DNA of 35,406 nt from an uncultured Clostridia bacterium. GTDB taxonomy: Bacteria > Bacillota > Clostridia > UBA1381. Each line of letters begins with the position of its first letter. Positions within the stretch are counted from its first letter, which is position 1. The position numbers and the translations under genes were made by a program. Where the stretch lies: contig CANQIP010000015.1 in NCBI GenBank assembly GCA_947623955.1, forward strand, positions 1 through 35,406, read 5' to 3'. The notes beneath the pieces were generated by a model that was not told where the DNA came from, searched no databases, and saw only the letters and a program-made list of their open reading frames with translations. Shown piece after piece: positions 1-35,406 of the stretch.

Positions 1-174
1 ATTTCAAACAAAAATCAAGCCAAAACGCAATATCGGCTCAGTGAGGCTCATGATGCTATTATTTCAAAAGAAATGTTCGATGCCGTACAAGCCGAAAAAG
101 CCCGGCGCAGCAATGTTGTTGTCGATGACAGTGGTAAGCAACATAGGAAAGCTAATAGATATAGCTCTAAATAA
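1..174 (+). pseudogene. Large serine recombinase fragment (interior piece)
   Basis: Reading frame 1 is open from the first base and translates to a stretch containing AHDAIISKEMFDAVQAEKA, then RRSNVVVDDSGKQHRKANRYSSK, ending at TAA (172-174). The pattern 'H.aIIs.e.Fd.VQ.E..RRS' is typical of the Recombinase domain and the start of the zinc-ribbon region of large serine recombinases of Clostridia mobile elements (TnpX-like). In intact relatives the RYSSK segment continues into a Cys-rich zinc ribbon; here it stops at once and transposase sequence of another family begins about 15 bases later. The 5' part lies outside the window, so it may be a longer gene truncated at its 3' end. It cannot make a complete recombinase. 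Family assignment rests on motif recall. Confidence 0.7.
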
Positions 175-190
175 AATGTTCCTTTTGTGC

Positions 191-460
191 AACTGGAATG
201 AACTTTCCACTATGTTCAAATACCCGCCGGAAATCCGCAAGCTGATTTATACCACAAACGCCATTGAAAATTTCAACCGCCAGTTGAGAAAGGTGACAAA
301 AACCAAGAGCGCCTTCGTTTCCGATGACGCTCTGATGAAGCTTTTGTATTTAACAACCATGCAAATCGTGGATAAATGGACGATGCCGATCCGCAACTGG
401 GGTATGATTTTAGACAATTTAATGGTCTATTTTGGAAATAGGGTGAACATTGCCCTGTAA
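191..460 (+). pseudogene. IS256-family transposase, C-terminal remnant
   Basis: Frame 2 from about 191 encodes NWNELSTMFKYPPEIRK, LIYTTNAIENFNRQLRKVTK, then SDDALMKLLYLTTMQIVDKW and TMPIRNWGMIL, ending in TAA at 458-460. The YP.EIRk.IYTTNAIE.lNRQLRKVTKtK signature and the W..PIRNWG tail mark the C-terminal third of IS256 (Transposase_mut) enzymes, including the last catalytic Glu region. Intact members are about 400 residues; only about 90 are left. The open frame extends upstream to an ATG at 41, but that part is the out-of-frame shadow of the serine recombinase fragment. The remnant cannot transpose by itself and marks past IS activity at the left edge of the AT-rich island. Confidence 0.85.
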
Positions 461-589
461 ATTGGTTTTCCCTGATGTTCGGACTTTACACAAAACTTTA
501 CGCGCTACCCAACTGTAGGAACTATACTTTCTTGAGATTATATGATTTTTTTAATGTTCATATATAAAATCAATAAAGCCTACTATGCA
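461..589. other. Non-coding gap; possible IS256 right-end remnant
   Basis: No gene is visible. The stretch GGACTTTACACAAAACTTTA near 480-499 lies just after the transposase stop and resembles the TTTACACAAA-type terminal inverted repeats of IS256-family elements, but no matching left end is in the window. From about 510 the sequence turns AT-rich. I see no convincing terminator for the minus-strand operon ending at 590. Confidence 0.3.
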
Positions 590-1612
590 CTATATCTTGC
601 AAAAATCACATCCTATATCTGATAATCTTTTTGTTTTTTGTATCTTTATTTCTGTTTTCAAAAGTTTATTTAAATATTTAATTCCTGCTTCATTTCCCAA
701 AACTCCTTGTGCCCCACAAAAATAACACGAATAAGCGGCCACTTTTTTTGCTACATTAAATGCTTTTTCTATTACTTTTTTTTCAATTGACTCTACGCGA
801 TATGGGTACTCTTGTAAAAAGTAATATAAAAATGAGGCGGTTAACCAATCACCTGCACCTGCATTGTCTACAATATCTTTTTCCTTTTTGACACCTATAT
901 AATTCCATGGGCTCACATTCCCATTATTTTTATATATATACTTAATCCCCTTTTCGCCAAGGGTGATAATGAATAGCTTAGTCTTGCACATACTGAAATC
1001 ATTTTTTATCTTTTCAATATAACTCTGTGGTATCCTCTCTGCAGATATTTTAACAATATCTGCATTTTTTATATTATTAAAAAGAGTATCGTAAACCCTT
1101 ATAGAATTGGGCTCATAGAAATTCCAGCCTGTATCATTATTATTAATTAACCAATTTATACCTTCTGATATACGATCATAATAAAATAAATTTTGTTGCC
1201 CCAGATGATCATAAATTTGTTTTACATTTGCAACCCGCGGCAATTTTATTTCGTTAGTTTTTTTCCCACATTTAGGGCACTTGGTGGTAAAACTGTGTTC
1301 CCCATTCCTAAGATTTTCAATAATTCTTGGTGCGCTCAAATTAAATTTATTAAAATAAAATATATCCATTCCTCTTTTTCCTAATTCCTCATTAAGCCAA
1401 TCGCCTTGCTTTAATAAATAATTCGCTTGCAAAAAAGAAACCTTCATACCTATTAAAGAAAGAATTGAAGCGACATTAGCTGCGGTCCCCCCAATAGAAA
1501 TAATATCATTTTGATTTTCTTGTTTTATTATATCTATACAAGACAACCCAGCACCCATTATTTTTATATCTTTTATATCTTTTATATCTTTTATATCTTT
1601 CATTTTTGTCAC
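590..1612 (-). CDS. PfkB-type sugar/nucleoside kinase with three CxxC pairs
   Basis: Last gene of the six-gene island operon. From the GTG at 1612 it is 340 residues. The N-terminal substrate-side signature IGGTAANVASILSLIGMKV (about 40-58) and the C-terminal DNAGAGDW (249-256, catalytic Asp255) place it in the ribokinase/PfkB family, which phosphorylates sugars or nucleosides with ATP. The substrate is not readable. Unusual are three CxxC pairs: C112/C115 in a CPKCGKK knuckle where PfkB proteins carry their lid region, C296/C299, and C335/C338 near the C-terminus (CDFCKI); they may bind zinc. The start is ambiguous: GTG at 1612 overlaps the upstream gene's stop as GTGA and has GGAG 8 bases upstream (1621-1624); ATG at 1603 has GGTGA 5 bases upstream. 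The residues just after the start are a (KDI)4 run from a 9-bp tandem repeat. It is probably translationally coupled. Confidence 0.8.
   Translation of the reverse strand: MTKMKDIKDIKDIKDIKIMGAGLSCIDIIKQENQNDIISIGGTAANVASILSLIGMKVSFLQANYLLKQGDWLNEELGKRGMDIFYFNKFNLSAPRIIENLRNGEHSFTTKCPKCGKKTNEIKLPRVANVKQIYDHLGQQNLFYYDRISEGINWLINNNDTGWNFYEPNSIRVYDTLFNNIKNADIVKISAERIPQSYIEKIKNDFSMCKTKLFIITLGEKGIKYIYKNNGNVSPWNYIGVKKEKDIVDNAGAGDWLTASFLYYFLQEYPYRVESIEKKVIEKAFNVAKKVAAYSCYFCGAQGVLGNEAGIKYLNKLLKTEIKIQKTKRLSDIGCDFCKI
1562..1600. repeat. 9-bp tandem repeat encoding (KDI)n
   Basis: Four copies of a TTTATATCT-type unit run at exact 9-bp spacing (ATATC at 1566, 1575, 1584 and 1593) just inside the 5' end of the PfkB-type kinase gene. 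On the coding strand each unit reads AAA GAT ATA (Lys-Asp-Ile). Gain or loss of a unit would keep the frame and only lengthen or shorten a charged N-terminal tail. Confidence 0.85.
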
Positions 1613-2700
1613 CAATCAAACTCCGAATTATCTAAGCATATACAACATAATTCTTCATTGTCACCATTATACGTCTGCTTTGGAGAATATCCCTTATTTT
1701 CAACAATTACTACTCCCGCCTTTATATATTCTTTTTCTAAAGATAATATTGTTAGCAGGACTCCCATATCAATTAGTTTACTTGATTGGGATGAAAATGC
1801 ATATCTAATTGATCTATTGTTATCTTTATTCAATGCTTTCTCATAATATTTTACCGTATCATACAACTTCTTGTATACGATTAATGGAAAATTCTCTGGT
1901 ACGTATATAATATTTCTTTTTTCTATATTTTGCTCTTGAAACAATATCTGCCCATAATTCCTTAATATGTTTTCACTTTTTCTTGCATTAACAGCCGGAA
2001 ATGGAACTATTGGACAAATCTCAACAGGTTTTAGGTAGTCCGCAATAATATTAAATGCCTCTTTCCCATTTATCCCTAATGCAGGCAACCAAATAGTATC
2101 ATCTCCATCAGATTCCATAGTTAAAGAAAAAGTTTTAAATCCCTGCAAATATTCTGCAGATCCTTCTACTATTATTGGGTTAATACTATCATCATATTCG
2201 CTATTCTCGCTCACAATAATATATAGTCTCTGACTTTCATTTTTTATAGTTCTTATCCATTTTATTATACTAAAGCTAACTGCTCGAGGCATTGCGCTAA
2301 TATCTATAATAATGTTCTTAAATTCACTAATATATTCTTTTTTTAAAAAATTTTTCACACTTTCCGATATTACTAAAACTCTCTTTCCATCATCATTTTT
2401 ATATGTAGGAACATTTAATGTTTTATGTATTATATCTTTACATATTTCCTCAAAACTCCGAACATTAATATTACTACGGAACTCATTATTTTTTTCATCA
2501 TTAGAGTAGCTCCTATCATTATAATCTATTAACCAGGCAGTATTGATATGTATACCATTTGTTATCAATGCTTCTATGGCATTACAAGTCCTTGGATCAA
2601 AACCTTTCCCTACTATCATCAATACTTCATCCAACTGAGATAAACACTCTATAACTTTTTTTCTACCTTTTAAGAAAAGACAATCGTTAAAATTTTCCAT
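1609..2700 (-). CDS. Unrecognised island protein with GFDPR and ISAMPR motifs
   Basis: A 363-residue soluble protein with no signal peptide or membrane segment. I do not recognise it as a named enzyme. The N-terminal part (about 1-160) looks like an alpha/beta fold: strand LMIVGKGFDPR (27-37), then AWLIDYND (55-62), then KNIIIDISAMPRAVSF (128-143). A second part (about 200-363) holds LGINGKEAF, PIVPFPAVNARKSENIL (230-246) and a C-terminal CCICLD. The acidic and basic motifs at strand ends suggest a Rossmann-like binding or catalytic domain, but that is inference. ATG at 2700 has GGAG 8 bases upstream, and the gap to the ATPase gene is 10 bp; its stop overlaps the kinase start. Constant linkage to the PRTase-like and ORC-like genes would argue for a third core subunit; I recall proteins with similar motifs beside such pairs but cannot verify it here. 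Confidence 0.8.
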   Translation of the reverse strand: MENFNDCLFLKGRKKVIECLSQLDEVLMIVGKGFDPRTCNAIEALITNGIHINTAWLIDYNDRSYSNDEKNNEFRSNINVRSFEEICKDIIHKTLNVPTYKNDDGKRVLVISESVKNFLKKEYISEFKNIIIDISAMPRAVSFSIIKWIRTIKNESQRLYIIVSENSEYDDSINPIIVEGSAEYLQGFKTFSLTMESDGDDTIWLPALGINGKEAFNIIADYLKPVEICPIVPFPAVNARKSENILRNYGQILFQEQNIEKRNIIYVPENFPLIVYKKLYDTVKYYEKALNKDNNRSIRYAFSSQSSKLIDMGVLLTILSLEKEYIKAGVVIVENKGYSPKQTYNGDNEELCCICLDNSEFDW

Positions 2701-2710
2701 TGGTTTTCTC

Positions 2711-4588
2711 CTAGTCTAATAAACTCATTTGTTCATTATTTTCTCTACACATACGCTTTAGTTGATCCATGTCACAGTGTTTCCATCCACCATATGCAAG
2801 CGGCAAATTGAAATATAAACATATCCATCTATTGAGATAAAAAACTGTCATGTCTCCAACTTCCCTCCGCTCCAAATATTTTGAAGCCAAACATTTTGCT
2901 AATATATTAATAACTTCTTTATAATTATCATTATAATTATCATTTTTTATACATGCCGACAGTACATTTTTATTAATCCCAATCCCAGTATACGAACCCC
3001 CGGCATAAGATCCTCTTCCAATATCTCTTGATTTTTGACCTAGTAACACAATGTTCTTAATGAATATTTTTATAGACTGTGTGTTACTATATCTATAATC
3101 CATATCATTCCATCGTCGTTCTGCACTTTTTCTCAAACTCGTCTCCTGTTCCTCCGCAGTAAGCCTCGCCGCTCGTCTATTTCCCAACATTTTTGCTCTA
3201 TAATCCTCAAAAATACCTGAGGCAAAAAACAAAAATTGTTCTATATTATAAGATGACAATTTTTGTAGCTTTTCAAGACCATAATAAAATGGTATTTTGC
3301 TATTATAAGCTAGATAAAACTCAATAGTATTTTTATTTTTCTCATAAAAAAGGGTCAACTCCTCAAAACTAACGCTTTCATTAAAGTCAATCTCCATTTG
3401 TCCAAAATTATCTCTATTTATTTTCACTTTAACAGTTTCATAATATAACGCTTGTCTATATATATCATTTTTTATTTTGTCAATATATTCCACAGCCTCT
3501 TTATATTTTCCGGTATCGTCATATTTTTGTATATAACTTTTTACATCTGAAATATATTTAAGTAATATATTTTTATAATCCTGTGTCTTGATATTACTGT
3601 CTATACAATCATTAAAATTTCGTACACTAGCAATCCCCGACTCTTTTATTCGCTTATTTGCAATGCGTTCTAGTATCTTATAAAATACATTTTGTTTTGA
3701 AGACCAATATGTATCTATTACAATATTAGGATTATAGTCTCTTCCTAAGCTACCATCCATAGAAATGACTTGAGTATCACGAAGTCCCTCAAGGCGTTGT
3801 CCTAACCACACTCCAGTATTGCTTTTTAACGTATATATCGCATCTGGTATTATACTCCTTTGATTCTCTGTTAGCTTGTGGAAGTCATCAAAAATTAGTA
3901 TGCTATGGGAAAAAACTTCTTCTCCATTTACTAATATATTAGATCCTTCAAACAACTTTATAGATAACAAGGTTGTGTGAACAAATGATAACTCTAAACT
4001 TTCACTATGTATACCATCAAGGTATCTGCACAATTCTTTTTCACCATTGCACGCCCATTTATATGCACATAATGCATTTTTAAAAGAATTTTCATCACTC
4101 AACATCTCATCAGGAATTTTTTTAAATGTAACATATTCCAAATCATTAATGTGCATATCCAACAAATTACATATACTCTTTAAAAAAACAATTGTCACTC
4201 TATAATTTAAGAGAGCAAACAATACCTGTTTTCTTCTACCGTTTTCAAACATTTCGTCTATAATATTATATCCTCTCGCACAAGACAACATTGCACTTAT
4301 TAGTGAAATCTTTTCATCTTTTATTACTCCTAGATTTCTCATATATTTAAGAAACTCTCTATTGTTATCATTATTTTTATCTTTTAAAAGCATGCCTAAA
4401 ACCTTTGATGAAAATGCGCGAAAAAGAGATGTTTTTCCCGCACCTGGTGTACTTGAAACATAGCTTACTTTATCCAAATTTTGCTCTTCAATAATTTCCA
4501 ATACTGTTGAATCAAATAAAGATAAATATTCCGATTCATTTTCATATTGTTCATTATTTTTAATTAAAAAAGGATTTTTCCAAATCAT
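2711..4588 (-). CDS. ORC/CDC6-like P-loop ATPase of the island operon
   Basis: 625 residues. The N-terminus has NPFLIKNNEQYENESEYLSL (5-24), then Walker A TPGAGKTS (47-54), and Walker B HSILIFDDFHKL (228-239) with two Asp (234, 235). WLGQR (261-265) may be a sensor region. A long helical middle (about 300-500) is Lys/Glu/Tyr-rich. The C-terminal FYLNRWICLYFNLPLAYGGW (583-602) looks like a winged-helix tail. The layout matches AAA-type ATPases that Aravind-type comparative work groups as ORC/CDC6-like components of predicted conflict systems; Pfam has, as I recall, a family with that name. Likely role: ATP-dependent sensor or switch acting with the PRTase-like neighbour; this is inference. It lies 6 bp after the PRTase gene and 10 bp before the next, so one transcript is expected. 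AT-rich codon use (ATA, AAA, TTA) sets it apart from the genes after 9 kb. Confidence 0.85.
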   Translation of the reverse strand: MIWKNPFLIKNNEQYENESEYLSLFDSTVLEIIEEQNLDKVSYVSSTPGAGKTSLFRAFSSKVLGMLLKDKNNDNNREFLKYMRNLGVIKDEKISLISAMLSCARGYNIIDEMFENGRRKQVLFALLNYRVTIVFLKSICNLLDMHINDLEYVTFKKIPDEMLSDENSFKNALCAYKWACNGEKELCRYLDGIHSESLELSFVHTTLLSIKLFEGSNILVNGEEVFSHSILIFDDFHKLTENQRSIIPDAIYTLKSNTGVWLGQRLEGLRDTQVISMDGSLGRDYNPNIVIDTYWSSKQNVFYKILERIANKRIKESGIASVRNFNDCIDSNIKTQDYKNILLKYISDVKSYIQKYDDTGKYKEAVEYIDKIKNDIYRQALYYETVKVKINRDNFGQMEIDFNESVSFEELTLFYEKNKNTIEFYLAYNSKIPFYYGLEKLQKLSSYNIEQFLFFASGIFEDYRAKMLGNRRAARLTAEEQETSLRKSAERRWNDMDYRYSNTQSIKIFIKNIVLLGQKSRDIGRGSYAGGSYTGIGINKNVLSACIKNDNYNDNYKEVINILAKCLASKYLERREVGDMTVFYLNRWICLYFNLPLAYGGWKHCDMDQLKRMCRENNEQMSLLD

Positions 4589-4594
4589 ATTACA

Positions 4595-5698
4595 TTATGC
4601 CTCCTTATGTCTTCTTACCCTAGGAAAAAGGGCATTATGCAAACCCGAGTACCATAAAATAGGGAATGAATTGTTAGGGGTGTTATGATAAAGAATTAGT
4701 GGAAGTGAACATCCCGAAAAGCCCCTATATGGGTATTTTGTGTCCCCCACTTTAAAATGTTTATCTACATACTTTACCTCATTCTTTTGCTTTGCTAATT
4801 CATAGCATTTCTTTAATAAGCTCTCAATATCAAACTCCTTATTCATATCTAATGGCACAATTTGTTGTAGTGTATCAACTGTCATTTTAACACTTGGTTT
4901 GTCGACAAAAAAATCCTCTACATTCTTTTTTATATGCTCTTTAGCATTATCCGTGGATACATATAATACAAGATGAATGCTAATATCGGCATTATCATAT
5001 CCTACATTTTGTAATTGCTTATAAAATTTGGGTATTTTGCCATGCCACCCATTGTCATCCTTGCGAATATAACTAAGTCCACTAGCCGAAAAATCATCTA
5101 TAAGGAAAATTTCGTGAAAAGCATTGTCTTCGTATACATGGAACTTTTGGTCAAACATACTCAAATCTTTACTTAACTCAGTTGCCATATCCTCCGCCTT
5201 ACTCTCAGAAAAGTCATAATGAACAAAAACTTGTTCGTTGCTTAAGAAAGGATTTTGTCTTCTAAAAAAATCAATATGAGCACCATCACTTAGTCCCAAA
5301 AAGAGAGCAGACCGCCTTAAAAATTTAAATACTTCTCTTTTCTTGTTAGGGTCTACTATTTTTTTATTCATACAAAATTCTTTCGTCTTTTCTAATAGAT
5401 AATCTTTTATAATAACTGGATATGCATAATCTACCAACTGTCGCATTTCCTCTTCAGAAATATATATCATTTTTTCTTTTATAAAATTATATGCCACATC
5501 TCTTTCTTCTTCTGTTTCAAATTGTCTTAACCATAGTGCTAAACTCTCAATATAGCGCATTCCATGCGTGTATTGCTGATAGTCATCATATTTAATTTCT
5601 GATATGATTTGAATGTCTTTAATCTCTTCACTTAATTTTCCAACATCCCAATGCTTCATAGCATCTTGTAATATTGATTCCGCTAACTCACTTTTCAT
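4595..5698 (-). CDS. Phosphoribosyltransferase-like protein of the island operon
   Basis: 367 residues. The core motif EIFLIDDFSASGLS (196-209) matches the PRPP-binding loop of type I phosphoribosyltransferases (hydrophobic strand, Asp-Asp, then a small/Ser-Gly-x-Ser turn). The usual T-G-x-T turn is S-G-L-S here, so PRPP binding is plausible but transferase activity is not assured. The N-terminal 130 residues are helical (SLALWLRQFETEEERDVAYN, then YISEEEMRQLVDYAYP), and the C-terminus has FSGCSLPLILYHNTPNNSFP (327-346), a signature I associate with PRTase-like proteins of predicted conflict systems encoded next to ORC/CDC6-like ATPases. It may make, break or sense a nucleotide or PRPP. ATG at 5698 follows the SIS-HAD stop by one base. 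Family membership is fairly sure; function is not. Confidence 0.8.
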   Translation of the reverse strand: MKSELAESILQDAMKHWDVGKLSEEIKDIQIISEIKYDDYQQYTHGMRYIESLALWLRQFETEEERDVAYNFIKEKMIYISEEEMRQLVDYAYPVIIKDYLLEKTKEFCMNKKIVDPNKKREVFKFLRRSALFLGLSDGAHIDFFRRQNPFLSNEQVFVHYDFSESKAEDMATELSKDLSMFDQKFHVYEDNAFHEIFLIDDFSASGLSYIRKDDNGWHGKIPKFYKQLQNVGYDNADISIHLVLYVSTDNAKEHIKKNVEDFFVDKPSVKMTVDTLQQIVPLDMNKEFDIESLLKKCYELAKQKNEVKYVDKHFKVGDTKYPYRGFSGCSLPLILYHNTPNNSFPILWYSGLHNALFPRVRRHKEA

Positions 5699-5699
5699 A

Positions 5700-7583
5700 T
5701 TATATACCCTCTATGATAAATCCCGCTTTATCTTCCATAATTATTATTTTATCTAATAAGTTTTCCGTCGCCTCTAAATTCCTCTTACCTAATGGGGCAA
5801 AATTCCAGCATCCATTTAATGATTTAGAAACCAAGTCAACACTTATTCCATAATTAGAATTTAATAATTCAAAATCATTTCCACCAACAAATCCTGAGTC
5901 TCCAATTCTCAAAAAATCTGCTTGACAAAACCCATAAAGTTCAAGAAATTTTAATATATTATTTTTACTACTATCGACTGGCACAATATCTATTGAATGT
6001 CCAGACCGTAATATTTTTATATCTGAAATTTCTTGTAAAACTTCATATATAAAATCTATTTCATTGCTATCTTCAGTAATCACTGTTAATTGATATGGAT
6101 TTTTATCTTCAATACCATCAAATTTAACATTTTCAATGCCCATTTCCTCAATTAATTCAATAATTTTATTAAATGCTGATGGTACATTTTTTATTGCCTT
6201 ATTTGGAACATCCAAATCATTTAATGTACCTATACATCCACCATTATAATATTCAATAATAACCTGATCCCAAAATCTTTTATCTATGACATTCTGCAAT
6301 TCATTTCTGACAGATTTACCCCTACCGGTAGCAATTCCAATCTTAATGTTACTTTTTAATAATTCATTTAGCTTCCGTTGTATTTTATATTCAGATTCAT
6401 AGTTATTGTTTGCATGTAATGTACCATCATAATCAAATATAATCCCTTTAAATATATGATTTGTGATTTTGTTATATACTATCCTTCCAGCTTGATAGAA
6501 AATATCAAAATTCTTTATATGCAGTCCTGTCTTGCGATATACCCCTCGCAAAACGGGATCTTTCTTGAGATTTTGCCCAAATTTGACATCTCCAAGTCGA
6601 CTGCTAATATGATACAATTTTTTACCAAATTCTTCTATTGTTGGTCTACCTGGATCAATTCCCGCAAGTTTTCCAGCAAGATTTACTATTTCAAACACAT
6701 AAGCAAAAGCCTCTAAAACACCTCTAATATTAGATTTCTCAATATATAATCTTTTTAAAGGAATCTCTCTAGGTAACAAGTTTAGTGTTTTTTCTGCTAG
6801 CTTACTATTTTCATTATCTATAAATGCAATTATTGATGTTTTTTCCATTCTTTTTGATATCCAAAAATGTCTTCCGTGAGCAAAATTGCGAAAATCAACC
6901 ATTTGGACATTACCCAGTGCAACCTCACAAAATTTTGACTCAAGATCAACTACTGCTGATTTTGTAATGCCGCTATATAAGATTATTATTGTTTCTTTTT
7001 TTAAAATGCCGTCTATATTATCATCTTCAATCTTTTTTTCAAAAATAAACTTCTTAGGTAAAATAAAAAATTCATTTTTAACTATATCAGAAAATGCCTT
7101 TGACAGAATAACAATGGCCGAAATCAACGACTCTACTGCCAAATATCCGTCTTTTAAAACGGGCATACTATATTCAAAATAATAATTGTGGATATTCTGA
7201 ACTTGTATTTTCTTTATAGGTGCATTTATATTCATACAAACAGTTAACAACCCACATGGTTCTAAAGTTGATAAATATGTATATGCATTTTTTGAATCCG
7301 AGTTTCTCCCCCTGGCAGTAAACAAAATCACAGCACTATTTTGTAATTGCTCTTTATATTCACTTAGTTCCAAAGGTGTTATGCTTTTTGCTAAAATGCC
7401 AATTCGAGTGCAAAAATATTCAACAGCTACAGCTACGGAATACGATCCACCAGAACCAACTAACAAAAAAAATTTTTCTCGATATTTTTCTAAAAACGAT
7501 GAGATCACGGTCGTATCACAATTTAATGCGCAATTATATATCATTTCTAGAGTATTTAACTCTTTCTCAAAATTTTTTCCCAT
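5700..7583 (-). CDS. SIS sugar-isomerase-like and HAD phosphatase fusion
   Basis: 627 residues in two halves. Residues 1-340 look like a double SIS domain (phosphosugar binding or isomerase): a glycine loop LLVGSGGSYSVAVAVEYF (40-57), a second Rossmann-like unit starting TIIILYSGIT (198-207), then ESKFCEVALGN and DFRNFAHGRHFW (230-241). Residues 378-627 are a Cof-type HAD phosphatase: FDYDGT (383-388, Asp384 nucleophile, Asp386 acid/base), IGIATGRGKS (415-424), Lys540 and GDSGFVGGNDFELL (561-574). Families: SIS proteins bind phosphosugars, Cof-type HADs dephosphorylate sugar phosphates or nucleotides. The fusion suggests one phosphosugar-like substrate is rearranged and dephosphorylated, or a toxic product removed. 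SD GAGGTG stands 5 bases before ATG 7583, and the gap to the NUDIX gene is 8 bp. Confidence 0.85.
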   Translation of the reverse strand: MGKNFEKELNTLEMIYNCALNCDTTVISSFLEKYREKFFLLVGSGGSYSVAVAVEYFCTRIGILAKSITPLELSEYKEQLQNSAVILFTARGRNSDSKNAYTYLSTLEPCGLLTVCMNINAPIKKIQVQNIHNYYFEYSMPVLKDGYLAVESLISAIVILSKAFSDIVKNEFFILPKKFIFEKKIEDDNIDGILKKETIIILYSGITKSAVVDLESKFCEVALGNVQMVDFRNFAHGRHFWISKRMEKTSIIAFIDNENSKLAEKTLNLLPREIPLKRLYIEKSNIRGVLEAFAYVFEIVNLAGKLAGIDPGRPTIEEFGKKLYHISSRLGDVKFGQNLKKDPVLRGVYRKTGLHIKNFDIFYQAGRIVYNKITNHIFKGIIFDYDGTLHANNNYESEYKIQRKLNELLKSNIKIGIATGRGKSVRNELQNVIDKRFWDQVIIEYYNGGCIGTLNDLDVPNKAIKNVPSAFNKIIELIEEMGIENVKFDGIEDKNPYQLTVITEDSNEIDFIYEVLQEISDIKILRSGHSIDIVPVDSSKNNILKFLELYGFCQADFLRIGDSGFVGGNDFELLNSNYGISVDLVSKSLNGCWNFAPLGKRNLEATENLLDKIIIMEDKAGFIIEGI

Positions 7584-7591
7584 TTTTCACC

Positions 7592-8050
7592 TCATATATC
7601 ATTATAAACCACAGAAGAATATCCATTCTCTTCATTCCATTCAACATACATTTCTTTACGTTGACTACTAAAAAATAATGGCAATCTATATTCCATGCCT
7701 TCTGATAACTCTAATTTCAAAATATCACTAATACTTATCCAACGTAAATCTCCTTCATCGCACATTTTAGTAATATTACCTTCAAATTCATTGCAAAAAT
7801 AGTTACTTATAATATGCCTTTTATGATTTTCAGTATTATAAAAATGCGCAAACCCCATATAAGAAATATTTTTCACTATTAATCCAGTTTCTTCAAATAT
7901 TTCTCTCTTGATGCATTCTAGCATACTTTCACCATCTTCTAAATGTCCTCCTGGAAAAGACCATCCTTTCCAACTATTCTTTCGATTTATCATTAAGACC
8001 ATATTTTTATCTACAATAGCACACATGGTTGTTAATTCTATATCATACAT
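7592..8050 (-). CDS. NUDIX (MutT-like) hydrolase, first gene of the island operon
   Basis: 152 residues. A complete Nudix box (G-x5-E-x7-REuxEExGu) starts at GHLEDGESMLECIKREIFEE and runs on into TGLIV, so the metal-binding Glu residues are present. MutT-type enzymes cleave nucleoside diphosphates linked to another moiety, such as (oxidised) dNTPs, NDP-sugars or dinucleotides; the substrate here cannot be read. Other recognisable parts are the N-terminal strand TTMCAIVDKNMVLMINRK and WSFPGGHL just before the box. As leader gene it sits behind the only clear promoter of the operon, with SD AAAGG (8063-8067) about 12 bases before ATG 8050. In context with a PRTase-like protein, PfkB-type kinase and SIS-HAD it fits a nucleotide/sugar-phosphate chemistry module. 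Confidence 0.9.
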   Translation of the reverse strand: MYDIELTTMCAIVDKNMVLMINRKNSWKGWSFPGGHLEDGESMLECIKREIFEETGLIVKNISYMGFAHFYNTENHKRHIISNYFCNEFEGNITKMCDEGDLRWISISDILKLELSEGMEYRLPLFFSSQRKEMYVEWNEENGYSSVVYNDI

Positions 8051-8082
8051 AATAAAGTTATACCTTTCTAAATCTCCCTATT

Positions 8083-8111
8083 ATTATAGCATATAAATAA
8101 AAAAAAATCAA
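8083..8111 (-). promoter_or_regulatory. Sigma-A promoter of the six-gene island operon
   Basis: On the minus strand: -35 TTGATT (8106-8111), 17-bp spacer, -10 TATAAT (8083-8088) preceded by TGC. Transcription would begin near 8076, leaving a leader of about 25 bases before the NUDIX ATG at 8050. No operator-like palindrome is obvious. Confidence 0.8.
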
Positions 8112-8285
8112 CAAATATAAAAAAAACGGTAAAAAAATAATCAACAAATTTTATAAATTCTATTATCTTATTGCAACATATATCACAAAAAAGGTTTGGG
8201 TATCCCCAATCTTGTGTCAAACCCGTTGCACATACACCGCAAACGCCGTTAAAGCAATGTATAGCCATAACAAAAAGCAACGCTC

Positions 8286-8405
8286 TTACCCCTGCATCGC
8301 TATTGTTTTAATTATATCGCTCACTCCAAGCATCGAAATAGCTATCTTCAGGACAAATACCATGAAAACGAGTGCCGTTTCCACCGCTATCATTTTCAAT
8401 ATCAA
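8286..8405 (-). CDS. Possible 39-residue hydrophobic peptide
   Basis: From a TTG at 8405 with GAGGTG 7 bases upstream, or from ATG at 8393 (35 residues), the minus strand encodes MIAVETALVFMVFVLKIAIS followed by MLGVSDIIKTIAMQG and TAA. One membrane-spanning helix is predicted by eye (about residues 4-24 of the ATG form). Its size and shape recall small holin-like or type I toxin peptides, but I recognise no family and chance cannot be excluded in AT-rich DNA. It lies upstream of the island promoter in the same direction. From 8112 to 8285 I see no further gene; a Cys-rich open frame there looks like chance. Confidence 0.3.
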   Translation of the reverse strand: MILKMIAVETALVFMVFVLKIAISMLGVSDIIKTIAMQG

Positions 8406-8462
8406 AATTCTACACCTCAACTATTGACAAAGAGCCAATTAATATTAGCAAATAATTTCATA

Positions 8463-8512
8463 GATGGGGTACTTTTAACCGTTTCCATTTTTTGATGGGG
8501 TACTTCTAACCG
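8463..8512. repeat. Two imperfect 19-bp direct repeats (GATGGGGTACTTYTAACCG)
   Basis: GATGGGGTACTTTTAACCG (8463-8481) and GATGGGGTACTTCTAACCG (8494-8512) differ at one base and start 31 bp apart. A weaker GGTGGGGAC follows at 8523. Short repeated blocks at an element end are typical of IS21-family termini, where they bind the transposase, but no IS21 genes are present; this would be a remnant end. Confidence 0.55.
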
Positions 8513-8539
8513 AAAAGTTTTAGGTGGGGACAAAAAAAA

Positions 8540-8582
8540 TTAGCCTACTTGAAAATCATCATAAAGTAGGCTAAAATTTTTC
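8540..8582. terminator. Strong hairpin with U-tract
   Basis: Arms TTAGCCTACTT (8540-8550) and AAGTAGGCTAA (8564-8574) form a perfect 11-bp stem with a 13-base loop, followed by AATTTTT. It works on paper as a rho-independent terminator on the plus strand, and A-runs on the other side make it usable on the minus strand too. Confidence 0.7.
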
Positions 8583-8594
8583 CCTGAAACCGCG

Positions 8595-8620
8595 AAAACG
8601 GCTTGAAATCAAGCCGTTTT
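8595..8620. repeat. Perfect 12-bp inverted repeat with 2-base loop
   Basis: AAAACGGCTTGA (8595-8606) and TCAAGCCGTTTT (8609-8620) form a nearly loopless palindrome 20 bp after the terminator hairpin. It ends in a short T-run and could be a second terminator or a binding or cleavage site of a lost mobile element. Between here and 8739 nothing else is recognisable. Confidence 0.6.
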
Positions 8621-8739
8621 GCGTGTATCAATATTTGAGTACATTCGTGGCTACAGATGTCCGGCTTGAATGGACGACCCTGCGGTTAATAGTCACATGC
8701 TCTGCCATAAATACTTTCGCCTCAAAGTATTTATCTATT

Positions 8740-8967
8740 CTATATAGTGAAATCACTTTTTGAAAGACGACGAATTACTTGAACTCTCCTCGTATAACCT
8801 AATAGGTTTTCTATAAGATATTTTACTATCACTTTTGCTCTATAGCACCCGTTGGTGCTTGTCCAAAAGCTGTTTGGTGTTTCCGAACCCCCATGGTTTA
8901 CATAAAGTTTAAAAAACCGAATGATTCCTTCACTGTCGGAAACTCTGTCTAAATCAAGTAATTCCAA
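8740..8967 (-). CDS. Small hypothetical protein at the island's right edge
   Basis: The open frame reaches an ATG at 9018, but a better start is TTG at 8967, with GAGGTG (8974-8979) 6 bases upstream; this gives 75 residues beginning LELLDLDRVSDSEG and containing KLYVNHGGSETPNSFWTST. It is basic and soluble, with the tail VQVIRRLSKSDFTI. I do not recognise a family. The well-placed SD is the main support; base composition is intermediate between island and chromosome. It could be a leftover accessory protein of the element that ends here, or a chance frame. Confidence 0.35.
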   Translation of the reverse strand: MELLDLDRVSDSEGIIRFFKLYVNHGGSETPNSFWTSTNGCYRAKVIVKYLIENLLGYTRRVQVIRRLSKSDFTI

Positions 8968-9013
8968 TGTTTTCACCTCACAACGCTTGTTCAAAACTAT
9001 TAGATTTTCTTGT

Positions 9014-9302
9014 GACATTAACGCTCATCACCCCGAAGGAATTGCCACATCGGTGCCGATATATTATTCGTCGGGCAGTCGGCGCAAGGCGCGGCGCAAT
9101 TATCGGGTATCTGCTGCTGCGCCCGTTCTTTAACGACACGATATTCGGCGTGCTGTTCGGCGCGATTGCGGGAATTATGATGTTCATATCGCTCGAAGAG
9201 CTACTCCCTATGGCACGGGAGTACGAAAAAAGCAAAATCACTATCATCAGCGTCGTAATCGGTATGGCGATTATCGCGCTGAGTTTGCTGCTGTTCCTGT
9301 AA
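9014..9302 (+). pseudogene. ZupT/ZIP-family zinc transporter, decayed 3' remnant
   Basis: Two frames must be joined. From 9032 one frame reads PEGIATSVPIYYSSGSRRKA; after about 9092 the next frame reads GAIIGYLLLRPFFNDTIFGV and continues through GAIAGIMMFISLEELLPMAR to TAA at 9300-9302. In intact ZIP (ZupT) proteins these are consecutive parts: the HN.PEGIAT metal-site helix, then about 15 residues (F..SF.SGLAEPV) missing here, then the last three membrane helices with the EELLP motif. The His/Asn motif before PEG is also scrambled, and everything upstream of about 9014 is absent. So the gene was truncated by the island side and has since suffered a small deletion with frameshift. Native ZIP transporters import zinc and other divalent metals. 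Confidence 0.8.
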
Positions 9303-9307
9303 TGCGA

Positions 9308-9338
9308 AACGGAGAGGTGTACCCCTCTCCGTTTTTTA
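9308..9338. terminator. Bidirectional terminator between zupT remnant and LysR gene
   Basis: Arms AACGGAGAGG (9308-9317) and CCTCTCCGTT (9324-9333) form a 10-bp stem with loop TGTACC and a T-run after it. The stop codon of the convergent LysR gene (9336-9338) lies in the tail. Confidence 0.85.
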
Positions 9339-10217
9339 TTTTTCATATTTTTCGCGCAGCCTTTGCAGAAACAGTTCAGCCGCTTTTGAAAACACCTGAT
9401 GTTTCTTCCACACAATATCGAGATGCACCTCCATGTCGGACTTTAAGGGTCTGAAGGTGAGCGTCTTTTCCTCGTTTGTGCGGATTATTTTGTCGAGACA
9501 CAGCACGTACCCCAGCCCCTCGTCAGCCATGAGAGACGCGTTGTAGAGCAGATTGTATGTCGCGACAATATTCAATTTGTCAAAATCACGCCCTATCCAT
9601 TTCGGTATGTCGCGGCTCGTAAGCGACTGGCGCGACACGATAAGCGGCACGCCGCGCAGGTCGGCGGGTTCGATGTATTCTTTGGCGGCAAGCGGACTGT
9701 CGGCGCGCATCAAAATCCCCCACTTGTCAACCGCCGGCAGCCGTATGTACTCGTATTTGCTGACGTCGGCAGGCTCGACGAAAACGCCGAAATCGAATAT
9801 CCCCTTGTCGAGCTTATCCGTAATGTCGTCGCTGTCACCGCTGAAAATATGAAAATGAATGTCGCTGTGCTCATCGTGCAGCTGCGCCGCGATACGCACA
9901 AGCATACGCATAGCGTCCGTCTCTCCGCCGCCGATGTAAATATCGCCGCCGATATGTCTTTCGCCCGACGAAAATTCAGCCGCCGTCTTGTCGGCAAGAC
10001 TTATTATTTCCTCGGCGCGTTTTTTCAGCCTCATGCCGTCCGGCGTAAGGCTCAGACGTTTGCTGCTGCGCACGATTAGCTGCGCGCCGAGTTCCTTTTC
10101 CAAATCCATAATCTGCCGCGACAGTGTGGGCTGAGTTATGTGCAGCGTGTCGGCGGCAGCCGATATGCTCATTTCCCGCGCCACGGCGAGAAAATATTTC
10201 AATACGCGGATTTCCAT
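9336..10217 (-). CDS. LysR-family transcriptional regulator
   Basis: 293 residues, the usual LysR size. The N-terminal winged helix-turn-helix is clear: MEIRVLKYFLAVAREMSISA, then AADTLHITQPTLSRQIMDLE (recognition helix about 30-40), followed by KELGAQLIVRSSKRLSLTPDG. The rest (about 90-293) is the periplasmic-binding-protein-like effector domain, with IYIGGGETDAMRMLV and FDFGVFVEP. It is divergent from the DUF362 lipoprotein gene, the standard LysR arrangement, so it probably controls that gene and itself. SD AAGGAAG lies about 7 bases before ATG 10217. The effector is unknown. Confidence 0.93.
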   Translation of the reverse strand: MEIRVLKYFLAVAREMSISAAADTLHITQPTLSRQIMDLEKELGAQLIVRSSKRLSLTPDGMRLKKRAEEIISLADKTAAEFSSGERHIGGDIYIGGGETDAMRMLVRIAAQLHDEHSDIHFHIFSGDSDDITDKLDKGIFDFGVFVEPADVSKYEYIRLPAVDKWGILMRADSPLAAKEYIEPADLRGVPLIVSRQSLTSRDIPKWIGRDFDKLNIVATYNLLYNASLMADEGLGYVLCLDKIIRTNEEKTLTFRPLKSDMEVHLDIVWKKHQVFSKAAELFLQRLREKYEK

Positions 10218-10237
10218 AAAATCACTTCCTTTTTTAT

Positions 10238-10267
10238 ATTATACTTCCCTGTTATTATGCTTGTCAA
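10238..10267 (-). promoter_or_regulatory. Promoter of the LysR gene
   Basis: Minus strand: -35 TTGACA (10262-10267), 18-bp spacer, -10 TATAAT (10238-10243). The -35 box lies inside the 17-bp palindrome at 10256-10272. Confidence 0.7.
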
Positions 10268-10272
10268 GCATA
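10256..10272. promoter_or_regulatory. 17-bp palindrome, likely LysR operator
   Basis: TATGCTTGTCAAGCATA is a perfect palindrome around a central T. It covers the -35 box of the lysR promoter and lies about 25 bp upstream of the -35 of the divergent promoter, the position expected for a LysR recognition site that autorepresses and activates the divergent gene. Contact by this regulator is inferred from position only. Confidence 0.55.
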
Positions 10273-10294
10273 TTAAGGTATTCAATATAAGTAT

Positions 10295-10323
10295 TTGATA
10301 TTTTTATATTCCCGTTATATAAT
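10295..10323 (+). promoter_or_regulatory. Promoter of the DUF362 lipoprotein gene
   Basis: -35 TTGATA (10295-10300), 17-bp spacer, -10 TATAAT (10318-10323). SD GGAGG follows 8-9 bases before ATG 10352. Confidence 0.75.
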
Positions 10324-10351
10324 AGAGTAAACAAAAAAGGAGGAATCGGCT

Positions 10352-12241
10352 ATGAAAAGGATTGCCGCGGTAATATTGATTATGATTGTGTGCCTCGTAA
10401 GCGTGTCGGCATGCGCGGCGGACGGTTTCCCAGCGCATGAGCCTTACGGCGAGGGCGTGGGTGCTATGCCCGGAAGAGTTGTATGGGCGTATGAGCCGGA
10501 CTCCGTTGACTGGGACGGAAACGGATACTGGTGGGAGCCGGACAATTTTAACGAGGATATTATGCGGAATATGGTTTCCGACTCGATCGCAACGCTCGGC
10601 GGCGCTTCGACGGCGGCGGACGGCTGGAGAGCGCTTTTTGAAAACCGCAACGAGAGAAACGGCGAAAGCGGCGGCTACAAGGCGGGCGAGAAGATAGCGA
10701 TAAAAGCCAATATAAACGGCTCGGCTGTAATGGATAACGATACCTCCGGCGAAACGAGCATGAGCTATACAAATCCGGTGCTGTTAAAGGTGCTTTTAAC
10801 TTCGCTCGTCGAGGACGCGGGAGTTAAGCCATCGGATATTACGGTCTACGACGTGTCGCGTCTGTTCCCCGATTACATGGAAAAGATGTGTACCGAGGGA
10901 ATACTTAGCGGCGTGAATTTTGTGAACCGCGATAACGGAACCGCCGATGAAATCGCGCCGATCGTGTGGTCGCATGAGTTTAGCGGTGCGGTGAATTATC
11001 TTCCGACCTGCGTTACCGAGGCGAAATATATGATCAATCTTGCGAATTTAAAGGGACACAGCTACGGAATAACGCTGTGCGGCAAAAATCACTTCGGCTC
11101 GTTCATAAACGGAAACGCGATGCGTCCACCGGAAGGGGCTAATCTGCACCAGTGGCTGACGCGCAGCGAAATGGGAATTTACAGTCCTCTCGTGGATCTA
11201 ATGGCAAACAAGCACCTCGGCGGCAAGACGGTTTTGTATATACTCGACGCGATTATCTGCGCGCCGTCGGAGGGCGCGTCGATTACGATCAGCAATTCAA
11301 AATGGCGGCAGGAGTCGTTTAACGGAGATTTCACGTCAAGCGTGTTCATGTCGCAGGATCCGGTCGCAATAGATTCGGTAGGTGCGGATTTCATTATCAA
11401 CGAGCCTGCCGTCACGGAAAACAATCATGCCGCGAGTGACGTAACGAACGAGAATTATCTGCACGAGGCGGGACTTGTTAAAAATGCGCCGTCCGGCACG
11501 GTCTATACCGACAGTTTCGGCAAAACCGTTACCAATTTGGGCGTGCATGAGCATTGGAACAACCCGACCGATAAGCAGTACAGCCGCAATCTCGGCAGGG
11601 ATGAGGGCATAGAGCTTGTAATGGCGGAGCAGTCCGTCGGCGGAAATGTAACGGCGGAGTATTATTCCGACGGTGAAAATGTTACGATTTCGGGAGTGGA
11701 CAACAGCGCAAGGCTGATTGTAGCGGAGTATAACGAGGGCGGAAGGCTCGTCGGCTGCAAAATGTATAAGCCCGAAAACGGCGTGATAACCGCGCCCGAC
11801 ACGTCCGGCACCGTAAGCGTAAAGACGTTCTTGTGGGATATGGATACGCTCGAACCGATCAACGTCACAAAAACCGATACGGAGGAGGATGTAAAAATGA
11901 ATGTGCGGATAGGAGACGCGGTATTTACCGCAACGCTTGAAGATAACGCGGCAGTCGGCGAATTTATAGAGATGATGAAGGCATCGCCTGTTACGATTGA
12001 GATGAGCGATTATTCGGGATTTGAAAAGGTGGGCTCTCTCGGCAGAAACCTTACTACAAGCAACAGCCAAATAACGACGGACGCAGGCGACATAGTGCTT
12101 TACAACGGCAATCAAATTGTCATGTTTTACGGCTCAAACTCATGGAGTTACACAAAACTCGGTCACATCGACGACTTGACGGGTTGGCGCGAGGCTCTCG
12201 GCAGCGGCGATATTACGGCTGTATTCTCGCTCGCCGAGTAA
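10352..12241 (+). CDS. Lipoprotein with DUF362 domain and C-terminal cyclophilin-like domain
   Basis: 629 residues. A basic N-terminus and hydrophobic helix end in a lipobox (Val18-Ser-Ala-Cys21), so it is probably a lipid-anchored exported protein. Residues about 90-370 match the DUF362 pattern: EKIAIKANINGS, PVLLKVLLTSLVEDAGVKPSDITVYDVSR, INLANLKGHSYGITLCGKNH and MSQDPVAIDSVGADFI; DUF362 has no settled biochemical role and is sometimes fused to ferredoxin, which is not seen here. A beta-rich linker (about 430-510) follows. Residues 516-629 (MNVRIGDAVFTATLEDN through WREALGSGDITAVF) match the cyclophilin-like fold family common in Clostridia; prolyl isomerase activity is not implied. The acetyltransferase gene follows after 29 bp. 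It is probably under the divergent LysR regulator. Confidence 0.82.
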   Translation: MKRIAAVILIMIVCLVSVSACAADGFPAHEPYGEGVGAMPGRVVWAYEPDSVDWDGNGYWWEPDNFNEDIMRNMVSDSIATLGGASTAADGWRALFENRNERNGESGGYKAGEKIAIKANINGSAVMDNDTSGETSMSYTNPVLLKVLLTSLVEDAGVKPSDITVYDVSRLFPDYMEKMCTEGILSGVNFVNRDNGTADEIAPIVWSHEFSGAVNYLPTCVTEAKYMINLANLKGHSYGITLCGKNHFGSFINGNAMRPPEGANLHQWLTRSEMGIYSPLVDLMANKHLGGKTVLYILDAIICAPSEGASITISNSKWRQESFNGDFTSSVFMSQDPVAIDSVGADFIINEPAVTENNHAASDVTNENYLHEAGLVKNAPSGTVYTDSFGKTVTNLGVHEHWNNPTDKQYSRNLGRDEGIELVMAEQSVGGNVTAEYYSDGENVTISGVDNSARLIVAEYNEGGRLVGCKMYKPENGVITAPDTSGTVSVKTFLWDMDTLEPINVTKTDTEEDVKMNVRIGDAVFTATLEDNAAVGEFIEMMKASPVTIEMSDYSGFEKVGSLGRNLTTSNSQITTDAGDIVLYNGNQIVMFYGSNSWSYTKLGHIDDLTGWREALGSGDITAVFSLAE

Positions 12242-12270
12242 TGAATAATAAAAATACACGGAGAAATATT

Positions 12271-12837
12271 ATGACAACAGAGGAATTTTTACAAAAAATG
12301 AGAAACGGCACTGTCGCGGAGGCTGGGTCGGATATGCACATGGCAATGCACGAATTAAGTCAGCGCGCGCTTAAAATAACGGCGCGGCTTAACGGCGCGT
12401 ATCACGAGCCGACGGAACTTCGCGAAATTTTTTCGGAACTTACGGGTAAAGAGGTTCACGGGAGTTTCGGACTTTTTCCGCCGTTTTATACGGACTGCGG
12501 GCTTAATATAACGCTCGGCAAAAACGTGTTTATAAACTCCGGCTGCCGCTTTCAGGACTGGGGCGGCATACAGATAGGCGACGGAGCGCTTATCGGTCAC
12601 AACGTCGTTATCGCGACAATCAATCACGGATTAACGCCTGCAAAACGGCACGACAACATTCCCGCGCCTGTCACAATCGGCAAAAACGTATGGATAGGCT
12701 CGAACGCCACCATTCTCCCCGGCGTTACGATCGGCGATAACGCCGTGGTCGCCGCAGGCGCGGTCGTAACAAAAGACGTTGACGCTGACACCGTTGTCGG
12801 CGGCGTTCCGGCGCGGGTTATAAAGAAAATCGAATAA
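12271..12837 (+). CDS. Hexapeptide-repeat O-acetyltransferase (maltose/galactoside type)
   Basis: 188 residues from ATG 12271, chosen because GGAG (12260-12263) stands 7 bases upstream; an ATG at 12241 overlapping the previous stop lacks an SD. The N-terminal Mac-type helix region is followed by left-handed beta-helix turns: ITLGKNVFINSGCRFQDWGG, IQIGDGALIGHNVVIATINH (His of INHG probably catalytic), VTIGKNVWIGSNATILPGVT, and IGDNAVVAAGAVVTKDVDA with VGGVPARVIKKI at the end. The family transfers acetyl from acetyl-CoA to a sugar hydroxyl, usually as trimers in the cytoplasm. It is probably co-transcribed with the DUF362 lipoprotein; the acceptor is unknown. Confidence 0.92.
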   Translation: MTTEEFLQKMRNGTVAEAGSDMHMAMHELSQRALKITARLNGAYHEPTELREIFSELTGKEVHGSFGLFPPFYTDCGLNITLGKNVFINSGCRFQDWGGIQIGDGALIGHNVVIATINHGLTPAKRHDNIPAPVTIGKNVWIGSNATILPGVTIGDNAVVAAGAVVTKDVDADTVVGGVPARVIKKIE

Positions 12838-12849
12838 CGTCATTTCCGT

Positions 12850-12880
12850 ATACGGTCGGCGCGTCCGACCGTATATTTTT
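12850..12880 (+). terminator. Terminator after the acetyltransferase gene
   Basis: Arms ATACGGTCGG (12850-12859) and CCGACCGTAT (12865-12874), a perfect 10-bp stem with loop CGCGT, followed by ATTTTTA. Confidence 0.88.
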
Positions 12881-12905
12881 ACGTTTTTCGCAGCCGCTTT
12901 TTTAC

Positions 12906-12934
12906 TTGACAGGCAGGTAAATACATGTTATATT
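12906..12934 (+). promoter_or_regulatory. Promoter of the rhamnogalacturonan lyase gene
   Basis: -35 TTGACA (12906-12911), 17-bp spacer, -10 TATATT (12929-12934). The leader to ATG 13028 is about 85 bases; it contains a GC-rich stretch near 12950-12967 but no recognised riboswitch. Confidence 0.75.
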
Positions 12935-13027
12935 TTACATATGAGAGAACAGCCGCGTGGCGGCGTTAATTCAGAAAAACCGAACATAAGAAATGCGCAT
13001 AAACGAAAAATGAAAGGGGAAATTTTT

Positions 13028-16000
13028 ATGAAACGTTTAATCGGTTTAGCCGTTGTGATAGGTATGACGGCGAGCCTCATCGTTCCCGCCGCGGCGGCGG
13101 AGGACGGTTTGGGCGTATACGGCGGAAAGGGAAGTCTTACGGTCACAGCCGACCCGACGGGCGCGGACAAGGGAAACGTATTCGCGTTTGACGGCTTTTC
13201 GACAAACAGAGGCGACGACGCGGAGAAAGGTGTGAATCCGTATATCGAACTTCCGTCGGACTACCTCTATGAGCAGAAAAGCGGCAAGTACACGATGAAG
13301 GACGACTGGAGCGTTTCGTTTGACTGGTACGGAATGTCGCAGGGTTTCCGCTACGCGTTCTACACGGGAACGACCGATGTATTCGGCAAGGGCAGCATGA
13401 CGGGAATTTACTTCTTCCCCGACAGCGGCTCGACCGCAATAACGGAGGGGCTTGTCAAGGACGAGAAGAAATTTTCGGAGGGCGGCGAGTACGTATCAAT
13501 CAAGAACGAGTGGCACAACTTTAAGCTCGAATGGAAGAATAAAAAATTCACAATCTACAAGGACGGCGAGGAGTACATAAAGGCGGACGGCAAGGATTAC
13601 GCTTACTCCGACGCGAAAGCGCCCGTAACGCGTATCGGCTACACGCCGTATGTAACGGATCCTGGCGTTTACGCGTATGTTGACAATATCGTCGTAACGG
13701 CCGGCGGCGAGGAGCTTTTAAACGATACAGCCGACGGTGAGTACACGGAGATAGGCGACGTACCGCCCGACCCCGAGCCGCTGACAATTCACACGGGCGT
13801 GTCGGACGGCAGCGAAACGCAGAAACTTATTGACGCGCGTCCCGACATGCAGCGCAAGATGGAAACGCTCGACAGAGGTCTTGTAGCGGTTTCCTCCGAG
13901 ACGTACGGCTTTATTTCGTGGCGGTGGCTCGGAACGGAAAGCGCGGACACGAGATATAATCTTTACAAAAACGGCGAAAAGCTCAATGCCGAGCCGATGA
14001 ACAAGACGAATTACGTTGACTACGACGCGAAGGCGGGCGACGCTTACGCGGTCGCGCCCGTAATAAACGGCGCGGAGGGTGAGAAGTGCGACGAGGTCAC
14101 GCTGCTCGACAAGGACTATATCGGCTTTAAGCTGGACGTTCCCGAAGGCGGTAAGGTGAGAATCAACCCCGAAACCGAGGAGGAATATTTCTATATCGCG
14201 AATGACGCGTCAACCGCCGATCTCGACGGCGACGGCGAACTTGAAATTATCCTCAAATGGGACTCGTCCAACTCACGTGACAGCTCGCACTCCGGCGCGA
14301 CGGGCAACACGCTTTTCGACGCGTACAAACTTGACGGCACGAAACTTTGGAGAATTGATTTGGGTATAAACGTCCGCAGCGGTGCGCACGACACACAGTT
14401 CCTCTGCGCCGACTTCAACAATGACGGCAAAGCCGAGGTCGCTATGCGTACAGCCGACGGCACGGTCGCGGGCGACGGCACGGTTATCGGCGACCCGAAA
14501 AAAGACTGGAGAAACGATATAGGCAAAAACCTCGACGGCCCGCTTTACCTCACCGTGTTTGACGGCGAGACGGGCTCGGTTATCGACACAACCGATTACT
14601 ACCCGCAGACAAAGGGCGAGCGCGACGGCGTTAAGTGGGACGTAAGCTCATGGGGCGACGACTGGGGCAACCGTTCCGAGCGTTACAACGCGTGCGTGTT
14701 CTACGAAAACGGCGATACTCCGTCGATGATGTTCGCGAGAGGTTACTACGACAAGACGGTTCTCGCGGCGTACTCGATGGTTGACAATAAGATAGTAAAC
14801 GACTGGATCTTCGACACCGACTTTATGACGAAGGAGGAGTCGCTCCCCTACCGCGGCAGAGGCAATCACTCGCTTTGCGTCGCGGACGTTGACTACGACG
14901 GTAAGGACGAAATTATCTACGGTTCAACGACGTACGACGACAACGGCGAACCTCTCTATTCAAACACCGATTTGGCGCACGGCGACGCGCAGCACATGGG
15001 CGACCTCGTTCCGTCGCGCCCGGGACTTGAAATATTCTCGGTTCATGAAAGCGGCAAGTACGGTCATCAAATGAAGGACGCTCGCACGGGCGAGATTTTG
15101 TGGTCGTCGCCGAAAACGAGTCTTGACGTGGGACGCGGCGGCAGCGACGACATAGACCCGACGCACGAGGGCGCGGAAAGCTGGTCGTCGATAGGCTTGC
15201 TTATCGCGTCGGACGGCAGCCTTATAACCGACAACTACAGCATACCCGCGAACTTCTTCGCGTGGTGGGACGGCGATCTCGGACGCGAGGTTCTCGACGG
15301 CGTAAACATTTCAAAATACAACCCGTACACGTATAAGGTAGAGGAAATATTCTCGGCTACGGAGTGCCACTCGAACAACTCCGCGAAGTCGAACCCGTCG
15401 CTTACGGCTGACATTCTCGGCGACTGGCGCGAAGAGGTAATTTACCCGACGCTCGACAATTCGGAGCTTAGAATTTACACAACCACAATTCCGACGAGTT
15501 ACAAGCTGCCGACGCTTATGTCGGATAATCAGTACCGCGACGCGGTAGCCGTTCAGAACGTAGGCTACAACCAGCCGACGCACGTTGACTACTGTCTCGG
15601 CTACGACACGAAAACGATCCCCGTTCCGCAGATTTACACGGTGGACGAGAACGGTAACAAAATAACGAATCCCGACCTTGCGAAAAAGGAATGGAACATC
15701 TCCGATTTGTACGAGGGCGACGTTACACAGCTTGCGGCGGACGAGCCAAAGGCGCTCATTAACGGCGCGCCGTACTACATCGATGGCGGCAACAATGAGC
15801 TTGCGCCGTATATCGTAAACGGAAGAACGATGGTTCCCATGCGCTTTATATCGGAAGCGTTCGGCGCGTATGTGACGTGGGACGCCGACGCGCGGCAGGT
15901 AACGGTGCAAAGTCCCGAGGCAACCGTTGTAATGACGATAGGCAGCACCGATTACACCGTTGACGGCGCGGCAAAGACTATGGACGCGGCGCCGGAGATT

Positions 16001-16600
16001 ACGAGTGACAGAACGTTCGTTCCTTTAAGAGCCATATCGGAGGCGCTGAATAAAAAGGTTGAGTGGTACGGCGAAACGGGCGTTATCACCGTGAGCGATG
16101 TTGACACGGTAATCGACGACAAGGCGGCTCTCGAAACGATTAAGAGCGCTAAGGCAATGCAGCCCGCAAGCGGCAAGGTTTACACGAACGGCGAGAAAAT
16201 GACGGGAACGCAGTCAACCGCCCTTGAAGTGTACGCGAGCGAGGGCGACGGCAAGGCGGCTTGCGATTTCGATTACGGAACGGCGTGGAAGTCAAGCGGT
16301 AAGGGTATAATCATGATGAAAACCGACAAATGGCCCATAAGCGCGGTAATCGTGAAATTCGCGGACGGCAAAAAGCACCCGTTCAGAGTATCGACGCGCT
16401 ACGACATACCCGAAGAGGACGTTAAGGATATGGCGAACCGCGACGGTTGGGAGGTCGTTGTAGACTCTGTAAGCGACGGCAGCACCGACGCGCAGACGTT
16501 TATCTTCCCTGTGCCGAAGTACACAAATTCCGTTAAGCTCCAGCTGCTCGACGACGAGCCCTGCGAGATCACGGAGTTCGCGGCTCTGGGCGTTCAGTAA
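13028..16600 (+). CDS. Secreted PL11 rhamnogalacturonan lyase with accessory domains
   Basis: 1190 residues from ATG 13028 (SD AAAGGGG upstream; an in-frame ATG at 12941 lies too near the promoter and would bury the signal peptide). Signal peptide 1-23 (cut after VPAAAA). Residues about 25-240 look like a LamG-type beta-sandwich. The catalytic PL11 region (about 260-890) has the family's acidic Ca-binding blades: DLDGDGELE (398), DFNNDGKAE (462), DVDYDGKDE (620), and SWGDDWGNRSERYNA. PL11 enzymes cleave the rhamnogalacturonan I backbone of pectin by beta-elimination. Residues 908-1024 form a copper-amine-oxidase-N-like domain (IVNGRTMVPMRFISEAFGAY, then SDRTFVPLRAISEAL), common on Clostridia surface proteins. 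The last 145 residues look like a discoidin-type sandwich. Usual PL11 proteins have about 600 residues. No sortase or SLH anchor is seen. Confidence 0.9.
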   Translation: MKRLIGLAVVIGMTASLIVPAAAAEDGLGVYGGKGSLTVTADPTGADKGNVFAFDGFSTNRGDDAEKGVNPYIELPSDYLYEQKSGKYTMKDDWSVSFDWYGMSQGFRYAFYTGTTDVFGKGSMTGIYFFPDSGSTAITEGLVKDEKKFSEGGEYVSIKNEWHNFKLEWKNKKFTIYKDGEEYIKADGKDYAYSDAKAPVTRIGYTPYVTDPGVYAYVDNIVVTAGGEELLNDTADGEYTEIGDVPPDPEPLTIHTGVSDGSETQKLIDARPDMQRKMETLDRGLVAVSSETYGFISWRWLGTESADTRYNLYKNGEKLNAEPMNKTNYVDYDAKAGDAYAVAPVINGAEGEKCDEVTLLDKDYIGFKLDVPEGGKVRINPETEEEYFYIANDASTADLDGDGELEIILKWDSSNSRDSSHSGATGNTLFDAYKLDGTKLWRIDLGINVRSGAHDTQFLCADFNNDGKAEVAMRTADGTVAGDGTVIGDPKKDWRNDIGKNLDGPLYLTVFDGETGSVIDTTDYYPQTKGERDGVKWDVSSWGDDWGNRSERYNACVFYENGDTPSMMFARGYYDKTVLAAYSMVDNKIVNDWIFDTDFMTKEESLPYRGRGNHSLCVADVDYDGKDEIIYGSTTYDDNGEPLYSNTDLAHGDAQHMGDLVPSRPGLEIFSVHESGKYGHQMKDARTGEILWSSPKTSLDVGRGGSDDIDPTHEGAESWSSIGLLIASDGSLITDNYSIPANFFAWWDGDLGREVLDGVNISKYNPYTYKVEEIFSATECHSNNSAKSNPSLTADILGDWREEVIYPTLDNSELRIYTTTIPTSYKLPTLMSDNQYRDAVAVQNVGYNQPTHVDYCLGYDTKTIPVPQIYTVDENGNKITNPDLAKKEWNISDLYEGDVTQLAADEPKALINGAPYYIDGGNNELAPYIVNGRTMVPMRFISEAFGAYVTWDADARQVTVQSPEATVVMTIGSTDYTVDGAAKTMDAAPEITSDRTFVPLRAISEALNKKVEWYGETGVITVSDVDTVIDDKAALETIKSAKAMQPASGKVYTNGEKMTGTQSTALEVYASEGDGKAACDFDYGTAWKSSGKGIIMMKTDKWPISAVIVKFADGKKHPFRVSTRYDIPEEDVKDMANRDGWEVVVDSVSDGSTDAQTFIFPVPKYTNSVKLQLLDDEPCEITEFAALGVQ

Positions 16601-16619
16601 CAAAAACAATACACAAAAC

Positions 16620-16650
16620 GGGGACACTAAAGTTTAACTTTAGTGTCCCC
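16620..16650. terminator. 31-nt near-loopless palindrome between convergent genes
   Basis: GGGGACACTAAAGTT, a single T, then AACTTTAGTGTCCCC: two perfect 15-base arms. It sits 20 bp after the lyase stop and 19 bp before the amidohydrolase stop and could end transcription both ways. The partial copies TTTAGTGTCCC (16655-16665) and CTTTAATGTCCC (16672-16683) follow, the second running into the amidohydrolase coding end, so this is also a repeat cluster. Confidence 0.7.
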
Positions 16651-16668
16651 GTATTTTAGTGTCCCTTT

Positions 16669-17466
16669 TTACTTTAATGTCCCTCGAAGTTTGAGAAGTT
16701 CTTCGGCGTTTTTGTACGCTATCTTTTCTCTCTCGCTGTCTGTGAGATCGAGAGATATAAACGCTCCCACCTCATCGGGCATATTCCACAGCGGAAAGTC
16801 CGTTCCGAAAACAATTCTGTCCGCGCCGTAGCCACGTATATATTTGAGCGTCTCGTCCGCGCCTATGAACATCATACAGCTTGAAAAATCGAAATAGCAG
16901 CTTGTGTCCTTCAGATACTCGAACGCTCTGTCAAACATCGACCAGCCGCCCAGATGCGCTCCGACCACGCACAGGTCGGGGAACAGGTCAAGCACGCGCC
17001 GAAGTCTTTCGGGGTCGGAATAGTCGTACCTCGGGTCGCCGCAGTGTATGACGACGGGAGCCTTGCCCCTTACCGCGTCGTACATCGGATAAAGACGCTC
17101 GTCATCTATGTTAAAACGCTGCGTGTCGGGGTGTATTTTTACGCCCCTTAAACCGAGGGAGAATATTCTCCCGACCTCCTCCGCCATATTGTCCATTTCC
17201 GCGTGAACCGTTCCGAAACCGTAAAATTCCTTATGCTCCCTAACCTCGCGGGCGGTAAAGTCGTTTATGCTTTTTACGTGTTCAGCCTTCACAGCCACGG
17301 GCAGCAGCACAAATTCGGATATGCCCGCTTTTTTGCCCTCATAAAGCAGCACGTCCGCGCTGCCCGTGTTGTGGTAGTCAAGCCCGTAAAAATCGCATAC
17401 GCTCTGACTTCCCCGCACCGCGAGTTTATCGGGATAGATATGCGTGTGGAAGTCTATGATTTTCAT
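16669..17466 (-). CDS. Amidohydrolase-2 family TIM-barrel hydrolase or decarboxylase
   Basis: 265 residues. The metal-binding N-terminal motif IIDFHTHIYP (His7, His9), then VVIHCGDPRYDYS, VVGAHLGGWSMFDRAFEYL and FGTDFPLWNMP (late Asp) give the full set of barrel-end ligands of the amidohydrolase_2 group, which includes decarboxylases (ACMSD-like) and lactonases. The substrate is unknown. Its ATG (17464-17466) overlaps the TAA of the ligase gene by one base (TAATG), so translation is coupled and the two probably act in one pathway on a carboxylic acid. The last codons (RGTLK) lie in the repeat cluster at 16672-16683. Confidence 0.88.
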   Translation of the reverse strand: MKIIDFHTHIYPDKLAVRGSQSVCDFYGLDYHNTGSADVLLYEGKKAGISEFVLLPVAVKAEHVKSINDFTAREVREHKEFYGFGTVHAEMDNMAEEVGRIFSLGLRGVKIHPDTQRFNIDDERLYPMYDAVRGKAPVVIHCGDPRYDYSDPERLRRVLDLFPDLCVVGAHLGGWSMFDRAFEYLKDTSCYFDFSSCMMFIGADETLKYIRGYGADRIVFGTDFPLWNMPDEVGAFISLDLTDSEREKIAYKNAEELLKLRGTLK

Positions 17467-19313
17467 TATACTCTCACCAGCAGTCCGTTTCTCAAATCTC
17501 CGCGGGCGATTTCCTTCATCTTATAATGAAGTTTCTTACCCGTCGCGTTCAGCGGGATTTCGGACACAAAGCGATAGTAGCGCGGACGCTTGTAATTCGC
17601 TATCATCGGGCTGTTCTTACAGAACTGTTCAAGCTCGCCGACGGTCAGCGTCTCGTCCGCCCTCACTACGTAAGCCGTCACGATCTCGCCGCGCGTCTTG
17701 TCGGGAACCGACGTCACGATGCAGTCTACCACCTTCGGGTGAGTGTTTAACGCCTCCTCGACCTGCACGGGGTATATGTTCTCGCCGCCCGATATAATCA
17801 TGTCGTCCTTTCTGCCGACGATGCTCACAAAACGGTTCTTATCCCATGTGCCGAGGTCGCCTGTGTACATAAAGCCGTTGCTGAACTTTCTCTCGCTCTC
17901 CTCGTCGTTTCTGTAGTAGAAGTACGAGCCTTTCGCGTACGATTTTATGATAACCTCGCCGACCTCTCTGCCGTCCATGTCGGCAAGCTCGTCGGGCATG
18001 GCGTTGCGGTCATCGAACACCTTTACTACGCGAACGTCGTCGTCGGTACACGATCTGCCCGCCGTACCCGCCATATCAGGCAGTTCCGTCGGGCGCAGGA
18101 ACGTGTTCCAGAACGTTTCGGTAGTGCCGTAACCGTTGAATATTCTCGGCGTAAGCACCTCCTGATAGCGCATACAAGCGGCTCTTTCAAGCGGCGCGCC
18201 CATCGTTACTATGCCGTTAAGGCTCGAAAGGTCGAAGTTGTTTTTAATCTGCGCGTCCGTCAAAAGCTCCAGCACGTTCGGCACGCCGATTATAAACGTA
18301 AGCTTTAATTTTTCTATGCGTCTGAGCGTTTCTGCCGCATCGAATTTTTTAAGTATTACGACCGTTCCGCCCGCGTAAAGCGTCGGAGTTATGCCGCCGG
18401 AGTGAAGTCCGCCTCGGTGGAACCACGGTGTAGTGTTCATCGTCTTGTCGTCGCTCGACAGCGGGAAATGTATCATTACGTCGTGCGCGCTAAGTACCTC
18501 GTTGATGCTCGTGAGACATACGCCCTTCGGTCTGCCGGTCGTGCCGGACGTGTACAGGCGCGACGTTTCGTCGTATGTCGAGAGTTTCCAGTCAAGCTGC
18601 GGATTTTCCGTGCTCGCGTCCTTTACAAATTCGGAGTACGTAACCGCGCCGTCTATCGGCTCTGTTTTGCTCGAATCAACCATTATAACGGTCTCGGGCT
18701 TGTACTTCGATAATTTTAACGCCTGCTCCACGACCTCGCTGTTCATCGCCTCGTATATAAATATCTTCGGCTTACTGTCCTCAATCGTCACGGCGATTTC
18801 GCCGGAGCTTAAACGGAAATTGATAGGACAGCTTACCGTTCCAGTCTTGTGGCACGCGAGGTACGCGAACACAAATTCTGGGCAGTTGAGGAGCTGGAAC
18901 ATCACAACGTCGCCCTTTTTAAGCCCCGCCCTAAGAATTGCGTCGGCGAATTTGTTAGCCTCGGCGTTAAGCTCCTTGTATGTCCAGCTTTGGTCGGACG
19001 ACGGGTTCACGAGAGCCTCCTTGTCGGCGAAACGGTCAACGTTGCGCATAAAGCCCGAAAGCCACGTGTATTCCTCCTGAAAGCCCTTTATAAAGGTCTT
19101 TATGCCGCGCTGCTTTTCGTTACCCGTAAACTTGGATTTCGCCTCGGCAAGAGCCTCCTCTATGTCGGCGAATATGCTCTCTATCTCGTCGAGCTTGTAA
19201 TCGTAATTTGATTTGTTCGAGCAGTTTTCGAGCAGCCTTACCGCGTCAAGCACCTTTTCGCGGCGCGCCTCAGATATTCTCTCGAAACGCTCTCTTTTTG
19301 TTTCTGTTGCCAT
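17466..19313 (-). CDS. Class I acyl-CoA synthetase-like AMP-dependent ligase
   Basis: 615 residues. Adenylation motifs are complete: YTSGTTGRPKG (254-264), FNGYGTTE (392-399), YTGDLG (483-488), GRKDDMIISGGENIYP (500-515) and TGKK (591-594) with the C-terminal catalytic Lys. Family reaction: carboxylate plus ATP to acyl-adenylate, then CoA thioester. The best analogy is medium/long-chain or aryl acid CoA ligases; the acid is not predictable. An N-terminal helical extension of about 70 residues (ERFERISEARREKVLDAVRL; ADIEEALAEAKSK) precedes the usual start of the fold and is unusual. SD AGGAGGT (19322-19328) and the promoter at 19348-19376 support the start. First gene of a two-gene operon with the amidohydrolase. 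Confidence 0.92.
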   Translation of the reverse strand: MATETKRERFERISEARREKVLDAVRLLENCSNKSNYDYKLDEIESIFADIEEALAEAKSKFTGNEKQRGIKTFIKGFQEEYTWLSGFMRNVDRFADKEALVNPSSDQSWTYKELNAEANKFADAILRAGLKKGDVVMFQLLNCPEFVFAYLACHKTGTVSCPINFRLSSGEIAVTIEDSKPKIFIYEAMNSEVVEQALKLSKYKPETVIMVDSSKTEPIDGAVTYSEFVKDASTENPQLDWKLSTYDETSRLYTSGTTGRPKGVCLTSINEVLSAHDVMIHFPLSSDDKTMNTTPWFHRGGLHSGGITPTLYAGGTVVILKKFDAAETLRRIEKLKLTFIIGVPNVLELLTDAQIKNNFDLSSLNGIVTMGAPLERAACMRYQEVLTPRIFNGYGTTETFWNTFLRPTELPDMAGTAGRSCTDDDVRVVKVFDDRNAMPDELADMDGREVGEVIIKSYAKGSYFYYRNDEESERKFSNGFMYTGDLGTWDKNRFVSIVGRKDDMIISGGENIYPVQVEEALNTHPKVVDCIVTSVPDKTRGEIVTAYVVRADETLTVGELEQFCKNSPMIANYKRPRYYRFVSEIPLNATGKKLHYKMKEIARGDLRNGLLVRV

Positions 19314-19347
19314 GCAACTTTACCTCCTAATCAAAGTATATATCTGG

Positions 19348-19376
19348 ATTATAATTCACATACTGTAAATTGTCAA
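19348..19376 (-). promoter_or_regulatory. Promoter of the ligase-amidohydrolase operon
   Basis: Minus strand: -35 TTGACA (19371-19376), 17-bp spacer, -10 TATAAT (19348-19353); the SD AGGAGGT at 19322-19328 follows. Confidence 0.85.
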
Positions 19377-19467
19377 TAGTTTTTGGTAATAATTTTAACA
19401 TTTATTAAAATTTTATTTTTTGTCACTATATTTTTACAATATTTTAAAAATGTAGTTTTATTGCCTG

Positions 19468-19476
19468 TGCTATAAT
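19468..19476 (+). promoter_or_regulatory. Extended -10 promoter of the tyrosine recombinase gene
   Basis: TGCTATAAT (TGC 19468-19470, TATAAT 19471-19476) without a good -35 box at the right distance. Start of transcription near 19483; SD GGAGG at 19506-19510. Confidence 0.65.
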
Positions 19477-19518
19477 ACTTTTTGGCGCAAGCCGAATAAA
19501 TTTTTGGAGGTTTTTACC

Positions 19519-20328
19519 ATGAGAAGAAAAATTACATTTGAGGAAAGTCTGAGGAAATGCAACCTGTCGGAAAACACGATACGCTCGTATCTGTGGACGG
19601 TGCGGTTTTTCGACGACCATTACGACGGCGCGACGAAGGAAAATCTGCTCGCGTACAAGGGGTATTTAATGGAGACGTTTAAACCCAAGACCGTCAATCT
19701 GCGCATACAGGCGATAAACAAGTACCTCGCCTACATCGGCAAGGACAGGCTGAAACTGAAGGCGGTAAAGGTGCAGCAGAAGAACTTTCTCGAAAACGTC
19801 ATAAGCAACGCGGACTACAGCTTTTTTAAAAGTCAGCTGCGCAGGCGCGGGCTTATGGAGTGGTATTTCGTGGTGTGGTATCTCGGCGCGACGGGCGCGA
19901 GAGTGAGCGAGCTTGTGCAGATAAAGGTCGAGCACGTGCAGACGGGTTACTTCGACATTTACGCCAAGGGCGGTAAGCTACGCAGGCTCTATATCCCGAA
20001 ACGTCTCAAAAACGAAACGCTCAAATGGCTCGAATTGACGGGCAGACGGTCGGGCTATCTCTTCCTTAACAGGTACGGCGACCAGATCACGACGCGCGGC
20101 ATTTCGCAGCAGCTTAAAAAGTACGCGAAAATGTTCGGCATGGACACGACGGTCGTTTACCCCCACTCCTTCCGTCACCGTTACGCGAAAAATTTTCTCG
20201 ACAAATACAACGATATTGCGCTGCTCGCCGACCTTATGGGTCACGAAAGCATCGAAACGACGCGCATTTACCTGCGCCGCACCGCGAGCGAGCAGCAGAC
20301 GCTTGTGGATAAGGTGGTAACTTGGTAA
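19519..20328 (+). CDS. Tyrosine recombinase/integrase (XerC/D-like)
   Basis: 269 residues from ATG 19519 (SD GGAGG 8 bases upstream; an in-frame TTG at 19504 precedes the SD and is unlikely). The N-terminal SAM-like core-binding domain (ENTIRSYLWTVRFFDDHY) is followed by the catalytic domain: ATGARVSELVQIKVEHV (first Arg), GGKLRRLYIP (beta-hairpin Lys), PHSFRHRYAKNF (His-x-x-Arg), LLADLMGHESIETTRIYLRR (His and nucleophilic Tyr). All six catalytic positions are present, so it is probably active. It is somewhat shorter than housekeeping Xer proteins. There is no phage or conjugative gene, tRNA or visible att site near it, so a stand-alone resolvase or domesticated integrase is as likely as a mobile-element gene. 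Confidence 0.9.
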   Translation: MRRKITFEESLRKCNLSENTIRSYLWTVRFFDDHYDGATKENLLAYKGYLMETFKPKTVNLRIQAINKYLAYIGKDRLKLKAVKVQQKNFLENVISNADYSFFKSQLRRRGLMEWYFVVWYLGATGARVSELVQIKVEHVQTGYFDIYAKGGKLRRLYIPKRLKNETLKWLELTGRRSGYLFLNRYGDQITTRGISQQLKKYAKMFGMDTTVVYPHSFRHRYAKNFLDKYNDIALLADLMGHESIETTRIYLRRTASEQQTLVDKVVTW

Positions 20329-20330
20329 AC

Positions 20331-20357
20331 AAAAAAAGGGCTTTACGCCCTTTTTTT
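20331..20357. terminator. Bidirectional terminator
   Basis: AAAAAAAGGGC (20331-20341), loop TTTAC, GCCCTTTTTTT (20347-20357). It ends the recombinase transcript on the plus strand and the P-type ATPase transcript on the minus strand; the ATPase stop codon is in its tail. Confidence 0.9.
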
Positions 20358-22227
20358 ATTTATTGCTCAACATTCGTATCGCGTTTAATACCGCTATAAT
20401 CATTACGCCCACGTCGGCGAATATCGCGAACCACATATTCGCGACGCCTATCGCACCCAAAAGCAGGAAAGCGAATTTTACGCCTATGGCAAAGCCGATA
20501 TTTTCGTACACTATGCGCATACATTTTTTCGATATGCGTATCGCAAGCGGGATTTTAAGCGGGTCGTCGTCCATAAGCACCACGTCAGCCGCCTCGATTG
20601 CCGCGTCAGAGCCGAGCGCGCCCATGGCGATACCCACGTCGGCGCGTGACAGCACGGGCGCGTCGTTTAAGCCGTCGCCGACGAACGCGAGAGCCGCGCC
20701 CTTCTTTTGTTCGGCGAGCAACTCCTCGACCTTTTCCACCTTATCCTCCGGCATGAGGTGCGAGTATGCCTTGCTCACGCCTATTTCCTTCGCAACGTAC
20801 TCTGCGGTTTTCGCGTTGTCGCCTGTAAGCATTACAGTTTGATTTACGCCGCACTCGTGAAGTTCCGTAACGGCGCGTTTCGCCTGCGGCTTTACAACGT
20901 CGGAAATGAGTATATGCCCCTCATAGCTGTTATCGACCGCGACGTGCAGAACCGTTCCCGCCTTGTGGCACGGCTTGTATTCTATGCCGAGTTTTTCCAT
21001 AAGCCTGTCGTTGCCGACAGCCACGCTTTTACTGTCTATCACAGCACGCACGCCCTGACCGCTGAGTTCCTCGACCTCGGTGACGCGTGATTTGTCCATG
21101 TTGTCGCCGAGAATTTTCGCTATGCTTTTCGCTATCGGGTGGTTCGAGCTGCTTTCCGCGAGCGCGGCGTATTCGAGCAGCTTTTCCTCTTCCATTATAT
21201 TATGATGCACTCCCGCGACCTCGAACACGCCCTTTGTGACCGTACCCGTCTTGTCGAACACGACCGCGTCAACCTTCGAGAGCGTTTCGATATACGTCGA
21301 GCCCTTTATAAGCACGCCCTTCGTACCCGCGCCGCCTATGCAGGCGAAAAAGCTCAAAGGTATACTTATCACAAGCGCGCACGGACAGCTTATTACAAGG
21401 AATATCAGCGCACGCATGATCCATTTGCTCCAATCGGCGTTCATGCCGAGTGCCATACTCGCAAGCGGCGCGATTACGGCAAGTGCAAGCGCGAGTGCGC
21501 ATACTATAGGAGTGTAGTAACGCGCGAATTTCGTAATAAAGTTTTCCGAGCGCGACTTTTTCGCGCCGCTGTTTTCCACAAGCTCCAGTATTTTTGACGC
21601 CGTTGACTCGCCGAACGCCTTTGTCGTGCGCAGCTTTATAAGCCCCGTCGAATTTATGCAGCCACTCTGTACCGCGCCGCCCTCGCCCGCCTCAACGGGC
21701 ATACTCTCGCCCGTCAGCGCGGACGCGTCGAGAGTGGTATGACCCTCGGTTATAACGCCGTCAATCGGTATTTTCTCGCCGGGCTTAACGACTATCTCCG
21801 TACCGATTTCAACCTCATTCGGGTCGACCTGCACAATAGAGCCGTCACGCTCCACGTTCGCGTAATCGGGGCGTATGTCCATAAGCTCGCTTATGCTGCG
21901 GCGGCTCTTCCCGACCGCGACCGACTGGAACATCTCGCCCGTCTGGTAAAAAATCATTACCGACGCCGCCTCGGGGTACTCGCCCAGCACAAACGCGCCG
22001 ATCGTCGCGACAGCCATAAGAAAGTTTTCGTCAAACACCTGACCGTGTATTATGCCCTTAAACGATTTTATAAGCACGTCGTAACCCGCCGTAAGGTACG
22101 GCAAGGCGTAAATAAGTATGATCGCCCACCTCGGCAAAGCTATGTATTTGTCAACAGCCGCGCACACGACAAGCAGCGCCGCCGACGCGATTATACGGGC
22201 AAAATTCCTTTTCTGTTTCCGTGTCAC
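20356..22227 (-). CDS. Zn/Cd/Pb-exporting P1B-type ATPase (CadA/ZntA-like)
   Basis: About 623 residues. P-type motifs: TGES in LDASALTGESMPV, phosphorylation site VFDKTGTVTKG, MLTGDNAKTAEYVAKEIGV and VGDGLNDAPVL. The membrane metal site is SCPCALVISIPLSF, and the last helices read GVKFAFLLLGAIG and ADVGVMIIAVLNAIRML; this CPC plus Lys/Asp pattern is the Zn/Cd/Pb (P1B-2) class rather than copper. It pumps metal out of the cytoplasm. There is no N-terminal heavy-metal domain; it is supplied as the separate gene upstream. GTG at 22227 with GGAAGG 5 bases upstream is preferred; an in-frame TTG at 22251 overlapping the upstream stop would add 8 residues. It shares the metal-type promoter at 22528-22556. 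Confidence 0.93.
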   Translation of the reverse strand: MTRKQKRNFARIIASAALLVVCAAVDKYIALPRWAIILIYALPYLTAGYDVLIKSFKGIIHGQVFDENFLMAVATIGAFVLGEYPEAASVMIFYQTGEMFQSVAVGKSRRSISELMDIRPDYANVERDGSIVQVDPNEVEIGTEIVVKPGEKIPIDGVITEGHTTLDASALTGESMPVEAGEGGAVQSGCINSTGLIKLRTTKAFGESTASKILELVENSGAKKSRSENFITKFARYYTPIVCALALALAVIAPLASMALGMNADWSKWIMRALIFLVISCPCALVISIPLSFFACIGGAGTKGVLIKGSTYIETLSKVDAVVFDKTGTVTKGVFEVAGVHHNIMEEEKLLEYAALAESSSNHPIAKSIAKILGDNMDKSRVTEVEELSGQGVRAVIDSKSVAVGNDRLMEKLGIEYKPCHKAGTVLHVAVDNSYEGHILISDVVKPQAKRAVTELHECGVNQTVMLTGDNAKTAEYVAKEIGVSKAYSHLMPEDKVEKVEELLAEQKKGAALAFVGDGLNDAPVLSRADVGIAMGALGSDAAIEAADVVLMDDDPLKIPLAIRISKKCMRIVYENIGFAIGVKFAFLLLGAIGVANMWFAIFADVGVMIIAVLNAIRMLSNK

Positions 22228-22247
22228 CGTTACCTTCCCCCTTCGGC

Positions 22248-22466
22248 TCAAAAATAAATTTCGCAGTCGCTCTCCACTTTGCGGCAGCTTTTAAGCACAG
22301 CCTTCATCACTTTATTTTCGTCCGCGCCGTCCTCAAACTCGACGTTCATTTTAAGCGTCATAAAATTCACGACCGCGTTCTTTACGCCGTCCGTTTTATT
22401 CGCGGCATCCTCCATTTTATTGGCGCAGTTCGCGCAGTCAACCTCAATCTTGTAGCTTTTCTTCAT
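22248..22466 (-). CDS. Small heavy-metal-associated (HMA) metal-binding protein
   Basis: 72 residues from ATG 22466 (SD GGAGGGG upstream; the frame is open further up, but that part covers promoter and operator). KKSYKIEVDCANCANKMEDA has the CxxC metal motif (DCANCA) of the ferredoxin-like HMA fold; the rest alternates strands and helices as expected. It probably delivers Zn/Cd to the ATPase encoded immediately downstream, acting as its detached N-terminal domain. Its stop at 22248 lies next to or inside the ATPase start region, so translation is coupled. Confidence 0.9.
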   Translation of the reverse strand: MKKSYKIEVDCANCANKMEDAANKTDGVKNAVVNFMTLKMNVEFEDGADENKVMKAVLKSCRKVESDCEIYF

Positions 22467-22492
22467 TTTAATCCCCTCCGACCGTATTATAT

Positions 22493-22516
22493 GTGAACAT
22501 CTGCTCATTTGTTCAC
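22493..22516. promoter_or_regulatory. ArsR/SmtB-type metal-sensor operator (candidate)
   Basis: GTGAACA (22493-22499) and TGTTCAC (22510-22516) are inverted arms around a central CTGCTCA, giving a nested imperfect palindrome TGAACATCTGCTCA. TGAACA..TGTTCA half-sites are the known recognition pattern of ArsR/SmtB metal sensors (SmtB, CzrA, CadC). It lies just downstream of the start of transcription, where a bound repressor would block the efflux genes until metal binds. No arsR-like gene is in the window. Confidence 0.65.
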
Positions 22517-22527
22517 TTGTTGATTTG

Positions 22528-22556
22528 ATTATACCACGCTTATTTCCGTTTGTCAA
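22528..22556 (-). promoter_or_regulatory. Consensus sigma-A promoter of the HMA/P-type ATPase operon
   Basis: Minus strand: TTGACA (22551-22556), 17-bp spacer, TATAAT (22528-22533): a full-consensus promoter, as expected for one held off by a repressor. Confidence 0.88.
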
Positions 22557-22588
22557 CATAATTTTATATAAATTTTACATAATGCGCC

Positions 22589-22617
22589 TTGACACATTTT
22601 TTATTTGACACTATAAT
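22589..22617 (+). promoter_or_regulatory. Consensus promoter of the EAL response-regulator gene
   Basis: TTGACA (22589-22594), 17-bp spacer, TATAAT (22612-22617); the SD GGAAGG (22640-22645) precedes ATG 22653 by 7 bases. It is divergent from the metal-efflux promoter 33 bp away. Confidence 0.85.
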
Positions 22618-22652
22618 AGTATATATATTATTCATTAACGGAAGGTATAAAA

Positions 22653-24335
22653 ATGGCGTCTAAATACAATTACAACACGGAACTTAAGAGAGTGGTGCTC
22701 ATCGTTGACGACGAGATGATAAACCGTGAGCTGCTCGGTTTTATGCTGAAGGACAGTTACGATGTGCTTTACGCGGAAAACGGCGCGGAGGCTCTCGAAA
22801 TAATAAAAGAAAACAAAAAACTCCTGTCGCTCGTGCTGCTCGACCTCATCATGCCGGAAATGGACGGCTTTGAGCTTTTGAGCATACTGAAGTCCGAGCC
22901 GGAGCTTTCACAGATACCCGTCGTCGTGCTGACGTCGGACGAGTCGGCAGAGGTTAAGAGCCTGCGCATGGGCGCGGCTGACTTTATCAAAAAGCCTTAC
23001 AATATGCCCGAAGTCATACTTGCGCGTATTTCGCGTATCATAGAGCTTAACGAGGGCAGATTTATTATACGTTCAGCCGCGCAGGACGAACTCACGGGGC
23101 TGTTTACGAAGGACTTCTTCTTTGAGTACGCGCAGCTTGAGGAACGTTACCACCCCGAGCGCGAAAACGACGCTATCGTGATAAACTCCGACCGTTTCCA
23201 CCTCGTAAACGAGCTGTACGGCAGAGATTTCGGCGACGCAATCTTAAAAGCTATCGCGCAGGGCATCGACAACATACTGGAAAATTCAAAGGGTATCGCG
23301 TGCCGCGCCGAGGCGGACACGTTTATGATATACTGTCCGCACCGCGCCGACTATGACGAGCTTATGGACAAAATATGCTCCGTGCTGTCCGATATGTCGG
23401 TAAATCCGCGCGTAAGGCTGCGCATGGGCGTTTACCCGAACGCCGACAAGTCGCTCACGATAGAGCAGCGGTTCGACAAGGCTACAAGCGTCTGCAACAC
23501 GCTCCGCGGCAATTACACGACGCGCGTCGCGCTGTACGACGAGGAGCAAAATTCAAAGGATGTGTATTATGAGCGTCTCATAAACGATATGTCCGCGTCG
23601 CTCGAAAACAGGGATTTCAAGGTGTATTTCCAGCCGAAGTACAATATTACCGGCGAAGAGCCGTACCTTTGCAGCGCGGAGGCGCTTATACGCTGGAACC
23701 ACCCCGAGCTCGGCATGATAAGCCCCGGCGACTTTATACCGCTGTTTGAAACGAACGGTCTCGTGTCGCACCTCGACTACTACGTGTGGCAGGAGGCGGG
23801 CGCGCGCATTAAGGAGTGGAAGGATAAGTACGGCAAAACCGTGCCTGTGTCGGTGAACGTGTCGAGAATAGATATGTACGACCCCGAAATAAAGTCAAAG
23901 CTGCTTAAAATACTCGCGGACAACGGTCTTACGACCGACGATTTGCTGCTCGAAATAACGGAGTCGGCGTATTCCGAGGACGCGGGTCAGATAATCGAGG
24001 TCATAAATGGTCTGAGAGATGCGGGATTTAAGATAGAAATGGACGATTTCGGCAGCGGTTATTCGTCGCTCAATATGCTTACCGAGCTGCCTATCGACGT
24101 GTTAAAGCTGGATATGATTTTTGTGCGGAACATGCACAAGGACGAAAAGGCTCTGCGCCTTGTGGAGCTTATAAAGGAGATAGCGGCGTTCTTGTCAGTG
24201 CCGATTGTCGCCGAGGGCGTCGAGGAGGAGGAACAGTGCAGACTGCTCAAAAACCTCGGCTGCGAAATTATTCAGGGGTATTATTTCTCAAAACCCCTCC
24301 CGCCCGATGAATTTGAAGAATTGCTTAAGAAATAA
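22653..24335 (+). CDS. Response regulator with degenerate GGDEF and intact EAL (c-di-GMP phosphodiesterase)
   Basis: 560 residues, cytoplasmic. Receiver domain 10-130: VVLIVDDE, phospho-acceptor Asp64 in VLLDLIMPEMDG, Thr94, Lys113 in FIKKPY. GGDEF-like domain about 140-300: the signature is EADTF (220-224) instead of GGDEF, so cyclase activity is not expected; it may bind GTP as a regulator. EAL domain about 310-560: AEALIRW (Glu343), VNVSR (Asn402), LEITES (Glu434), MDDFGSGYSSL (Asp464, Asp465), Lys485, VAEGVE (Glu521) and QGYYFSKPL; all catalytic positions known for the family are there. It should hydrolyse c-di-GMP under phosphorylation control. No cognate histidine kinase is in the window. 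Confidence 0.93.
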   Translation: MASKYNYNTELKRVVLIVDDEMINRELLGFMLKDSYDVLYAENGAEALEIIKENKKLLSLVLLDLIMPEMDGFELLSILKSEPELSQIPVVVLTSDESAEVKSLRMGAADFIKKPYNMPEVILARISRIIELNEGRFIIRSAAQDELTGLFTKDFFFEYAQLEERYHPERENDAIVINSDRFHLVNELYGRDFGDAILKAIAQGIDNILENSKGIACRAEADTFMIYCPHRADYDELMDKICSVLSDMSVNPRVRLRMGVYPNADKSLTIEQRFDKATSVCNTLRGNYTTRVALYDEEQNSKDVYYERLINDMSASLENRDFKVYFQPKYNITGEEPYLCSAEALIRWNHPELGMISPGDFIPLFETNGLVSHLDYYVWQEAGARIKEWKDKYGKTVPVSVNVSRIDMYDPEIKSKLLKILADNGLTTDDLLLEITESAYSEDAGQIIEVINGLRDAGFKIEMDDFGSGYSSLNMLTELPIDVLKLDMIFVRNMHKDEKALRLVELIKEIAAFLSVPIVAEGVEEEEQCRLLKNLGCEIIQGYYFSKPLPPDEFEELLKK

Positions 24336-24336
24336 C

Positions 24337-24817
24337 GTAGGGGCGAACCGTGTTCGCCCTTACGGAAAACGGGACGTCGAGGCGCCGTCCCCTACACCCG
24401 TAATTTTATTGCGCCTCGTAGGGGCGACCCTCGCGGTCGCCCGCGGGCGGCGAATCGCCGCCCCTACGGAATAAACAAAATTTATATCGTATGCCTCCCT
24501 TGTTAAAGGGAGGGGACCGCCGAAGGCGGTGGAGGGATTCATTATAAAATAAAAAAGGAATCCCCCAGTCATGCTGCGCATGACAGCCCCCTTTACTACG
24601 GCGTTTGTTGCTACGCAACACGCCTACCACACGCAAGCGTGTGGTTCACTTTGACAAGGGGCCTCACGTAATAAGACCCCCTCTCCGAGGGGGTCGAAAT
24701 CTTTGATTTCGGGGGGTGTATTTATTCCGTATCACATTATAACACCCCCTAAACTTGCAAGCACGTTTAGACCCCCTCGGAGAGGGGGTCATACAGCATT
24801 TACCTCATAGAGGGGGT
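24337..24817. repeat. Intergenic mosaic of palindromic repeats, block A
   Basis: No gene between the EAL gene and mgtE. The gap is a chain of hairpin-forming repeats: GTAGGGGCGA...TCGCCC types (24337-24365, 24418-24475), a CCTCCCT...ACCGCCGAAGGCGGT...GGAGGGATTC unit (24494-24540), a GGAATCCCCCAGTCATGC-type unit with CGCGCATGACAG (from 24557), ACACGCAAGCGTGT (24641-24654), and two facing units based on GACCCCCTC...GAGGGGGTC (24686-24705 and 24771-24790) joined by GGGGGGTGTA and ACACCCCCT. Similar units recur in blocks B-D. The first hairpins can terminate the EAL transcript. Confidence 0.8.
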
Positions 24818-24827
24818 CTTTCCACAT

Positions 24828-26192
24828 TCACATCAAATTCGCAAACACGACCGTCGCGATATTAAAATAAATAATCAGCGACGCGCAGTCAACGATTGTC
24901 GTTATAAGCGGCGTAGCCATTATCGCAGGGTCGAGACGCACCTTCTTCGCGAGCATCGGCAAGCTCGCGCCTATCATTTTCGATATTACGACCGTCGCGA
25001 TTATCGACAGCGCAATCGTGAGCGCAAGCGGGAAATTATGCCCGTACATCAAATATACCCGCGCACCGTTCACAAGCGCGAGAATTGAACTCACTATTAT
25101 AGATATTCTAAATTCCTTGAACACAACGCGGAAAAAATCTGTGAACCGTATTTCGCCCAAGGCTATGCCGCGTATTATAAGCGTCGAGCTCTGCGCTCCG
25201 CAGTTGCCGCCCGTGTCCATTATCATCGGCATGAACGACACCAAAAGCGGCAGCACCTTAAACGCGTTCTCGTACCGCGCCGTTATAAGCTGCGTCAGCG
25301 TCGCGCTTATCATCAGTATCAAAAGCCACACAATGCGGCTCTTTGCGTGCTTGAAAACGCCCGTGCGGAAATAGCTTTCCTCGTTCGGCGTTACAGCTGC
25401 CCAGCGCGAAATATCCTCTGTGTTCTCCTCCTCGATAACGTCCATCGCGTCGTCGAACGTTACGATGCCGACAAGACGGTTGTCGCGGTCAACGACCGGC
25501 AGCGCGAGGAAGTCGTATTTCTGGAACATATTCGCGACGACCTCTTTGTCCTCGTGTGTGTTTACCGATATGACGCGCGTGTCCATTATGTCGCCTATCC
25601 TGTCGTCCTCGTCGGCGGTGAACAAGTCCTTGACCGTCACAACGCCCGTAAGTATGCGGTTCTCGGTGACGTAGCAGGTGTAGATCGTTTCCTTGTTCAC
25701 GCCTACCTTGCGTATTTTCTCGAACGCCTCCGACACTGTCATGTCCTTGTGCAGGCTGACGTATTCAATCGTCATTATGCTGCCCGCGCTGTCGCGGGGG
25801 TAACGGAGAATATCGTTTATCGCGCGGCGTTCGCCCGTCGTGGAGTTTAAAAGTATACGCGACACGACATTCGCCGGCAGGTCCTCTATCATGTCGACCG
25901 TATCGTCTATATACAGCTCGTCGAGGATTTCACGAAGTTCTTTGTCGGTGAACATTCCTATAAGGTGACCCTGCATATCGGGGTTCATGTGCGCGAACGT
26001 TTCAGCCGCGCTGTCCTTAGGCAGCAGGCGGAACAGCGTCATAAACTCCGCTTTCTCGTCGAAATTATCGGCGAAAAGCTCCTCAAAAAGCTCCGCGAGG
26101 TCGGCGGGGTTCTCGTCCTTTATTAAATTTTTTACCTCCGAAAACCGCCGTTCCCTTAAAAGGCGGTTTATCATGTCAAGCTGTTCTTCCAA
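24828..26192 (-). CDS. mgtE: MgtE-type magnesium transporter
   Basis: 454 residues, full MgtE length. Helical N domain (about 1-125: ENPADLAELFEELFADNFDE), two CBS domains (about 130-250: DSAGSIMTIEYVSLHKDMTV; VVDRDNRLVGIVTFDDAMDV), a linker helix, then five membrane helices (about 280-454). The pore signature GGNCGAQSSTLIIRGIALGE is the conserved G-N-x-G-x-Q motif. MgtE imports Mg2+ as a dimer and is gated closed by Mg2+ bound at the N/CBS domains. TTG start at 26192 with GGAGG (26202-26206) 9 bases upstream; an internal ATG at codon 7 lacks an SD. It follows mnaA by 38 bp and is probably co-transcribed. No M-box-like leader is seen. Confidence 0.94.
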   Translation of the reverse strand: MEEQLDMINRLLRERRFSEVKNLIKDENPADLAELFEELFADNFDEKAEFMTLFRLLPKDSAAETFAHMNPDMQGHLIGMFTDKELREILDELYIDDTVDMIEDLPANVVSRILLNSTTGERRAINDILRYPRDSAGSIMTIEYVSLHKDMTVSEAFEKIRKVGVNKETIYTCYVTENRILTGVVTVKDLFTADEDDRIGDIMDTRVISVNTHEDKEVVANMFQKYDFLALPVVDRDNRLVGIVTFDDAMDVIEEENTEDISRWAAVTPNEESYFRTGVFKHAKSRIVWLLILMISATLTQLITARYENAFKVLPLLVSFMPMIMDTGGNCGAQSSTLIIRGIALGEIRFTDFFRVVFKEFRISIIVSSILALVNGARVYLMYGHNFPLALTIALSIIATVVISKMIGASLPMLAKKVRLDPAIMATPLITTIVDCASLIIYFNIATVVFANLM

Positions 26193-26230
26193 TTTTAACC
26201 GCCTCCGTTTCGTAAAATTATTCTAAGCCG

Positions 26231-27382
26231 TCACACAGAAAAATTGTCGGGCTTTTTATCGCTTATACCAAATTCGTACAAAATCGCCTCAGCGATACGT
26301 CTCGACGCCTCGCCGTCACCGTAGGGGTTCGCGGCGTGAGCCATTTTATCGTACGCGTCCTTACTGTCCAAAAGTTCCTTCGCGAGACGCTTTATCTCGT
26401 CCTTGTCCACGCCCGCAATCTTGACCGTACCCGCCTTTACCGCCTCGGGGCGTTCCGTTTCGCGCCGCAGCACAAGCACCGGCTTTGCGAGCGCGGGGGC
26501 TTCCTCCTGTATGCCGCCCGAGTCGGTCATTACCATGAACGAGCGCGACATCGCGTTGTGCAAATCCTCAACGTCAAGCGGGTCGATAAGATGTACCCTG
26601 TCCATACCGCCGAGTATCGAAAACGCCGTTTCGCGCACCGCGGGGTTTAAATGTACGGGGTACACAAGCTCCGTGTCGGAGTACTCCGTCACGATTTCCT
26701 TAAGCGCGGTGCATATGTTTTCAAGCGGCTTGCCGAGATTTTCGCGGCGGTGAGCCGTCACGATTATGACGCGCTTATTTTGGAAATCGAGCTCGTTCAG
26801 GCAGTCGTCCTTAAATCTGTAATCGGGGCGCACCGTCGTCTTTAACGCGTCTATTACGGTGTTGCCGGTAATGTAAATCGTATCGTCCGGCACGTTTTCT
26901 TTAAGCAAATTCTGTCTGTTCTGTTCCGTCGGGGAGAAGTTCAGGTCAGATATTCTGCCCGTAAGCTGACGGTTCATTTCCTCGGGGAACGGCGAATATT
27001 TGTCGTATGTGCGCAGTCCCGCCTCGACGTGACCGACCTTCACCTGGTTGTAGAACGCGGCGAGCGCGGCGACAAAGCTTGTGGACGTGTCGCCGTGAAC
27101 AAGCACGAGGTCGGGCTTTTCCTTTTGTATGACCTCGTCGAGACCCTCCAGAACACGCGTGGTAATACCAACGAGCGTCTGGCGCGTTTTCATTATGTCG
27201 AGGTCGTAGTCCGGCGTTATGCCGAATATTTCAAGTACCTGGTCGAGCATCTGACGGTGCTGCGCCGTTACGCATATTATGGAGTCGATCTCGCCGTGCT
27301 TTTTGAGTTCCAGCGCAAGCGGCGCCATTTTGATTGCCTCCGGACGCGTACCGAATACGGTCATTACCTTGATTTTTTTCAT
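26231..27382 (-). CDS. mnaA: UDP-N-acetylglucosamine 2-epimerase (non-hydrolysing)
   Basis: 383 residues from ATG 27382 (SD AGGAG 7 bases upstream). The frame stays open 159 bases further upstream through a repeat block, but that extension is not a plausible protein. Motifs of the WecB/MnaA family: VFGTRPEAIKMAPL at the N-terminus, VHGDTSTSF, GHVEAGLRTYDKYSPFPEE, TAHRRENLGKPL, and TDSGGIQEEAPALAKPVLVLR near the C-terminal UDP site. It interconverts UDP-GlcNAc and UDP-ManNAc, the precursor of teichoic-acid linkage units and some capsules; the next gene upstream in the same direction encodes a TagO-like transferase, which fits wall polymer synthesis. Confidence 0.95.
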   Translation of the reverse strand: MKKIKVMTVFGTRPEAIKMAPLALELKKHGEIDSIICVTAQHRQMLDQVLEIFGITPDYDLDIMKTRQTLVGITTRVLEGLDEVIQKEKPDLVLVHGDTSTSFVAALAAFYNQVKVGHVEAGLRTYDKYSPFPEEMNRQLTGRISDLNFSPTEQNRQNLLKENVPDDTIYITGNTVIDALKTTVRPDYRFKDDCLNELDFQNKRVIIVTAHRRENLGKPLENICTALKEIVTEYSDTELVYPVHLNPAVRETAFSILGGMDRVHLIDPLDVEDLHNAMSRSFMVMTDSGGIQEEAPALAKPVLVLRRETERPEAVKAGTVKIAGVDKDEIKRLAKELLDSKDAYDKMAHAANPYGDGEASRRIAEAILYEFGISDKKPDNFSV

Positions 27383-27419
27383 TGTCTTTCTCCTTTTTTG
27401 TGGTGTGGTGGGTTTTGGG

Positions 27420-27770
27420 GTGCAAAACCCCTCCGACGCCTTCGGCGCCACCTCCCCTAGTAGGGGAGGCATACGGTGAGGCTCCCCTAATAGGGGAGCT
27501 GTCACACGCAGTGTGACTGAGGGGTTTGTGCGGGCGAACACGGTTCGCCCCTACGTATGACCCCCTCGCTGAGGGGTCGAAATTCGTACCCCGTATGACC
27601 CCCCTCGCTGAGGGGGGGCGACGCTTTAGCGTCGTAGGCGTGTTGCGCAGCAACAAACGCCGTAGCAAAAGGGTCGAAATCTTTGATTTCGGGGGGTGTG
27701 GTTTGCGGTATAACACCCCCCAAAACTCACAAGTGAGTTTTGACCCCCTCGTAGAGGGGGTCTTTCATAG
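27420..27770. repeat. Intergenic mosaic of palindromic repeats, block B
   Basis: The 395-bp gap between mnaA and tagO is non-coding. It holds AAACCCCTCCGACGCCTTCG with GCGCCACCTCCCCTAGTAGG (27425-27468), GCTCCCCTAATAGGGGAGCT followed by GTCACACGCAGTGTGAC (27482-27519), GGGCGAACACGGTTCGCCCC (27532-27551), two GACCCCC...GAGGG units (27557-27620) and a facing pair with GGGTCGAAATC...GATTTCGGGGGG and AACTCACAAGTGAGTT (27671-27765). The same building blocks occur in blocks A, C and D in other order and orientation. Confidence 0.8.
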
Positions 27771-27777
27771 TAAACCC

Positions 27778-28926
27778 CTACTCATTTTCCTCGGTATCGT
27801 CTGTTTTATCCCTGGTATCGGGATGGTGGTTATGGCTGCCCTTACCGAGCATACCGCCGATAAGGAGCAGCATTATCATCGCTATTACGACGAGTATCGC
27901 TCTAAGCACGCCGCTTTCGGCGAGCAGCACAGCCGTTATTCCCAAAACGCCGCTTATCGCGTACAGTATAAACACGGTCTGTTTCTGCGAAAAGCCCATA
28001 TCCACAAGTCGGTGGTGAAGGTGTCCTCTGTCCGCCTTCATCGGGCTTTCGCCGCGCAGTATTCTGCGTATCATCGCGAAAAGCGCGTCAAACAGCGGCA
28101 GTCCGAGTATCAAAAGCGGCACGGCGAACGATATTACCGCGTAAGACTTGAACACGCCCTGAATTGACAGCGTCGCGAGCATGAACCCCAGAAACGTCGA
28201 GCCCGTGTCACCCATAAATATTTTCGCGGGGTTAAAGTTAAACGGCAGAAATCCGAAACACGAGCCCATGAGCGCGATACCCATAATCGCTATCGGGTAC
28301 TCGCCGACGCGTATGGATATGAACACGAGCGACACCGACATTATCGCGCTTACGCCCGCCGCGAGACCGTCGAGACCGTCTATGAAGTTTACGGCGTTCG
28401 TTATGAACACTATCCATATTACCGTCACTATCACCGAAATCCATTCCGGCAGCACGAGGTACGGGTTGTCGCTCAGAAAATTCGGGTTTGTGAACACGTC
28501 AATCTTTATGTCGCCGACGAATATAACGATAAGCGCCGCGCCGATCTGCACGAGGAATTTCAGCTTTGCGGGCAAGTCCTTGCAGTCGTCTATAAAGCCC
28601 ATCACGACTATTATCGCGAGCGCGATAAACATTCCGACCGTCTGACGGCTCGCTATCGAATAGCTGCCCCAAAACGACGAGTCGCCGCTTATTTTCGAGA
28701 ACAGCAGTATCGTTATGATAGGCACGATAAAGCCGAAAATCATCGCGAGACCGCCTATTCTCGGCGTTGGCTTTTTATGCATTCTGCGCGCGTCGCGCGG
28801 CTTGTCCACCGCGCCCTCGCCTATCTTGAACGCGAGACGGCGCACGTTCGGCGTCGCGACGAACGTGAATATGAACGCCGCCGCGAACACGTATATCATC
28901 AGTATTACAAAGCTTTCCGTGTACAT
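27778..28926 (-). CDS. tagO: Undecaprenyl-phosphate GlcNAc-1-phosphate transferase (TagO/WecA-like)
   Basis: 382 residues, polytopic membrane protein with about 10-11 hydrophobic helices. Family motifs: DKPRDARRMHKKPTPRIGGL (Mg/UDP region), NFIDGLDGLAAGVS (catalytic Asp pair), KIFMGDTGSTFLGFMLA and ADRGHLHHRL, the HxHH-type cytosolic loop that marks the GlcNAc-1-P branch rather than MraY. It transfers GlcNAc-1-phosphate from UDP-GlcNAc to undecaprenyl phosphate, the first step of wall teichoic acid or surface polysaccharide synthesis. The last 25 residues are charged (HNHHPDTRDKTDDTEE), cytoplasmic. SD GGAGG stands 7 bases before ATG 28926, and the gap to trpS is 13 bp. Confidence 0.93.
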   Translation of the reverse strand: MYTESFVILMIYVFAAAFIFTFVATPNVRRLAFKIGEGAVDKPRDARRMHKKPTPRIGGLAMIFGFIVPIITILLFSKISGDSSFWGSYSIASRQTVGMFIALAIIVVMGFIDDCKDLPAKLKFLVQIGAALIVIFVGDIKIDVFTNPNFLSDNPYLVLPEWISVIVTVIWIVFITNAVNFIDGLDGLAAGVSAIMSVSLVFISIRVGEYPIAIMGIALMGSCFGFLPFNFNPAKIFMGDTGSTFLGFMLATLSIQGVFKSYAVISFAVPLLILGLPLFDALFAMIRRILRGESPMKADRGHLHHRLVDMGFSQKQTVFILYAISGVLGITAVLLAESGVLRAILVVIAMIMLLLIGGMLGKGSHNHHPDTRDKTDDTEENE

Positions 28927-28939
28927 ATTATACCTCCGC

Positions 28940-29944
28940 TTATCTCATCACAAAGCCTACTTTTTTGTATACCTTGCTAAGTGTCCTGCGCGCGATTTTG
29001 TAAGCCGTTTCCGCGCCCTTTTCGCATATGTCCGTAAGATATTTCTTGTCCGCTATAATTCTGTCGTACTCCGCGCGTATCGGTTTTATGCACTCCACAA
29101 CGGCGTCCGCCACGTCGCTCTTAAAGTCGCCGTAGCCCTTGCCGCTGTAATCCTTTACTATATCGTCAATTTTGCGTCCCGTCACAGCCGACATGATTGA
29201 AAGAAGGTTGTTCACGCCCGCCTTCGTCTCGTCGCCCTCGCGGTACTCGATAACGCCCTCGCTGTCCGTGACCGCGCTTTTTATTTTCTTCGCGATTACG
29301 TTCATATCGTCCATCATAGAGATGTACGCCTTCGGGTTCGGGTCGGATTTCGACATTTTTTTCGTCGGATTCTGCAAACTCATTATGTTCGCGCCCACCT
29401 TCGGCAAAAGCCCCTCGGGAATGGTGAACACGTCGCCGTAAATGGCGTTGAAACGCTGCGCAACGTCGCGGCAAAGCTCTATGTGCTGCATCTGATCCTT
29501 GCCGACGGGAACGTAGTCCGCTTGGTACAGGAGAATGTCCGAAGCCATAAGCACGGGGTATGTGAACAGTCCGGCGTTTATGTTCTCCGCGTGGCGGGCC
29601 GACTTGTCCTTAAACTGTGTCATACGCTGCAGCTCGCCCATGTACGTGTAGCAGTTCAGTACCCACGCAAGCTCCGCGTGTGCCGGATTGTGCGACTGGA
29701 TAAACAGCACGTCCTTTTCGGGGTCTATGCCGCACGCGATGTAAAGCGCGAGGACTTCGAGCGTTCTGCGCCGAAGTTCCGCGGGAGTCTGGCGCACCGT
29801 TATCGTGTGCATGTCCATCATCGCGTAGATGCAGTTGTAGTCGTTTTGCAGGCTTACCCAGTTGCGTATCGCGCCGAGGTAGTTGCCGAGCGTTAAATTT
29901 CCCGACGGCTGTATGCCGGAAAATATCGTTTTCTTTTCATCCAT
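28940..29944 (-). CDS. trpS: Tryptophanyl-tRNA synthetase
   Basis: 334 residues from ATG 29944 (SD AAGGAAG upstream), the usual bacterial TrpRS length; the open frame extends 48 bases upstream without an SD. Class I signatures: FSGIQPSGNLTLGNYLGAI (HIGH-equivalent, near the N-terminus) and NPTKKMSKSDPN (KMSKS). MDMHTITVRQ and VPVGKDQMQHIELCRDVAQR are typical TrpRS segments. It charges tRNA-Trp. The promoter at 30282-30310 gives it a leader of about 330 bases made mostly of repeat block C; no T-box consensus is visible there. tagO follows on the same strand. Confidence 0.96.
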   Translation of the reverse strand: MDEKKTIFSGIQPSGNLTLGNYLGAIRNWVSLQNDYNCIYAMMDMHTITVRQTPAELRRRTLEVLALYIACGIDPEKDVLFIQSHNPAHAELAWVLNCYTYMGELQRMTQFKDKSARHAENINAGLFTYPVLMASDILLYQADYVPVGKDQMQHIELCRDVAQRFNAIYGDVFTIPEGLLPKVGANIMSLQNPTKKMSKSDPNPKAYISMMDDMNVIAKKIKSAVTDSEGVIEYREGDETKAGVNNLLSIMSAVTGRKIDDIVKDYSGKGYGDFKSDVADAVVECIKPIRAEYDRIIADKKYLTDICEKGAETAYKIARRTLSKVYKKVGFVMR

Positions 29945-29995
29945 GTTCTTTCTTCCTTTCGGTGTGGTGTGGTAAATTGGGATTTGGCTCAATAA

Positions 29996-30230
29996 ACCCC
30001 TCAGTCACTTCGTGACAGCTCCCCTAGTAGGGGAGCCATACGGCGTGCGGCGCATATCGTGAGCCTCTCCTTGAGGAGAGGTGGCAGCGCGAAGCGATGA
30101 CGGAGAGGTGGCAATACGCATTTCAAGAAACCACCTCTCAGTCGGCTCCGCCGACAGTTCCCCTCAAGGGGAGCCTCACTGCAAGCCTCCCCTACTAGGG
30201 GAGGTGGCGCCGAAGGCGTCGGAGGGGTTT
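29996..30230. repeat. Intergenic mosaic of palindromic repeats, block C (trpS leader)
   Basis: Lies between the trpS promoter and trpS. Units: AAACCCCTCAGTCACTTCGT with GACAGCTCCCCTAGTAGGGG (29996-30035), GAGCCTCTCCTTGAGGAGAG with GTGGCAGCGCGAAGCG (30061-30096), CCACCTCTCAGTCGGCTCCG and ACAGTTCCCCTCAAGGGGAG (30131-30174), and GCCTCCCCTACTAGGGGAGG then TGGCGCCGAAGGCGTCGGAG (30185-30224). The last is the reverse complement of a unit in block B. Confidence 0.8.
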
Positions 30231-30281
30231 TACACCGTTAAATCACAATTCATCGTATCATTATCCGATTTTTGTATCTAT

Positions 30282-30310
30282 ATTATATCACAAATTTATA
30301 TATTTGTCAA
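30282..30310 (-). promoter_or_regulatory. Promoter of the trpS transcript
   Basis: Minus strand: TTGACA (30305-30310), 17-bp spacer, TATAAT (30282-30287). It lies about 340 bp upstream of the trpS start, just outside repeat block C and 32 bp past the aminotransferase stop. Confidence 0.8.
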
Positions 30311-30341
30311 CATAAAATATCTTAATAGGATATTTTTCTTT

Positions 30342-31535
30342 TTACAGCAATTCTGTCAAGACCTCGCCCAAGCGACGGATACCTTCCTCGATATTTTCAA
30401 TCGTCGCGGACGAATAGTTCAATCTGAACATATTCGACGGCGCGAATATATCGGTCGCGAAGTTTGAGCCGGGGACTATCGCGACCTTCTTTTCAAGGCA
30501 GCGGTCAACCACGGGCGTTATGTCGGTGATAGTTGGACATTCGCACCAAAGGAAAATGCCGCCCTCGGGCGTTACCCACTTTACCTTGCCCTTCGGGAAA
30601 TATTTCTCCATCGCGCTTACCATTGCCGCACACTTTTTGCCGTAAAGCTCGCGGTTTTTCGCGATATAGCTGTCGATGTCGTACTTCTTCATAAACTCCA
30701 CGCACATGAGCTGCGTGAGCATCGGCGTGTGAACGTCGTTTACCTGTTTGAGCATCTCGATTTTCTCGGCAAGCTCCGACGGGGCGACTATGTAGCCCAG
30801 TCTCATACCCGGCGACAAAATCTTCGAGAACGAGCCTGCGTAAACGACTCTGCCTTCTGTGTCCATCGACTTTATCGTCGGCACGTCCTCGCCGGAGAAA
30901 CGCAGGTCGCCGTAGGGGTTGTCCTCTAAGATAAGCACGTCGTACTTCGACGCGAGTTCGAGCATTTTCTTTCTCTTTTCGAGCGACATCGTTGCGCCGG
31001 TCGGGTTCTGGAATGTCGGGATCGTATAGATGAATTTCACGCCGTCGTTGTTTTTAAGCGCGTCCTCCAGTCCTTCCATGCTCATTCCATCGTCCTCGAC
31101 CGTTACGCCGACGAGTTCGCACTCGTATGTGCGGAACGCGTTAAGGCTGCCGATAAAGCTCGGACTTTCGACTATCACCTTATCGCCCTTGTTTAAAAGC
31201 GCCTTGGCGGTGAGGTCTATGCCCTGGTTCGCGCCGGTCATTATGAGGATCGCGTCGTTCTCGCCGACGGAATTGACCTTCTCCGCTCTCTGACGCGCGC
31301 AGTCGCGCATTTTCGGGTAGCCGTCGGTCGTGCCGTACTGCAGCGCGAGCGTCGGATTAGTCATCAGTATTTTGCCCGCGATTTTTGAAAGCTCGTCGCC
31401 CGGGAAAAGCTCCGATGCGGGATTGCCGCCCGCGAGCGAGATTATCTCGGGATCCGCCATGCGCTTGAACATTTCACGGATCGCGCTGCCTTTCATCGTT
31501 TTTACGCGGTCTGCCATGTATGTTTTGTATTCCAT
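30342..31535 (-). CDS. PLP-dependent aminotransferase (class I/II, 2-aminoadipate/LysN-like group)
   Basis: 397 residues. Fold type I features: ISLAGGNPASELFP near the N-terminus, LQYGTTDGYPKMRD, MTGANQGIDLTAKALLNKGD, IYTIPTFQNPTGATMSLEKR, LEDNPYGDLRF, AGSFSKILSPGMRLGYI (PLP Lys in SFSK) and FRLNYSS with the Arg for the substrate carboxylate. The N-terminal AGG-P-xx-FP motif places it with MocR-like stand-alone aminotransferases such as 2-aminoadipate or aromatic/branched-chain aminotransferases; the exact substrate is open. ATG 31535 has AGGAG about 10 bases upstream. The leader is repeat block D, and no promoter is clear, so read-through from glnS is possible. Confidence 0.9.
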   Translation of the reverse strand: MEYKTYMADRVKTMKGSAIREMFKRMADPEIISLAGGNPASELFPGDELSKIAGKILMTNPTLALQYGTTDGYPKMRDCARQRAEKVNSVGENDAILIMTGANQGIDLTAKALLNKGDKVIVESPSFIGSLNAFRTYECELVGVTVEDDGMSMEGLEDALKNNDGVKFIYTIPTFQNPTGATMSLEKRKKMLELASKYDVLILEDNPYGDLRFSGEDVPTIKSMDTEGRVVYAGSFSKILSPGMRLGYIVAPSELAEKIEMLKQVNDVHTPMLTQLMCVEFMKKYDIDSYIAKNRELYGKKCAAMVSAMEKYFPKGKVKWVTPEGGIFLWCECPTITDITPVVDRCLEKKVAIVPGSNFATDIFAPSNMFRLNYSSATIENIEEGIRRLGEVLTELL

Positions 31536-31597
31536 TGTGGGTTCTCTCCTTTTTTTTGGTAAATTATGATTTATCTACGTATCGCAATGCAGCGCAC

Positions 31598-31986
31598 AAA
31601 CCCCTCCGACGCCTTCGGCGCCACCTCCCCTATTAGGAGAGGCTCACGATATGCGGCGCGTGCCGTATGGCTCCCCTACTAGGGGAGCTGTCACACGTAG
31701 TGTGACTGAGGGGTTTATGCGGGCGACCGCAAGGGTCGCCCCTACGTATGACCCCCCTCTATGAGGGGGTCTAAACTTGCTTGCAAGTTTAGGGGGTGTA
31801 TGTCTAATTCTCGATAACAACACCCCTCAAAAGCCGCTTGCGGCTTTTGACCCCCTCGGAGAGGGGGGTCTTTCGGGCGAACACGGTTCGCCCCTACGGA
31901 AACGGGCTGTCGAGGACGCCAGCCCCTACGGCGCACGATTTTTAAAATTACGGGTGTAGGGGACGGCGCCCTCGACGTCCCGCATT
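31598..31986. repeat. Intergenic mosaic of palindromic repeats, block D
   Basis: The 476-bp gap between the aminotransferase gene and glnS is non-coding. Units: AAACCCCTCCGACGCCTTCG with GCGCCACCTCCCCTATTAGG (31600-31640), GGCTCCCCTACTAGGGGAGC then GTCACACGTAGTGTGAC (31671-31707), GGCGACCGCAAGGGTCGCCC (31723-31742), GACCCCCCTCTATGAGGGGG (31749-31768) with AAACTTGCTTGCAAGTTT, AAAAGCCGCTTGCGGCTTTT (31829-31848), GACCCCCTCGGAGAGGGGGG, GGGCGAACACGGTTCGCCCC (31875-31894) and GTAGGGGACGGCGCCCTCGA (31954-31973). The order of the first units matches block B closely. Confidence 0.8.
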
Positions 31987-32011
31987 TCGCCCCTATATCA
32001 TATTTATAACA

Positions 32012-33679
32012 TCATTTATTTATCTTTTTCCAACTGTCCTTCAACGCGACGGTGCGGTTAAAGACGGGGGTATCGGCTGTGCTGTCGGGGTCTACGCAGA
32101 AGTAGCCGAGACGCAGGAACTGGAACGTGTCGCCCGTCTTTAAATCCGTGAGCGTGTCCTCGATCTTCGCGTCGTCTATGACAATCATGGACTCGCTGTT
32201 CAAATTCTCGGTAAAGTCCGTGACGCCGCTTTCGTCGGACGGGTTCTCGACGTTGAACAGTCTGTCGTAAAGCCTTACCTTGGCGTCACGCGCGTGGTCG
32301 GCGCTTACGAAATGAATCGTGCCCTTGACCTTGCGTCCGTCGGGCGAGTCGCCGCCGCGCGTTTCGGGGTCGTAGGTGCAGTGAACGGCGGTAACGTTGC
32401 CGTTTTCGTCCTTGTCGCAGCCGGTACATGTCACGTAGTACGCGCCTTTAAGGCGTACCTCCCTGCCGGGTGAAAGGCGGAAATACTTTTTCGGCGCGTC
32501 CTCCATGAAGTCGTCGGATTCGATGTAAAGCTCACGCGAGAACGATACGAGCCGTTTGCCGAGCTCGGGATTTTCGGGGTTTACCTCGACCTCTATCTGC
32601 TCCGTCTTGCCCTCGGGGTAGTTGTCTATTATCAGCTTTATCGGTCTTAACACCGCCATGGCGCGTGGTGCGCGCTTGTTTAAATCCTCTCTCACGCACG
32701 CCTCAAGCAGCGCGAAGTCTATCACGCTGTTCGCCTTCGCCACTCCTATACGCTCGCAGAAATCGCGTATCGCCTCGGGCGTGTAGCCGCGTCGGCGCAT
32801 ACCGCATAGTGTTGACATTCTCGGGTCGTCCCAGCCCGTGACGATTTTGTCGTTCACAAGCTTAAGGCAGCGGCGTTTGCTCGTCAGCGTGTAGTTCAAA
32901 TTCATACGCGCAAACTCTATCTGGCGCGACGGCGCTTTGTAGCCGACCTCGCGCAGAACCCAGTCGTAGAGCGGTCTGTGGTCCTCAAATTCGAGCGAGC
33001 ATAGCGAATGCGTCACGCCCTCGACCGTATCGGATATGGGGTGCGCGAAGTCGTACATCGGGTACACTATCCACTTGTCGCCCGTTCTGTGGTGGTGCGC
33101 TCTCAAAATTCTGTATATGATAGGGTCGCGCATGTTGAGGTTCGGCGACGCCATGTCGATTTTGGCGCGCAGCACCTTTGCGCCGTCCTCAAATTCACCC
33201 TTCGTCATGCGCTCGAACAGGTCGAGGTTTTCCTCGACGCTCCTGTCGCGGTATGGACTGTTTTTGCCCGGAGTCGTGAGAGTGCCGCGGTACTCGCGTA
33301 TCTCGTCGGGAGACAGGTCACACACGTACGCCTTGCCCTTTTTTATGAGGTCGATCGCGGCGGCGTAAATGTCGTCGAAGTAGTCGGACGCGTAAAGCAC
33401 CTTGTCCCATTTAAAGCCGAGCCACTTTATGTCCTCCATTATCGCGTCGACGTACTCGACATCCTCTTTTGTGGGGTTCGTATCGTCGAAACGCAGGTTG
33501 CACGTGCCGCCGTAGCGTTCAGCCATGCCGAAGTCGATGCTTATCGCTTTGGCGTGTCCGATGTGGAGATAGCCGTTCGGCTCGGGCGGAAAACGCGTCT
33601 GCACATGGTCGAAACGTCCTTCCCTGAGGTCGCTGTCTATCGCCTCGCGAATAAAATTTTTGCTGATTACTTCTTCCAA
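32012..33679 (-). CDS. glnS: Glutaminyl-tRNA synthetase
   Basis: 555 residues, typical bacterial GlnRS length. [20 protein letters not shown] carries the HIGH motif; [20 protein letters not shown] is characteristic of GlnRS; the KMSKS equivalent is [12 protein letters not shown], and [20 protein letters not shown] follows. The C-terminal anticodon-binding beta-barrels are present to the end ([17 protein letters not shown]). It charges tRNA-Gln directly. TTG start at 33679 with GGAG 9 bases upstream. It follows gltX by 23 bp, one operon. A direct GlnRS is not universal in Firmicutes, many of which use GluRS plus GatCAB. Confidence 0.95.
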
Positions 33680-33702
33680 AATTGTAAGCTCCTTTCCGAC
33701 GG

Positions 33703-35361
33703 CTATTGCCTTAATATGTCCGCCGCCTCGTCAAAGCGTTTGTTTACTTCCTCCGCGCCGAGCACCTGCATTATCTCGTACAGGTCGGGCGTGTTGCGTC
33801 TGCCCGTCACGGCGGCGCGTATTACGCCCGCGACGTCGCCGACATGTCCTTTGTACGCGTCGGGGTTTTTCTTGTACTCCTTCGGCGCTTTCGCGTAGCC
33901 TAAGTCTACCGCCATTTCGCGCAGTGCGGGGAACCATTCCTCCGCGGGCGCGTTTTCGTCATAAACGTCCTTGTACGTTTCGATTATCTCTATCATGTCC
34001 TCTTTTGAGAGGTTGTCGGCAAAGTCGCGCTCGCGTGTCCAAAGCTCGTCGTAGAAGTAGGAAATATAGTCCTCAACGTCCGACCACGCGCCTATGTCCT
34101 TACGTGGTTTCGCGTTGCCGCGCTCTATCGCGAAAATCGCTTTCGCGTACTCCTCGTCGTCCGAAAGCAGGTTATAGAGTTTTTCGTTGTTATCCTGCGC
34201 CCATTCGGTCACAAGCTCGTAGACCTCCTCGGCGTTTAAGGTGCTTATATAATTCTTGCTCACGTCGGTGAGCTTTACAAGGTCGAACAGCGCGCCCGCC
34301 TTGCTCATCTTCGACAGCGAGAATTTGAAGTCGTCTATATCCGCGTCCTTGTTCGCGAGCCGCCAGTCCTCGTAGGTGGAGTTCGCGAGCGTCATGAGGT
34401 ACTCCCATATCGCGCCCTTCGGGTAGCCCGCCTCGCTGTAATAGCTTACCGCAGCCTCGGGGTCTTTGCGCTTTGACAGCTTTCTCTTGCCGCCGTTTTC
34501 CTCCTTCATGATTGGGGAAATGTGCGCGTACTTCGGCGGTTTAAAGCCGAGCAGACGGAAAAGCTGCAGGTGTATCGGCACGGACGAGATCCATTCGTCG
34601 CCGCGTATCACGTGCGTTGTGCGCATAAGGTGGTCGTCTACGGCGTGCGCGAAGTGGTATGTAGGCGTTCCGTCCTTTTTGAGCAGTACCACGTCGAGAA
34701 TATTTTCGGGCATCTCTATTTCGCCTTTTATTACGTCCTTGAATTTTACGCGTCCGCCTTCCCTGCCGGGGGATTTGAGACGCACGACGTATTCCTCGCC
34801 CGCGTCTATACGCTTTTTCGCCTCTTCGACCGTTATGTCGCGGTACTTTGCGTATTCTCCGTAAACGCCGGGGAGAACCTTCTTGCTATCCTGCTCGGCG
34901 CGTATTTCATTAAGCTCGTCCTCGGACATAAAACACGGGTACGCGAGACCCTGTTCGACAAGCGATTTTACGTATGCCTGATATATCGGCGTGCGCCTCG
35001 ACTGCATGTACGGGCCGTACGCGCCCTTTTCCTCGGTCTCCGACATCATGCCCTCGTCTATCTCTATGCCGAAATCGTTAAGTCCTTTTACGATAAGGCT
35101 CACGCCGTTCTCGACCTCGCGCTTTTTGTCGGTGTCCTCGATGCGCAGGTAGAAAATGCCGTTTGTCGTTTTTGCGGCTGTCTTTTCCGTGAACGCCGCG
35201 AACAAGCCGCCGAAGTGCAGAAAGCCCGTGGGGCTCGGCGCGAAACGCGTCACGACCGCGCCTTCTTCAAGGTTGCGCGGCGGGTAGAGCGCCTCGTAGT
35301 CGTCCGGCGTTTTGTCGATGTGCGCGAAAAGCAGCTCCGCCATCTGTTTAAAACTGTCCAT
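33703..35361 (-). CDS. gltX: Glutamyl-tRNA synthetase
   Basis: 552 residues, longer than the common 470-490-residue bacterial Glu[22 protein letters not shown] is the HIGH region (HFGG instead of HIGG), [17 protein letters not shown] is the GluRS-type Asp-Thr-Asp motif, [20 protein letters not shown] follows, and [10 protein letters not shown] is the KMSKS loop. An N-terminal segment of about 37 residues ([20 protein letters not shown]) precedes the Rossmann fold, and about 220 C-terminal residues form the anticodon domain. It charges tRNA-Glu; with glnS beside it the cell can make Glu- and Gln-tRNA by separate enzymes. ATG 35361 has AAAGGA about 9 bases upstream; the -10 at 35401-35406 supports it as first gene. 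Confidence 0.94.
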
Positions 35362-35400
35362 GTATCTTTTCCTTTCATTTTCGTAATCTATACATACTCC

Positions 35401-35406
35401 ATTATA
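35401..35406 (-). promoter_or_regulatory. -10 box of the gltX-glnS promoter at the window edge
   Basis: TATAAT on the minus strand occupies the last six bases. Transcription would begin near 35393, about 30 bases before the gltX ATG. The -35 lies outside the window, so this is partial. Confidence 0.55.

What the first reader, a model, noticed from the sequence alone, without database searches (positions are those of the whole stretch)
590..8111. Six-gene AT-rich operon: NUDIX, SIS-HAD, PRTase-like, ORC/CDC6-like ATPase, GFDPR protein, PfkB-type kinase
Seen: six same-strand genes with gaps of 1-10 bp or overlaps behind one promoter, in AT-rich DNA bounded by broken mobile genes. Known: PRTase-like plus ORC/CDC6-like ATPase pairs have been proposed as conflict-system cores; NUDIX, HAD, SIS and PfkB proteins handle nucleotides and phosphosugars. 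Inference: a defence or stress system in which the ATPase senses and the enzymes make or remove a phosphoribosyl- or sugar-nucleotide signal or toxin. The four-enzyme set around the core does not match any named defence system I know.
Basis: partly seen in the sequence, partly recalled or inferred. Interest (0 to 1): 0.88.

Follow-up and report, generated by a model that had tools for sequence, protein, structure and literature searches.

The report
CARF-linked phosphoribosyltransferase defence operon
A mobile six-gene bacterial operon joins a three-protein core, which in related loci sits beside DNA methylases like a restriction system without a recognised nuclease, to sugar- and nucleotide-processing enzymes; it looks like an undescribed form of anti-invader defence, but no function has been tested.

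The parts
7592..8050 (-). NUDIX hydrolase, 152 aa, first gene of the operon; accessory, not conserved in relatives
   Evidence: Pfam NUDIX 2e-21; PADLOC PDC-S07 9.3e-16; 1 of 22 loci
5700..7583 (-). SIS-HAD fusion, 627 aa: double-SIS phosphosugar isomerase/deaminase-like half plus HAD-IIB sugar phosphatase half; HAD motifs intact here; SIS2 motif RNFAHGRH where 3hba/8eol have an EF.HG glutamate
   Evidence: Hydrolase_3 2.6e-13; PDB 8eol/3hba 4.7e-8 with alignment; motifs in 16 sequences
4595..5698 (-). PRTase-CE phosphoribosyltransferase, 367 aa, PRPP-type loop LIDDFSASG, C-terminal HNTPNN motif
   Evidence: PF24390 5.1e-22; PADLOC PRTase_III-A 1.1e-15; D201, D202 and G207 invariant in 13 sequences
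2711..4588 (-). ORC/CDC6-like P-loop ATPase, 625 aa, Walker A STPGAGKT, Walker B ILIFDD
   Evidence: PF24389 in 13 of 16 family members, none for the window member; P48 G49 G51 K52 D234 invariant in 16 sequences
1609..2700 (-). tandem-CARF protein without a recognised effector domain, 363 aa (the 'GFDPR protein')
590..1615 (-). PfkB-family kinase, 341 aa (TTG start; ATG at 1603), invariant H107 and C113-P114 in an insert, and the DxxGxGD motif
   Evidence: PfkB 1.5e-9; best PDB fructokinase 5ey7 8.8e-23; invariant columns in 12 sequences
8083..8111 (-). candidate operon promoter (TTGATT, 17 nt, TGnTATAAT type)
   Evidence: first row; such matches are not above chance in number
41..460 (+). C-terminal fragment of an IS256-family transposase beside the operon
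   Evidence: NF033543 7.8e-21, profile 276-336 of 338

Best explanation
A mobile defence-type operon with a restriction-like but nuclease-free layout. Shown: a conserved core of PRTase-CE, ORC/CDC6-like ATPase and tandem-CARF protein, in that order in all 21 loci of this type that have the trio; a sister form beside DNA methylases; and here a co-inherited SIS-HAD plus PfkB pair, with NADAR or NUDIX in some loci, and no methylase in the operon. Inferred: ATPase and CARF receptor form a sensor that detects invading nucleic acid or an infection-made nucleotide and switches on the PRTase. The PRTase is the effector: it uses PRPP to make a phosphoribosylated product (a nucleotide-like toxin or a ribosylated nucleic acid) and drains PRPP. 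In the sister form DNA methylation marks self; in the window form the sugar-phosphate and nucleotide enzymes keep the product low in healthy cells and clear it afterwards.
For: Core and order. SIS-HAD only with the core: all 17 plasmid records with at least 80% of it are among the 19 matched by the PRTase; one further record matches by its HAD part only. Two co-inherited blocks: trio distances r 0.97-0.98, SIS-HAD/PfkB 0.94, between blocks 0.77-0.84 (15 loci). CARF fold. Methylase beside the core in 12 of 13 sister loci and in none of the window-type operons; Pfam checks, among them a type I specificity subunit plus methylase plus core in L103. Catalytic motifs conserved in PRTase, HAD and PfkB. 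Precedent for PRTase as defence effector: DprA/PRTase (passages of PMC9122126; PMC11878078) and type III retrons (passages of PMC12548924). Mobility: 8 of 19 records typed conjugative; integrase or TniB/TniQ genes beside L037, L039, L040, L046, L047, L051.
Against: No phage data. The PRTase product and the CARF ligand are unknown; the PRTase model was poor (pLDDT 64.7) and found no PDB match at E 0.001 or better. Plain Foldseek on the CARF model put transporter tails first. SIS-HAD and PfkB look like sugar-phosphate enzymes with no direct tie to nucleic acids. Five sister loci also carry ThyX and two dUTPase, which this model does not explain. PfkB is missing in 2 of the 20 loci with SIS-HAD (L042, L057). 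Methylase absence was tested with my own profiles on fetched flanks only.
Confidence: 0.4

Rival explanations
1. Signal model: the PRTase is a synthetase. It makes a phosphoribosylated nucleotide that the tandem-CARF protein binds; CARF and ATPase together are the executioner or restriction arm, and NUDIX, NADAR, HAD, PfkB and SIS tune or destroy the signal.
For: The CARF fold is a known cyclic-nucleotide receptor and has no recognised effector domain here (Can1 passages of PMC6981274). No Cas10 palm domain was found in the host genome and no cyclase among the six genes, so the PRTase is the only nucleotide-forming enzyme recognised in the operon.
Against: The core has no recognisable executioner besides the ATPase. 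Defence PRTases in the papers seen are described as effectors. CARF ligands known so far are cyclic oligonucleotides (recalled), which a PRTase would not make.
Confidence: 0.25
2. Modification model: the PRTase, fed by SIS-HAD and PfkB sugar chemistry, modifies host DNA or RNA bases with a sugar-phosphate group; NADAR edits it; the core then restricts unmodified invaders.
For: SIS-HAD/PfkB stand where the sister form has a DNA methylase; NADAR proteins are described as ribosyl N-glycosidases (passages of PMC9503650).
Against: The PRTase is also present in the methylase form, so it is not the swapped modifier. No glycosyltransferase or DNA-specificity domain was recognised among the six proteins.
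Confidence: 0.12
3. Type III CRISPR ancillary module: the CARF protein answers cyclic oligoadenylate from a Cas10 elsewhere.
For: PADLOC names CARF6 and PRTase_III-A come from CRISPR neighbourhood lists (origin recalled).
Against: No Cas10 palm domain in the host genome (genome 87.6% complete) and no cas gene among the annotated features of the plasmid flanks fetched (those tables are incomplete).
Confidence: 0.05
4. Plain metabolism: a mobile sugar-phosphate or nucleoside-use or detoxification operon.
For: Three of six proteins are sugar or nucleotide enzymes, and PfkB is closest to fructokinases.
Against: No transporter in the conserved set; a CARF protein and an ORC-type ATPase are part of it; the same core sits in methylase loci; SIS-HAD was found only with the core.
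Confidence: 0.12

Closest known systems
PRTase-CE (PF24390) / ORC-CDC6-like (PF24389) / CARF6 (Pfam and PADLOC families)
   Same: All three families recognised in window-type loci and in sister loci
   Different: Window form is a distant branch: its profiles find the L059 trio at 1e-8 to 1e-10 and in L060 only the ATPase, 2.9e-7; it has SIS-HAD, PfkB and NADAR or NUDIX instead of a methylase
Can1, type III CRISPR ancillary nuclease
   Different: No nuclease domain recognised, no CRISPR; partner genes encode a PRTase and an ATPase
ShosTA-like DprA/PRTase systems and type III retrons (PRTase plus winged helix)
   Same: PRTase-like protein as described or proposed effector of phage defence (passages)
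   Different: Partners are CARF and ORC-type ATPase, not DprA or a reverse transcriptase; relation of the PRTases themselves not compared
BREX and type I restriction-modification
   Same: An ORC/Cdc6-clade ATPase with a DNA methylase is part of BREX (passages of PMC12839542); L103 has specificity subunit plus methylase plus core
   Different: No PglZ or HsdR among the genes tested; PRTase and CARF instead; no methylase in the window form
MADS (methylation-associated defence; recalled)
   Same: Two sister-locus proteins hit PADLOC mad models: L059 ATPase mad8 2.8e-4, L060 methylase mad2 1.1e-14
   Different: Weak or generic matches; no other mad gene among the proteins listed
Ter stress/defence system
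   Same: PRTases and HAD phosphatases proposed to make a nucleoside-like signal (passage of PMC7824862)
   Different: No TerB/TerD-type domain among the six proteins

Membership tests
CARF superfamily | CARF Rossmann fold and sequence-profile match | tested here: met
CARF superfamily | binding of a cyclic oligonucleotide | not testable with these tools
   needs protein
Type III CRISPR ancillary protein | Cas10 in the same genome | tested here: not met
   0 matches to PF22335 in the own genome, which is 87.6% complete
CBASS | CD-NTase cyclase in the operon | tested here: not met
   none among the six proteins in Pfam, NCBIfam, PADLOC
Restriction-modification | DNA methylase in the operon | tested here: not met
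   window form none; met in 12 of 13 sister loci
Restriction-modification | nuclease in the operon | tested here: not met
   none among the six window proteins; sister loci checked only for the proteins sent
PRTase-CE / ORC-CDC6-like system | PF24390 protein | tested here: met
   79.4 bits, cut-off 27
PRTase-CE / ORC-CDC6-like system | PF24389 protein | tested here: inconclusive
   window protein no hit; 13 of 16 family members hit; own genome 0 matches
ShosTA | DprA-like partner | tested here: not met
   no such domain among the six proteins
Ter system | TerD/TerB proteins | tested here: not met
   none among the six proteins
Anti-phage defence system | protection of a host against phage | not testable with these tools
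   needs phage challenge

The most novel reading that the evidence does not exclude
A restriction system whose weapon is phosphoribosylation instead of cutting: the ORC-type ATPase scans DNA, the CARF subunit gates it, and the PRTase attaches phosphoribose from PRPP to bases of invading nucleic acid. Self is spared by methylation in the sister form and, in the window form, by enzymes that strip the mark (NADAR glycosidase where present) and recycle the sugar phosphate (HAD, SIS, PfkB, NUDIX).
Probability: 0.12. Interest if true: 0.92.

Novelty: new variant of a known kind. Interest (0 to 1): 0.75.

Why it matters
It ties three protein families that so far carry little more than names to one testable system, shows a CARF protein in an operon without recognised CRISPR or cyclase genes, and offers a natural comparison: the same core with a DNA methylase or with a sugar-phosphate enzyme pair. 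Finding the PRTase product would show whether PRPP chemistry is a further currency of bacterial immunity beside cyclic oligonucleotides and NAD derivatives. The sister form may be common in the clinic: its ATPase matched 157 plasmid records, 130 of them Klebsiella, although only one of those 130 was read (trio plus methylase).

Tried and rejected
Structure of the PRTase: modelled from five sequences (pLDDT 64.7); no PDB match at E 0.001 or better, so its assignment rests on sequence profiles and the PRPP-type loop. Plain Foldseek on the CARF model gave misleading top rows; the VIA second look was clear. No PDB relative by sequence for the CARF or PRTase profiles at E up to 1. The ATPase profile in IMG/VR found nothing, though the ATPase is present beside the other genes there. 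The window PRTase has no match in 50,697 phage records.

L003 (Phycisphaerales) was dropped: no PADLOC hit at 1e-5 and no hit to my profiles. L050 (Streptomyces) was dropped as another kind of locus; L049 has the PRTase alone and is kept as a row of the table. Only 3 and 8 of 398 genomes pass the curated cut-offs for PF24390 and PF24389; the weaker matches there were not pursued.

CRISPR origin rejected. NUDIX as core part rejected. NADAR in the host genome: none. Literature: searches showed, in their listings and the passages I opened, no paper on this combination. The 2020 CARF classification and two other papers I asked for are not held, and a legend in PMC13092281 names a PRTase in a validated defence system whose make-up I could not see; so 'not in print' is not claimed. 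I ran no control for defence-island enrichment; neighbours such as TIR, SIR2, caspase, NACHT and dGTPase genes are anecdotal.

Full report
Observation. The operon's DNA is 29-31% GC against 45-56% for the rest of the contig beyond 9,000, with an IS256-type transposase fragment on its left. The window is one whole contig of a 2.13-Mb, 56-contig genome, 87.6% complete, so what lies beyond the left end is unknown. The promoter-like site at 8111-8083 is well placed, but such matches are not above chance in number.

Conservation. Protein searches of 72,556 plasmid records found the CARF protein in 17, the ATPase in 13 and the PRTase in 19 records, at 19-39% identity. I fetched 18 of the 19 PRTase records and hold four IMG/VR contigs. 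Of 22 loci tabulated (window, 17 plasmid loci, 4 viral contigs; Streptomyces L050 left out), 22 have the PRTase, 21 the ATPase, 21 the CARF protein, 20 SIS-HAD, 19 PfkB, 10 NADAR, 6 an HTH gene and 1 (the window) this NUDIX. SIS-HAD is missing from L049, which has the PRTase alone, and from L053, whose contig starts at the PRTase; PfkB is missing from L042, L049 and L057. The trio runs PRTase-ATPase-CARF in all 21; SIS-HAD and PfkB lie before, after or around it. L045 is broken into several frames and L038's second PRTase is split. L035 and L038 carry second core copies. The SIS-HAD search matched 18 records; 17 hold at least 80% of the query, all among the PRTase records, and the other matches by its HAD part. 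All 13 PfkB matches lie on those records too. None of the seven NUDIX matches does. Distance matrices over 15 loci correlate at 0.97-0.98 within the trio, 0.94 between SIS-HAD and PfkB and 0.77-0.84 between the two blocks; at most 1 of 2,000 permutations reached the observed value. So there are two co-inherited blocks. The form is rare: of 391 genomes sampled from the host's class only the host's own has the CARF protein, and the PRTase matches none of 50,697 phage records.

The sister form. PF24390 in the host's phylum led to L059 and L060; their ATPases led to plasmids and an Acinetobacter phage record, of which I fetched nine stretches, and a CARF alignment led to two IMG/VR contigs, L102 and L103. 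These 13 loci (L059, L060, L093-L103) are the sister set. CARF6 models match the CARF protein in L059, L060 and L093-L101; PF24390 was confirmed in L059, L060, L093 and L099 and PF24389 in L059, L060 and L101, the others by my profiles. A DNA methylase lies next to the core in 12 of 13; the exception is L101, which has no PRTase hit and a metallophosphatase. My methylase profiles were built from 11 of these loci, so those matches are partly by construction; Pfam independently finds DNA methylase families in 10, L100 has only the broader MTS family, and L099's split methylase is seen by profile only. ThyX is present in five (L059, L097, L098, L099, L103) and dUTPase in two (L096 by annotation; L100 by Pfam). 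L103 adds a type I specificity subunit. My profiles find no methylase in any window-type operon; two loci have one some kilobases away on the other strand (weak in L052; with an HsdS match in L057), probably separate systems. Profile comparison links the two CARF groups (hhalign E 5.5e-8 and 6.5e-9).

Mechanism. The layout is that of a restriction system in which an ATPase-CARF-PRTase core stands where a nuclease would be expected. I infer that the PRTase is the effector because PRTase-like proteins are described or proposed as effectors in DprA/PRTase systems and type III retrons (passages of PMC9122126, and PMC12548924). The PRPP-type loop is invariant. The CARF fold points to a nucleotide-type ligand; with no Cas10 match in the genome and no cyclase recognised in the operon, the ligand may be a product of the PRTase or of infection. 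The HAD motifs are intact in the window protein (motif IV departs in L041), while the SIS2 motif has N, Q or S where 3hba/8eol have Glu before the HG pair, so its chemistry may differ. SIS-HAD, PfkB and NADAR or NUDIX act, by their families, on sugar phosphates, ribosyl adducts and nucleoside diphosphates, which fits clearance of a phosphoribosyl product. ThyX and dUTPase in the sister form hint at a link to pyrimidine deoxynucleotides that I cannot explain.

Against. Nothing here tests phage defence. The PRTase model failed as a structural check. Flanking defence-like genes (RES, caspase, TIR, SIR2, dGTPase, NACHT) were not counted against a control. Plasmid gene tables are incomplete. Papers were seen as listings or passages, not in full, and the CARF classification I wanted is not held.

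Verdict. A real, mobile, conserved operon; an undescribed variant, as far as nine library searches show, of the PRTase-CE/ORC-CDC6-like type, now with a tandem-CARF subunit recognised and a restriction-like sister form. Defence class about 0.75, proposed mechanism 0.4.

Noticed in passing
window 1548-1608: Tandem 9-bp repeats (TTTTATATC) encode a KDI repeat at the N-terminus of PfkB; changes in copy number would keep the frame.
   Followed up: no
window 8463-8512: Two 19-bp direct repeats (GATGGGGTACTTYTAACCG) 31 bp apart, resembling insertion-sequence end repeats (recalled likeness), between the operon and the higher-GC region.
   Followed up: no
L035 14351-17113 and L038 1-4085 with 8001-12134: Second copies of the core beside the same SIS-HAD/PfkB/NADAR set: PRTase and ATPase seen in L035 (cut by the locus end), whole trio in L038, as if two cores share one accessory block.
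   Followed up: partly
L095: The sister-form ATPase matches 130 Klebsiella plasmid records; those listed are 34-67 kb. The one fetched, typed conjugative, has the trio plus methylase.
   Followed up: partly
L103 323-7270: Type I specificity subunit, DNA methylase, PRTase, ATPase, CARF and ThyX in a row on an IMG/VR contig.
   Followed up: yes
L101 1-9089: 7-cyano-7-deazaguanine synthase, restriction endonuclease and anti-phage dGTPase annotated just before a metallophosphatase-ATPase-CARF set without a PRTase hit.
   Followed up: no
L044 16070-17098 and L096 2119-4218: A caspase-family gene and a NACHT ATPase lie beside two of the cores.
   Followed up: no
L100 4293-9966: dUTPase, core trio and methylase beside a tRNA-Val gene in a record filed as an Acinetobacter phage.
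   Followed up: no
L036, L038, L041, L044: NADAR is encoded on the strand opposite to the operon, divergent from a neighbouring HTH gene on the operon strand, as if regulated apart from the core.
   Followed up: no
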